Origin: Bacteroidales bacterium
Lineage (GTDB): Bacteria > Bacteroidota > Bacteroidia > Bacteroidales > Bacteroidaceae
Direction of reading: 5' to 3'
DNA length: 64,000 bases
Assembly (NCBI GenBank): GCA_015060835.1
Contig: SUXT01000003.1
Location: forward strand, 1-64,000
In this document: positions 1-64,000 of the stretch, in pieces
Numbering within the stretch: the first letter of the stretch is position 1
Layout of the letters: every line of letters begins with the position of its first letter
Translations under genes and position numbers: made by a program
Notes under the pieces: model-generated
The model's database searches: none
What the model saw: only the letters and a program-made list of their open reading frames with translations
What the model was told of the DNA's origin: nothing

Positions 1-125
1 GTGTACTTTTGCCCATGGTTATATTTTAAGTGTCGTAACTCAAAGATAACCAAAAAGGGCTGACAAACCAAATAGGTTGTCAGCCCTAAATTTTTAGGAG
101 TACCTTAAAGTTTACCGGACAGTAA
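1..125. mobile_element. Terminal part of an insertion sequence whose body lies outside the window; ends in TIR-like GTTTACCGGACAGTAA next to TA
   Basis: GTTTACCGGACAGTAA at 110-125, followed by TA at 126-127, matches the TIR of the 299-bp element at 45509-45807. It interrupts the LtaS-like ORF exactly there. A strong hairpin lies just inside (56-87). Confidence 0.6.
56..87. terminator. Hairpin terminator inside the IS end
   Basis: AGGGCTGACAA...TTGTCAGCCCT, 11-bp stem followed by AAATTTTT. Confidence 0.6.
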
Positions 126-1184
126 TACTATGGAATATATCGTTCCGTTGCGCACCGATTGGATATTCTCGAAAAGCAGATCCTCGGCAATATGCTTGCG
201 CAGCGAGCACAACAGATCGAGCTTTTCGCCCTTATCCATTTCGAGCAGGAATCGGCTCCAGCTCTCGTTGAGTATCACAACCACATTGGGACTCTTTTCA
301 ACACCTTTGGCTTTGTCAAAAATAGCATTTGCCACCTTCTCCCTGTTGTCGTTTCCCACAACCGGTGCAAGCGCAGCAGCCTCTATCGCTTCGTCGATAT
401 TGGCAAACCCAGCCTTGCGCAACAGATGCTCATCGCTCTGCAACATAAAGCTGTTCTTGCGCTCCTTGTATGCCTTTTTCAGCAGATATATAGCATTTGG
501 CACCGCCTGGTTTATATTGTCGTCGGTAGAGACCATAAAAGCCTCCACCTGCAATGTATATCGGGTAACAGAGCCACGCATGAAGACAAATGTCAATCCC
601 GCTATAAGCAGACACACCACTATCGCAGATGCAAGATTGCCCACACTGCCGCGCCTGCCGATGACTACACGTCCGATATATCTGCCGACGCAGAATATCA
701 GGAATGCGATAAAGAGTATTGCCGCAAGTATTCTGAAAACAGGATAGTCCTGCACCATCGTCTGCAACAGTCCTATCGGACCCTCGTCGAAGAAATCGAA
801 AAAGACCACATTGTAGCGGCTGCTGAAATTATCGAAGAAGAAAAATTCGGCACAGACAATTGCCGACAATATTGCATACATGACGGCAAAGTACCACCGC
901 ATTGCACCCTTCAGTCGCTCTACTGCCTGCTGCCGCTTGAAGAACGGCACTGCCAGGAGCGCCACAATCATCGGCAACGAAATATATGTTATTGCCTGCG
1001 CATCGAAGCGCCAGGCATTCCACAGAAAAAGGGGGAGCGAGTCGCTGTGTTGCAGCAAGGTATCCGCGGAGACCGTGTTTGCAAGATGCGCCACACGGGC
1101 AACGGCAAAAATCGCTATCCCCAACAACTGATACAGCCACAGCTGCATGTAGAGTGTCAACAGTGATATGGTAGTGTTTTTCAT
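105..1184 (-). pseudogene. LtaS/alkaline phosphatase superfamily (LTA synthase-like) membrane sulfatase, 3' truncated by IS insertion
   Basis: Multi-TM N-terminus, then 'NVVVILNESWSR' (start of the sulfatase domain). ORF ends '...NGTIYSIVLLSGKL*' as it reads into the IS TIR; the rest of the catalytic domain is absent. Confidence 0.75.
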
Positions 1185-1201
1185 AGAAATGCTAATTTTT
1201 A

Positions 1202-1388
1202 GAAGCTGTTTGAATTTTATTAGAAAATAATTCTATATTTGCGCTGTTCATTTCGGCTTATTTGAGTCTATTTTGGCATCTTTTCTTTCTTATTTTTTGG
1301 AAATAGCCCGCTATTCCCTGCAAAACAACAAAGAAAATCTACTCAAAATACCTCTCAAATAATTCCGAAATAAAATTCAAACAGCTTC
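1202..1388 (+). mobile_element. 187-bp MITE, copy 1, TSD TTA/TTA
   Basis: TIR GAAGCTGTTTGAATTTTATT...AATAAAATTCAAACAGCTTC, flanked by TTA (1199-1201 and 1389-1391). About 96% identical to the reverse complement of 22874-23060. Confidence 0.9.
1209..1241 (+). promoter_or_regulatory. MITE-borne Bacteroidota promoter TTTG-N21-TATATTTG
   Basis: TTTG 1209-1212 and TATATTTG 1234-1241; fits the TTTG/TAnnTTTG consensus with 21-bp spacing. Confidence 0.55.
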
Positions 1389-1587
1389 TTAGAAGATTGC
1401 AAATATATAGCTTTATTTCCGATTATAAAATTTCGTAGCAAGCTGCAAATAGGCGAATGTTTAAAAATTCTTATTTATTTGAATTTGGAGAGGGCTACAT
1501 AGGCGATATTCCAAAAAACTTGCTTTCTTTGCAATTGTAAACGTGCGTATATGCGTTTGCACATAAAGAAACCTAAAATTTAAAGCT

Positions 1588-3729
1588 ATGGCAAAGAAAG
1601 CAGACAAGGTATCCAACCGCATAACCAAGAAACAACTGTTGGAACTGTTAATAGATTTTTTCAACAGTCATCAAGATGACACATTCAATGCCCGCGACAT
1701 ATTCGCAGGATTAGGAATAAAATCGACCTCAGTAAAAGGCCTCTGCATGCGTCTGCTCGACGACCTTGTCTTCGACGGCTACCTTGTTGAGCCGACGATG
1801 AACAGATACCGTCTTGCCAACAAAAGCTCCATAGTAACCGGCACATTCAAGCGCAGCAGCGACGGATACAACCTCGTCTACCCCGACGACGACAGCGAAC
1901 CGATAGTAATCGCCGACCACAAGACAGCCCATGCCCTCAACGACGACTATGTGCGCGTAACCCTCTATGCCCACCGTCGCGGACGCGGACGTGAAGGCGA
2001 GATTATAGAGATAATCAAACGCGCCCACGACACCTTCGTCGGCATACTGCGTGTGCAGAAACACTACGCTTTTCTGATGACCGAAAGCCGAGTGATGCAC
2101 ACCGACATATTCATTCCCCGCGACCAGCTCAAAGGCGGAAAATCGGGCGACAAGGCAGTCGTCAAGCTCACAGAATGGCCCGCCGAAAGCCGCAACCCAA
2201 TAGGCAAGGTGATAGACGTGCTCGGCCCCACAGGCGACAACGACACCGAGATGAATGCCATCCTCGCCGAGTTTGGTCTGCCATACGTATATCCCATCGC
2301 AGTGGAGACGGCAGCCAACAAATTGCAGACAGAGATAACAAAAGAAGAGATTGCCCGCCGCGAGGACTTCCGCGAGGTAACCACCTTCACCATAGACCCC
2401 GAAGACGCAAAGGACTTCGACGACGCGCTGTCGGTGCGCCCCCTCTCGGACGGACTTTGGGAAATAGGTGTACACATAGCCGACGTGTCGCACTACGTAA
2501 CCGAAGGCAGCGTCATCGACAAAGAGGCATTCAAGCGTGCCACCTCCATCTACCTTGTAGACCGCACCATACCCATGCTGCCCGAAAAGCTATGCAACAA
2601 CCTCTGCTCACTGCGCCCCGACGAAGACAAGCTCACCTACTCGGTCGTATTCACCATGAACGACAAAGCCGAAGTGAAAAAAGCACGCATCTGCCGCACC
2701 ATCATACGCAGCAACCGCCGCTTTACCTACGAAGAGGTGCAAGAGATACTCACCGCCGGCAAAGGCGAATACAGCGAAGAGCTCGGCCTGCTCAACCGCA
2801 TGGCACAGACCATGCGCGAAAAACGCTTCGCCTCGGGAGCCATAGACTTCCAGCAAGCCGAGGTACACTTCCGCCTCGACGAGAACGGGAAGCCGTTATC
2901 GGTCTACTTCTCCGAGAGCAACGAGTCGCACCAGCTCATTGAGGAGTTCATGCTGCTCGCCAACCGCACCGTAGCCGAGACAATAGGCAAAAAGACAGCC
3001 AACAACACCCCAAAGACCTTTGTCTACCGCGTACACGACCAGCCCGACCTCGAGAAGCTCACAGTCCTCTCGCGTTTCGTTGCCAAGCTCGGCTACAAGA
3101 TGCGCGGCACCGGACGCGGCAACACAGCATCGTCGCTCAACAACCTGCTGCGCGACATCAAAGGACAGAAAGAGCAGAACGTCATCGAACAAATCTCCCT
3201 GCGCACCATGCAGAAGGCCAAATACTCCACACAGAACATCGGACACTTCGGCCTTGCATTCAAATACTACACCCACTTCACCTCACCCATACGCCGCTAT
3301 CCCGACCTGATGGTACACCGCCTGCTCGACCGCTACCTCACACAAGGTTCACGCTCGGCAAACGCAGCCAAGTTCGAGACCTTCTGCGAGCACTGCTCTG
3401 CACAGGAGCAGGTGGCAGCCAATGCCGAACGCGCCAGCATCAAATACAAGCAGGTGGAGTTCATGACCGAACACATCGACGAAGAATTCGATGCAGTGAT
3501 AAGCGGTGTAACCGAATGGGGCATATATGCCGAAATCATCGAGAACAAATGCGAAGGAATGATACCCCTGCGCACCCTCGAAGACGACTACTACGAATAC
3601 GACGAAGCCAACTACTGCCTTGTAGGACGTCGCCACCACCGCAAATACACCATAGGCGACCCGCTGCGCATACGCATAGTACGCGCCAACCTCGAACGCA
3701 AACAATTGGACTTCGAAATAGCAGAATGA
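1588..3729 (+). CDS. rnr: Ribonuclease R
   Basis: RNase II/R core ('TIDPEDAKDFDDALSV', 'SPIRRYPDLMVHRLL'), N-terminal OB/CSD and C-terminal S1-like region. Confidence 0.95.
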   Translation: MAKKADKVSNRITKKQLLELLIDFFNSHQDDTFNARDIFAGLGIKSTSVKGLCMRLLDDLVFDGYLVEPTMNRYRLANKSSIVTGTFKRSSDGYNLVYPDDDSEPIVIADHKTAHALNDDYVRVTLYAHRRGRGREGEIIEIIKRAHDTFVGILRVQKHYAFLMTESRVMHTDIFIPRDQLKGGKSGDKAVVKLTEWPAESRNPIGKVIDVLGPTGDNDTEMNAILAEFGLPYVYPIAVETAANKLQTEITKEEIARREDFREVTTFTIDPEDAKDFDDALSVRPLSDGLWEIGVHIADVSHYVTEGSVIDKEAFKRATSIYLVDRTIPMLPEKLCNNLCSLRPDEDKLTYSVVFTMNDKAEVKKARICRTIIRSNRRFTYEEVQEILTAGKGEYSEELGLLNRMAQTMREKRFASGAIDFQQAEVHFRLDENGKPLSVYFSESNESHQLIEEFMLLANRTVAETIGKKTANNTPKTFVYRVHDQPDLEKLTVLSRFVAKLGYKMRGTGRGNTASSLNNLLRDIKGQKEQNVIEQISLRTMQKAKYSTQNIGHFGLAFKYYTHFTSPIRRYPDLMVHRLLDRYLTQGSRSANAAKFETFCEHCSAQEQVAANAERASIKYKQVEFMTEHIDEEFDAVISGVTEWGIYAEIIENKCEGMIPLRTLEDDYYEYDEANYCLVGRRHHRKYTIGDPLRIRIVRANLERKQLDFEIAE

Positions 3730-4112
3730 TGAAAGACAAAGGCTACAAGACACAGCAATACGACGGTCCCGTAAAACGCTTCTGCCAAACACTCGACCTG
3801 AAGGACAACCCCGAGCTGATAGCCGAATACCGTCGTCGACACAGCGAGGGCGAAGCATGGAGCGAGATAATCGAAGGCATACGACAAGTAGGCATACTCG
3901 AAATGGAGATATACCTTGTGGGCACCCGCCTCTTCATGATAGTGGAGACACCGCTCGACTTTGACTGGGACAGCGCAATGGCACGTCTTTCCACACTGCC
4001 CCGACAGCAGGAGTGGGAGGACTATATGTCAGAGTTCCAGGCTGCAGAGAAAGGGGCATCGTCCGACGAAAAATGGCGCATGATGGAGAGAATTTTCCAT
4101 CTGTATGAATAA
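3726..4112 (+). CDS. L-rhamnose mutarotase family (DUF718) protein
   Basis: 'YRRRHSEGEAWSEIIEGIRQVGILEMEIYLVGTRLFMIVE' matches the family pattern; ATGA overlap with the rnr stop (start 3726 or 3729). Confidence 0.75.
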   Translation: MMKDKGYKTQQYDGPVKRFCQTLDLKDNPELIAEYRRRHSEGEAWSEIIEGIRQVGILEMEIYLVGTRLFMIVETPLDFDWDSAMARLSTLPRQQEWEDYMSEFQAAEKGASSDEKWRMMERIFHLYE

Positions 4113-4159
4113 AATGCGTTAATAGCTTTTAGAAGTTGTTTCGCAAAACAAACTGAAAG

Positions 4160-4322
4160 AGCTGTCCCTCGTTAAGGGGGACGAGAGAGTTTTTCCACGG
4201 AAAAAATCTCGGAGGGGGTTCTAAACCTAACGGAATGCAATAAAACAAGCAACGAAGAAGAACCCCTCCGTCTTCAAAAACATATGTTTTTGAATCCACC
4301 TCCCCTTTAAGGGCAGGAACTT
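4160..4322. repeat. Long imperfect palindromic repeat (AGCTGTCCCTC..GGAGGGGGTT / AACCCCTCCGTC..AAGGGCAGGAAC), copy a
   Basis: Shared core with 6521-6682, 13930-14360 and 45545-45602. Confidence 0.8.
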
Positions 4323-4347
4323 TAAAATTTGCAAAAAGACAACAACT

Positions 4348-5025
4348 ATGAAGATACTGATTATAGAAGACGACGACTCCTTGCGCGAAATTATAACCCG
4401 CGGCCTGCTCAACGAAGGCTACATAGTAGAGACCGCAGCAAACTACTCCGACGCCAACGACAAGATAGCCGGATACAGCTACGACTGCATACTGCTCGAC
4501 ATAATGCTGCCCGACGGCAACGGACTGCGCCTGCTCGAACATATAAAATCACTGAAGAAACGCGACCACATAATAATAATATCGGCACGCGACTCGCTCG
4601 ACGACAAAGTAACCGGACTCGACCTCGGTGCCGACGACTACCTCGCCAAACCGTTCTACATGGCAGAGCTGTCGGCACGCATCAAGAGCATACTGCGCCG
4701 CAGCGCAAATGCCGACGGCAACAAGCTGAAAGCCGGCAACATCACACTCGACCTCACAGGGCGCAGCGTAGATGTCGGCGGCAAGGAGATTGCACTGCTG
4801 AAGAAAGAGTACGACATACTGCTCTACTTCCTGCAACGCCCCAACCACATAGTAGACAAGGCACTGCTCGCCGAGTCGGTGTGGGGCGACTACATAGACA
4901 CAGCCGACAACTTCGACTTCATATACGCACAAGTGAAGAACCTGCGCAAGAAGCTTGACGCAGCCGGAGCTACCCTGACCATAAAAGCCGTCTACGGATT
5001 CGGCTACAAGCTTGCCGAGAAATAA
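4348..5025 (+). CDS. OmpR/PhoB-family response regulator
   Basis: 'MKILIIEDDDSLREII', 'LLDIMLPDGNGLRLL', winged-helix C-terminus. Confidence 0.93.
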   Translation: MKILIIEDDDSLREIITRGLLNEGYIVETAANYSDANDKIAGYSYDCILLDIMLPDGNGLRLLEHIKSLKKRDHIIIISARDSLDDKVTGLDLGADDYLAKPFYMAELSARIKSILRRSANADGNKLKAGNITLDLTGRSVDVGGKEIALLKKEYDILLYFLQRPNHIVDKALLAESVWGDYIDTADNFDFIYAQVKNLRKKLDAAGATLTIKAVYGFGYKLAEK

Positions 5026-5036
5026 CCCATCGAACC

Positions 5037-6308
5037 ATGAAACTATTCCACCGCGTAATACTGACACTCGCCATAGGACTGTTGCCCGTGATGGCACTAT
5101 GGTCGTTGCTCTTCTACTACGGGATGGTAGGCGAGATAAACGACGAGACCGACGATGCCCTCAGCGACTATGCCCAGCTGATAATGCGCCGCGCACTTGT
5201 GGGCGCCCCCCTGCCACAACCCGACAACGGCTCCAACAACAGCTACTCCATCGTCCCCGTCAGCGAAGAATACGTAAGGAACAACCCACAGATAACCTTC
5301 TACGACGAAATGGTCTACATACCCGAAAAGGAAGAGACCGAGCCCGCCCGCGTACTAAAGACCATATACCGCGATGGCGAAGGACAGCACTACGAATTGC
5401 AGGTAGCAACCCCCACCTTCGAGCGCAAAGACCTGCTCGAAACCGTAGCCTACAACATACTCGGGCTCTACGCAGTGCTCATGCTCACAATACTGGCAGT
5501 CGTATCCATAGTCTACTACCTGAATATGCGCCCGCTCTACACCCTGCTCAAACGCCTCGACAAATACCGCCCCGGCACAAAAAGCACAAATTTCACCGAC
5601 ACAACCACAGTAGTGGAATTCCGCAAACTCAACGACGCAGTACAGAAAGCAATGGAACGTGCCGAATACTACTTCGACAGGCAGAACAGCTTCATAGGCA
5701 ACGCCTCGCACGAACTCCAGACTCCGCTCGCCATCCTGGGTGCCCGCCTCGAATGGCTCATGAACAGCGACACACTGAGCGAAGAACAGATGACAGAGAT
5801 AATAAAGATGCGGCAATCCCTCTCGCGTCTTGTACGCCTCAACCGCACACTGCTTCTGCTGTCGAAGATAGAGAACGGACAGTTCCCCGAAACAACCGAA
5901 GTAGATGTCGCAGCCATCATACGCGAAAGCATGGAGACCTACTGCGAAATTTACGCCGAGCGGGGAATATTTTGCAAGACAGAACTTCCCGAGAAATTCA
6001 TTGTAATGATGAACGAATCACTCGCCACCACACTCATAGGCAACCTGCTGAAAAACAGTTTCGTGCACAACAGCAACGGAGGATGTGTAAAAGTATCCAT
6101 CGACGGCAACACCCTCTCAGTGGCAAACAGCGGCAAAGAGCCGCTCGATGCCTCACGCATCTTCGAGCGCTTCTACCACAAGGGCAACAGCGACAGCACC
6201 GGACTCGGCTTGCCACTCGTAAGCTCCATAGCCGAGAGATACGGCACAAAAGTAGAGTACAGCTTCGCCGACGGAATGCACCGCTTCTCAATAAAATTCA
6301 TGCAATAG
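5037..6308 (+). CDS. Sensor histidine kinase
   Basis: Two TM segments, H-box 'FIGNASHELQTPLAIL', ATPase 'STGLGLPLVSSIAERYG'. Confidence 0.93.
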   Translation: MKLFHRVILTLAIGLLPVMALWSLLFYYGMVGEINDETDDALSDYAQLIMRRALVGAPLPQPDNGSNNSYSIVPVSEEYVRNNPQITFYDEMVYIPEKEETEPARVLKTIYRDGEGQHYELQVATPTFERKDLLETVAYNILGLYAVLMLTILAVVSIVYYLNMRPLYTLLKRLDKYRPGTKSTNFTDTTTVVEFRKLNDAVQKAMERAEYYFDRQNSFIGNASHELQTPLAILGARLEWLMNSDTLSEEQMTEIIKMRQSLSRLVRLNRTLLLLSKIENGQFPETTEVDVAAIIRESMETYCEIYAERGIFCKTELPEKFIVMMNESLATTLIGNLLKNSFVHNSNGGCVKVSIDGNTLSVANSGKEPLDASRIFERFYHKGNSDSTGLGLPLVSSIAERYGTKVEYSFADGMHRFSIKFMQ

Positions 6309-6310
6309 AT

Positions 6311-6358
6311 AATCAAGCTGAGGTGAACACTTATATTTGTGTTCACCTCAGCTTGATT
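6311..6358. terminator. 20-bp perfect-stem hairpin after the two-component operon
   Basis: AATCAAGCTGAGGTGAACAC-ttatattt-GTGTTCACCTCAGCTTGATT. Confidence 0.8.
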
Positions 6359-6450
6359 TATAATTAATGATTATCAAACTTATTACCTAAAATGCAACGT
6401 TGCATTGCAATGTCGGTGGAAATAAGTAACTTGAAAAGTTGTCCCACTTT

Positions 6451-6751
6451 AAGCTAATCTTTGGACACATCTTTCAGTTTTTATATTTCGCTAATCTCTT
6501 CAAAATAAGAAACTTAAAAAAAGCTGTCCCTCTTAAAGGGGGACGAGAACTTTTTTCCGAGAAAAAAGTTCGGAGGGGGTTCTTAACCCATCGTACTACA
6601 ATAAACCATACTACGCGAGGAAAACCCCTCCGTCTTCAAAAAACTTTGTTTTTTGAATCCACCTCCCCTTTAAGGGCAGGAACTTTTTAGAATAGTTTTT
6701 TATCCATTGAAGGATGGGGTTGTACTTTTTAGGTATAATATCGCATAATCA
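6451..6751. repeat. Composite palindromic repeat, copy b (uninterrupted)
   Basis: Nearly identical over its length to the flanks of 13869-14420 ('AAGCTAATCTTTGGACACATCTTTCAG...' through 'TAGGTATAATATCGCATAATCAT'). Confidence 0.85.
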
Positions 6752-6782
6752 TTTATAATTATTAGTGTTTGGTATTTTTTTA

Positions 6783-6936
6783 TCCTGTCCATCCGCATTT
6801 GCAATGCGGATGCTTTGAGTATCAGCATTTACAATGCGCTAATATAATCCAAGAACATACATAAACGAAGACTGAAGTACATAGATTCATAATAGGTATT
6901 ATTTTAAGCGCATCACAGATGCTTATACTCAATACT
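6783..6936 (-). repeat. REP/BIME-like hairpin repeat, copy 1
   Basis: Stems CATCCGCATT-tgc-AATGCGGATG, GCATTTACAATGC, GCATCACAGATGC; both arms recur inverted at 63645-63799. Confidence 0.75.
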
Positions 6937-6964
6937 TCGCGTTGCAAACTCGAAGGGACGGGGG

Positions 6965-7098
6965 GAGTGCCGAGCTTGTGAGGCTTAGCAGGGCGAGGGA
7001 GTTCCAATCATAGACCTAACTTTGTCTTAATAAAGAATGGGGGCTTGTAGCCACTTAAATATTGAATTTTAAACGACTTAAATACGTATACCGGACAT
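6965..7098. repeat. Decayed 3' half of the TTAGTGTCCGGTAAA-TIR element
   Basis: 'GAGTGCCGAGCTTGTGAGGCTTAGCAGGGCGAGGGAGTTCCAATCA...TAAATACGTATACCGGACA' parallels 45670-45803. Confidence 0.75.
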
Positions 7099-7307
7099 TC
7101 ATGGTTTTGACTACATTTTTTCCAACGAATCCGCGCAGTTAGTGTACACTTTTTCAATGAAAAGATTGGGGAGTTGCACTATCTTTAGATTACCAATTTA
7201 TAGAACCTCCCGCAAGTGAATGCAGGTAAACCTCCATCCATAACGAACAAAGCATATTTTCTACAGAAGCTATTACTATTTTATTATGAATTTACCAAAA
7301 AAACAAT

Positions 7308-7315
7308 TATTTTTG
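7308..7315 (+). promoter_or_regulatory. -7 element TATTTTTG upstream of the papain-like peptidase
   Basis: TAnnTTTG match; supports translation start at 7381 rather than 7216. Confidence 0.4.
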
Positions 7316-7380
7316 CAACGTATAAGTACATTGGCAAAAACCGCAACTATTCATCGCACAATATTTTCAACAACAATACA

Positions 7381-10300
7381 ATGAAAAAGATTCTACTTAT
7401 GGCATTATGCCTTGTGTCGGCACTCTTTGCAACGGCACAGATCGAAGATTACACCTTGCCCGACGGCAAAGTAATCAAGGTAGACCGCAGCGTCTTCCCC
7501 GATTTCAAGTACGACGAAACGCCCAAGCCACAGCCTGCCGAGTATGTGGCACGCCGCAAGGCACGCGCAAAACAGGGAAAAATAAAGCTGCCGCCATATG
7601 TCTACAACGGCGAGAGCAAATACTTCCCCCCCATCTTCAACCAGGATGGTGGTTCTTGTGGCTCGGCACAGAGCATCGGCTATATGTTCACCCATGAAAT
7701 GTGCTGCTACCGCGACCTCGACGCATCACAGCCCGAGAACCAGTACCCCACACACTTCACATGGTTGCTCGCCTATCAGCCCGTCACAGCCGAAGGTTTA
7801 GTACAAACCGTTGGTGTACCCAATGTACCCACATACGGCGGTCGCACCTACAGCCGACTCTTCGGTGCCCAGACACACGACGACCCCGACTACGGCTGGA
7901 TGCAAGGCTACGACAAATGGTACAGCGCCATGTGGAACAAAGTAGCACACGACATAACCTTTGCCCCCACCAACACAGCCGAAGGTCAGCGCGAGCTCAA
8001 AGAGTGGCTCTACAACCACAGTGGCGATGAGACCATGCACGGAGGAGGTGTTGCCGGTATCGGAGTAGCCGCATACGGTACATGGGGGTCAATCCCCACC
8101 ACCGACGCCAACAAGGCAGCCGGTGTAAACGGCAAGAAATATGTAAAGGCATGGGGCGATGTATACAACCACGCAGTAACCATCTGCGGATACGACGACC
8201 GCATAGAGTTCGACCTTGACGGAGACGGTAACATAGGCGAAGTAGCCGAAAACGAAGTAGGCGCATGGATTATCGCCAACTCATGGGGTAACGGCTGGGA
8301 GAACAAAGGCTTCATATACTGCCCCTACAAATATTGCTATGCAGTGGGCAAGAACTCAATGGTATGGACTCCCGGCGCACACATCATACGCAAAGACTAC
8401 CGTCCTTTGCGCACTATTAAACTGCTTATGGACTACACCCACCGCAGCGAAATATCACTCAGTGCAGGCGTTTCTGAGGATCTCAACGCCACAAAGCCCG
8501 ACATAAGCGTAGGTTTCGACCACTTCCTTAACCACGGCAACACATTGGGCGCCAACCCCGCACCCGAAGTACCCATGCTCGGACGCTGGGCAGACGGAAT
8601 GCACCACGAGCCCATGGAGTTCGGATACGACCTTACCGACCTCACAGCGAAAGCAGACCGTACAAAACCCCTCAAATACTTCTTCATTGTAAGAACAAAA
8701 GAGGGTTCCATAGGAAAGGGACACATCCACAAAGCATCCATCATCAACTACGAAATCGAGAATGAAGGATTGGAAATACCTTTCGCCGAAACAAATGTAG
8801 AGATAGTCGACAGTGTCCGCGAAACAATCATCAGCGTGATAGTTCCCGGCGAACAGTTCTACCCTGCAACAAACCTCACATTAAACAACGGCAAGCTATC
8901 TTGGGATGCACCCCGCACATCGAGTCTCACACTTACAGGATACAACATTTACGACAAGGAAACAATTATAGCACAACTGTCGGCCGAGGAAAAGGAATTC
9001 ACAGTCGACAACACTGCTGAGGGTCCCTTCACTGTAAAAGCCATATATCAGGCAGGCAAATACAAGATGGAGTCAACCCCCTCGAACAAGGCAGTATTGA
9101 TGAAGGAACTCCCCTCACACGACACCAACAAAGTGACAATGTTCTACAGAGGAGGACTCACTGTCCCCAATGTCTTCCCCAAATCTGTTGACAAAGCCAC
9201 AATCGAGTTCTGCATACTCAGCACAAACAATGCGAACTACAGCCACCAGATCGGTCCGGGTTGGGGTAAATTCCTCTTCCACAACAACTCAAACGGAACA
9301 CTTACCGTAGGATGGGACAACAACAAGGAGAACCGTCTCGACATAAGCAATATATTTGCCAGCACCACCAAATGGTATCACATAGCCATTGTCATCGACT
9401 CCAACATACTCACCCTCTATGTAAACGGCATCAAGAGAGGACAGTTGAACTCATCCACATGTTCAGGCCTTTCTGGATTCGGTGATTTAGAGTTCGGACG
9501 CACAGGCGACAACCAGTGCTGGGACGGTGGAATCGACGAGATACGCATCTGGAACAGAGCACTCACCAACGACGAGATACGCCAGAACATGCGCACCCCC
9601 ATCGTGAAGCCCGCAATGCAGAACGACCTTCTTGTCTACATTCCCATGGAAACCATAAATGTAAACGGCAAAATCCTGTTACGCGACTGGGCAGGAGGAA
9701 AGCACGCAATTCCACACTCTATCGGCACATGGGAGACAAGAGAAGACGAAGGAATATTCTCGACTAAGCCCCGCAAGCCCACCCTCACCATTGTCGATGA
9801 AGACAGCACACACCTTGAAGGTCTCCCCTTCAATCTTAAAGCAATTGCTGCTTTGAGCGCAACCGACTGGACATGGTCGGCACCCGGCTCCACCACACCC
9901 GAGGCACAGGGCACAAGCCCCACATTCAAATACCCCGAAGCAGGAACCTACACAGTTACCTGTACTACAATATTTGCAACCGGCGACACACTGACAGCAA
10001 GCAAAGATGTGAATATTGTCAAAGGAAAAGCACCCGTGGCAGCCTTCGACATCCTTGACGACACATTGCCCGCCGGCGACAGATTCAGCTTCATCAACCG
10101 TAGCGAAGGTGATGCCTGCGTCTACAGTTGGAGTATGCCCGGCGCCGATATTGAAGAGATTGGAGGAACCAACGCCACAGCCCTCTATCCCACTTTCGGA
10201 ACATTTGCCGTTACACTGACTGCAACCAACTCATTCGGCAGCAGCAGCGTTACACACGAAGTTACCGTAGAGGAGTCGGCACCCGAAGCCCGCTTCGACA

Positions 10301-11886
10301 TTTCCCACACAGCCATCATGCTGGGCGACACAATACAGCTCATCGACAAGAGCCGCTACAACCCCGAATCTTGGCAATGGGAACTCAATAATGGCAGTCG
10401 CATATTGCAGATAGACGAACAATCGCCCTACATTGAGCCGGTAGCACCCGGTATTTACGATATCAGCCTCACAGTAAACAACAAGTTGGGCAACAAGACA
10501 TACACCCATAACAAATACCTCATTGTAAGCAACGACAACCCCGGCACCAGCCTCAACTTCGGCGGCACCGAGCGCCTACAGCTCGCATGCCCCTTCACCG
10601 AGGAACAGAGTGCCCTCACACTCGACTGGTGGATGCGCCCCATGCAATATCAAGGCAGCATGAACCTCACATCCACACAGGGAGAGTTCTCGACTTCAGT
10701 AGACGCCAATGGCTCGCTTACAGTGAAGATAGGTACAAAGAGTGCCTCATCCGACAACAACTACATCATCTGCAACGAATGGCACCACTATGCCATAGTT
10801 TACAACGCAGGAGAGATACAGTTCTTACGCGACGCACACCACATATCCACAGTATCAGGCAAACTTCCCGCTACAATACCCGCACTCGGAACAGTAAACA
10901 TGGGCAGTGAGTACACCTGCTTCCGTGGTCAGATAGACGAAGTACGCCTTTGGGGTTCGGCACTCAGCAAAGAGAAGATTTCAGTCTACGGCAACAAGCA
11001 CATAAGCAACGTGCAGGCTGCACAGGAAGAGGATATGCTGTTGCTCTACTACGACTTCAACCAGAGCGGCGGTAATGTAATCGACCGCACCGGTGGCGGC
11101 TGCAACGCCGAGCGCATAGGCTTCGGCCCCGACGGCGACGCATGGGGTTCAGCACTCGGAGTCTTCACACTCGACACAGAAGCGCTCCTTTACGGCGATG
11201 TTTCGGCCGAATTCCTCACAAACTATAAGCATCCTTACATCAAAGGCTCAGGCACTGTCAACCCCAACAACAGAACCCGATTCCTCCGTCTGGCAATGCG
11301 CACAGCAAAATCGGCATGGCAGGATGCCAACGCCAAAAGCAATGGCAAGATTGTTACAGGTGCACACATCGACACCGACCATAACAGCGACATAACCTTC
11401 GAGACATATTGGAACGGCTTTGCAACTCCGCTGCTCGACTATCGCTTATGGCAACCCGTAACACTCCCTGCCGGCAACTACACCTTCAGCGTTACATTCG
11501 GCGATGGCAGCGATGCCCAGACCAGCCGCCTTGTAGCATGCAAGGGTAAGACAATGATAAGCGATGCCGACTGCGAGAGCGAGGCCATTGCATGGAGCCT
11601 GCTCACCTCAGGCGTCATCAACTTCACCCTCGACGAAGAGACAGAAGTTTCACTCGGTATCATTGTCAACCTCACCGGTCAGGCAAGCTTCAGTATAAAT
11701 GCCTTCAAGCTTGAGGGTTCTACAATCGAGCCCATCAACTCTTTACCGAAGCCCACAGGTATCGAAGACATTGTTGCTCCCGAATATTCTAAAGAGCAGG
11801 GCATCTACGACATCCACGGTCGCCGCCTGCACGGAATACAGAAGGGTATCAACATCATCAATGGCAAGAAGATACTGAAGAAGTAA
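7381..11886 (+). CDS. Secreted papain-like (C1-type) cysteine peptidase with LamG/ConA-like and PKD domains and C-terminal sorting-type tail
   Basis: Signal peptide from 7381; 'FNQDGGSCGSAQSIGYMF', 'HAVTICGYDD', 'IIANSWGNGW'; two LamG-like stretches ('GGIDEIRIWNRALTNDEI', 'GQIDEVRLWGSALSKEKI'); PKD-like repeats; tail 'IYDIHGRRLHGIQKGINIINGKKILKK'. Confidence 0.85.
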   Translation: MKKILLMALCLVSALFATAQIEDYTLPDGKVIKVDRSVFPDFKYDETPKPQPAEYVARRKARAKQGKIKLPPYVYNGESKYFPPIFNQDGGSCGSAQSIGYMFTHEMCCYRDLDASQPENQYPTHFTWLLAYQPVTAEGLVQTVGVPNVPTYGGRTYSRLFGAQTHDDPDYGWMQGYDKWYSAMWNKVAHDITFAPTNTAEGQRELKEWLYNHSGDETMHGGGVAGIGVAAYGTWGSIPTTDANKAAGVNGKKYVKAWGDVYNHAVTICGYDDRIEFDLDGDGNIGEVAENEVGAWIIANSWGNGWENKGFIYCPYKYCYAVGKNSMVWTPGAHIIRKDYRPLRTIKLLMDYTHRSEISLSAGVSEDLNATKPDISVGFDHFLNHGNTLGANPAPEVPMLGRWADGMHHEPMEFGYDLTDLTAKADRTKPLKYFFIVRTKEGSIGKGHIHKASIINYEIENEGLEIPFAETNVEIVDSVRETIISVIVPGEQFYPATNLTLNNGKLSWDAPRTSSLTLTGYNIYDKETIIAQLSAEEKEFTVDNTAEGPFTVKAIYQAGKYKMESTPSNKAVLMKELPSHDTNKVTMFYRGGLTVPNVFPKSVDKATIEFCILSTNNANYSHQIGPGWGKFLFHNNSNGTLTVGWDNNKENRLDISNIFASTTKWYHIAIVIDSNILTLYVNGIKRGQLNSSTCSGLSGFGDLEFGRTGDNQCWDGGIDEIRIWNRALTNDEIRQNMRTPIVKPAMQNDLLVYIPMETINVNGKILLRDWAGGKHAIPHSIGTWETREDEGIFSTKPRKPTLTIVDEDSTHLEGLPFNLKAIAALSATDWTWSAPGSTTPEAQGTSPTFKYPEAGTYTVTCTTIFATGDTLTASKDVNIVKGKAPVAAFDILDDTLPAGDRFSFINRSEGDACVYSWSMPGADIEEIGGTNATALYPTFGTFAVTLTATNSFGSSSVTHEVTVEESAPEARFDISHTAIMLGDTIQLIDKSRYNPESWQWELNNGSRILQIDEQSPYIEPVAPGIYDISLTVNNKLGNKTYTHNKYLIVSNDNPGTSLNFGGTERLQLACPFTEEQSALTLDWWMRPMQYQGSMNLTSTQGEFSTSVDANGSLTVKIGTKSASSDNNYIICNEWHHYAIVYNAGEIQFLRDAHHISTVSGKLPATIPALGTVNMGSEYTCFRGQIDEVRLWGSALSKEKISVYGNKHISNVQAAQEEDMLLLYYDFNQSGGNVIDRTGGGCNAERIGFGPDGDAWGSALGVFTLDTEALLYGDVSAEFLTNYKHPYIKGSGTVNPNNRTRFLRLAMRTAKSAWQDANAKSNGKIVTGAHIDTDHNSDITFETYWNGFATPLLDYRLWQPVTLPAGNYTFSVTFGDGSDAQTSRLVACKGKTMISDADCESEAIAWSLLTSGVINFTLDEETEVSLGIIVNLTGQASFSINAFKLEGSTIEPINSLPKPTGIEDIVAPEYSKEQGIYDIHGRRLHGIQKGINIINGKKILKK

Positions 11887-11906
11887 CAATCGAAGCATTC
11901 ATTCAT

Positions 11907-11938
11907 AAAAAATAGAGGGCGCATGCCCTCTATTTTTT
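11907..11938. terminator. Rho-independent terminator
   Basis: AAAAAATAGAGGGCGCATGCCCTCTATTTTTT. Confidence 0.9.
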
Positions 11939-12040
11939 ATTATTAGTGTCGACAGCAATATTTTCTTTTAGCATGCCCTCTTGCATATATCAACAATTTT
12001 AACGAATATTGCAGAAGAACTACAATCATCGCACAGACCT

Positions 12041-13606
12041 ATGAAAAACCACAAGATAAAATACCTGCTGCCCATGCTTGCAGCCCCCCTTGCAGCACAT
12101 CTTGCCACCCCCGAAACAGCGCAGGCTCAGGAGAGAGCCCGCCGCCCCAACGTAGTGCTCATATATGCCGACGACTTGGGATACGGCGACCTTTCGTGCT
12201 ACGGAGCAAAGAATGTCTCCACGCCCAACGTGGACGCGCTTGCCGCAAATGGACTGCGCTTCACCAACGCCCACTCGGTAGCCTCCACAAGCACACCCTC
12301 GCGTTACTCGCTGCTGACGGGCGAATATCCGTGGCGCAAGCGAGGAACCGATGTTGCGGCAGGCGACGCGGCAATGATAATCTCCCCCGAACAGTACACC
12401 GTCGCCGATATGTTCAAGGAGGCCGGATACACCACCGCCGCCTTCGGCAAATGGCATTTGGGACTCGGCGCAGAGAGTGGCAAGCAGGACTGGAACAAAC
12501 CGCTGCCGGTAGGACTCGCCGACATAGGCTTCGACCACTCCTACATAATGGCAGCCACAGCTGACCGCGTACCCTGCGTGTTCATAGAGAACGGCAAAGT
12601 AGCCAACTACGATGCCTCGGCACCGATATATGTGAGCTACAGCAAAAATTTCGAAGGCGAACCGACCGGCAAGGATAATCCCGAACTGCTCTACAACCTG
12701 AAGCACTCGCACGGGCACAATATGTCCATCGTCAACGGGATAGGGCGCATAGGCTACATGAAGGGCGGTGGTAAGGCATTATGGAAGGACGAGAATATAG
12801 CCGACTCGATAACGGCCCACGCAATAGAATTTCTGAAAGAGAAGAGCGACACACCCTTCTTCGTCTACTTCGCCACAAACGATGTTCACGTACCACGCTT
12901 CCCCCACCCGCGTTTCCGCGGCAAGACGGGCATGGGGCACCGCGGCGATGCAATTGCGCAATTCGACTGGTGTGTGGGAGAGATTGTAAAGACACTCAAA
13001 GAATTGGGCATTTACGAAAATACACTCATAATCCTTACCTCGGACAACGGCCCGGTTATTGATGACGGATACGACGACCGCGCCGAAGAGTTGCTCGGCG
13101 GACACGACCCTATGGGTGGGCTGCGCGGCGGCAAATACAGCTGTTTCGAAGCCGGCACGCGGGTGCCATTCATAGTACATTGGCCGGCAAGGATAAAGAA
13201 GGCAAAAGAGAGGAAAGCGCTTGTCTCGCAGATAGACTTCCTCGATGTAATGGCATCTGTCATCGGCAGAGGAAACGAAGAAAACCTTTCGCCCGATGGG
13301 CTAAAGAGCCAAGCGCAAGCATGGATGGGCAGCGACAACAAAGGGCGGGAAATACTCTTCCAGATGGCAGCAAACCGCAACATTTCGGTACGAAGCGGAA
13401 AATGGAAATACATACCCCCATGCAAAGGAGCGCCAATGATAACATGGGGACCGAAAATTGAGACAGGATACTCCGTCGAGCCACAGCTCTACCGCGACAA
13501 GGATGAAAGAGTGAACAGAGCTGCCAAAAATTCCGAAAAGGTGGAGCGCTTGCAAAAAGCGGTTGAGTACATACGCACCACTCCCACAAACAGGGAGGTG
13601 GAATGA
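12041..13606 (+). CDS. Secreted S1-family sulfatase (Ser-type)
   Basis: 'RPNVVLIYADDLGYGDLSCYG', activation motif 'STSTPSRYSLLTG' (S-x-P-x-R), 'GKWHLG'; signal peptide from 12041. Confidence 0.9.
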   Translation: MKNHKIKYLLPMLAAPLAAHLATPETAQAQERARRPNVVLIYADDLGYGDLSCYGAKNVSTPNVDALAANGLRFTNAHSVASTSTPSRYSLLTGEYPWRKRGTDVAAGDAAMIISPEQYTVADMFKEAGYTTAAFGKWHLGLGAESGKQDWNKPLPVGLADIGFDHSYIMAATADRVPCVFIENGKVANYDASAPIYVSYSKNFEGEPTGKDNPELLYNLKHSHGHNMSIVNGIGRIGYMKGGGKALWKDENIADSITAHAIEFLKEKSDTPFFVYFATNDVHVPRFPHPRFRGKTGMGHRGDAIAQFDWCVGEIVKTLKELGIYENTLIILTSDNGPVIDDGYDDRAEELLGGHDPMGGLRGGKYSCFEAGTRVPFIVHWPARIKKAKERKALVSQIDFLDVMASVIGRGNEENLSPDGLKSQAQAWMGSDNKGREILFQMAANRNISVRSGKWKYIPPCKGAPMITWGPKIETGYSVEPQLYRDKDERVNRAAKNSEKVERLQKAVEYIRTTPTNREVE

Positions 13607-13642
13607 AAACACACGCTATATTTCAAATTACTTAGTCTTTGC

Positions 13643-13714
13643 GAGGCTTAGGCGGAGGAGTTTGACGGTTTTGCCGGTGTATTCAGTCAAACCCCCTCCC
13701 CCGTTCTAAGCCTC
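13643..13714. repeat. Large imperfect stem-loop
   Basis: GAGGCTTAGGCGGAGGAGTTTGAC...GTCAAACCCCCTCCCCCGTTCTAAGCCTC. Confidence 0.7.
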
Positions 13715-13868
13715 ACTTTACGTTCGGCACTCCTTTTGGGAGCTAAAGCTCCCGTCGTCGCAAAGCTCGTGCAAACGAGAGCAGAATGTAAACTTGTTTA
13801 TATTCTGCCGAGCGCAGCCGAGCTTCGCATAAGCAAACATTGCTTATTACGCAATGTCCCTCTTATCC

Positions 13869-14420
13869 AAGCTAATCTTTGGACACATCTTTCAGCTTTT
13901 TATGTTTTGCTAATTTCTTTAAAATAAGAAACTTAAAAAAGCTGTCCCTCTTGAAGGGGGGCAACGCGGAATGGAGCGTTGCTTGCGACGACGGAATATT
14001 TATATTCCCAAAGGAGTGCCGAACGCATGTGAGGTCTTCCTCTTTTTTCCGAGAAAAAAGTTCGGAGGGGGTTCTTAACCTATCGTATTGCAATAAACCG
14101 TACTACGCGAGGAAAACCCCTCCGTCTTCAAAAAACTTTGTTTTTGATTGGCCTCGCAAAGCTCGGCACTCCTTCTATATAACAAAATGCTAAACCGCTG
14201 TGCTATAGAGTTTTTCGTTAAGCATATTCAATGTTCTTTTTTGTTATTTTCTATTCATTTTGAGGCGCCGCAATTCGGTACTTTGGGGAACTAAAGTTCC
14301 CGTCGTCGCAAACATTGCTTATTACGCAATGTCCCCTTTAAGGGCAGGAACTTTTTAGAATAGTTTTTTATCCATTGAAGGATGGGGTTGTACTTTTTAG
14401 GTATAATATCGCATAATCAT
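13869..14420. repeat. Composite palindromic repeat, copy c, interrupted by two further palindromic inserts
   Basis: Colinear with 6451-6751 except for insertions near 13962-14040 and 14146-14330 that carry 'GCGACGACG...TTCCCAAAGGAGTGCCGA'-type palindromes. Confidence 0.8.
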
Positions 14421-14502
14421 ATATTTTCTTGCAAAAAGGTGCAATAAAACGGAGAAACGGAAAGTTTTTATCTTAAAAGCCATTCTATTGCAAAATTTTG
14501 AT

Positions 14503-14510
14503 TATTTTTG
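14503..14510 (+). promoter_or_regulatory. -7 element TATTTTTG of the glycan-foraging operon
   Basis: TAnnTTTG consensus upstream of 14569. Confidence 0.4.
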
Positions 14511-14568
14511 CAATATGAAATATTACACCCTGAATTTTAACAAAACAACATAATATTTTCAAAAAAAC

Positions 14569-15930
14569 ATGAAGAACATTTTCCGTCCCCTGACATTTGC
14601 CGCACTTGTTGCAGCATCTGCATGCGCGTTCGCCAACAACGACGCAAAAGAGATTTTCAGCGACGACTTCAACAACAAGTCGGCTTCAATGAAAAGCTGG
14701 ACACTCGACAAATGCCCCAAAGGCGCATCAATCAAATTTGTGAAAGAAGGTCCCGACAAATCGCGTTGCATCAAAATCACAAGCAACGAGCGCGGTGCAC
14801 TGAAGATAACCAAACACATCACAGGTCTCAACCCCAACACATTCTACCGTGTATCGGCAAAGGTAAAGACACAGGATGTAAAAGGCGATTCTGTAGACGG
14901 TCGCTACCTCGAAGGACGCGGAGCTGTTCTCTACCTCGATGTACTCGACAAGAACTCGGACCAGCCCTGGAACGCTTCGAAATTCCTCTATGGCACCAAC
15001 GACTGGCAGGAGGTATACATGGACTTCGTGAGCGACGAGAAGGGTGAGACATACGTAAGCTGCGGTCTCGGCTTCCCCGGCGGCACATACAACGGTGGAA
15101 AGTCTAAGGGTACTGTATGGTACGACGATGTGAAAATCACAGAGACACCCAAAGATGCACTCTACATACGCGAGAGCAAGCACATCAAGCTCGCCATCGA
15201 TCCCAAACATGTAAAAGTAGACGACAAGACAGTGAACGAGTGGCTCCAGTGCCTCGACAAGGCATACGAAGCATACGAGGAACTTCTCGGTTGCGTACCC
15301 TACAACGGACGCAAAATCAGCATACTCACCACTCCCGGTATGGAGGCCGGTTACTGGGCACTCGCAGGGAACCCCATCCTCTGGAACGACAATGTCGATG
15401 TTAAAGGTCTGCTCAACAAGTTCCAGAAGAACAAAGACTGGGGATTCGGTATCCTCCACGAGATTGGTCACACATTCTCTGCCGGCACAGCAAAGGGCGA
15501 CGGCTATGGTTCATGGAACTGGAACGACGAAATCTTCGCCAACTTCCGCATGTCTTATGCACTCGACAAGCACGAGGCTATAATGTCGCAGAACACAACA
15601 TACATGGGCGACAACATAGGTTACTACAAACGTGCCTACAAGAACTGCATCGCCAAAGGCAACCTCGACTCGGGCGACGCCATCCACTACACACTCATGC
15701 GTATAGCAGAAATCTATGGTTGGGATGTTTACAAGAAAGCCTTCCGCGAGCTCTATGCTACACCCGACAGCAAGCTCGGACGCTTCAACAACAACTACGA
15801 GAAATTCCTCTGCCTCATGAAGTATGTATCTAAGGCAGCAAGCGAAATAGCAGGCTACACAGTAGACGTTACACGCACTTGCTACACTCCCAAGGAACTC
15901 GATATGATTAAAGCAGCTTTGACAAAATAA
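14569..15930 (+). CDS. Secreted gluzincin metallopeptidase, M60-like, with N-terminal CBM-like beta domain
   Basis: Signal peptide; 'FGILHEIGHTFSAGTAKGDGYGSWNWNDEIFANF' = HExGH followed by a downstream E. Confidence 0.65.
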   Translation: MKNIFRPLTFAALVAASACAFANNDAKEIFSDDFNNKSASMKSWTLDKCPKGASIKFVKEGPDKSRCIKITSNERGALKITKHITGLNPNTFYRVSAKVKTQDVKGDSVDGRYLEGRGAVLYLDVLDKNSDQPWNASKFLYGTNDWQEVYMDFVSDEKGETYVSCGLGFPGGTYNGGKSKGTVWYDDVKITETPKDALYIRESKHIKLAIDPKHVKVDDKTVNEWLQCLDKAYEAYEELLGCVPYNGRKISILTTPGMEAGYWALAGNPILWNDNVDVKGLLNKFQKNKDWGFGILHEIGHTFSAGTAKGDGYGSWNWNDEIFANFRMSYALDKHEAIMSQNTTYMGDNIGYYKRAYKNCIAKGNLDSGDAIHYTLMRIAEIYGWDVYKKAFRELYATPDSKLGRFNNNYEKFLCLMKYVSKAASEIAGYTVDVTRTCYTPKELDMIKAALTK

Positions 15931-15952
15931 CAAAACAAAAAATATTCAAGTA

Positions 15953-17995
15953 ATGAGAAAAATTCAGTTGTTAATCGCGTTACTGCTCATGTCGGTAGTA
16001 ACAGTCAGCGCACAGAAACAGTGCTGGACAATCAATCCCGAGACAAACGCCATCGAGATGATTCTCTCAGAGGAGACTCTCCCCTACAGCGATCACATTG
16101 AGATGAGCGGCGAAATGGTATCTTTCGTTACACGCTGGAACGTGGACGCAAAGAAAAACTTCTCACAGGAGCGTTCATTGGTATTCCCCATGCTCCGCAC
16201 AATCCCCAACAACACACACGCCAGCCTCATGTACCGTGTGCAGACCGACATCGTATCTATGCTCGGCATCAACAACCTCGCACCCGTACAGTTGGGTTCG
16301 AAGAAGGTATCTATCAACGGCGCACTCCAGGTAGTGAACCAGTATGGTATCGGCATTGTGAACACAGGTGCTGCCCGCAAGAGAGCTCCCTCTCCCGTTG
16401 TAGAGGTAACAACAACCATCTTCCCCAGCACTACACTTCCCATGATGTGTGAGCTTTACGAGGTGAAGAACATCACAGGCCGCACACTTACAGTTGCAGT
16501 TCCCGAATTCGTACAGAAACTGAAGACAGACCCCGAAAAGGGCGTTGATGGCACATACATCATCCAGTCAGAGGTTTACGGTTCGGGTACATACAAGATT
16601 GAGCCCGGCAAGAGCATCGAGTTCGGTGCAGCATTCCAGGCATACCGCGAGAAGGGCGAGAAGGCTATCACTCCCGACGTAAAGGCTGAGTACGCAAAGC
16701 GTATGGCATACATTGCCAACAGCATCGACGGCGCACTTGTTCTTGAGACACCCGAGAAGGTTATCGACACAGAGTTCCGTTTCTCAAAGATCCGCGCATC
16801 GGAGAGCATCTGCCGCACAAAGGGCGGTCTCATGCACGCTCCCGGTGGTGAGTCTTACTACGCTGCTATCTGGTGCAACGACCAGTCGGAGTATGTAAGC
16901 CCCTTCTTCCCCTACATGGGCTACCAGACAGGTAACGAATCAGCACTCAACTGCTACAAACTCTTCGCTCGCTACATGAACGACGAGTACAAACACATCC
17001 CCAGCTCAATCATTGCCGAAGGTATCGACACATGGGGTGGTGCAGGCGACCGTGGCGACGCTGCCATGAATGCTCACGGTGCAACACGCTACCTTCTTGC
17101 TCGTGGCGACAAAGAGGAGGCTAAGCAGTTGTGGCCCTTCATCAAATGGTGTCTCGAATACACACGCCGTCAGTTGAACGACGCAGGTGTTCCCCGCTCC
17201 GACCACGACGAACTCGAAGGCCGCTTCCCCTCAGGCGAAGCTAACCTCTGCACAGCTACACTCTACTACGACGGTCTTGTAAACGCAGCTTACCTTGCTC
17301 CTCTTGTAGGCGAGCCCAAATTGGCTGCTACTTACAGAAAGCAGGCTGAGGAGCTGAAGAAAAACATCAACAAATACTTCTCGGCAAACGTAAGCGGCTA
17401 CGAGACATACCGTTACTACGACGGCAACACAGTGCTCCGTTCATGGATCTGCATGCCCCTCGTATTCGGCTTCAAAGAGCGCGCACAGGGCACAATCGAC
17501 GCTCTCTACTCAGACAAGCTCTGCACAGTTGACGGTCTTCTCACAGCCGAAGGCGATGTAACATTCTGGGACCGCTCTACACTCTACGCACTCCGCGGTG
17601 TGTATGTTGTAGGTGCAGCAGACAAGGCTACAAAGCAGTTGCTCGACTACTCTAACCGCCGTCTTCTCGGCACACACGTTCCCTACCCCATCGAGGCATG
17701 GCCCGAGGGTTCACAGCGCCACCTTTCGGCTGAGAGCGGTCTCTACTGCCGCATCATCACCGAAGGTCTCTTCGGCATCCACCCCACAAGCTTCAACTCG
17801 TTCAACCTCACAGTGCAGCTCCCCTCTGCATGGAACGAAATGGCACTCCGCCACGTGAAGCTGTTCGGCGGCGACTTCGACATCGAGGTTACACGCAAGT
17901 CAGACACCCGCGCACAGGTTATCATCAAGAACGGCAAGAAAGAGAAGAAATATACCGTTCGCATCGGTGAGACCATCAAGAACATCAAAATCTAA
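15953..17995 (+). CDS. Secreted (alpha/alpha)6-barrel glycoside hydrolase-like protein
   Basis: Signal peptide; beta-sandwich N-terminus; six-hairpin-like 'RYLLARGDKEEAKQLWPFIKWCLEYTRRQ', 'EGRFPSGEANLCTATLYYDGL', 'AWPEGSQRHLSAESGLYCRIITEGLFGI'. Confidence 0.55.
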   Translation: MRKIQLLIALLLMSVVTVSAQKQCWTINPETNAIEMILSEETLPYSDHIEMSGEMVSFVTRWNVDAKKNFSQERSLVFPMLRTIPNNTHASLMYRVQTDIVSMLGINNLAPVQLGSKKVSINGALQVVNQYGIGIVNTGAARKRAPSPVVEVTTTIFPSTTLPMMCELYEVKNITGRTLTVAVPEFVQKLKTDPEKGVDGTYIIQSEVYGSGTYKIEPGKSIEFGAAFQAYREKGEKAITPDVKAEYAKRMAYIANSIDGALVLETPEKVIDTEFRFSKIRASESICRTKGGLMHAPGGESYYAAIWCNDQSEYVSPFFPYMGYQTGNESALNCYKLFARYMNDEYKHIPSSIIAEGIDTWGGAGDRGDAAMNAHGATRYLLARGDKEEAKQLWPFIKWCLEYTRRQLNDAGVPRSDHDELEGRFPSGEANLCTATLYYDGLVNAAYLAPLVGEPKLAATYRKQAEELKKNINKYFSANVSGYETYRYYDGNTVLRSWICMPLVFGFKERAQGTIDALYSDKLCTVDGLLTAEGDVTFWDRSTLYALRGVYVVGAADKATKQLLDYSNRRLLGTHVPYPIEAWPEGSQRHLSAESGLYCRIITEGLFGIHPTSFNSFNLTVQLPSAWNEMALRHVKLFGGDFDIEVTRKSDTRAQVIIKNGKKEKKYTVRIGETIKNIKI

Positions 17996-18011
17996 TATCC
18001 CACACATACAT

Positions 18012-18047
18012 ATCTCCTGCACAGCCACCGATGGCAGTTGCAGGAGA
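18012..18047. repeat. Hairpin in the 15953/18084 intergenic region
   Basis: TCTCCTGCA...TGCAGGAGA. Confidence 0.45.
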
Positions 18048-18083
18048 TTGTAGATATATTAAGAACTATACAACATACAAAAC

Positions 18084-19787
18084 ATGAAGAAATTATTCAA
18101 ACTGTTTGCCCTTGCGGCAATGGCAGTCGTTGCAGCCTGCTCTTCGACACCCGAAGGCAAGACTGTATATGTGAAGGACTACATCACAGAGGATATGAAG
18201 GAGGACGCTTATCCCGGCATCCGCCTTGCACTCGAAGAGGCACTCAAGGCTCCCAACAGCACATTGGTGTTCCCCGGCGACACACTCTTCATCAAGGATA
18301 AATACTGCTTCGAGAAATATCTCTACATAAGCAACAATAGCGAAGGCAAGAAACGCATCGCCATGAACATTGAGAATGCCGAAGGCCTCACAATCGAGGG
18401 TAACGGAACAACACTTCTCTTTACAGGTTTCATCTCTCCCTTCAACGTGGAGAACTCAAGCAACATCACCATCAAGGACCTCAACATCGACTTCACCCAC
18501 ACATTCAACTCTCAGGGCGAGATTATGGCAGTGGGCGACGGATGGTTGGAGCTCAAGTTCCCCGAAAGCTACAAGGTGGACATACAGAGCGGCATCCTGC
18601 GCATACGCGACAAGAACAACATCACATACCCCTACGGAAGCCTTCTCGAGTTCGACGGCAAGAAGAAAGAGGTAGCATACTATGTACACGACTATTGGTT
18701 GTGGAGCGGATTGCAGGCAGAGGCTCTTCCCAACGGCAACTTCAAGATTTTCCTCAAGGACCTCACAGGTACAGTAGGCAACATCATGGCATTCGGTGCT
18801 GCACGCCGTTCGAACCCCGGATTCACATTCGACGAGTGCCAGACAGTGCTTGTGCAGAATGTAAACCTCTACCACTGCGGCGGTATGGGCTTCATCGTAC
18901 AGCGTGTGAGAGACATCGAACTGAACAAGGTGAACGTTATTCCCACACCCGGCAGCAACCGCATCATCAGTGCAACAGCCGATGCTACCCACTTCATCAA
19001 CTGCGGCGGATACCTGCGCATGATCGACTGTAAGTTCACCAACCAGAAGGACGATGCTACAAACATCCACGGATGGTATGCAATGACACGCGAGATTGTA
19101 AACGACAACACCATCCTCGTATGGTACAACTACGGCAAGGACTTCGTCCGTCCCGGTATGAACATGGAGATTGCCAACCACAAGACCATGATGACATACG
19201 CTCACCGCATTGTGAAGTCTATCAGAAAGATCAACAGCGAGCTTGCCGAGATCACTTTCACAGAGAAACTCCCCGAGGAGATTCAGATAAAGGACCCCAT
19301 CGCTTGCGAGGATCAGTATCCCGATGTACTCATCAAGGGCTGCCACTTTGCCAACAACCGCGCACGCGGTCTTCTCATCGGTTCACGCGGCGAGGTTATC
19401 ATCGAGAACAACTACTTCCACGTACCCGGTGCATCTATCCTCTTCGAGGGCGACGGCAGCTACTGGTACGAGCAGTCAGGTGTACGCAACGTACAGGTGC
19501 GCAACAACATGTTCGACAACTGCCTCTACGGTTGCAAGACATGGGGCGATGCACACATCGCATACAACAGCCGCATCAGCGAGCAGGAGAAGAGCCGTTA
19601 CCACAAGAACATCGTGGTTGAGGGCAACACCTTCCGCACATTCGACCCCCGTATCCTCTACCTCTGCTGCTTCGACGGCATCACATACCGCAACAACAAG
19701 ATTGAGGAGAGCACCGACTATGTATATGCACGCGAGGAGAAGAATCCTTTCGTAATCAAGCACTGCGACAACGTAGTAATCGAATAA
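18084..19787 (+). CDS. GH110-like alpha-1,3-galactosidase (parallel beta-helix lipoprotein)
   Basis: Lipobox 'VVAACSS'; beta-helix repeats; 'ISATADATHFINCGGYLRMIDCKFTNQKDDATNIHGWY' resembles the GH110 core. Confidence 0.8.
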   Translation: MKKLFKLFALAAMAVVAACSSTPEGKTVYVKDYITEDMKEDAYPGIRLALEEALKAPNSTLVFPGDTLFIKDKYCFEKYLYISNNSEGKKRIAMNIENAEGLTIEGNGTTLLFTGFISPFNVENSSNITIKDLNIDFTHTFNSQGEIMAVGDGWLELKFPESYKVDIQSGILRIRDKNNITYPYGSLLEFDGKKKEVAYYVHDYWLWSGLQAEALPNGNFKIFLKDLTGTVGNIMAFGAARRSNPGFTFDECQTVLVQNVNLYHCGGMGFIVQRVRDIELNKVNVIPTPGSNRIISATADATHFINCGGYLRMIDCKFTNQKDDATNIHGWYAMTREIVNDNTILVWYNYGKDFVRPGMNMEIANHKTMMTYAHRIVKSIRKINSELAEITFTEKLPEEIQIKDPIACEDQYPDVLIKGCHFANNRARGLLIGSRGEVIIENNYFHVPGASILFEGDGSYWYEQSGVRNVQVRNNMFDNCLYGCKTWGDAHIAYNSRISEQEKSRYHKNIVVEGNTFRTFDPRILYLCCFDGITYRNNKIEESTDYVYAREEKNPFVIKHCDNVVIE

Positions 19788-19803
19788 CATACGACAAGAA
19801 ACA

Positions 19804-21273
19804 ATGAAAAGAATATCATTTCTTTTAGCAACTTTAGCCTGCCTGTTCACCACAGCGCAGGCTAAAGTGGTTCTTCCCTCAATCCTCGGCAACGACATGG
19901 TGCTCCAACGCAACACCGAAGTCAACCTGTGGGGAAAGGCAGAACCCGACAAGAAAGTAACCATCACAGCATCGTGGACAAAGGAGAAGTTCAGCGCCAA
20001 AACCGACAAGGATGGCAAATGGGCTACAAAAATCCCCACAGCCGATGCAGGAGGCCCCTACACAATGACCTTCGACGATGGCGAAAAGACCGAACTGACA
20101 AACATTCTCTTGGGTGAGGTGTGGATAGCCGGCGGACAGTCCAACATGGAGATGCCCGTGGGAGGATTCATGTACCAGCCTATCAACGGTGTGGAGAAAG
20201 ACATTGCTGAAGCATACGAATACCCCAACATCAGAATGTTCACCGTGCCCCGCTGCGTATCGGACACCCCCAAAGAGGACTGCGACACCATCTGGCGCAC
20301 ATCCAATCCCCTGACCGTGCGCACATTCAGCGCCATCGCCTACCTCTTCGCCAAAGAACTCAACAAGATGCTCGACGTGCCCATAGGCATCGTAACATCA
20401 AACTGGGGAGGTACCATCATAGAGACATGGATGAGCAAAGAGAGCCTCGATGCCATCGAAGGACGCGACACCTCATACGACTCGCGCCGCAGAGGCGAGA
20501 ATGTGCCCGCTTCGCTCTACAACGGCATGATACTGCCCATCTGCAACTTCACAGCCAAAGGCTTCATCTGGTATCAGGGCGAGTCGAACCGCCCCAACTG
20601 GTACGACTATGTTAAGTTGCAGAAGGCACAGGTGGCGCTCTGGCGCAAAATATGGGGCAACGACAAGATGCCATTCTATATCACACAGATTGCACCCTAC
20701 TGCTACGAAGGCCCCTCAAAACGCCTCAATGCACTCTTCATTGACCAGCAGTGGAAAGCAGCCGACGAGATTGAATACTGCGATGTTGCCACCACACAGG
20801 ATGCAGGCGATTACAGCCACATACATCCTCTGAAGAAGAAAAGAGTATCGGAGCGTCTTGCACTTCTTGCACTTGCCAACGACTACGGCATTGAAGGCCT
20901 GCCTGCGAAGGCACCCCGTTTCAACTATTTTGTAGTGCAGGGCAACAAACTCGAACTCCACTTCAAGAACATTGCACCTCCCTACACAACCGACCCACTC
21001 GACTACCGCATGTCAAGCTGTTTCTATGGCCGCGAACAGGCCAAAGGATTCGAGGTTGCCGGCGAGGATGGCAAGTTCTATCCCGCAAAGGGTAACCACC
21101 GCTGGTGGAGCAATATTATAGAGGTGTGGTCGGACTCTGTTCCCAACCCCGTTGCAGTGCGCTATGCCTACTGCAACTACTCGTTCGATGCCAATGTACG
21201 CACACAGCTTGGCCAGGCATTGCCATCGTTCCGCAGCGACCAATGGGAAATTAAAGACGAAGAAATAAAATAA
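19804..21273 (+). CDS. Sialate O-acetylesterase-like SGNH hydrolase (tandem copy 1)
   Basis: 'ILLGEVWIAGGQSNMEMPVGG', 'GFIWYQGESN'; signal peptide. Confidence 0.88.
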   Translation: MKRISFLLATLACLFTTAQAKVVLPSILGNDMVLQRNTEVNLWGKAEPDKKVTITASWTKEKFSAKTDKDGKWATKIPTADAGGPYTMTFDDGEKTELTNILLGEVWIAGGQSNMEMPVGGFMYQPINGVEKDIAEAYEYPNIRMFTVPRCVSDTPKEDCDTIWRTSNPLTVRTFSAIAYLFAKELNKMLDVPIGIVTSNWGGTIIETWMSKESLDAIEGRDTSYDSRRRGENVPASLYNGMILPICNFTAKGFIWYQGESNRPNWYDYVKLQKAQVALWRKIWGNDKMPFYITQIAPYCYEGPSKRLNALFIDQQWKAADEIEYCDVATTQDAGDYSHIHPLKKKRVSERLALLALANDYGIEGLPAKAPRFNYFVVQGNKLELHFKNIAPPYTTDPLDYRMSSCFYGREQAKGFEVAGEDGKFYPAKGNHRWWSNIIEVWSDSVPNPVAVRYAYCNYSFDANVRTQLGQALPSFRSDQWEIKDEEIK

Positions 21274-21291
21274 CAAAACAAGGATAAAGTC

Positions 21292-22761
21292 ATGAAAAGA
21301 ATATCAATCATTGCAGCGGCGCTTGCATGTGTGTTCAGCGTGGCACAGGCAAAAGTGACTCTTCCCTCGGTGATAGGCAGCAACATGGTGTTGCAGCGCA
21401 ACACCGATGTAAATCTCTGGGGAAAAGCCGAGGCAAATAAAAAAGTGAAGATTACAGCATCGTGGACAAAAGAGAAGTTCACCGCCACAGCCGACAAGGA
21501 TGGCAATTGGGCAACAACAATTCCCACAGTGGATGCAGGCGGTCCCTATACACTCACCTTCGACGATGGCGAAAAGACCGAACTCACAAACATCCTCCTG
21601 GGCGAGGTGTGGGTGTGCAGCGGTCAGTCAAATATGGAAATGCCTGTCGGCGGATATATGTATCAGCCTGTCGACGGTGCGCTGGAGCATATAAAGGAGG
21701 CATACAAATACGATGACATCCGCATGTTCACCGTCCCCCGTTGCACATCTAATACTCCTAAGGAGGATTGCGACACAATGTGGCGCGAGTCGTCTCCCAT
21801 GACAGTGCGCACCTTCAGTGCAGCAGCCTACTTCTTCGGCAAGGAGCTTCAGAAGATGCTCAATGTCCCCGTAGGTCTCATCACAGCCAACTGGGGCGGT
21901 ACACGCATCGAGGCATGGATGAGCAAAGAGGCTCTCGATGCAGTGAAGAGCCGCAACGTCGACTTCGACAAGAAATATCGCGGTCCCAACAGCAACAACG
22001 TTCTCTACAACGGTATGATAAGCCCCATCAACAAGTTCACAGCCAAAGGATTCATCTGGTACCAGGGCTGCGCCAACCGCTACAACTGGTTCGACTATGC
22101 AAAATTGCAGAAGTCGATGATTGAGGGATGGCGCAAGGATTGGGGCAACGACAAGATGCCTTTCTACTTTGTGCAGATAGCTCCCTACTGCTACGAGGGA
22201 CACAAACTGCGCGGTACCGCGGTATTTGTCGACGAGCAGTGGAAGTGTGCCGACGAGGTCGAGAACTGCGACATTGTCTGCACAACCGACATCGGCGATT
22301 TCGCGCTCATACACCCCGCCGGAAAGGACAAGGTAGGTCAGCGCCTTGCCAACCTTGCACTCACCAACGACTACGGTGTTGAAGGACTGCCTGCGAAATA
22401 TCCCCGCTTCAAGTCGTTCGAGAAGAAGGGCAACAAGCTCGTACTCAGCTTCGCCAACATGACACGCGCCAACAACTTCGATGTTGCCGACCCCACACAG
22501 CAGGACTGCTTCAACGCACGCGAACGCGCCAAAGGATTTGAGGTTGCAGGTGCCGACAAGAAATTCTATCCCGCACAGGCCAACCACGTTTGGTGCAGAA
22601 ACACCATCGAAGTGTGGTCCGACTCTGTTGCCGAGCCCGTTGCAGTGCGCTATGCCTACCAGAACTACTCGTTCGAAGCCAATGTGAAGACATTGCTCGG
22701 ACTTCCCCTCCCCTCTTTCCGCAGCGACGACTGGGAGATTGAGGACTTGGGAATCAAGTAA
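21292..22761 (+). CDS. Sialate O-acetylesterase-like SGNH hydrolase (tandem copy 2)
   Basis: Colinear paralogue of 19804-21273 of the same length (489 aa); 'VCSGQSNMEMPVGG', 'FIWYQGCANRYNW'. Confidence 0.88.
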   Translation: MKRISIIAAALACVFSVAQAKVTLPSVIGSNMVLQRNTDVNLWGKAEANKKVKITASWTKEKFTATADKDGNWATTIPTVDAGGPYTLTFDDGEKTELTNILLGEVWVCSGQSNMEMPVGGYMYQPVDGALEHIKEAYKYDDIRMFTVPRCTSNTPKEDCDTMWRESSPMTVRTFSAAAYFFGKELQKMLNVPVGLITANWGGTRIEAWMSKEALDAVKSRNVDFDKKYRGPNSNNVLYNGMISPINKFTAKGFIWYQGCANRYNWFDYAKLQKSMIEGWRKDWGNDKMPFYFVQIAPYCYEGHKLRGTAVFVDEQWKCADEVENCDIVCTTDIGDFALIHPAGKDKVGQRLANLALTNDYGVEGLPAKYPRFKSFEKKGNKLVLSFANMTRANNFDVADPTQQDCFNARERAKGFEVAGADKKFYPAQANHVWCRNTIEVWSDSVAEPVAVRYAYQNYSFEANVKTLLGLPLPSFRSDDWEIEDLGIK

Positions 22762-22780
22762 TATCTGCCAATACAGAGAC

Positions 22781-22846
22781 AACATCAATAAAGGAGCCCT
22801 GAATCAATGGAGTTAGGGGCACCTTTATTGATGGTGTTGTTTTTTG
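22781..22846. terminator. Hairpin terminator after the esterase operon
   Basis: AACATCAATAAAGGAGCCCT...AGGGGCACCTTTATTGATGGTGTTGTTTTTT. Confidence 0.75.
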
Positions 22847-22873
22847 CTGACATATATAGCGTGAAAGTAATAA

Positions 22874-23060
22874 GAAGCTGTTTGTATTTTATTTTGGAAT
22901 TATTTGAGAGATATTTTGAGTAGATTTTCTTTCGCATTTTGCAGGGAATAGCGGGCTATTTCCAAAAAATAAGAAAGAAAAGATGCCAAAATAGACTCAA
23001 ATAAGCCGAAATGAACAGCGCAAATATAGAATTATTTTCTAATAAAATTCAAACAGCTTC
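22874..23060 (-). mobile_element. 187-bp MITE, copy 2 (inverted), TSD TAA/TAA
   Basis: Reverse complement of 1202-1388 with a handful of differences; TAA at 22871-22873 and 23061-23063. Confidence 0.9.
23021..23053 (-). promoter_or_regulatory. MITE-borne promoter TTTG-N21-TATATTTG, copy 2
   Basis: Same boxes as in copy 1, read leftward on the minus strand. Confidence 0.5.
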
Positions 23061-23141
23061 TAAATCTTTATATTTTTGCAATATAAGGAAACTTCCCCTA
23101 AATTTGCAACATTGTAAAGAAATATACAAACAACATATACC

Positions 23142-26100
23142 ATGAAAAACTTCAAGCAAATTCTCTTCGCATTATCACTGCTGTTGGCAGCGACAATGCA
23201 CTCTGCCATGGCAGGCGAACTCGAAGGCGACTCGGTGTGGGTGAAAGGCGAGGCTCTCCTAACCAAAGCAGCACAGATAAGCGCCAACAACACACAGTCG
23301 GGCTTTCCCGCCTCCAACCTGCTGCGCCCCGAAAGCGACGGTGTAGGAACCAACCAGTACATCTGGCACACATCGTGGGGCAATCCCGCCGTGCCGCCCA
23401 AAGGCACAGACACATACCTGCAGGTGCATTTCGACAAGCCACAGACCGACATCATCTTCACAATGATAGGCTCGGCATGGGTAGCCACAGGCGACACCCC
23501 CACAGAAATAATAATACAGGGAACAGACAACCCCGATGGCGAATGGACAGAGGTAGAGCACCTGAAGGAGATGCAGAACGAATTTACCGCATTCTCGCCC
23601 GACCGCTACACCTCGCCCCACATTGCCCTCGGCGCATCATACAGCTATCTGCGGTTCGTTGTGAAAAAGACAATGAATGCCGCATACAGCAGCCGCTACG
23701 ACACCAACGGCAACCCTTTTGTAAGCCTCGGACGCTTCCAGGTATACAATGCCGTGAAGGAGGCACCCACACCCATAGATCCTAAGGACAACATCAACCT
23801 GCTGTTCATAGGCAACAGCATCACCTACGGTGCAGGACTCGGCAACCCCGCCGCCGAAGCACCTCCCGCCGTATGCCGCTCACTGATAGAGAGTGCCACC
23901 GGTGTAACCACCAACCTCTACAACGGCGGACACTCGGGCATCACAACATTGGGATTCATGCCCGGACGCGAAGACTTCACACGCGTTGTCAATGCAGCAA
24001 AAACCTTCAAGAAGAACAACGGCGGACTCATCTACTTCTCCATAATGCTGGGCACCAACGACAGCGCATGTATGGGCACAGAGGGAGCGCCCGTAAGCAC
24101 CACTTCGTACAAGGCGAACATCAAGGCAATAATCGACGCACTCATAGAGGCTGTCCCCGACTGCAGGATACTGCTCAACTACCCCATCTGGTACAGCCCC
24201 AACACACACAACGGTGCCACATATCTGCAAGAGGGACTCGACCGCCTCTACAGCTACTACCCCGTCATCGACGACATTGCAGAGGAGTATGACAGAGTTA
24301 CAGCCGGCAACCGCGAAGTGTGGAACTACTTCGAAGACAACAAGGTGCTTTTCATTGCCGAAAGCGGAAATTCGGGCACCTTCTATCTCCACCCCAACGC
24401 ACTCGGCGCACAACGTCTTGCCGAAGTGTGGTCGAGAAGCCTGCTGGACATCATTGCCACCGACAGCATAGAGATTAAAAAGCCCCTTGCCGACTGGAAA
24501 TTCTTCACCCCCTCTAACGACAAGAAATATACCATCTCCACCCCACGCGGATACTACGGAGCCAAGGACGGAGTGGTTACAAACACCGCAAAGAGCGGCA
24601 TAGGAGCCTCAAGAGGCGAATTTGCATTCATCACATACAAGGGAGAGCTCTACATATACAGCATAAACGGCAAGAAATTTCTCCACCGCGACCCCATGAC
24701 CGACGGCAACGGCTGGAGCGACATACTGCTCTCCGACTCGGAGATAGAGCCCTTCAAGGTGCAGTACACCGGCGGCAATGCCACATACCCCTACTGCCTC
24801 ACATCGCTCGGCTACATAGCCAACACTGCATCGCATACACAGAAGGGTGTGGTGCTGAACTCATGGAACTATTGCGACGCAGGCAACCAGACAGCTATAA
24901 AGGAAACCGGCGACTTTGACCCGACGGAGGCGTTGCAGATGCTTGATGAGTTCTTTGCCAACCGGCTCACCGTTACCTACCGCATTGTAGACAGCGAGGG
25001 CAATCTGCTCGAAGAGCTTACAGGCATAGGCATGGCAGGCGACACCATAAGCGAATTACCCGACGACATAAAGAGACGCGCCTATACCCAATACACAATA
25101 GACACCCCGGTTACACCGGAAAAGGGCAAAGAGAACATCGTTACCATCACAGCACAATGGGAGCTACCCTTCGAACTCTCTACGGAGCAAGGTTTCAAAT
25201 GGTACAACCTTGCACTGCGCGGCGGCGAAGACTATGTAACGGCAAGCAACGGCTACAAATGCAACATCAACACGACAAAAGAGCAGGCTGCACAGGATAC
25301 ATACCAGTGGGCATTCAAGGGCAATCCCTACAGCGGCATTGTCATATACAACCGCAGCGACTCCACAAAGACTCTTGCCAAAGTAGGCGAAAAGGCAATT
25401 CTCTCGAACACCGTGTATGCATGGAACATAATTGAGGCAAACAACGGCTTCCTGCTCGCCAACAACGAGGACGGCAAATACATAAACGAATATGGCGGAG
25501 CAGGCGGAGACTTAGGTTTCTGGACCAGCCCCACCGACATAGGCAGCATATTCTCGGTGAGCGCTCCTGCCTCCATGCCTATAAAGAGTGTGAAGCTCTC
25601 TTCGGGTGCATACCTCAAGATTTTCACCTCCTCCAAAGAGAAGGCAAACGGTCGTGCAGTGCTTGTCATTCCCGGCGGAGCATACGCCTTTGTAGCCACC
25701 GGCTACGAGGGCTCGGATTGGGCACCCTTCCTCAATGACCTCGGATACACAGCGGCAGTGCTCACCTACACCACTCCTCCCACATCGCACAGCGCACCGC
25801 TGAAGCAGGCACGCGACGCAATGAAACACCTCCGCGAGAATGGCGAGGAGTACAACGTCACCACAGGACTGATAGGAGTGATAGGCTCCAGCGCCGGCGG
25901 ACACCTTGCCTCTACAGTGGCAACACACACCAAAGGCGACGAGCGCCCCATCTTCCAGATACTCTTCTACCCCGTAATAACCATGGACGCTACATTCACC
26001 CACACCGGCTCGCGCGAAAACCTCATAGGAAAGAATCCTCCTCCCGCGATTGTGAAGCTCTACAGCAACGAAAAGCAGGTGAGCGAAGACACCCCTGCCG

Positions 26101-26441
26101 CCTACATCTGCTGGGCAGCCGACGACGGTGTGGTACCACCCCGCAACAGCACCGTATATGCCGCTGCACTCAAGGAGAAGGGTGTACCTGTGCGCACAAA
26201 GAGCCTCCCCAGCGGCGGACACGGATTCGGATTCAGCTCCTCATATGCCTACCACGACCAGATTGCCGAGGACATCATCGACTGGCTTGAGAGCATAGAG
26301 GAACTTATCGTCACCGGCATCGACACACCCGAATACGATACCCCCGAAGACAACACATACTACAACCTCATGGGAGAGCCTGTGAAGAGACCGCAACGCG
26401 GAATTTACATAAAGAACAACCGCAAGGTCTTTGTGAAATAA
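23142..26441 (+). CDS. Secreted multidomain esterase: discoidin-like domain, SGNH/GDSL hydrolase, linker domains, alpha/beta-hydrolase (acetyl-xylan esterase-like)
   Basis: 'INLLFIGNSITYGAGLG' + 'LGTNDSA' (SGNH); 'VLVIPGGAY', 'GVIGSSAGGHLAS', 'SLPSGGHGFG' (alpha/beta hydrolase); tail 'YNLMGEPVKRPQRGIYIKNNRKVFVK'. Confidence 0.85.
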   Translation: MKNFKQILFALSLLLAATMHSAMAGELEGDSVWVKGEALLTKAAQISANNTQSGFPASNLLRPESDGVGTNQYIWHTSWGNPAVPPKGTDTYLQVHFDKPQTDIIFTMIGSAWVATGDTPTEIIIQGTDNPDGEWTEVEHLKEMQNEFTAFSPDRYTSPHIALGASYSYLRFVVKKTMNAAYSSRYDTNGNPFVSLGRFQVYNAVKEAPTPIDPKDNINLLFIGNSITYGAGLGNPAAEAPPAVCRSLIESATGVTTNLYNGGHSGITTLGFMPGREDFTRVVNAAKTFKKNNGGLIYFSIMLGTNDSACMGTEGAPVSTTSYKANIKAIIDALIEAVPDCRILLNYPIWYSPNTHNGATYLQEGLDRLYSYYPVIDDIAEEYDRVTAGNREVWNYFEDNKVLFIAESGNSGTFYLHPNALGAQRLAEVWSRSLLDIIATDSIEIKKPLADWKFFTPSNDKKYTISTPRGYYGAKDGVVTNTAKSGIGASRGEFAFITYKGELYIYSINGKKFLHRDPMTDGNGWSDILLSDSEIEPFKVQYTGGNATYPYCLTSLGYIANTASHTQKGVVLNSWNYCDAGNQTAIKETGDFDPTEALQMLDEFFANRLTVTYRIVDSEGNLLEELTGIGMAGDTISELPDDIKRRAYTQYTIDTPVTPEKGKENIVTITAQWELPFELSTEQGFKWYNLALRGGEDYVTASNGYKCNINTTKEQAAQDTYQWAFKGNPYSGIVIYNRSDSTKTLAKVGEKAILSNTVYAWNIIEANNGFLLANNEDGKYINEYGGAGGDLGFWTSPTDIGSIFSVSAPASMPIKSVKLSSGAYLKIFTSSKEKANGRAVLVIPGGAYAFVATGYEGSDWAPFLNDLGYTAAVLTYTTPPTSHSAPLKQARDAMKHLRENGEEYNVTTGLIGVIGSSAGGHLASTVATHTKGDERPIFQILFYPVITMDATFTHTGSRENLIGKNPPPAIVKLYSNEKQVSEDTPAAYICWAADDGVVPPRNSTVYAAALKEKGVPVRTKSLPSGGHGFGFSSSYAYHDQIAEDIIDWLESIEELIVTGIDTPEYDTPEDNTYYNLMGEPVKRPQRGIYIKNNRKVFVK

Positions 26442-26460
26442 CCATGTAAAAAACAGAGAC

Positions 26461-26511
26461 ACAGACTCCCGGCAACCAAAGATGGGATTTGCCGGGAGTC
26501 TGTCGTTTTTT
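26461..26511. terminator. Hairpin terminator
   Basis: ACAGACTCCCGGCAA...TTGCCGGGAGTCTGT then T-rich. Confidence 0.8.
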
Positions 26512-26524
26512 ATATCGAGTGGTA

Positions 26525-26824
26525 CTACTTCTTCCCTTTTCTCTTCGGGTTCGCGGGGAACCATCCCTTTTCTACCCTTTTACGCTGTTCGAAAATCTCG
26601 CCAATGCTCCAGAACGAAGAGAAGGCAAACACCCCGAGCAAAATAGATATAACAGTGTCAGCGACAAGCAACGAGGCTGCACACCCCACAATACCGCCGA
26701 CAAGGAACAGCCACCAGCTGCCGACACCAAGATAATACTCGGCCTTTATCACCAACGGGTGAAAAAGCCCTATAATGAGAAAGGTTGCAACACCTATAAT
26801 CAATCCGAAAAAATTTAATTCCAT
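26525..26824 (-). CDS. DUF4491 small membrane protein
   Basis: 'MELNFFGLIIGVATFLIIGLFHPLVIKAEYY' matches DUF4491. Confidence 0.8.
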   Translation of the reverse strand: MELNFFGLIIGVATFLIIGLFHPLVIKAEYYLGVGSWWLFLVGGIVGCAASLLVADTVISILLGVFAFSSFWSIGEIFEQRKRVEKGWFPANPKRKGKK

Positions 26825-26828
26825 AAAA

Positions 26829-29800
26829 TTAGTCTCCAATCATATCCAATAACTGCGCAGCTGTAAGCTTATTGCTCACATCGGAACCCTCCAGCAGGGC
26901 ATCGGCCATATTCCTCTTCGACTGATGCAGACGCAGAATCTTCTCTTCAATAGTATTCTTCGACACAAGATGATAGACAGTAACATTCTGCTGCTGTCCT
27001 ATGCGGTAGGCACGGTCGGTGGCCTGCTGTTCGATAGCCGGATTCCACCACGGGTCGAGGTGCACAACATAATTGGCACCCGTAAGGTTCAATCCGAGAC
27101 CTCCGGCCTTCAAACTTATGATAAAGAGCGATGTTTCGCCCTGTTGGAATCTCTGTACCAACTTCTCGCGTTGCTTTATGGTGGTGCCTCCATCGAGATA
27201 AAGATATTCGATTCCCGCCTCGTCGAGCCTCTTTTTTACAATTTCCAAAAAGCTCGTAAACTGACTGAAAAGCAGCGTGCGATTGCCACCTGTAGTTATA
27301 TTCTCCAATGTGCTCATCAAGAGATCAATCTTGGCGCAACTACCGGTCCACTCCTTCTTCACCAACGAAGCACAGCAGGCAGCCTGTCGCAAACGGGTAA
27401 TTTCGGCCAGCGTCTGCACCTCAATCTTGTTGCCACCCTCCTTAAGCATATTCTCGGCTCTACGACGAATAAATTCATATACCGAAAGTTCCTCATCGGT
27501 AAGCTCCACCGGCAGTATAATCTCATTCTTTTCGGGAAGGTCATCAAGGACATCGGCCTTTGTGCGGCGAAGCATAAAGGGCTGCACCAGACGCTTGAGC
27601 TGCTTCTGTCGCTCCTTGTCCTTCTCCTCCTCTATCGGTTGCATATACTTACGCTTAAAGACCTCCCATCCTCCGAGCAAGCCGGGATTTACAAACTGAA
27701 AGAGATTCCACAACTCACCTAAATTGTTCTGTATGGGTGTACCGGTAAGTATCATACGGCTCTTGCAGTTCAGTTTCATGGTAACAGCCGAAGTCTTTGT
27801 GTCGCGATTCTTTATGGCATGTGCCTCGTCGAGTACAACAACATTCCACTCCTTCTCTACGATAGCATCGCCCGAGAGAAGCATTCCGTATGACGACAGC
27901 ACCACTGCGCCCGCTGCGGCCTCCTTTATGGCTGCAGCGCGGTCATCAGCGCTATTAAGCACCACTACATTCAGCGATGGAGCGAAGCGTTCCAATTCTC
28001 GTTTCCAGTTAGGCACCACCGACACAGGAGCCACGACCAACGATGCACCTTCGGCCACTTTGTGCAGAAGAAAAGCTATCGTCTGTACAGTCTTACCCAA
28101 TCCCATGTCATCGGCGAGACATATACCTGCTCCCCAACTATCCATTCTCGCCATCCATTGGAAGCCGTCCACCTGATAGTCGCGCAGTGTAGCCTGCAAT
28201 GTTTTTGGAATAGAAAATTCCTTTTCGGCACTCTCCTTAATGGATTTGCGCAATTTATTAAGTTTACTGTCACTCTTTACAACAAAGGAGCCTTTCAGAG
28301 CATCATCGCCCAATGTGGCTGCTCCAAAATGCGAAACGCGCATTTTGCCGCGCTCAAGTGTACTTACAGCCTCCAGACGCGAAAGTTGTTTCCTTAGCGA
28401 ACTATTGAGCATTACATACTCATCATCGCTTATTTTCACAAAATTGCCTTTCGAGCTACCCAGAAATTGCAGAAGCTGCGCCACGGTAAGTATTGTATTA
28501 TCGTCGAGATTGACATCTCCCTCTATTTCGAACCACGAGTTTTTCGACTTCATGGTTATGTTCCAGTCGGAGGGATTGACAGCCTTTTTCAGTTTCAATT
28601 TCTTGTCCGAATCCCATTCGAGCAGACATATTTCGGGATTTTCGTGCACGAAATTCATGATAGAGAGAAGCCCTGCGGTGGTCGTCTCAAACTCCGCCCC
28701 GACGACTCCACTCAGTATATCAACTTCATTTTCAACAAAATCCGAGAAAGCCTTTATGTTTTGTTCCTCTTCGCTGATGCTTCGTCTTACACGGTAACGC
28801 ACACCGTTGGCCGTATCAGAAACCATTGTCTGCCCCTCTCCCGGCGCAAACTGCCGCTCTCCGCCTGCAAGCGGACGAACTTTCGGGGATATTTTGTAAA
28901 CATCTGCCGCCGAAGCACCTATCTGCACAGATATTATAGGGGAGCCTTCGACACATTCAAGCGATGAGCCGCCTTCGAGCATTTCGGAATGAACCTCCAC
29001 GATACTGCTCAACTTTTTCAGGAAAGAGGGCATTCTCGACTCCGCCTCCAACGGAACAGATTTCAGACTGAGTATTTGCCCATACAATGGCAGATGCTCC
29101 CTATTGATATTTATCACACAATATTCGGTGTTACTCAATTTCCTTACAAGCACCCCTCTTGTGGCACTGCTTAAATCTTTACTTGAAACATTCGATTCTA
29201 TTACAAAAGATTTCTTGTTTTTCTTCACCTCGAAATAGAGATGCTCGGTTGTTACTTTAACCGGTTCGAAAGGTGCAAACTGTCCATAAAAAAGTCGCTG
29301 GTCGTCAACCATAAATGGAACGACATCTTCTATTTGAAGGTAATGTTTGCGCTTATATAGACCTAATATCTTTAGGTCTGTTTCATTCATATATGGCAAA
29401 TTCCCGCTTTCGTACATAACAGCGGAAATCTTTTTTCCGGCACCCCATTTGCCATTTTTCAATTTTTGCTGTTCGCGCACTTCAACATCGCCTCTTAAGC
29501 CGATTATATACGCCATGCGAATATTGCTTTCCTCTTTTTTAATTTCTCCCGAGTCACTTATACCCGAATCGATATTGTCGAATACAGCTTCCCATCGCTG
29601 CTTGCGGTATATCGAAGAGAGAACCGGTTTCTCACCGTAAAGCAATTTCAGTTCTTCGCGCTCGCTGTCAGTGAGATTAAGATAGGCTGAAAGTTCGTGA
29701 CGCAATATCTTGTAGACAGGAGGCGAGTAAGGCTTTTCTATCTTTTTAAGATAGGATGACATTTCCCAATATTCGGCAAAGAGGTATGCAAAATGAAGTT

Positions 29801-30830
29801 CACATTTTGATAAGTCGCCATAAAAATACTCTTTGAAACTTTTCTCTTTATGTACATCGGCAAGTGCTTTCGACAGAAAATGTGATGTCCTCATGTAGTT
29901 TCTGTCAAGGAATTCCCCCTTATTTCCGAATTGCAGCAATTTCATATTCGATTGTGGAGTGTTGTCAAGGAAATATGCCATCAACAGATAGTAATTGGCA
30001 ACCGTGTTTGAAAAGACATTTTTGACATCCGATATTTTATTACGCTTTTTCAGCGCCTCGGCAAACAACTGGACAGCCTTGCTGTTATCGCCCTTGTTCA
30101 TGCAACGTATAGCATCGACAAGATAATGCATATAAGGATTCTTCGAAAGGTGTTGCGCATTGTAGGTGCCATCGTAGAAGAAACGGTACATTCCCGCAAT
30201 TGCAAACAATTCTTCCCGCACTGCGTTGCCGATGGACGGATGCTCTTCGATTACTGCCATAAGTCCATCGTAATCAAATGGAGTATCTTCGCGAAAACTT
30301 CTGACAACTGCATTACGCACAATAAACCTGAACATTTCGCTGTAAAGCGAACAGAATAGCGGCGAAAGGGTTGTATCTGTTATATGAGGAATAAACATCC
30401 ATGAATATGCCTCCATACTCCACAGAAAATTTATTTGTGGCAAAGGCTTCCCATCGACATATCTGCACAAGAGGTTGCGTATATCGTCAACAGCACCGAG
30501 ACTCCTGTCGAATTTGGAAAAATCCCTTACCCATGCTCTCCGTTCCGAATATAGGAACAACAGCACACCCAACAGTTCTTCTATTTTAATACTATAGCAG
30601 ACTGTTTTCGTAAAAATGTGCCCCATATAGACTACAACCATCCCCGAATTTACAAGTTCTTCGGAGACAACACTCATACTCAAGCCCAGTTTGGACAAAC
30701 GCGATTTAAGTTCCGACTCCGTAACCGAATAGGAACCGTATAAAGCATTATTATAATACAAATATGCCATTGAGCATAAAGCTATCTGTGCATTTACACT
30801 CAGCGAAGAGTATCTGTTGAAATCAATCAT
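26829..30830 (-). CDS. SNF2-family DEAD/DEAH helicase
   Basis: '[17 protein letters not shown]', '[11 protein letters not shown]', '[19 protein letters not shown]', '[28 protein letters not shown]'-type motifs. Confidence 0.95.
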   Translation of the reverse strand: [1333 protein letters not shown]

Positions 30831-30836
30831 GGATTA

Positions 30837-30851
30837 TTAGAAGCTTCTTAA
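30837..30851. repeat. Possible MITE footprint
   Basis: TTAGAAGCTTCTTAA = the two outer TIR ends juxtaposed. Confidence 0.3.
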
Positions 30852-30853
30852 AT

Positions 30854-33475
30854 CTATTTCCCTTTTACTATTTTCTTAATGTCATTCAGTTTATTGAGTG
30901 CTTCGAGCGGTGTCAGATTGTTGACATCTATATTGAGAATCTCATCGCGTATCTGCGAAAGTACAGGGTCGTCGAGCTGGAAGAAGTTCAGTTGCATTCC
31001 CTCGCGCGTGTCGGCGATCTCAGTGGCAACGCTTTTAATCTCGCCCTTGCCGCTTGATGCCTCAAGCTGGGAGAGTATCTGTTCCGAGCGGCCAACAATG
31101 CTCTTGGGCATTCCTGCGAGCTTTGCCACATGAATACCGAAAGAGTGCTCGCTGCCGCCGGGCATCAATTTTCTGAGGAATATTACCCTGCCATCCTTTT
31201 CATGTACCGATACGTTGAAGTTCCTTATACGCGGAAAACTCTTTTCCATTTCATTAAGTTCGTGGTAGTGTGTGGCAAAGAGAGTACGTGCCCTGCCACG
31301 CGAATATTCGTGTATATACTCCACGATGGCCCATGCTATCGACATTCCGTCGTATGTGGAAGTACCTCGTCCAAGCTCGTCGAAGAGCACAAGACTGCGC
31401 CCCGAAAGGTTGTTGAGGATGTTTGCTGCCTCAGTCATCTCCACCATGAAGGTAGATTCTCCCGCCGAGATATTGTCGCTCGCTCCCACGCGGGTGAATA
31501 TCTTGTCGACAAGGCCCACATGGGCACTCTCCGCGGGGACGAAGCACCCTATCTGTGCCAACAGCGTGATAAGAGCCGTCTGTCTGAGCAGGGCCGACTT
31601 ACCCGCCATATTGGGGCCGGTAACAATTATTATCTGCTGCTTTTCAGTATCAAGGAAAAGGTCGTTGGGAATATACTCCTCGCCCACCGGCAGTTGACGT
31701 TCTATCACCGGATGGCGGCCTTTCTTTATATCGAGGATATTCTCCTCGGAAACTACGGGGCGTATATATTTGCAGGCACGCGACACCTCGGCAAACGACA
31801 GCAGCACATCGAGACGGGCAAGTTGCATGGCATCGGCCTGTATAGCGGGAATGTATGCCGCAAGGTCGCATACAAGATTGTTGAAAATCTCCGTTTCGAG
31901 CGCCATAATCTTCTCTTCGGCACCGAGAATTTTCTCTTCATACTCCTTCAATTCCTGAGTGATGTAACGCTCGGCATTCACAAGCGTCTGCTTGCGTATC
32001 CACTCGGCGGGAACATTATCCTTGTAGGTGTTGCGCACCTCAATGTAGTATCCGAATACGTTGTTGAAGGCAATCTTCAGACTGGGAATTGCCGTACGCT
32101 CACTCTCGCGCTGCTGTATCTGAAGAAGATAATCCTTGCCATTGTACGAAATTGCGCGAAGCTCATCGAGAGCCTCCCTCACTCCGTCAGCAACTACTCC
32201 GCCCTTATTGAGCAACAACGGTGGTTCGGGGACAATCTCGCGGGCAATGCGGTCGCGTATCTCGGCACAACAGTCAAGACGCGCACCAATCTCACGCAGC
32301 ACAGCATTCGAAGCACCCTCACAGGCCATCTTTATAGGCTCCACCGCCTGAAGGGCTATCTTCAACTGCACAAGCTCGCGCGGAGAGACACGGCCGGCAG
32401 CAACTTTGGAAATGATACGTTCCAGGTCGCCAATCATGTGAAGTTGCTCCTCTATCGTATCGCGGAACTCAGGCTCGCGAAAATAGTATTCCACAACATC
32501 GAGGCGCTCATTGATGGGCTTTACATCTTTCAGCGGAAATACCATCCAACGCTTCAGCAAACGGGCGCCCATTGCCGTCTTTGTACGGTCTATGACCGAC
32601 AACAGCGACGAACCACCCTCGTGCATACTGTCGAGAAGTTCAAGGCTGCGGATGGTGAATTTGTCGAGACGCACGTAACGCTCCTCCTCGATGCGGGAGA
32701 GCGTGCGTATGTGCGAAATCTGTGTGTGCAACGTAACGGCAAGATAGTGCAACACCGCACCCGATGCCACAATACCGTTTCTCAGATGCGAAATGCCGAA
32801 GCCTTTCAGATTCTTCGTCTCAAAATGCTTCGTCAGGCGTTCCATGGCAAACTCCTCGGTAAACACCCAATCGTCAAGTTCATAGACAAGATATTTCGTA
32901 CCGAAAGCCTCCTCGAAGCGGCGACGCATCCCACGCTCGAAAAGCACCTCCTTGGGGCTGAAATTGATAAGCAGTTTATCCACATAATCGAGCGAACCCT
33001 CGGCGGTAAGGAATTCACCTGTGGAAATATCGAGGAAGGCCACACCGCACAATCCCTTGCCGAAGTGTACAGCCGCAAGGAAATTGTTCTCCTTGTAGTT
33101 GAGTACATTGTCGTTAATGGATACACCGGGAGTAACAAGTTCTGTTATTCCGCGCTTCACAAGTTTCTTCGCCAACTTAGGATCCTCAAGCTGGTCGCAT
33201 ATCGCCACACGACGGCCGGCACGGATAAGTTTAGGCAGATAGGTGTCAAGAGCATGGAACGGGAATCCTGCCATTTCGAGCGAAGCAACGGCACCCTTGC
33301 CATTACTTCGCTTGGTAAGGGTAATTCCCAAAATCTCCGACGCAATAACAGCATCCGTAGAGTATGTCTCGTAAAAGTCGCCGCAACGAAAAAGCAGAAT
33401 GGCGTCGGGGTGCTTGGCCTTAAACTCCGCAAACTGCTTCATCATAGGCGTAAGTGCAATATCCTTTTCCGCCAT
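30854..33475 (-). CDS. mutS: DNA mismatch repair protein MutS
   Basis: '[30 protein letters not shown]', '[18 protein letters not shown]', '[18 protein letters not shown]'. Confidence 0.98.
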
Positions 33476-33714
33476 TTTAAATATATGTTTGTGGTAAATA
33501 GTCTATTTTCTGTTCATGGACATCAGCCGATGCGGCACACTGCCGCCGGACAAAATTGTCCTATTGCAAAAGTAACCAAATATTTCGAATCAGCTTCTCT
33601 ATCGACCCACCATTTTGCGAACAAAAACAATGTTTTTTGTGTTTATTATTGCATAATTAAATAAAATTCACTAACTTGCGACAATTAACAGCACACACGA
33701 AAACCCCAAGGAGC

Positions 33715-34095
33715 ATGAACAAAGAGAAAATACACATCGAATACCCAATGAAAGGCAGTTCGAACATGATATGGCGTGCAATAGGAACACCACAGGGACT
33801 CTCCACCTGGTTTGCCGACCAGGTTGAGGTAAACGGCAAGACATACATTTTCCGTTGGGGAAAGAATGAGGAGAGAAAAGCTACCCTTGCCTCCCAACGC
33901 AACGGTGTCTACGTACGCTTCAAGTGGGAGGACGAAGACCAGCACTGCTACTTCGAAATGCGCATCACATATAACGAAATGATACTACAGCATGCACTTG
34001 AAATCACAGATTTTGCCGAACCTGATGAGGTAGAAGACGTAAAGAATCTATGGGATTCCGAGATTGAACAGTTGCGCCGATGCACAGGTATGTAA
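33715..34095 (+). CDS. START-like/SRPBCC domain protein
   Basis: 'IEYPMKGSSNMIWRAIGTPQGLSTWFADQV' typical of Bacteroidota START-like proteins. Confidence 0.75.
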   Translation: MNKEKIHIEYPMKGSSNMIWRAIGTPQGLSTWFADQVEVNGKTYIFRWGKNEERKATLASQRNGVYVRFKWEDEDQHCYFEMRITYNEMILQHALEITDFAEPDEVEDVKNLWDSEIEQLRRCTGM

Positions 34096-34247
34096 GGACA
34101 ACACACTGCAATTCCTATAAAATACACTGTTTCACATCACAATCATCATTTATACAGCAAAAAAACACCGCACATCCCCTGCAATCTGCAATTTTTCTTG
34201 TACTTTTGCAACCACTTAAGAAGAAAAACATAAACACATAACATAAA

Positions 34248-35255
34248 ATGAAAATAGCAATCGTAGGTGTCAGCGGCGCAGTAGGACAGGAGTTCCTCCG
34301 CGTGCTCGACGAGAGAAATTTCCCCTTTGACGAACTTGTACTCTTCGGTTCGTCACGCAGTGCAGGAACAACATACACATTCCGCGGAACAGAATATACC
34401 GTAAAGGAACTTAAACACAACGACGATTTCAAAGGCATCGACTATGCATTTGTATCGGCAGGCGGCTCCACATCAAAAGAATTTGCCGAGACAATTACAA
34501 AGCACGGCACAATAATGATAGACAACTCCAGCGCTTTCCGCATGGACAGTGATGTACCCCTCGTAGTACCCGAAGTGAACCCCACCGATGCTTACGACAC
34601 TCCCCGCGGCATCATCGCCAACCCCAACTGCACCACCATACAGATGGTAGTTGCACTCAAGGCAATAGAGAACCTTTCACACATCAAGCGCGTACACGCA
34701 TCAACCTATCAGGCAGCCAGCGGAGCAGGTGCATCTGCAATGGCCGAGCTCTACGAGCAGTACCGTCAGGTACTCGCAGGCGAAGAGCCCACAGTTGAGA
34801 AGTTCGCCTACCAGCTTGCCTTCAACCTCATTCCCCAGATTGACGTATTCACCGACAACGGATACACAAAAGAGGAGATGAAGATGTATAACGAGACACG
34901 CAAGATTATGCACAGCGACATAGAGGTAAGCGCTACATGCGTGCGTGTACCCGCCCTCCGTTCACACTCACAGTCTCTGTGGATAGAGACCGAGGAGCCG
35001 CTCACAGTAGAGCAGGTGCGCGAAGCAGTAGCCGGCGGCGACGGCCTTGTACTCATGGACAACCCCGAAAAGAAGGAGTATCCCATGCCCCTCTTCCTCG
35101 CAGGCAAGGATCCTGTATACGCAGGCCGCATCCGCAAGGACCTCACAAACCCCAACGGAATAACAATGTGGATTGTAGGCGACCAGATAAAGAAAGGTGC
35201 AGCACTCAACGCTGTTCAGATTGCAGAATTCCTTATCAACAACCCTAAGAAATAA
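34248..35255 (+). CDS. asd: Aspartate-semialdehyde dehydrogenase
   Basis: '[30 protein letters not shown]', '[13 protein letters not shown]', '[12 protein letters not shown]'. Confidence 0.97.
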
Positions 35256-35268
35256 TAAGAATCACATA

Positions 35269-35309
35269 AAACAGAAAAGGCTCGCCACGCAGCGAGCCTT
35301 TTCTGTTTT
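35269..35309. terminator. Hairpin terminator
   Basis: AAACAGAAAAGGCTCGC...GCGAGCCTTTTCTGTTTT. Confidence 0.9.
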
Positions 35310-35324
35310 ATGGATGTGATAGAG

Positions 35325-35780
35325 CTATTCAGTTATAATCTCTCCTTCGGGAGTCAGGTAAAGCAACTTTTCGAAGTTTCCGCGCTCCAAGTCTATGCGG
35401 TACGACTCTCTCTGAGGAGTAACTACATAGTCGGCATCATCTATGCGGTAATCGGGATATGCCTCTTTTACAGCCGTGGTTACAGCCGCAGGAAGTTCGG
35501 CAATCGCAACATCCCAGGAGGTAGCAACCCATTCATCAGCCGAATTGAAATATACATCCTTTATACGCGCGTCGTGCATAATCTCCACCTCGAGGTAAGC
35601 GCCCTCATAGTCTGCATCCCTTATCACTGCGCCGGGGTATTTGTCGAGTATGAAACTCTTTACACTCTCGTCTACAACAGGCTTGCTATCGTTGTCGTCG
35701 CTACAAGCACCAAGTGCTATAACACTCATAAGCATCAATGCCGATAAAGCATACTTCATAAGATTTTTCATAATATTCAA
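35325..35780 (-). CDS. PepSY-like lipoprotein
   Basis: Lipobox 'IALGACSDDND'; repeated 'YPDYRIDDADYV/YPGAVIRDADYE' pattern. Confidence 0.7.
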   Translation of the reverse strand: MNIMKNLMKYALSALMLMSVIALGACSDDNDSKPVVDESVKSFILDKYPGAVIRDADYEGAYLEVEIMHDARIKDVYFNSADEWVATSWDVAIAELPAAVTTAVKEAYPDYRIDDADYVVTPQRESYRIDLERGNFEKLLYLTPEGEIITE

Positions 35781-35823
35781 AGTTTTTATAGGTTAACAAT
35801 TTATTTCAGTAATCATTCTTTTA

Positions 35824-36264
35824 TCAATCGTCTATATCTATGATATTGAATGCCTTGTCAAAGGTCAGTTCCAGACGGTTCGACAGTCTCACCTCGTAAT
35901 CGTTTCTGTCGCGCTCAATCTGCAATATCTTAGCATCGGGGTAATTGTTCTTTACATATTTCAGAATCTTGTCGGGTATTATCGGCGAAGGAACCGAAGA
36001 ACGACGGCAATCAATCTCTTTCCACTCCCCATTGCGGGCAAATTCCACTTTAGTGCCATCGGCGAATACAACCTCGTAGGACTTCTCGAAGAACCCATGT
36101 TCCTCCTTCACATAGGTGATATTTACATCACCGAAGTAACTGCTTATGAACTGCTGCGCAATGCGCGGAAGACTCTCCTTAGCAATAATACGGTCATTAT
36201 CGGCTACCGCAACAAAAGTACCTATCGAAAACAAAGCTATCAGAGTAACGAATAATTTTTTCAT
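35824..36264 (-). CDS. PepSY-like secreted protein
   Basis: 'LPRIAQQFISSYFGDVNITYVKEEHGFFEKSYEVVFADGTKVEF...YPDAKILQIERDRNDYEVRL'. Confidence 0.75.
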   Translation of the reverse strand: MKKLFVTLIALFSIGTFVAVADNDRIIAKESLPRIAQQFISSYFGDVNITYVKEEHGFFEKSYEVVFADGTKVEFARNGEWKEIDCRRSSVPSPIIPDKILKYVKNNYPDAKILQIERDRNDYEVRLSNRLELTFDKAFNIIDIDD

Positions 36265-36384
36265 GGCTGTCATTTTTTTTATTATAAAACAATAGTATAA
36301 CAATTATCTCTGACGCAAATATCACATCCGATTCTGAAAAGAATCTGAAAAAAGCAAAAAGATAAAGAAATTTTCAGATGTCAT

Positions 36385-36401
36385 TTAGAAGCTGTTTCTA
36401 A
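36385..36401. repeat. Possible MITE footprint / collapsed TIR pair
   Basis: TTAGAAGCTGTTTCTAA. Confidence 0.3.
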
Positions 36402-36462
36402 ATAACACATACTATCAGCAAATTTTAACCACCCAACCTATAAAATAAATGGAAAATATCAT

Positions 36463-36470
36463 TAACTTTG
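36463..36470 (+). promoter_or_regulatory. -7 element TAACTTTG upstream of the M60 peptidase
   Basis: TAnnTTTG match about 50 bp upstream of the start. Confidence 0.35.
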
Positions 36471-36518
36471 CCTAACATCGTATAATAGCGGCAAATAAGA
36501 ACTAAATAATATAAAGCT

Positions 36519-39500
36519 ATGAAAAAAATTCTCCTACTGTTAGTCTGTCTGATAGCCACAGTCGGCCTCAGCGCACAGGACAAGAAAGTAGCGTTAAAGA
36601 GCGCGACAGCATCAAGTTACCAATCAGGCGAAGAGGTTTCAAAAGCCATAGACGGAAAGCCCGGAACAATATGGCACAGTTCGTGGTACTCCACCAGCTT
36701 CCCCGTAACCCTCACCGTAACCCTCAGCGAAGAATCACACATCGACTATCTGCGTTACACCCCCCGACAGGACGGTAACGTAAACGGCAATTGGGAAAAT
36801 GTAACAGTGGAATACACCGCCACCACAAGCGACAACAACTTCACATTCATAGGCGACTACAACCTCGGCGGCTCAGGCGCAGCATACGATTTCTACCTCC
36901 CCGAAGGAGGAGCCACCTGCGGTAAGATACGCTTCACTATAAAAAGCGGAACCAACGGCTTTGCATCAGCCTCGGAAGTTGAAGCATTTGCATTCGACAA
37001 CAGCAAGCGCGATGCCCTCGCACCATACTTCTCGGACGACCTATTCACACAGCTGAAACCCGAAGTTACAAGCAGCGACAGCATTGAGGACGCCGATGCC
37101 AAAGCCCTCGTCGACAACCTGCTTGCCGACGCAGAGGCATACAAGAAGTTCCGCGTAGGCGAGTACGAAGCATACCTCACCACCTCCACCCTGCGCAATC
37201 GCCTGAAGACCAGCAGCCAATACAACAACTACGAAAACCCCACAGGTGTGTATCTGAAGCCCGGCCAGTCGTGCATAGTAATGGCAAGCGGCATCGGCAC
37301 CTACCCCGTAGGACTCACAATAAAGAACTGGGTAAAGAACGAAAATTCAAGTTCCTACTCACTGCGCAACGGTCTTAACTACATAACAGCAACCACCGAA
37401 GGAAATGTATTCGTACACTACTACACCGACGACTACGAAATTGCTCCCAACGTAAAGTTGCACTTCATCAACGCCCCCGTACAAGGCTACTGGGATCAGG
37501 AGACAATGACCAACAGCGACTGGAAAGAACTTCTGAAAGGCCGCTCACAAAAAGACTCGACCATCCTCATCACCCGCTCACGCCATGCGCAGACGGCCTA
37601 CCCCGTATACATATGGTTGCAGAACTGCCCCACAGACATCGACTCCACAATGACACTCTACCAACAGGTACAGTGGGCAGAGCGCGACATTATGGGACTT
37701 GAAAGATATGGTCGTCAAGTAAAGAACCGACAGCTCTTCTACGGCACCACCTACGGCTTCATGGCTGCCGGAGGAGACGGCTCATACTGCCATGTGAACA
37801 GTCTCGGCGGCATCACCAAACCCGACGCATCGAACTTCGACTTCTGGGGTGTAGGCCACGAGTGGGGACACAACAACCAGATAGTTCCCGGATTCAAATG
37901 GACAGGCTGTGGCGAAACCACCAACAATATATATGCATCATGGGCACAGCTCCACTTCACCGGCAAACGCTACTCACTGCGCCTTGAGGACGAAGTATCA
38001 GGCATAGACGAATACTCGGGAATGCGCGGCGGCCGCATGCAGACCTACTTCGAAGAGGGCATACGCAAAGGCAACCCCTGGCAGTTGCAGGACGGCCCCG
38101 ACTACCACGGCGAAGTTCCCACCCCCGTCTCAGTTACAGGACAGGATGCCGACGGCAAGAACACCGGCACAATAAAGACCACATGGCGCCACTACGACCA
38201 CTTTGTAAAGCTCGTACCCTTCTGGCAGCTCAACCTTTGGGGAACCCTCGCAGGCAAATGTCCCGATATTATCCCAATGGTAATAGAGACCATCCGCAGC
38301 GACGAGGACTACGGCACCAAATACAACACCAACGGCAAGCAACAGGTAAACTGGATGAAGATAGCCTGCGACAGCGCAAAAATAGACCTTCTCCCCTTCT
38401 TCGAAAAAGCAGGAATGTTGCGCCCCATCCACGCATATGTCGACGACTACACAAAAGGCTGGAACATCATCAACGAACAGATGATAAACGACCTCAAAGC
38501 ATATGTAAAGGAAAAAGGTTATCCCGCATTCACCGAGGAGATAAACTACATCAACGCACACAACTTCAACATCTACCGCGACGAGCTTAAGCTCGAAGTA
38601 CCCGCCACCCTCGGCACCGGATGCACATACAGCAACGGTAAGGTAACCGTACAGCACAGCGAAGTGAAGAACGCAGTAGCCTTCGAGACATACAACAAGG
38701 CTGGCGAACTGTTGCGCATAACCATGTATGGCCTCGGCAGCAACGATGCCCACAGCTATACACAGGTACTCTACCCCGGCAACAGTGAAGAAGAACTCGC
38801 ATCGGCCTACATCATGGCAGTAGGCTACGACGGCACACGCACCAAGATATACGAAAAAGTAAACATACAGAAAACCCTCGAAGCAGGCAAATACTACAGC
38901 ATAACATCAATAGGAAAGGGCAACACTCTAAGTTGCGGCACAGGAACCTCCATCGACAGCAACGGCAAAATATCATGGAGTTTTTCACGTGGCGACACGA
39001 AGTCGGGCATCAAAGCCGACCAGATATGGCAATGGGAAAAACGCGGCGAAGCATTCTACCTCTACAACCCCCAGAGCGGACACTACTTCGGCGGCACAGC
39101 CAACAGCCAGACCACTGCACTATATCCCCAAGCTAAAGCACAAGCATGGGAGGCAGTATGCATCGACGAGACTAAGGGACAATACATCTTCAACATCAAA
39201 GGCACCGGCAACTATATGAATTCATACTCCGATGTAAACACAGGACTATGGACAGGCGGTGCATCCGACAACAACAACATATGGAAAGTACAAGAGGTTA
39301 AATCCATAAAGATAAGCATCCCGGCAAGTCTCTACTATGCCGCCTGCTATCCCTTCGCCCTTGAACTTCCCGAAGGAGTAACCGCATACGTGGTAAGCCA
39401 GACAGCAACCGACACATACGAAGGCACAGACTACAAATACGCAGTGCTCGACAGCATCGCCGCAGGCATAATCCCCGCAGGCATGCCGGTGATACTGCAT

Positions 39501-39899
39501 GGCGCCAAAGCCACATACACCTTCAACCTCGTCCCCAATGACAGCACCACAATAGAGGCAACCAACCTTCTCAAAGGCACCACAATCAAACATTTGCTTG
39601 CAAAAGAGAGCTTCCTTGCCACCATTGTCGAAACAAGCAACGCAGGCACAACAGCCATAATCAAAGGCAACACCACCGGTACACAGGTAGCAGCCAACAA
39701 AAGCTATCTTATGCGTGAAGACATCGGCAATGCCGAAGAGCTCTACCTTGCCAAGAGAAGCAACCTCACAGGCATAGACAACATAGAGGCAGATGCTACA
39801 CCCGAAACCCTATATACCATCGATGGCAAAAAAGTCGAGAGAGTAGAAAGCGGTAAAATATACATAACATCAAAAGGCAAGAAAATATACATAAAGTAA
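36519..39899 (+). CDS. Secreted M60-family (enhancin-like) peptidase with F5/8C-type domain
   Basis: N-terminal discoidin-like; 'GVGHEWGHNNQIVPGFKWTGCGETTNNIYASWAQ'; tail 'LYTIDGKKVERVESGKIYITSKGKKIYIK'. Confidence 0.9.
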   Translation: MKKILLLLVCLIATVGLSAQDKKVALKSATASSYQSGEEVSKAIDGKPGTIWHSSWYSTSFPVTLTVTLSEESHIDYLRYTPRQDGNVNGNWENVTVEYTATTSDNNFTFIGDYNLGGSGAAYDFYLPEGGATCGKIRFTIKSGTNGFASASEVEAFAFDNSKRDALAPYFSDDLFTQLKPEVTSSDSIEDADAKALVDNLLADAEAYKKFRVGEYEAYLTTSTLRNRLKTSSQYNNYENPTGVYLKPGQSCIVMASGIGTYPVGLTIKNWVKNENSSSYSLRNGLNYITATTEGNVFVHYYTDDYEIAPNVKLHFINAPVQGYWDQETMTNSDWKELLKGRSQKDSTILITRSRHAQTAYPVYIWLQNCPTDIDSTMTLYQQVQWAERDIMGLERYGRQVKNRQLFYGTTYGFMAAGGDGSYCHVNSLGGITKPDASNFDFWGVGHEWGHNNQIVPGFKWTGCGETTNNIYASWAQLHFTGKRYSLRLEDEVSGIDEYSGMRGGRMQTYFEEGIRKGNPWQLQDGPDYHGEVPTPVSVTGQDADGKNTGTIKTTWRHYDHFVKLVPFWQLNLWGTLAGKCPDIIPMVIETIRSDEDYGTKYNTNGKQQVNWMKIACDSAKIDLLPFFEKAGMLRPIHAYVDDYTKGWNIINEQMINDLKAYVKEKGYPAFTEEINYINAHNFNIYRDELKLEVPATLGTGCTYSNGKVTVQHSEVKNAVAFETYNKAGELLRITMYGLGSNDAHSYTQVLYPGNSEEELASAYIMAVGYDGTRTKIYEKVNIQKTLEAGKYYSITSIGKGNTLSCGTGTSIDSNGKISWSFSRGDTKSGIKADQIWQWEKRGEAFYLYNPQSGHYFGGTANSQTTALYPQAKAQAWEAVCIDETKGQYIFNIKGTGNYMNSYSDVNTGLWTGGASDNNNIWKVQEVKSIKISIPASLYYAACYPFALELPEGVTAYVVSQTATDTYEGTDYKYAVLDSIAAGIIPAGMPVILHGAKATYTFNLVPNDSTTIEATNLLKGTTIKHLLAKESFLATIVETSNAGTTAIIKGNTTGTQVAANKSYLMREDIGNAEELYLAKRSNLTGIDNIEADATPETLYTIDGKKVERVESGKIYITSKGKKIYIK

Positions 39900-39907
39900 G
39901 AAGTTCC

Positions 39908-39938
39908 ATCCTCTTCGGGCGCAGCGCCCGAAGAGGAT
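39908..39938. terminator. Strong GC hairpin after the M60 peptidase
   Basis: ATCCTCTTCGGGCGCAGCGCCCGAAGAGGAT, no T-tract. Confidence 0.5.
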
Positions 39939-39974
39939 TAACTGCATAGAATACTAACCTACAACACAAACAAT

Positions 39975-41312
39975 ATGGCAAACTACAGTTTCATGAGTAT
40001 GTTAAAGAAGTACGTTACCGCCAGCATGTTGCTCGTCCTTGCAGCAATCGCAGCGCTAATCTTCGCCAACAGCCCATCGTTGAAAGATGGCTACTTCAGC
40101 ATGTGGCAAAACACAGTAAGCATAGCCATCGGAGAATACAATTTCTTCAGTCACAACGGGCATGCCATGACACTTATACAAGTGATAAACGACTTTCTCA
40201 TGGCACTGTTCTTCCTCTCGGTAGGCCTCGAAATAAAACGTGAACTGCTGGTAGGCGACCTATCGTCCCCCAAAAAGGCAATGCTCCCCATTATAGGTGC
40301 CTGCGGCGGAATGCTCTTCCCCGTACTTGTCTTCTGGTTGCTATGCCCCGGTGATGCAGATATGCAACGCGGTCTTGCAATACCTATGGCAACCGACATT
40401 GCATTCTCGCTCGGAGTGCTTGCTATTTTCAGCACAAGAGTACCGACAGGACTCAAGGTATTCCTTGCCGCCCTCGCCGTAGCCGATGACCTCGGAGGAA
40501 TAATAGTGATAGCCATATTCTACACTTCGGAACTCCACACCACATTCCTCATCCTCTCGCTGCTGATAACAGCTATAATGATAGCCGGCAACTTCTTCAG
40601 ACTGCACAGCAAGACCTTCTACCTCTGCCTTGGTCTTATACTTTGGTACACAATGCTCAACTCGGGTATACACGCAACCATCGCCGGAGTAATAACTGCA
40701 TTCTGCGTCCCCTCAACATTGCAGAACGGAACAGGCTACTATTTGAACCGAATAAAAGAGAACATCAAGGATTTCCCCATAATCAACATAGGCAAGAAGA
40801 GCACCATTGTATTGGGACACGACGAAATAAACAAGCTCAAGAGCGTTGAATCGGCAGCCGACAAGCTCATCAGCCCCCTGCAAGCAATGGAGGACGGACT
40901 GCACGGGATAATAGGCTATGTGGTAATACCTATCTTCGCCTTTGCCAACATAGGCATCGACCTCTCCACAATGGAGATAAGCACCCTCTTCACAGGTGTA
41001 GGACTCCCGGTGATGGCAGGCCTTGTGATAGGAAAGTTCGTAGGAGTATTGCTCTTCGCATGGGTAGCCGTAAAATGCCGTATAGTAACCCTCCCCACCG
41101 GCGCAAACTGGAAATCATTTGCCGGTGTATGCGCCCTTTGCGGAATAGGACTCACAGTATCCATATTCATAGCAGACCTCTCCTACTCGCCACTTTCAGG
41201 CATAGGAGCCGAACTACTCAATCAGGCTAAATTAGGTATTCTTTGCGGTTCGTTCATATCAGCAATCATAGGATGCATACTATTACACATATTCCTACCT
41301 AAAAAACAGTAA
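39975..41312 (+). CDS. nhaA: Na+/H+ antiporter NhaA
   Basis: '[19 protein letters not shown]', '[14 protein letters not shown]', '[16 protein letters not shown]'. Confidence 0.95.
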
Positions 41313-41316
41313 AAAA

Positions 41317-41916
41317 ATGGAAGTAAAATCAGCACGATTCATCATAAGCAACACCGATGTAAAGAAATGTCCGCAGGACGGCCGTCCCGAATACGCCTTC
41401 ATAGGCCGCTCCAACGTAGGAAAATCGAGCCTCATCAACATGCTCACCCGTCAGAACAAGTTGGCAATGACCTCCTCTACCCCCGGAAAGACATTGCTCA
41501 TAAACCACTTTCTCGTAAATGAATCGTGGTATCTTGTCGACCTCCCCGGCTACGGATATGCCAAACGCGGAAAATCGCAGCAGGAACAACTGAAAAAAAT
41601 AATCTCCGATTACATCCTCGACCGCGAGCAGATGACACTGCTCTTCCTGCTCATCGACTCACGCCACCCCGCACAGAAAATAGACCTCGAATTCATCGAA
41701 TGGTTGGGCGAGAACGGAGTACCGTTTGCCATCGTATTCACCAAAGCCGACAAACTCACCCACGGAAAGCTCAAAAGCAACATAGAAGCCTACAAGAGCA
41801 CACTGCTCGAACAATGGGAAGAATTACCACCGATACACATAACCTCCTCGGAGCACGCGATAGGCCGCACCGAACTGCTCGACTACATCGACAGCATAAA
41901 CAAAACAATAGAATAA
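41317..41916 (+). CDS. engB: Ribosome biogenesis GTPase EngB/YihA
   Basis: '[32 protein letters not shown]', 'DLPGYGYAK', 'TKADK'. Confidence 0.96.
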
Positions 41917-41949
41917 CCCGTTCATAAAGAAACAACAAACATCAATATA

Positions 41950-43062
41950 ATGAAAAAGACAATCCTTACCCTGACAGCAGCCGCAACACTCTTTGCCTGC
42001 ACTCCTACCGACAGCTACAAAATAAGCGGCGAATACAAAAATTTCCCCACCGACAGTAAAATATATCTCGCCGAACTCACCACAGACAACATCGTATACC
42101 TCGATTCGGCAGAAGTAAACAACGGCAGTTTCAGCTTTACAGGAACACAATCCGCCCCCGCGGTACGTTTCCTATTCTACTCACTGCCCACCGGCGGAGA
42201 CGACATTATACCCATAGTTCTCGAAAACGGCAACATCAAAGTAAGGATAGACGACAAAACTACTGTAGCAGGCACAGAACTGAACAACGCCATGCAGCAA
42301 TACAAAAGCGACTTTGATGCTATAACCGGCCGCGCCGAAACCCTGTTCATGCAGGCAGGCGAGCCCGAAAACCAGACACCCGCAAAACGCGACTCGCTGC
42401 AAGCCCTCACCGATGCCCTCAGCAAAGAGCTATCGGCAACAATAACAACCCACATAAAGAAAAACATCAAAAACCCCATCGGCGCTTTCCTCATCTCCAC
42501 AACCGGCCAGATGTGCGACCCCGAAGAGATATACAACGTAGTGGACTCCGTCCCCGAAGCCTACCGCGACGAACGTTTCAAGCGCTTCTGCAAACAGTTC
42601 AAGGAGAGTCTCATAACCAAGAATGGCGCACTCAACACACAAGTGGGCAACAGTTACATAAACTTCGAACTCAAAAATCCCGAAGGCAACAAGATACTCT
42701 TCTCCGACATAGTAGAGAAGAACAAATACACACTTCTCGACTTCTGGGCAAGCTGGTGCGGTCCCTGTCGCAAAGCAATGCCCCAAATAAAGGAGATATA
42801 TGAGAAATATGGCAAGAAAGGCCTCGCTGTCGTAAGCCTCTCGCTCGACACCGACGGCGAAGCGTGGAAAAAGGCCATCGACGAACTTGGAATGACCTGG
42901 ACCCAGCTATGCAACCCCGACGGCGGCAGCCGCGAAGTGGGACAAGCCTACGGCATAGAGTTCATCCCCACGATGCTCATAATATCGCAGGACGGCGAAA
43001 TAAAAGCACGCGGACTCGAAGGCGAAGCACTCGCAAAAAAAATAGAGGAACTGATGAAATAA
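41950..43062 (+). CDS. TlpA/ResA-like thiol-disulfide oxidoreductase lipoprotein (DUF4369 N-domain)
   Basis: Lipobox 'TLFACTPT'; 'LLDFWASWCGPCRKAMPQ'. Confidence 0.9.
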   Translation: MKKTILTLTAAATLFACTPTDSYKISGEYKNFPTDSKIYLAELTTDNIVYLDSAEVNNGSFSFTGTQSAPAVRFLFYSLPTGGDDIIPIVLENGNIKVRIDDKTTVAGTELNNAMQQYKSDFDAITGRAETLFMQAGEPENQTPAKRDSLQALTDALSKELSATITTHIKKNIKNPIGAFLISTTGQMCDPEEIYNVVDSVPEAYRDERFKRFCKQFKESLITKNGALNTQVGNSYINFELKNPEGNKILFSDIVEKNKYTLLDFWASWCGPCRKAMPQIKEIYEKYGKKGLAVVSLSLDTDGEAWKKAIDELGMTWTQLCNPDGGSREVGQAYGIEFIPTMLIISQDGEIKARGLEGEALAKKIEELMK

Positions 43063-43080
43063 TCCATCATCCCCACGAAC

Positions 43081-43128
43081 AAAAAAGACGGTGATATTGT
43101 TTAAAAGGCAATAACACCGTCTTTTTTG
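43081..43128. terminator. Rho-independent terminator
   Basis: AAAAAAGACGGTG...CACCGTCTTTTTTG. Confidence 0.88.
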
Positions 43129-43192
43129 CACCGAAAATATGCCAAAATACAAAAAAATGGTAAAATTTAGATTATAATTAAAACAAATTATC

Positions 43193-43200
43193 TAATTTTG
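43193..43200 (+). promoter_or_regulatory. -7 element TAATTTTG of rho
   Basis: TAnnTTTG, 130 nt upstream of the ATG. Confidence 0.4.
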
Positions 43201-43330
43201 CAGCCGATACGTAACACACGTCAACAACGTATCAGTCAAAAAGAATAATCCCAAAATAAATTAATTCCAATATCATCGTGAACAAAAGCCTTCGCTACAG
43301 GCTTTCTCTGTTCATCGAATCAATTATTAT

Positions 43331-45424
43331 ATGTATTATATAGAACAACTGAGAAGCAAGGAACTGCCCGAACTTCAATCAATCGCAACAGAATTGGGAA
43401 TCCCCAACATCAAAGCATTGGGAAAAGACGACATCATTTACCGTATCCTTGACGAACAGGCATTTAAAAACAGTCAATCGGGAACCCCCGCAGTAGTTAA
43501 AGAGGAAAACCGTATGAACCGCCGCACTCATCGTCGTGCGCGAATAAACAACGAAGCAGCCGGCAAAGTATACACAGCCACCGGCGACAAGGCTGTAAAG
43601 CTCGACAAGACACCTCCCAAGAACAACAATAGGCCCGAAACAGAACAGGCTAAAGAAAAAGAGCCTGAAAACAAGACAAGAGAGCAATCGGTTGAAATTC
43701 CCGAAATAACATTCGACACAATATCGCCCATTATCCCTGTTTCAACAACAGAAACACCGGAGGCAGAGGCCGAGAAGCCCGCACCCAAGAAACGCGGTCG
43801 CAAACCCAAGGCAAAAGCGGAACAAACAGAACAGACAGCTGTAGAAACAAGTGAAACAAACGCAGAACAGGCTGTCGCAGAAACAGCCATAGCCCCCATA
43901 GAGAGCGAAGCACCTGCTCAGACGGCAGAAAAGCCCGCTCCCAAGAAGCGTGGCCGCAAGCCAAAGGCAAAAGCGGAACAAACTGAGACAGAGGCTGACA
44001 AAGCAGCAGAGGAGACACCTCGCACTGAAATCTCAAAAGCAGAATCCACACTTGACAGCCTGATAACATCACTGAGAAATTCTGCCGAAGAGGAGCGTTT
44101 CATCCCCATAGAAGAACTCCCCTCGGAAAAGACAGAACTCCCCGCCGAGCTAATCAATAAATTCGCAAAGAAAGAGAACGAAAAAGAGCAACCTCGCGAG
44201 CGTCAGAACCAGCCCCGCCAAAAGCAGGAGAAAAAAGAGCAGGCACAGACAGAAACCCCTGCCACAGCTGAGCGCAAGCAGGATCCCCGTCAGATGACCT
44301 ACGATTTTGCCGACATACTGAAAATCGAAGGAGTGCTCGAAACAATGCCCGATGGATACGGTTTTCTGCGTTCATCCGACTACAACTACCTTGCATCGCC
44401 CGACGACGTATATGTATCGCAATACCAGATACGCCACTACGGACTCAAGACCGGCGACGTAGTAGAAGGCACAATACGCCCTGCAAACTACGGCGAGAAA
44501 TACTTCCCTCTTGTGAAGGTCAACAGAATAAACGGTCTTCTCCCCGAGCAGGTACGCGACCGCGTATCGTTCGACAATCTCACCCCGCTCTTCCCCGAAG
44601 AGAAATTTACCCTTTGCGCAGGAAGCTACGACAACCTGTCGGCACGAGTGGTAGACCTCTTCTCCCCCATAGGAAAAGGACAGCGCGGACTCATCGTGGC
44701 ACAGCCCAAGACCGGTAAGACAATACTGCTCAAGGATATAGCAAACGCCATTGCAGCCAACCACCCTGAGGTTTACATGATAATGCTCCTCATCGACGAG
44801 CGCCCCGAAGAGGTTACAGACATGGCACGCAGCGTAAATGCCGAAGTAATAGCATCGACCTTCGACGAACCGGCCGAGCGCCATGTGAAAATAGCAGGAA
44901 TAGTGCTTGAACGCGCCAAGAGAATGGTAGAATGCGGACACGATGTAGTAATCTTCCTCGACTCAATCACCCGTCTGGCACGCGCCTACAACACAGTATC
45001 GCCCGCATCGGGTAAAGTGCTCTCCGGCGGTGTCGACGCAAATGCCCTACATAAGCCCAAGCGCTTCTTCGGAGCAGCCCGCAACATAGAGAACGGCGGC
45101 TCACTTACCATCATCGCAACCGCACTTATAGACACAGGCTCGAAGATGGACGAAGTAATCTTCGAAGAGTTCAAAGGTACCGGCAACATGGAGTTGCAGC
45201 TCGACCGCACACTGAGCAACAAACGCATATTCCCCGCTGTGAACATCATTGCATCGAGCACCCGTCGCGACGACCTCCTGCACGACAAGCAGACACTCGA
45301 CCGCATGTGGATACTGCGCAAGCACCTTGCGGATATGACCTCACTCGAAGCAATGGAGTTTGTAAAAGAGCATCTTGAAAGGACAAAAGACAACGAGGAA
45401 TTCCTCATAAGCATGAATTCATAA
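43331..45424 (+). CDS. rho: Transcription termination factor Rho with long disordered insert
   Basis: '[25 protein letters not shown]', '[11 protein letters not shown]'; insert contains two '[19 protein letters not shown]' repeats. Confidence 0.97.
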
Positions 45425-45440
45425 GAGAGAATACAATCTA

Positions 45441-45484
45441 TAAAAAAAAGTTGCGCCCTTTCGCGGAGCGCAACCTTTTTTTAT
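45441..45484. terminator. Rho-independent terminator of rho
   Basis: AAAAAAAAGTTGCGC...GCGCAACCTTTTTTT. Confidence 0.9.
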
Positions 45485-45508
45485 ACCTGCATCAAGAATC
45501 AGAAAGTA

Positions 45509-45807
45509 TTAGTGTCCGGTAAATTTTTATTCTGCTTATGTTTTGAACTCCTCCGTCTTCAAAAACAAGTTTTTGAATCCACCTCCTCTTCAAGAGGAGG
45601 AATATAAATCACTGAAAATTATCAACATATAGCAATGTTTGCGACGACGAAAGCTTTAGCTTTCCAAAGGAGTGCCGAGCCTGTGAGGCTTAGCAGGGCG
45701 AGGGAGTTCCAATCATTGACTTAAATTTGTCTTAATAAAGAATTGGAACTTATAGTTACTTAAATATTGAATTTTAAACAACTTAAATACGTTTTACCGG
45801 ACACTAA
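45509..45807. mobile_element. 299-bp non-autonomous element with perfect 15-bp TIR TTAGTGTCCGGTAAA, TA flanks
   Basis: TTAGTGTCCGGTAAA 45509-45523 and TTTACCGGACACTAA 45793-45807; TA at 45507-45508 and 45808-45809; no ORF. Confidence 0.8.
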
Positions 45808-45810
45808 TAA

Positions 45811-48936
<3,126 letters not shown>

Positions 48937-49045
48937 TTATCGCAAATCTAAGGATTTTTATTCATAAAGTATCAATTACTATATAGTTTTCTTTGCCACC
49001 CCCTCTTTTTTTTGTTATTTTGCCACAGTAAAATAGAACTTATAT

Positions 49046-49669
49046 ATGAAAAAGAATTTATTCTTCGCTGCGCTTGCCGCAGTAGTGTTGCTCTGCTCAT
49101 GCTGCAACGAATGCAAAAAGAGAGAATTGTTCAACGGCCGCGACCTTACCGGTTGGGTGGGCTATGTAGACCCGGCAACTGACATTCCCGCTGATGTTAT
49201 TTACACTGTAAACGACGGAAAAATATGTATCGCCGGAATGCCTTTCGGCTATCTGCGCACAGCGGAGAAATATGGTGACTACACCCTGCACGTTGAGTGG
49301 CGTTGGGTGGGCGAAGGCACAAACAGCGGTCTCTTCCAGCGTGTGCAGGATGGCGACAAACTGTGGTGCACAGCCATCGAATGTCAGTTGTGCAGCGGCA
49401 AGGCAGGCGACTATGTGATGCTCGGCGGCGCAAAAATCAGCGAGGTTGAGTGCGTGGGCGAGTACCCCGTAAAGGAGCGCATCGGAGATTACGAGAATCC
49501 CGTAGGCGAATGGAACAGTGCCGACATTGTCTGCAAAGGCAAGAAAATAACAGTGAAGATAAACGGCAAGGAGCAGAATGAGTGCACCTGCGAGTTCACA
49601 GACGGATACATTGCCCTGCAAAGCGAAGGCGGCCCCATAGAATTCAGAAATATATACATCGTCGAATAG
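49046..49669 (+). CDS. DUF1080 / 3-keto-disaccharide hydrolase-like lipoprotein
   Basis: 'ELFNGRDLTGWVGY', 'EWRWVGEGTNSGLFQRV'; lipobox near 'LLCSC'. Confidence 0.85.
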   Translation: MKKNLFFAALAAVVLLCSCCNECKKRELFNGRDLTGWVGYVDPATDIPADVIYTVNDGKICIAGMPFGYLRTAEKYGDYTLHVEWRWVGEGTNSGLFQRVQDGDKLWCTAIECQLCSGKAGDYVMLGGAKISEVECVGEYPVKERIGDYENPVGEWNSADIVCKGKKITVKINGKEQNECTCEFTDGYIALQSEGGPIEFRNIYIVE

Positions 49670-49692
49670 ACGCGTAATTGCAAAAGATTTTG

Positions 49693-49700
49693 TAATTTTG
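49693..49700 (+). promoter_or_regulatory. -7 element TAATTTTG upstream of nadB
   Basis: TAnnTTTG consensus. Confidence 0.35.
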
Positions 49701-49742
49701 CGGCGGAAATGCAGCAATGCAAACAGATTTATCCGTATCGCT

Positions 49743-51311
49743 ATGGTTAAGAAATACGATTTTCTTGTCATCGGCTCAGGAATAGCCGGTATGAGTTTCG
49801 CCCTAAAAGTGGCGCACAAAGGAAGCGTAGCCCTCGTATGCAAGACTACACTTGAAGATGCAAACACCTATTTTGCTCAAGGCGGCATTGCATCGGTAAC
49901 AAATATGCTGGTCGACAACTTCGACAAGCACATAGAAGACACAATGATTGCCGGAGACCACATAAGCGACCGCCGGGCAGTAGAGAAGGTGGTACGCGAA
50001 GCTCCCGAACAGATAAGACAGCTTATCGAGTGGGGAGTGAACTTCGACAAGGACGAGAATGGGGAATTTGACCTCCACCGCGAAGGCGGACACTCGGAGC
50101 ACAGAATTCTGCACCACGCCGACAGCACCGGCGCCGAGATTCAGCGCTCTCTGATAAAGGCCGTCCGCAACAACCCCAACATTACAGTCTTTGACAACCA
50201 CTTTGCAATAGAAATACTCACACAGCACCATCTGGGCATCACCGTCACCCGGCAGACACAAGGCATAGAGTGCTACGGCGCCTACGTGCTCGACCTCAAC
50301 ACCAACAAGGTGGACACCTTCCTTAGCAAAGTGACGCTGATGGCCACCGGAGGATGCGGAGCTGTCTACCAGACAACCACCAATCCCCTTGTAGCCACAG
50401 GCGACGGCATTGCCATGGTCTACCGCGCCAAAGGAACTGTTGCCGACATGGAATTTGTGCAGTTCCACCCCACTGCGCTCTACAACGTGGGCGACCGTCC
50501 ATCGTTCCTCATCACCGAAGCCATGCGCGGATACGGAGCAGTGCTGCGCACAATCGACGGCAAGGAGTTCATGCACAAATATGACGAGCGCCTTTCGTTG
50601 GCACCCCGCGACATTGTGGCACGCGCCATCGACAATGAGATGAAGACACGAGGCGAAGACTTTGTATATCTTGACGTTACACATAAGGACGCCGAGGAGA
50701 CAAAAAAACACTTCCCCCACATATATGAGAAATGTCTTTCGCTGGGCATCGACATAACAAAAGACTACATACCCGTAGCTCCCGCAGCCCACTACCTGTG
50801 TGGCGGAATAAAAGTGGATCTCAACGCGGCATCGAGCATACACCGTCTCTATGCTGTGGGCGAATGTTCCTGCACAGGACTGCATGGCGGCAACCGCCTT
50901 GCGAGCAATTCGCTCATCGAAGCAGTGGTATATGCCGAGGCTGCTGCACGTCACACCCTCTCTGTGATTGACGGATACAGCTTCAACGAGAACATACCCG
51001 AATGGAACGACGAGGGCACAAAGATGAACGAAGAGATGGTACTCATTACACAAAGCCTGCGCGAAGTGGGTCAGATAATGAACACATACGTCGGCATCGT
51101 GAGAACCGACCTCAGGCTGAAGCGTGCGTGGGACCGCCTCGACCTTCTCTACGAAGAGACAGAGGAGCTGTTCAAACGCAGTGTGATAAGCAAGGAGATA
51201 TGCGAGCTGCGCAATGTGATAAACGTAGGTTACCTCATCATGCGCTGGGCAATGGAACGTAAGGAGAGCCGTGGTCTCCACTACAACCTCGACCATCCGC
51301 GCAAGGATTGA
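49743..51311 (+). CDS. nadB: L-aspartate oxidase
   Basis: 'DFLVIGSGIAGMSFAL', 'HREGGHSEHRILHHADSTGAEIQRSL', 'GECSCTGLHGGNRLASNSLIEAVVYAE'. Confidence 0.95.
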   Translation: MVKKYDFLVIGSGIAGMSFALKVAHKGSVALVCKTTLEDANTYFAQGGIASVTNMLVDNFDKHIEDTMIAGDHISDRRAVEKVVREAPEQIRQLIEWGVNFDKDENGEFDLHREGGHSEHRILHHADSTGAEIQRSLIKAVRNNPNITVFDNHFAIEILTQHHLGITVTRQTQGIECYGAYVLDLNTNKVDTFLSKVTLMATGGCGAVYQTTTNPLVATGDGIAMVYRAKGTVADMEFVQFHPTALYNVGDRPSFLITEAMRGYGAVLRTIDGKEFMHKYDERLSLAPRDIVARAIDNEMKTRGEDFVYLDVTHKDAEETKKHFPHIYEKCLSLGIDITKDYIPVAPAAHYLCGGIKVDLNAASSIHRLYAVGECSCTGLHGGNRLASNSLIEAVVYAEAAARHTLSVIDGYSFNENIPEWNDEGTKMNEEMVLITQSLREVGQIMNTYVGIVRTDLRLKRAWDRLDLLYEETEELFKRSVISKEICELRNVINVGYLIMRWAMERKESRGLHYNLDHPRKD

Positions 51312-51331
51312 TAACATAACGGTTTTTCCCA

Positions 51332-52993
51332 ATGGAATGGTTAAATAATCTCTTTTTCAGCCACAGCCCCTTGCAGGCAGTAGTCATAATCTCGATAATA
51401 ATTGCCGCGGGTCTCGGACTTGGCAAGATACGCTTTTTCGGAATCTCTCTCGGAGTAACATTCGTCTTCTTCGCCGGCATCTTTGCCGGACACTTAGGAT
51501 TCTCGATAGACCCAAGAATGCTCAGCTATGCCGAAAGTCTCGGTCTTGTGCTCTTTGTCTATGAACTTGGATTGCAGGTAGGCCCCGGATTTTTCAGCTC
51601 ATTCCGCAAGGGTGGCGTACAGCTCAACATGCTTGCGATGGGAGTAGTCCTGTTAGGCACACTCATGGCAGTGGCACTGAGCTACGCGACCTCGATACCC
51701 ATGAGCGAAATGGTGGGCATCCTTTGCGGTGCGACAACAAACACCCCCGCCCTCGGTGCCGCACAGCAGACACTCAAGGAGATGGGGATGCAATCGACGG
51801 GTGCAGCGCTCAGCTGTGCTGTTACCTATCCGCTGGGAGTGGTTGGAGTGATATTGGCGATGCTTGCAGTGCGCAAACTGTTTGTGAAACCATCTGATAT
51901 AGACAACGGCGAGCACGACGAACAGAACCAGACATTCATTGCCACATACAGTGTGCAGAACCCCGGCATTTTTGACAAGTGCATAAAGGAGGTAGCCGAA
52001 TTCACCCATACGAAATTTGTGATTTCGCGTCTCTGGCGCGACAATAAGGTGAGCATCCCCACTTCGGAAATGGTGCTCAAGGAGAACGACCGTCTATTAG
52101 TGGTTACCACCGAAAAGGATGCTTCGGCGCTGACAGCCCTCTTCGGCAAGATGGAACCGAAGGATTGGAACAACGAAAATATCGACTGGAACGCGATAGA
52201 CAGCAAACTTGTGTCGCGCAAGATAGTAATTACCCGCCCCGAAATAAACGGCAAGAGACTGGGAGCGCTCAGGCTGCGCAACAGCTACGGAATAAACATC
52301 AGCCGCGTAACGCGTAACGGAGTGCTGCTTCTGGCAACCCCGAAGCTCATCCTGCAACTCGGCGACCGCCTGACGGTAGTTGGCGAAGAGAAAGCCATAG
52401 AGAATATCGAAAAGGTACTCGGCAATGCCTCAAGCACACTCAACGAACCCAACCTTGCAGCCATATTCATAGGCATTGTATTAGGACTTGTACTCGGCTC
52501 AATCCCCATTTTTATACCCGGAATGAGCACTCCTGTGAAATTGGGACTCGCCGGCGGACCCATCGTCGTGGGAATACTCATAGGCTGCTTCGGTCCCCGC
52601 TTCCACCTTGTAACATACACCACCCGCAGTGCCAACCTCATGCTGCGCGGAATAGGCCTTTCGCTCTATCTGGCCTGTCTGGGACTCGATGCGGGCGCAC
52701 ACTTCTTCGAAACCGTATTGCGCCCCGAAGGTGCTTTGTGGATAGGCTTGGGATTCCTGATAACATTCGTGCCGATGGTAATAATGGCACTTGTAGCAAT
52801 GCGCTACAGCAGACTTGACTTCGGCTCGGCCTGCGGAATGCTGTGCGGAAGCATGGCCAACCCCATGGCACTCAACTATGCCAACGACACATTGCCGGGC
52901 GACAATCCTTCGGTAAGCTACGCTACTGTATATCCGCTGGCAATGTTCTGCCGAGTGATAATAGCGCAGATAATTGTAATGTTGTTTGTTTAG
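51332..52993 (+). CDS. AspT/YidE/YbjL-family transporter with RCK/TrkA-C domains
   Basis: Duplicated TM halves with 'GILCGATTNTPAL' and 'GMLCGSMANPMAL', central TrkA-C-like domains. Confidence 0.88.
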   Translation: MEWLNNLFFSHSPLQAVVIISIIIAAGLGLGKIRFFGISLGVTFVFFAGIFAGHLGFSIDPRMLSYAESLGLVLFVYELGLQVGPGFFSSFRKGGVQLNMLAMGVVLLGTLMAVALSYATSIPMSEMVGILCGATTNTPALGAAQQTLKEMGMQSTGAALSCAVTYPLGVVGVILAMLAVRKLFVKPSDIDNGEHDEQNQTFIATYSVQNPGIFDKCIKEVAEFTHTKFVISRLWRDNKVSIPTSEMVLKENDRLLVVTTEKDASALTALFGKMEPKDWNNENIDWNAIDSKLVSRKIVITRPEINGKRLGALRLRNSYGINISRVTRNGVLLLATPKLILQLGDRLTVVGEEKAIENIEKVLGNASSTLNEPNLAAIFIGIVLGLVLGSIPIFIPGMSTPVKLGLAGGPIVVGILIGCFGPRFHLVTYTTRSANLMLRGIGLSLYLACLGLDAGAHFFETVLRPEGALWIGLGFLITFVPMVIMALVAMRYSRLDFGSACGMLCGSMANPMALNYANDTLPGDNPSVSYATVYPLAMFCRVIIAQIIVMLFV

Positions 52994-53000
52994 CGGTAAT

Positions 53001-53032
53001 CTTGATTTTTATACAAATAATAGCTACCTTTG
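53001..53032 (+). promoter_or_regulatory. Promoter cTTG-N20-TACCTTTG
   Basis: -33-like TTG at 53002-53004, -7 TACCTTTG at 53025-53032. Confidence 0.5.
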
Positions 53033-53089
53033 ACACTTGTTGAATTTAATAAACAATAGACACACAATATTAACTAAAATTTTACAGAC

Positions 53090-53791
53090 ATGAGAAAAAG
53101 TATCTGGGTGAACTTGCTTATGCTCGTTATCTGCATGAGCTTTGCTGTAGAGGCAGGCGCACAAAAACACGAGTTCGCAAACTACAAACGCTTTGCAAAG
53201 GCAAACAGCGAACTTCCCAAAGTAACAAAGAAGGATAAACGCGTTGTATTCATGGGCAACTCAATCACAGAGGGTTGGCCCAGCCACCGTCCCGAATGGT
53301 TCAAAGAGAACCCCAATTATGTAGGTCGCGGCATCAGCGGTCAGACATCTTACCAATTTCTTCTTCGTTTCAGAGAAGATGTCATCAAACTTAACCCCAA
53401 AGTTGTTGTCATCAATGCCGGTACAAACGACGTAGCCGAGAATACAGGCCCCTACAACGAGGAGTTCACATTCGGCAACATTGTTTCAATGGTAAACATT
53501 GCTAAGGCCAACAAGATTAAGGTTATCCTTACTTCGGTTCTTCCCGCCAAAGGTTTCGGTTGGAGACCCGACATAAAGGATGCTCCCGAGAAGATTATGG
53601 CTCTCAACGCACGCATCAAGAAGTATGCCGAGGAGAACAAGATTCCCTACGTAGACTACTACACAGCACTTGTTGACACAGACGGCCGTTCAATCCCCGC
53701 AAAATATTCAAGAGATGGCGTTCACCCTCTGCCCGACGGCTACAAGGTGATGGAGGCACTCATTCAGCCCGTTATCAAGAAGTTGCTCTAA
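53090..53791 (+). CDS. Secreted SGNH/GDSL hydrolase
   Basis: 'VVFMGNSITEGWPSHRPEWF', 'VINAGTNDVAENT', 'YSRDGVHPLPDGY'. Confidence 0.9.
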   Translation: MRKSIWVNLLMLVICMSFAVEAGAQKHEFANYKRFAKANSELPKVTKKDKRVVFMGNSITEGWPSHRPEWFKENPNYVGRGISGQTSYQFLLRFREDVIKLNPKVVVINAGTNDVAENTGPYNEEFTFGNIVSMVNIAKANKIKVILTSVLPAKGFGWRPDIKDAPEKIMALNARIKKYAEENKIPYVDYYTALVDTDGRSIPAKYSRDGVHPLPDGYKVMEALIQPVIKKLL

Positions 53792-53810
53792 CCAATCTTG
53801 CATAGACACA

Positions 53811-53848
53811 AAAAATGGTTCACTTTTAACGAAGTGAACCATTTTTTG
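53811..53848. terminator. Bidirectional terminator
   Basis: AAAAAATGGTTCACTTTTAACGAAGTGAACCATTTTTT between convergent genes. Confidence 0.88.
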
Positions 53849-53869
53849 TATCTTCTATTTCGCTATATA

Positions 53870-54250
53870 TCAGAAGGGAAGATCGTCAGCCTCGCTCTGA
53901 GCCGAGAATTCTACATTGTTTGCTGCAGGAGCATTAACCGCAGGAGCATATTCGGGCGCAGTGACAGGTCCGCCTCTCTCTACTCTCCAGGCGCGTATAT
54001 CGTTGTACCAACGGCCCTGGTACTCGCGTGCGTTAATGTCGAAAGAGACTGTCATCTCCTCGCCTGCCTGTATGTTGAACTGAGAAATCTTGTCGGCTCC
54101 GAATACATTGAAACATATTCTTCTGGGATACTGCTCATGAGTCTCCAATACGTACTCCTGCGTTTTCCACTCGTTACCAGTTTTAGAAATACCGCCTCTC
54201 TCAGGCAGTACAGCAATGATTTTTCCTGTAATTTCCATATATCTATTCAA
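53870..54250 (-). CDS. DUF3127 protein
   Basis: 'MEITGKIIAVLPERGGISKTGNEWKTQEYVLETHEQYPRRICFNVFG'. Confidence 0.88.
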   Translation of the reverse strand: MNRYMEITGKIIAVLPERGGISKTGNEWKTQEYVLETHEQYPRRICFNVFGADKISQFNIQAGEEMTVSFDINAREYQGRWYNDIRAWRVERGGPVTAPEYAPAVNAPAANNVEFSAQSEADDLPF

Positions 54251-54420
54251 AAATTAAAATTCAAAATAAAGGTGTTAGAAGCAGTTTTCATTCACAACGA
54301 ATGCAACTATTATCTTGCAAAGATAAACTAAAAATTCAATAAATATCAAGCATTGCAAAAAACTATTGGAATTTTATGTGAATCGTGGCAAAAACAGAGT
54401 GTAAATTCGTCTGTTATTTT

Positions 54421-54452
54421 TTTGCATATCTCGCTCGTATGTACTATATTTG
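54421..54452 (+). promoter_or_regulatory. Consensus promoter TTTG-N20-TATATTTG of dnaN
   Basis: TTTG 54421-54424, TATATTTG 54445-54452. Confidence 0.65.
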
Positions 54453-54525
54453 TCATAATATAACAATCTGCCCTACCCTTATAGGGTAGAACACTTACCG
54501 AACGAACAACAAAAAACACAAGAAT

Positions 54526-55650
54526 ATGAACTTTATAGTATCAAGCTCACAGCTTACGAGCCACCTGCAGGCAATCAGCCGCGTGATAAATTCAAAGAAC
54601 ACAATCACAGTTCTCGAATGTTTCCTTTTTGAATTCGAAGGCAACACGCTCAAGCTCACAGCATCGGATAACGACAACACACTGAATACCTCATTCGAGG
54701 TTACAGAGTGCTCCGAAGATTTCCGCTTCGCAATATCATCGAAAATCCTTCTCGACTCATTGAAAGAGATTTCAGAACAGCCCGTACGCTTCGAAATTGA
54801 CAAAGAGACACTCGAAATAACAATTTACTACCAGAACGGTAAATACAGCATGGTAGGCGTAAATGCCGACGAATATCCCTCGGCACCTGCTATGGGCGAA
54901 AATTCCGTAAGATTGTCTATGCCCGCCGATGTACTTGCAAGCGGCATTTCAGCATCGCTGTTCGCAGCAGCCGACGACGAGATTCGCCCCGTGATGTGCG
55001 GAATCTACTTCGACCTCACCCCTGAGAGCGTAACTATGGTAGCATCGGACGGCCACAAACTGTCGCGCTGCCGCGACTTCTCGGTAAAAGGAGCAGAAAA
55101 ATCGGCATTCATCCTTCCCAAAAAGCCCGCCAACCTGCTGAAGAACCTCTTGGCAAAGGAGAGCGGTAACGAGACAATGATAGAATTTGACGACCGCTTC
55201 GCAGTATTCGCATTAGAGAACTACAAACTTGTCTGCCGTCTCATCGAAGGCCGCTATCCCAACTACAACTCCGTAATTCCGCAGAACAACCCCCGCAAGA
55301 TAACAGTCGACAGAGCTGCAATGCTCGGAGCATTGCGCCGCGTTGCACTTTTCTCCTCACAGGTAAGTCTTGTAAAACTGCATATACAGGATGGCAACAT
55401 GGTAATCTCTGCACAGAACAACGACTTCTCGACCTTCGCCGAAGAGAGTCTTGTATGCAGCTACGATGGTGCACCCATGAACATAGGCTTCAGCGCATCG
55501 TTCCTCATAGACATACTCAACAACATCCCCGGCGCAGAAGTTGTAATAGAACTTGCCGACCCCTCACGCGCAGGAGTTATGTTCCCCGCCGAACAGCAGG
55601 AGAATCAGGAACTTCTGATGCTGCTCATGCCCATGATGTTAACAGACTAA
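54526..55650 (+). CDS. dnaN: DNA polymerase III beta subunit
   Basis: 'MNFIVSSSQLTSHLQAISRVINSKNTITVLECFLFE', C-terminal 'ELLMLLMPMML'. Confidence 0.96.
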   Translation: MNFIVSSSQLTSHLQAISRVINSKNTITVLECFLFEFEGNTLKLTASDNDNTLNTSFEVTECSEDFRFAISSKILLDSLKEISEQPVRFEIDKETLEITIYYQNGKYSMVGVNADEYPSAPAMGENSVRLSMPADVLASGISASLFAAADDEIRPVMCGIYFDLTPESVTMVASDGHKLSRCRDFSVKGAEKSAFILPKKPANLLKNLLAKESGNETMIEFDDRFAVFALENYKLVCRLIEGRYPNYNSVIPQNNPRKITVDRAAMLGALRRVALFSSQVSLVKLHIQDGNMVISAQNNDFSTFAEESLVCSYDGAPMNIGFSASFLIDILNNIPGAEVVIELADPSRAGVMFPAEQQENQELLMLLMPMMLTD

Positions 55651-55662
55651 GCCATTAAGAGA

Positions 55663-56433
55663 ATGAAACTCAACCTTAAAAAGCCGATTGTATTCTTCGA
55701 CCTCGAAACAACAGGCATCAACGTATCCACCGACCGCATAGTGGAAATATGCTACATTAAAGTGATGCCCAACGGAAACGAACTCTCGCGCACTATGCGC
55801 ATAAACCCCGAAATGTCCATCCCCAAAGAGGCATCGGATGTACACGGCATCACCAACGACGATGTAAAGGATTGCCCCACATTCAAGGAGGTAGCCCGCG
55901 AAATAGCAAAGGACTTCGAAGGCTGCGACATCGCAGGCTTCAACTCCAACCGTTTCGACGTCCCCATGCTCGCCGAAGAGTTCCTGCGTGCAGGTGTAGA
56001 CATCGACCTCAGCCGCCACAAGGCAGTCGATGTGCAGGTAATATACCACAAGCTCGAACAGCGCACCCTCTCCGCAGCATACAGATTCTACTGCGGCGGC
56101 GAACTTGTAGACGCCCACAGCGCACTTGCCGACACCCGCGCCACCTACGAAATACTGATGGCGCAGCTCGACAAATACCCCGACATACTGAAGAACGACA
56201 TAGAATTCCTGTCGGACTACTCATCGTTCACCCGCAACGTCGACTATGCAGGCCGCATGGTCTATGACGATGCAGGCAGAGAGAGATTCAACTTCGGACG
56301 CTACAAGGGAATGCTCGTCAGCGAGGTGCTGCAACGCGACCCCGGCTATTACGGATGGATGATGAATGGCGATTTTCCCCTCAACACCAAACAGAAACTA
56401 ACAGAGATAAGATTGCGCTCGATAAAAGGATAA
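55663..56433 (+). CDS. DnaQ-like 3'-5' exonuclease
   Basis: 'IVFFDLETTGINVSTDRIVEI', 'DAHSALADTRATYEIL'. Confidence 0.92.
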   Translation: MKLNLKKPIVFFDLETTGINVSTDRIVEICYIKVMPNGNELSRTMRINPEMSIPKEASDVHGITNDDVKDCPTFKEVAREIAKDFEGCDIAGFNSNRFDVPMLAEEFLRAGVDIDLSRHKAVDVQVIYHKLEQRTLSAAYRFYCGGELVDAHSALADTRATYEILMAQLDKYPDILKNDIEFLSDYSSFTRNVDYAGRMVYDDAGRERFNFGRYKGMLVSEVLQRDPGYYGWMMNGDFPLNTKQKLTEIRLRSIKG

Positions 56434-56439
56434 ACAACC

Positions 56440-58530
56440 ATGCTGAAAGGAAAAAAAATAGTGCTCGGCATTACGGGAAGTATAGCAGCCTACAAGGCCG
56501 CTATACTTGTTCGTTTATTGGTAAAGGCCGGCGCCGAGGTACAGGTGGTGATGACACCCTCAGGCAAAGAATTCATTTCGCCCCTCACACTCTCCACCCT
56601 GTCGGGCAATGCAGTGCTCAGCGAATTTTTCAACGAGCGCAGCGGCGAGTGGCACAGCCATGTAAGCCTCGGACTGTGGGCCGATGCAATGATAATAGCT
56701 CCCGCCTCGGCCGCAACAATTGCGAAGATGGCAACCGGAGTAGCCGACAACCTGTTGATAACCACCTATCTGTCGATGAAAGCACCCGTCTTTGTGGCCC
56801 CTGCTATGGACCTTGATATGTATGCCCACCCATCGACCACCCGCAACCTCGAACAGCTGAAGGCATACGGCAACCACATAATAGAGCCTGCCGCCGGAGA
56901 ACTTGCCAGCCATCTTGTAGGCAAAGGCCGCATGGAGGAGCCCGAAAATATAGTGCGCGCCATAGAGGAATATTTCACCTCAATGGCAGAGCCCGCAAGC
57001 CCGCTATCAGGAAAAAAGATAGTGATAACAGCAGGACCCACATACGAGAAGATAGACCCGGTTCGCTTCATAGGTAACTATTCGTCGGGCAAAATGGGAT
57101 ATGCCCTCGCCGAAGAGTGCGCCCTCGCCGGAGCAGATGTTACACTCGTCTCGGGCCCCGTCTCGCTTGCAACACCGCACCCTGCAATCCACCGCATAGA
57201 TGTAGAGTCTGCGGCAGAAATGTACGATGCCGCACGCGCATCATTCACCGATGCCGATGCAGCAATACTATGCGCAGCGGTGGCAGACTTCACCCCCGAT
57301 ACCCGCGCCACAGAAAAAATAAAACGCGAAAAGGGCAGCGGCCTCACACTTCAACTGAAGCCCACACCCGACATTGCAGCCTCATTGGGTGCAACGAAAA
57401 GAGAGGGGCAGCGACTTGTAGGATTCGCCCTTGAAACACACGATGCCGAGGCCCACGCACGCGAAAAACTTGCAAAGAAAAACCTCGACTTCATTGTGCT
57501 CAACTCACTTGAAGACAAGGGAGCAGGCTTCGCGGTAGACACCAACAAGGTAACCATCATCGACGCAGAGAGCGCAACCTCCTACCCGCTTAAAAGCAAG
57601 CGCGAGGTTGCACGCGACATTGTTAAACACTTATCGACACTCTTCGTATCCCTGTTGCTGATGATGTTCCTCCCCGCAGGAGTGCAAGCACAGGAGCTCA
57701 AGGCAAACATCACCCTGAACACCGAAAAGATACAGGGTACAAACAACGAAGTATTCGATGTACTCAAAAGTTCACTCGACGAATTCATCAACAACACCTC
57801 ATGGACAGAGTACGAATTCGAAGAGCATGAGCGCATCGCCTGCAACTTCTCCATTGTCGTGGAATCATACGCCGAGGACGGCACATTCGAATGTACACTG
57901 ATGGTGCAATCCTTGCGCCCCATATACGGTTCATCGTACAGCACCCCTGTATTCAAATATCAGGACAACGAAGTGGAATTCAAATATATGGCCTACGACC
58001 GATTGGAGTACAAGGAGGACAATCTCGACAACAACCTCACAGCCATCATCGCCTTTTATGCCTACCTTATCATCGGTCTTGACATGGACACGATGGGCGA
58101 ACTTGGCGGAACAGAATTTCTTAACAAGGCACAAAACATAGCCTCAGGTGCACAGAGTCTCGGCGGTACAGGATGGCAGTCGGGCACAAGCACCCGCAAC
58201 CGCTTCACCATCATCGACGACTACATGAACACAGCTCTGCTGCCCGTGCGTCAGATGATGTACAGCTACCATCGCAAAGGATTCGATATAATGTTCCGCG
58301 AGGCAGACAAAGGAAGAGCCGAAATTGCAAAAAGCCTCGAACTGCTGCAGAGCGGCTATCAGGATCGTCCCCTGTCGTACTTCCCCAAACTCTTTACAGA
58401 GTACAAGCAGGAAGAACTTATAAACATCTTCTCACAAGGCCCCGCAAAAGAGCGCAAACAGGCAGTGGAGATACTGACAGAGATAAATCCCTCCCTCACA
58501 TCTTCATGGGATAAAATTTCAACCATCTGA
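56440..58530 (+). CDS. coaBC: In-frame fusion: CoaBC (phosphopantothenoylcysteine decarboxylase/phosphopantothenate-cysteine ligase) + DUF4835
   Basis: CoaB/C motifs 'LGITGSIAAYKAAIL', 'PAMDLDMYAHP', 'ITAGPTYEKIDPVRFIGNYSSGKMGYALAEE'; then signal-peptide-like 'VKHLSTLFVSLLLMMFLPAGVQAQ' and DUF4835 with no intervening stop. Confidence 0.85.
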   Translation: MLKGKKIVLGITGSIAAYKAAILVRLLVKAGAEVQVVMTPSGKEFISPLTLSTLSGNAVLSEFFNERSGEWHSHVSLGLWADAMIIAPASAATIAKMATGVADNLLITTYLSMKAPVFVAPAMDLDMYAHPSTTRNLEQLKAYGNHIIEPAAGELASHLVGKGRMEEPENIVRAIEEYFTSMAEPASPLSGKKIVITAGPTYEKIDPVRFIGNYSSGKMGYALAEECALAGADVTLVSGPVSLATPHPAIHRIDVESAAEMYDAARASFTDADAAILCAAVADFTPDTRATEKIKREKGSGLTLQLKPTPDIAASLGATKREGQRLVGFALETHDAEAHAREKLAKKNLDFIVLNSLEDKGAGFAVDTNKVTIIDAESATSYPLKSKREVARDIVKHLSTLFVSLLLMMFLPAGVQAQELKANITLNTEKIQGTNNEVFDVLKSSLDEFINNTSWTEYEFEEHERIACNFSIVVESYAEDGTFECTLMVQSLRPIYGSSYSTPVFKYQDNEVEFKYMAYDRLEYKEDNLDNNLTAIIAFYAYLIIGLDMDTMGELGGTEFLNKAQNIASGAQSLGGTGWQSGTSTRNRFTIIDDYMNTALLPVRQMMYSYHRKGFDIMFREADKGRAEIAKSLELLQSGYQDRPLSYFPKLFTEYKQEELINIFSQGPAKERKQAVEILTEINPSLTSSWDKISTI

Positions 58531-58536
58531 CACTAA

Positions 58537-60210
58537 ATGCTCACATCACTACAAATAAAGAACTACGCACTTATAGAAAAGCTTGAAGTAGACTTCTCCT
58601 CAGGCTTCTCTGTAATAACCGGAGAGACCGGAACCGGAAAATCGGTACTCTTGGGAGCAATATCCATGCTCCTCGGCGAACGCTCCGACTCCAAACTTGT
58701 GCGCGAGGGAGCCGACAAATGTATCATCGAAGGCACATTCGACATCTCCACACTCGACCTCGAAAGCCTCTTCGAAGAAAATGAGCTTGAATACGATGCC
58801 CACGAATGTATCATACGCCGCGAACTATCCTCAACAGGCCGCGGACGGTTCTTCGTAAACGACACCCCCGTCTCAGCCGCATTACTCAAAGAGATTGGAG
58901 GCAGGCTCATAGACATACATTCGCAGCACAAGAACCTGCTGTTAGGTAACAAGAACTACCAACTGAACGTGCTCGACCTGCTCGCAGCAGACGAAGAACA
59001 GCTCGAAGAGTACCGCGCACTCTACAAACAATACGACACCACACGCAAGGAGCTACAGAAAGCAAAAGAACAGCTCGAAGCAGTGCGCAATGATGAGGAG
59101 TGGCTTCGCTATCAACTCGAAGAGATTGACGGAGCCTCATTCAGCGAAGGAGAACAGGAGGAACTGGAACAGGAATCGGAACAACTCACACATGCCGAAG
59201 AGATACAATCGGCACTGCACAAAGCAATAATACTAATAGACAACGACGAGAAAAGCCTGCTCCAATCACTGCGCGAAGCTGCTTCATCGCTCAGCCGCGT
59301 AGCTCCGCACTATCCCGTAGCCGAGGCACTCGCCGAGCGCATAGAGAGCAACTACATAGAACTTAAAGACTGTTGCAACGAAATACGCCACAACGCAGAG
59401 AGCAGCACATTCTCTCCGGCCCGACTCGAACAGATAGAGGCACGCCTGACGCTGATGTACGACCTCTTCAAGAAACACCACGTAGAGAGTATCGATGCCC
59501 TGCTCGCCCTTGCCGAAGAGTATCGCACACGACTCGACAACATAATCTGTGGCGACGACCGCATAGCAGAACTCGAAAAATCGGTTGCCACACAGCGAAA
59601 AGAACTCACAGCGCTCGCCGGCCTACTCACAGAGCTGCGCCAAACAGCAGCAGACACCCTGCGCGAAAAGATAACAGCAATACTCGTAACTCTGGGAATG
59701 CCCAAGATTCGCTTCGAAGCGACACTTTCCGCAACCGATGACTTTACCCCCACAGGCTGCGACAAGGCAACCTTCCTGTTTTCGGCAAACAGCATAAGTC
59801 CCATGCAGCCCCTTGCCGAAGTGGCATCAGGCGGAGAGATGGCGCGAGTGATGCTCGCCCTGAAGTCAATAATAGCAGAATTCACAGCAATGCCCACACT
59901 CATATTCGACGAGATAGACACCGGAATATCGGGCATACTCGCCGAACGCATGGGACGTCTCATGCAACAGATGGGCAGCATGGAACGACAAGTAATAAGC
60001 ATCACCCACCTGCCACAAGTGGCAGCACTCGGTTCGCGCCACTACAAAGTGTGCAAAGAGGAGGGCGACGGTGGCACACGCACCTACATACGCCCGCTCG
60101 ACACCGAAGAACGCATCAGGGAAATAGCGCAGATGATGAGCGGCGAACAGCTCACCGAAGCGGCTATCGACACAGCCCGCAACCTTATATCAACCAATAA
60201 CCAGCAATAA
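58537..60210 (+). CDS. recN: DNA repair protein RecN
   Basis: 'MLTSLQIKNYALIEKLEVDFSSGFSVITGETGTGKSVLLGAI', 'VASGGEMARVMLALKSII', 'FDEIDTGISG'. Confidence 0.96.
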   Translation: MLTSLQIKNYALIEKLEVDFSSGFSVITGETGTGKSVLLGAISMLLGERSDSKLVREGADKCIIEGTFDISTLDLESLFEENELEYDAHECIIRRELSSTGRGRFFVNDTPVSAALLKEIGGRLIDIHSQHKNLLLGNKNYQLNVLDLLAADEEQLEEYRALYKQYDTTRKELQKAKEQLEAVRNDEEWLRYQLEEIDGASFSEGEQEELEQESEQLTHAEEIQSALHKAIILIDNDEKSLLQSLREAASSLSRVAPHYPVAEALAERIESNYIELKDCCNEIRHNAESSTFSPARLEQIEARLTLMYDLFKKHHVESIDALLALAEEYRTRLDNIICGDDRIAELEKSVATQRKELTALAGLLTELRQTAADTLREKITAILVTLGMPKIRFEATLSATDDFTPTGCDKATFLFSANSISPMQPLAEVASGGEMARVMLALKSIIAEFTAMPTLIFDEIDTGISGILAERMGRLMQQMGSMERQVISITHLPQVAALGSRHYKVCKEEGDGGTRTYIRPLDTEERIREIAQMMSGEQLTEAAIDTARNLISTNNQQ

Positions 60211-60226
60211 AACAACAGACTATAAT

Positions 60227-60973
60227 ATGGCAGTAAATAACGAAATGATATTCGGTGTACGCGCCGTACTTGAGGCACTCGACGCCGGCAAAGAGATTGA
60301 CAAGATACTCATTAAGAAAGATATACAGAGTGAACTTTCACGCGAACTGTTCGCAGCCCTCAAAGGCCGCACAATCCCCGTACAGCGTGTGCCGGTGGAG
60401 AAACTCAACCGCATCACCCGCAAGAACCATCAGGGAGTGATTGCCTTTGTATCGGCAGTGGAATATGCAAGCATAGAGACTGTAGTGCCCACACTCTTCG
60501 AAGAGGGAAAGACTCCTCTACTGGTGCTTCTCGACGGCATCACCGATGTGCGCAACTTCGGCTCGATAGCCCGTACCTGCGACTGTGCAGGAGTAGATGC
60601 AGTAATTATTCCCATGCACGGCAGTGTAACCGTCAATGCCGATGCCGTAAAGACATCGGCAGGCGCACTGCACACACTGCCCGTATGCCGCGAAAAGAAT
60701 ATCACCGAAACACTCAAATACCTGAAGGCAAGCGGCCTGCGCATAGTATGTGCCACAGAAAAGGGTAAAATGAACTACACGGCAAGCGACCTTACCGCCC
60801 CCGTATGCGTAGTAATGGGAGCCGAAGACACAGGAATACCCGCCGAACATCTTGCCCTCTGCGACGATTGGGTGTCAATACCGCAGTACGGCCGCATAGA
60901 ATCACTCAACGTATCCGTAGCAACAGCAGTCATACTCTACGAAGCTGTACGCCAGCGCCACACAAACGAATAA
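60227..60973 (+). CDS. rlmB: 23S rRNA (guanosine-2'-O)-methyltransferase RlmB (SpoU/TrmH)
   Basis: 'MIFGVRAVLEALDAGKEIDKILI', 'LDGITDVRNFGSIARTCDCAGVDAVI', 'VMGAEDTGIPAEHL', 'SLNVSVATAVILYE'. Confidence 0.93.
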   Translation: MAVNNEMIFGVRAVLEALDAGKEIDKILIKKDIQSELSRELFAALKGRTIPVQRVPVEKLNRITRKNHQGVIAFVSAVEYASIETVVPTLFEEGKTPLLVLLDGITDVRNFGSIARTCDCAGVDAVIIPMHGSVTVNADAVKTSAGALHTLPVCREKNITETLKYLKASGLRIVCATEKGKMNYTASDLTAPVCVVMGAEDTGIPAEHLALCDDWVSIPQYGRIESLNVSVATAVILYEAVRQRHTNE

Positions 60974-60977
60974 GAAT

Positions 60978-62648
60978 ATGAAAAGCAGACTTTTACTGAT
61001 ACTGCTGCTGCTCCCCCTCTGCCTCGGTGCAAAGGCACCCAAGAAGGTAACAGCAGGGCGCAGCTCCGTAGTAAGCATACTCACATTCAAAGACGGCAAA
61101 CTGCTGCGCAGCGGCACAGGAGTATTCACCGGCAGCGACGGCGAACTGCTCTCCACCTACTCACTATTCGTTGATTGCGACAGCGCCGTAGCGATAGACA
61201 ACCGCGGCACAATGCGTCAAATAGTGAAAGTATCAGGCGCCGACGAAATATACGACTGCATACGCGCATACGCACAGCCCGATAAAAAATTGCAGGCCCT
61301 CACCCCGGCCACACAGCCCTCCACCACTGCCGAGAAGCTCTATCTGGTAGCCTACGGCATGAAGAAGAGCGGCACGATAGAAGAGACCACAATCGAGAAA
61401 GTCGACACAATAGCAGGCGGCAACAGCTACTATACCATAAGCCTGCCCAAGCGCGAAAAGCACACCTCAGCCCCCCTGCTCAACGAACAGGGCGAACTTG
61501 TGGCACTGCTGCAATCAGTTGGCACAGGCGACACACTGAAGAGCCACGCCATTTCAGCAAAGTTCGTGAAAAGCCTCACCATAAAAGCCGCCAACTACAA
61601 CAGCAACCGCTTCACCCGCATAGGCATAAAGAAGAGCCTGCCGGAGACCGAAGAAGAGGCACTGTCATGCCTGATGCTTCAATCTTTCTCATCGGACAGC
61701 ACGGCATACAGCACCATGCTCGCAGAGTTTCTCGCCCAATACCCCGAAAGCTATCAAGGCTATCTGCACAGAGCAGAATACAACGTATCGAAGCTGAAGG
61801 AATATAAGGAAGCCCTCGCCGATTGGGAAAAGGCACTCACGCTCGCCGACAAGAAAGAGGAGGTGTGGTACCACAAAGCCAACAGCCTCTATGCCCACAA
61901 ACTCTATGCCGACTCCATTGCAGGCACAGCCTACTCCATCGACACAGCAATAGCCTGCATCGACCGTGCAATAGAGATTGACCGACAGCCGCTATTTCTG
62001 CGTCTGAAAGGCAATCTGCACTATACCAAGCGCGACTACGCTACAGCCTTTGACAGCTACGCTTCACTATCATCCACCAACCTGCGCAGTGCCGAGATAT
62101 TCATGCTCGCTGCCAACTGCAAGGAGATTCTCGGCGACAGCGATGCAGCCATTCTGCAACTCGACAGCGCAATAGCAACCTTCGGACGCGTACCCATAAC
62201 AGCTATGGCACCCTACGTGCTCAACCGCGGTCTTGTAAAGTATCGTGCAGGACGCTACCGCGAAGCAGTGCTCGACTACAACATCTACGAAAATCTGCTC
62301 AGCGGCAACGTGAATGCCAACTTCTACTATATGCGCCAGCAGGCAGAGTACAACGGCAAGATGTACCGTCTCGCCCTCGCCGACATTGAGCTTGCACTGA
62401 AACTGGAGCCTGAGAACATACTCTTCCTGCTCGAAAAAGGTCGCCTATGCTACCGCGTGAACATGATAGACGATGCCATCCCCACGCTCGAAAAAGCCGT
62501 GAAGATAGCCCCCGACAGCCCCGATGCCTACTATCTGCTTGCACGTTGCCAGATGGCAAAAGGCAACAAGTCGGACGCTAAGCAGAATCTCGAAAAGGCA
62601 CAGAAACTCGGACACCCCGGTGCGGCAGAGACGCTGAAAAGCCTATAA
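60978..62648 (+). CDS. Trypsin-like-fold (probable pseudoprotease) + TPR protein
   Basis: N-terminal 'SSVVSILTFKDGKLLRSGTGVFTGSDGELLSTYSLF'; 'HTSAPLLNEQGELVALLQ' in place of GNSGGPL; C-terminal TPR repeats. Confidence 0.7.
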   Translation: MKSRLLLILLLLPLCLGAKAPKKVTAGRSSVVSILTFKDGKLLRSGTGVFTGSDGELLSTYSLFVDCDSAVAIDNRGTMRQIVKVSGADEIYDCIRAYAQPDKKLQALTPATQPSTTAEKLYLVAYGMKKSGTIEETTIEKVDTIAGGNSYYTISLPKREKHTSAPLLNEQGELVALLQSVGTGDTLKSHAISAKFVKSLTIKAANYNSNRFTRIGIKKSLPETEEEALSCLMLQSFSSDSTAYSTMLAEFLAQYPESYQGYLHRAEYNVSKLKEYKEALADWEKALTLADKKEEVWYHKANSLYAHKLYADSIAGTAYSIDTAIACIDRAIEIDRQPLFLRLKGNLHYTKRDYATAFDSYASLSSTNLRSAEIFMLAANCKEILGDSDAAILQLDSAIATFGRVPITAMAPYVLNRGLVKYRAGRYREAVLDYNIYENLLSGNVNANFYYMRQQAEYNGKMYRLALADIELALKLEPENILFLLEKGRLCYRVNMIDDAIPTLEKAVKIAPDSPDAYYLLARCQMAKGNKSDAKQNLEKAQKLGHPGAAETLKSL

Positions 62649-62674
62649 GGAGGGAATATTTCTGCTTTTGTATA

Positions 62675-62728
62675 GAAGCTGTTTGAATTATATTTCAGAA
62701 TTATTTTTCAAAAAATTCAAACAGTTTC
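62675..62728. mobile_element. 54-bp internally deleted MITE derivative (TIR pair almost back to back)
   Basis: GAAGCTGTTTGAATTATATTTCAGAATTATTT...AAATTCAAACAGTTTC. Confidence 0.7.
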
Positions 62729-62780
62729 TAACATTTGCAGGTTAAATTCGCCTCTAATTCAGTTATTTAGAAGGTGATAT

Positions 62781-63635
62781 ATGATAAGGATAAAGAAATA
62801 TAGCACCATATTTATGATGCTTATCGCTATAGTGGGGGTATTTCTGTTTGCCGGAATGTCATTTACACAGTCTCTCTCTGATATAAAACAGATAAAACAT
62901 TTCTATGTACGCTATATGAAAGCGATGGAAGAGGGAGATGATGAAATGAGAGAAACATTGGTGCAGCAGTTCCTTACAAAAGAGATGCAAGCGAAAATGG
63001 GACGTTTGGTAGATGCTACAGGTAGCAATCCGTTACTGCGCACACAAGATGTATCCACCTTTGGCAGACAAAGCCTTCGATGTAAGCATTTGGAAGACGA
63101 TTGGTATATGGTTTCGTACTGGTGGAACGAGATGGACAGCGCCGGTATTCACATTCCTCTAAAGATTGTAAAGGACGCAAACGGGCAGCCGCGTATCGGA
63201 TATGTAACACCGGAATATACACGAGAAGGCTACGGCAATCAAATCTTTGACATTTCAGCAGTAGATGTTAAAGATGATAAGGACGCCTACACGTTTGTTG
63301 AGACATTCATCAAGGCGTATGTCTATCCATACGTTAAGATGCTTCCTTCTCTTGAGCAGGATTTGCTACGTTTGCGCCAAACATATTTTACAGCCGATAT
63401 GCAGATAAAATATACCACTATGTCGCAATTGTTCCTTGAAGATGCAAACCCGATAGACCCATTGATCGGTTGTGCTGATTTTGATGCATTCTGGTATAGT
63501 TCGCTCAATGTTGAGTCTATAGGAAGTAACCTTTTTACGGTTTGGTATAATACAGGTAATGGTATTATTCGAGTTAAGTTAGTAGTGACACGTATGAACG
63601 GGAAATACCGCATTTGTGACTTGAAATTGGAATAA
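62781..63635 (+). CDS. DUF3828-like protein with two similar halves
   Basis: 'IKHFYVRYMKAMEEGDDEMRETLVQQFLTKEMQAKM' vs 'VETFIKAYVYPYVKMLPSLEQDLLRLRQTYFTADMQIKY'; N-terminal TM. Confidence 0.55.
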   Translation: MIRIKKYSTIFMMLIAIVGVFLFAGMSFTQSLSDIKQIKHFYVRYMKAMEEGDDEMRETLVQQFLTKEMQAKMGRLVDATGSNPLLRTQDVSTFGRQSLRCKHLEDDWYMVSYWWNEMDSAGIHIPLKIVKDANGQPRIGYVTPEYTREGYGNQIFDISAVDVKDDKDAYTFVETFIKAYVYPYVKMLPSLEQDLLRLRQTYFTADMQIKYTTMSQLFLEDANPIDPLIGCADFDAFWYSSLNVESIGSNLFTVWYNTGNGIIRVKLVVTRMNGKYRICDLKLE

Positions 63636-63644
63636 CAGCATCCC

Positions 63645-63799
63645 TTCGCGTATTTAAGTATAAGCATCTGGATGCGCTTAAAATACAACCGTAAGGATAT
63701 TACGCGCGGCTTCAGGTTCAATTGGATTTAATGTATGTAAGCGCATTGTAAATGCTGATACTCAGAACATCCGCATTATAAATGCGGATGGACAGGACA
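63645..63799 (+). repeat. REP/BIME-like hairpin repeat, copy 2
   Basis: Inverted copy of both arms of 6783-6936. Confidence 0.75.
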
Positions 63800-64000
63800 G
63801 ATATGGATCATACTGAGTATTGTTCTTATTTGCCCATTGTATCACCTCTCTACTCAATGATTTCGACATCCTTTCTTGAGCGATTTCCTGTAAACTCTCT
63901 GAGCCTCCACCCCTCTTATGAATTTGGTCTACTGACAGCCCATCATAGATATCTGATATATCCACAACAGAACCCACGTAAGTTACCGAGCTAAAATCTG
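63762..64000 (-). CDS. Partial ORF of unknown function open at the window edge; its 3' end is supplied by the REP-like repeat
   Basis: Minus-strand frame open from 64000 to the stop at 63762: 'DFSSVTYVGSVVDISDIYDGLSVDQIHKRGGGSESLQEIAQERMSKSLSREVIQWANKNNTQYDPYLSCPSAFIMRMF*'. Confidence 0.35.
   Translation of the reverse strand, partial: DFSSVTYVGSVVDISDIYDGLSVDQIHKRGGGSESLQEIAQERMSKSLSREVIQWANKNNTQYDPYLSCPSAFIMRMF

Follow-up and report, generated by a model that had tools for sequence, protein, structure and literature searches.

An IS1031/IS5-type MITE of Bacteroidaceae with a conserved foldback core

The 187-bp repeat that occurs twice in the window (the whole 64,000-nucleotide stretch of DNA analysed here) belongs to the MITEs of IS1031/IS5 type and has moved, and the conserved part of the element is a foldback core, not the promoter-like string that it also carries. 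We regard it as rather probable that this MITE carries a conserved foldback module acting as a single strand. The ends would then be those of an IS1031-like insertion sequence of the IS5 family, and the body would be the module itself.

Copies, ends and movement

The two copies are 96% identical to each other and end in 20-bp terminal inverted repeats (TIRs), GAAGCTGTTTGAATTTTATT. Their coordinates, the inversion of copy 2 and the TTA/TTA and TAA/TAA flanks are as the initial annotation gave them, and its view that the element is non-coding holds for ORFs of at least 90 aa, none of which is contained in either copy. The features of the two copies are as follows, where R1 is a covariance model described below.

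1202..1388, plus strand: MITE copy 1, 187 bp, in the orientation of the promoter proposed in the initial annotation; empty site in sister species G021
1199..1201, no strand: left target-site duplication of copy 1, TTA (single TTA at the empty site)
1389..1391, no strand: right target-site duplication of copy 1, TTA (single TTA at the empty site)
1202..1221, plus strand: left TIR of copy 1, GAAGCTGTTTGAATTTTATT
1369..1388, minus strand: right TIR of copy 1
1222..1251, plus strand: variable side arm of copy 1 with the −7-like box, where conservation is lowest within the element (61% pairwise identity)
1209..1241, plus strand: sigma-ABfr-like promoter string of copy 1, TTTG-N21-TATATTTG, degenerate in older copies
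1266..1350, minus strand: conserved foldback core module of copy 1, with covariation and strand preference; the minus strand is the well-folding strand
1270-1347, minus strand: R1 match of copy 1, 91 bits
1300..1317, minus strand: apical hairpin of copy 1, GGAATAGCGGGCTATTTC, tetraloop CGGG; found across phyla and 90% conserved in the genus of the window
1279..1280, minus strand: predicted tandem G.A internal loop of copy 1, half in the 3′ arm of the minus strand; several lineages
1338..1339, minus strand: predicted tandem G.A internal loop of copy 1, half in the 5′ arm of the minus strand
22874..23060, minus strand: MITE copy 2, 187 bp, inverted
22871..22873, no strand: left target-site duplication of copy 2, TAA (locus L016)
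23061..23063, no strand: right target-site duplication of copy 2, TAA (locus L016)
22915..22992, plus strand: core module of copy 2, where the plus strand of the window folds well; R1 match of 87.3 bits
23021..23053, minus strand: promoter-like string of copy 2

We searched the host genome, a 2.64-Mb draft in 158 contigs. The 187-bp query gave 47 matches genome-wide, of which about 40 span all or almost all of its length, and the TIR ends matched 211 times at up to two mismatches, versus four matches for a reversed control pattern, so the repeat is not a chance one. Identical 3-bp duplications flank 36 of 44 complete elements, the chance expectation for identical flanking 3-mers being about 0.017. 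Every one of these duplications is of the form TNA (TTA in 22 cases, TAA in 12, TCA and TGA in one each). Complete elements range in size from 51 to 991 bp. The sample of 44 mixes copies found with the 187-bp query and with a terminal-repeat query, and the figure of 40 of 44 for elements with the core is inflated because the former query collected part of the sample.

Movement, as proposed in the initial annotation, is borne out by a clean empty orthologous site for copy 1. It lies upstream of rnr in G021, a sister species represented by a Bacteroidaceae MAG from the caecum of water buffalo (contigs of JAFYLO01); both flanks of the insertion align there around a single TTA, with no element between them. 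The result applies to copy 1 alone, the region of copy 2 being insufficiently syntenic. G021 has the terminal repeat in abundance, some further species of the genus have it too, and none of 24 genomes sampled from other families does. The repeat thus has the attributes of a MITE: it is 187 bp long, non-coding, bounded by TIRs and TNA duplications, multi-copy and missing from an orthologous site.

Mobilisation by an IS5-group transposase, which the initial annotation had thought compatible with the duplications, gained support from two relatives with matching ends. In a partial copy from the same genus (L089, in G021), a TIR with TTA at its flank, GAAGCTGTTTAAATTTTATT, precedes the truncated gene of an IS5-type transposase (DUF4096 and DDE_Tnp_1 domains; NCBIfam transpos_IS5_3). 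In another genus of the same family, L100 is a complete IS of 901 bp; it encodes a 266-aa transposase, its TIRs are near-identical and its duplication is TAA. The L089 transposase gene stops after about 152 residues (L089:1027-1700), and another repeat (CCTGTCCATCCGCATTTATAATGCGG) comes next. Profile searches of the host draft genome with PF01609 and PF13586 found no transposase, and a partner was detected in relatives only.

Elements of the IS1031 subgroup have TNA duplications and a TIR that reads GAACCTGTC... (PMC12016507), and the window element therefore fits this subgroup. It resembles IS1031-subgroup members of the IS5 family (e.g., ISLrh, PMC12016507) in the TIR start GAA-CTGT, the 3-bp TNA duplication and a partner of ~0.86-0.9 kb that encodes a DUF4096+DDE_Tnp_1 transposase (NF033580). 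Unlike them, the window elements have no transposase, and the search of the host draft genome revealed no intact partner.

Because elements with the same ends and no core exist (L052, L048 and L051), the core is not required for transposition as such. With its 51 bp, L052 is probably close to the smallest element that the transposase could mobilise; at L052:625-675 its two terminal repeats lie nearly back to back within a TAA duplication. The interiors of L048:1001-1991 and L051:998-1498 contain a different family of repeats, whose ends are ACTGTCCGGTAAA...; a MITE seems to be nested there. Longer variants in the host genome, of about 256-628 bp and with unchanged ends (L030, L034, L041, L043, L049, L050 and L053), have extra small palindromic modules of ~70 bp inserted at a few positions (e.g., GTTGCGATTAAACGAGCGCAATGTGAAC...GCAACTT), a pattern of modular growth. 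Contigs of the host genome often break 100-300 bp past a terminal repeat (e.g., L054, L055, L057 and L061); the element fragments the host assembly, so that its real copy number is masked, as would be an intact IS.

The promoter-like string

The initial annotation read the element as a mobile sigma-ABfr promoter, TTTG-N21-TAnnTTTG, which is spread by the element and transcribes across itself into neighbouring genes. The string is present in both copies (1209-1241 and 23021-23053) as TTTG-N21-TATATTTG, with the TTTG within the TIR. Copy 1 faces rnr (RNase R, TIGR02063), and copy 2 is directed, in antisense, into an acetylesterase gene of the SASA type (PF03629), both as had been described. The boxes match the published Bacteroides consensus as quoted in PMC7366714, and both are intact in young copies and in about 35 sampled copies altogether. 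In the window, TTTG-N19-21-TAnnTTTG occurs five times versus 0.76 expected, two of the five being the two copies of one element sequence, and dinucleotide shuffles of the element contain the pattern in 0.9% of cases. Promoters on MITEs are also already known, from Correia elements (PMC10969869) and from BrickBuilt of P. gingivalis, which is IS5-type as well (PMC4596501). Promoter activity of BrickBuilt/MITE464/MITEPgRS has been shown in E. coli lacZ assays (PMC4596501).

The copy alignment tells against such a role, since no segment of the element is less conserved than the one that holds the −7 box. When 19 diverged copies from the genus are compared, identity is 66% for the −7 box and 61% for the side arm, whereas it is 90% for the apical core and 91-92% for the TIRs. 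Older copies have lost the −7-like box, and most relatives in other genera lack the boxes. What fixes the −33 TTTG is solely its position inside the TIR. Moreover, the predicted promoter transcript is the complement of the strand that has the conserved fold.

Gene orientation neither proves nor excludes promoter use. Among 35 classified copies, 13 lie between divergent genes and five between convergent genes; 12 of the 17 at tandem-gene sites are co-directional and five opposed, which is no significant bias (p = 0.14). These counts rest on crude ORF-based gene calls. Taken from sequence comparison, the promoter reading appears weak, and we consider it unlikely to explain the element: the MITE and its movement stand, and the comparison lends no support to a portable promoter being what the element is for, although the string may still have promoter activity.

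Next to copy 2 we noted a further consensus-like site, TTTG-N20-TAAATTTG at 23075-23106, which is likely the native promoter of the 1099-aa GDSL/acetylesterase gene at 23142. Copy 2 inserted 14 bp upstream of this site, which itself lies 35 bp upstream of the gene start.

The foldback core and its relatives in distant bacteria

The whole element is predicted to form one long hairpin; its RNA MFE is -71.9 kcal/mol for the minus strand, compared with -52.1 kcal/mol for the plus strand, both far beyond those of shuffled sequences. DNA-parameter folds favour the minus strand too, by less. A tandem G.A internal loop, 5′-UAGAUUU / AAAGAUG, is readable in the elements of the window, Delta I, LacPavin, Bacteroidales S147_9, Draconibacterium, Olivibacter and Rhodobacteraceae; in other elements one G.A is replaced by G.G or is different. 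Searches against Rfam 15 returned only miRNA matches far below threshold and an unrelated group II intron, and in the open-access literature we found no paper that prints the 12-bp apical word.

In another genus, a MITE (L099:2340-2531) is built in the same way, but its arms are different and its apical ATAGCCCGCTAT is identical. As the apical word is kept in this element, the 18-mer GAAATAGCCCGCTATTCC was scanned as an exact word across 85,462 species genomes. Among the matches listed there are more than 89 genome stretches, versus about 8 expected by chance on our estimate. The sites that we inspected are central in palindromic elements ~180-270 bp long, whose TIRs differ and whose duplications are TNA or ANT; the invariance of the apical word in these distant members is by construction. 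The carriers belong to Bacteroidota, Desulfobacterota and Pseudomonadota, with taxon names as in the sequence records, in which MAG taxonomy may be wrong.

In Desulfobacterota-type MAGs the elements have ends GGGCTCGGTC, GGAACGTGGACG and GGGTTCGCGC, TNA duplications and many copies; the 18-mer occurs 373, 104 and 53 times per genome at up to two mismatches, versus 0-2 times for reversed controls. Other elements of Bacteroidota have ends AACCTGAGTTCG and ANT duplications (ATT, ACT), which are reminiscent of the ISL2 group. The ends are GGGTCCGTGG in Rhodobacteraceae and GAGCACCGAT in Pseudoalteromonas. Carriers available in culture include Pseudoalteromonas sp. NBT06-2 and Olivibacter domesticus DSM 18733. 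A PF13340 search of the genomes of distant hosts gave few matches and none with matching ends, and for the Desulfobacterota and Pseudomonadota elements transposases with matching ends were not found.

The 18-mer alone was rejected as a criterion of membership, as at least four of its matches in coding DNA are chance ones. It had no match in viral contigs, and a single match of the TIR there was judged a chance match in coding sequence. In a plasmid and phage search the 187-bp element gave only a weak match, to an unannotated faecal 'Bacteriophage sp.' record. This record (L397, MT836387.1) has two R1 matches and may be a mislabelled bacterial contig.

For covariation we used an alignment (A3) of 27 cross-lineage cores, taken on the minus strand. 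RNAalifold run on the raw cross-lineage alignment recovered the apical hairpin only, because MAFFT misregisters arms of unequal length, and the fold of the window copy therefore served as the reference for scoring the cores. Paired cells amount to 76.9%, versus 61.7 +/- 1.2 in shuffles, and both sides have changed in 24 of 33 pairs. The covariation score is 0.378, versus 0.167 +/- 0.014 in shuffled alignments and at most 0.224 in slid controls. The cores thus covary in a common fold, as members of a structured-RNA family would. The covariance model R1 recovered held-out elements at 58-79 bits over the full length of the model, versus 25-27 bits, local and over 18-20 nt, for chance 18-mers in coding DNA. 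An R1 survey found the module in 2 of 396 sampled Bacteroidota genomes; its first look was loose, only 12 candidates were scored per genome, and it probably misses diverged members.

Correia elements are genus-restricted in the literature, and their ends and core differ from those of the window element. As short promoter-carrying MITEs with many intergenic copies, the Correia elements of Neisseria resemble it (PMC10969869). Chunjie of Geobacter uraniireducens, a host formerly placed among the deltaproteobacteria, is alike by description, with 178-235 bp and many intergenic copies (PMC10969869). BrickBuilt, MITE464 and MITEPgRS of Porphyromonas gingivalis are likewise MITEs of Bacteroidota with IS5-family TIRs; they differ in their TIR, GAGACC..., and BrickBuilt in its 23-nt tandem repeats, and the available part of their description reports no comparable cross-phylum foldback core (PMC4596501). 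The nearest precedent is MRSC-65-2, an example of the known class of mobile structured repeats in diverse phyla. It is a single long stem with strong covariation, in dozens of copies per genome and in diverse phyla, some near transposases (PMC11109978). Its reported conserved repeat, UYCCGG, is absent from the window core, although the two families may overlap.

Strand preference and working form

The minus strand is defined by the apical motif, independently of folding. It folds better than its composition predicts in 19 of 21 elements and in all 16 core modules examined. We also compared the arms by Watson-Crick identity alone, which favours neither strand, and the mismatches read on the minus strand were G.T in 138 cases versus A.C in 50 (29 elements versus five, p = 4e-5). 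Some elements are related, and the sign tests thus overstate independence; with a single element kept for each lineage, the count is about 14 of 16.

In two-module elements, R1 matches lie on both strands about 100 bp apart, the second module being inverted, and the opposite-strand modules have apical words such as GGACTATCGGGATAATTC. In six of eight cases the plus strand folds better in this second module. Strand preference therefore tracks module orientation in most cases. A preference for one strand that flips with the module points to a single-stranded working form, RNA or ssDNA. A DNA cruciform is hard to reconcile with it because a cruciform is identical on both strands.

In place of selection on one strand, a strand-biased mutation process could have produced the excess of G.T. 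If so, the element could be an ordinary palindromic MITE with a functionless fold, in which template switching keeps the palindromy and biased mutation gives the asymmetry. Palindromic MITEs are common, clustered compensatory changes can arise by template switching, and the core-free elements with the same ends (L052, L048 and L051) transpose. Such a process would not account for an apical motif, a tandem G.A loop and a module size that recur across phyla with unrelated arms and ends, and chromosome-wide mutation bias would not flip, as the preference mostly does, in the inverted second module. We therefore think this explanation improbable.

A strand-specific ssDNA hairpin, formed for example during replication, as in attC sites or the ends of IS200/IS605, agrees with a strand preference that has no accompanying bias in transcription orientation. 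The two-module elements, which would offer one hairpin per strand, and the weaker preference of the DNA-parameter folds point the same way. The excess on the favoured strand consists of G.U-type wobbles and tandem G.A, which are more typical of RNA, and for this reason we favour RNA over ssDNA. Nor, to our knowledge, do IS5-type DDE transposases require ssDNA. A working form of ssDNA thus seems rather unlikely to us.

Under the reading that we prefer, an IS1031/IS5-type MITE whose module acts as a single strand, the working form would be a hairpin of RNA, present in transcripts that run across the element, and we lean modestly towards this form. The orientation of neighbouring genes is random, so readthrough of the right strand is not guaranteed, which counts against this reading. 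The conserved CGGG/CGAG apical loop and the tandem G.A loop would be contacted by a widespread factor of the host or the element. On entering a new host lineage, the module may have its ends swapped for those of a resident IS5-type element, which would then mobilise it. As the core is dispensable for transposition as such, it may instead contribute to spread, to tolerance by the host or to expression. More tentatively, the core could be an undescribed transposon-borne structured RNA, shared across phyla, with a widely conserved binding partner and with ends adapted to the resident IS5-type transposase; this we hold as possible and with some doubt.

MITEs are usually viewed as lineage-specific remnants of local IS. 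Here, the body is common to several phyla, the ends differ, and the body appears to be under one-strand selection. If this is true, small transposons would be vehicles for a functional single-stranded module that reaches hundreds of copies in some genomes, and the question arises of what reads the CGGG-loop hairpin.

Several two-module elements (L254, L249, L398, L399, L303 and L305) have a third, tiny hairpin between the modules, e.g., CCCCGAAGGGG, and the whole could fold as a cloverleaf. The same two-module, three-hairpin type also occurs on alphaproteobacterial plasmids, where the apical loops have diverged.
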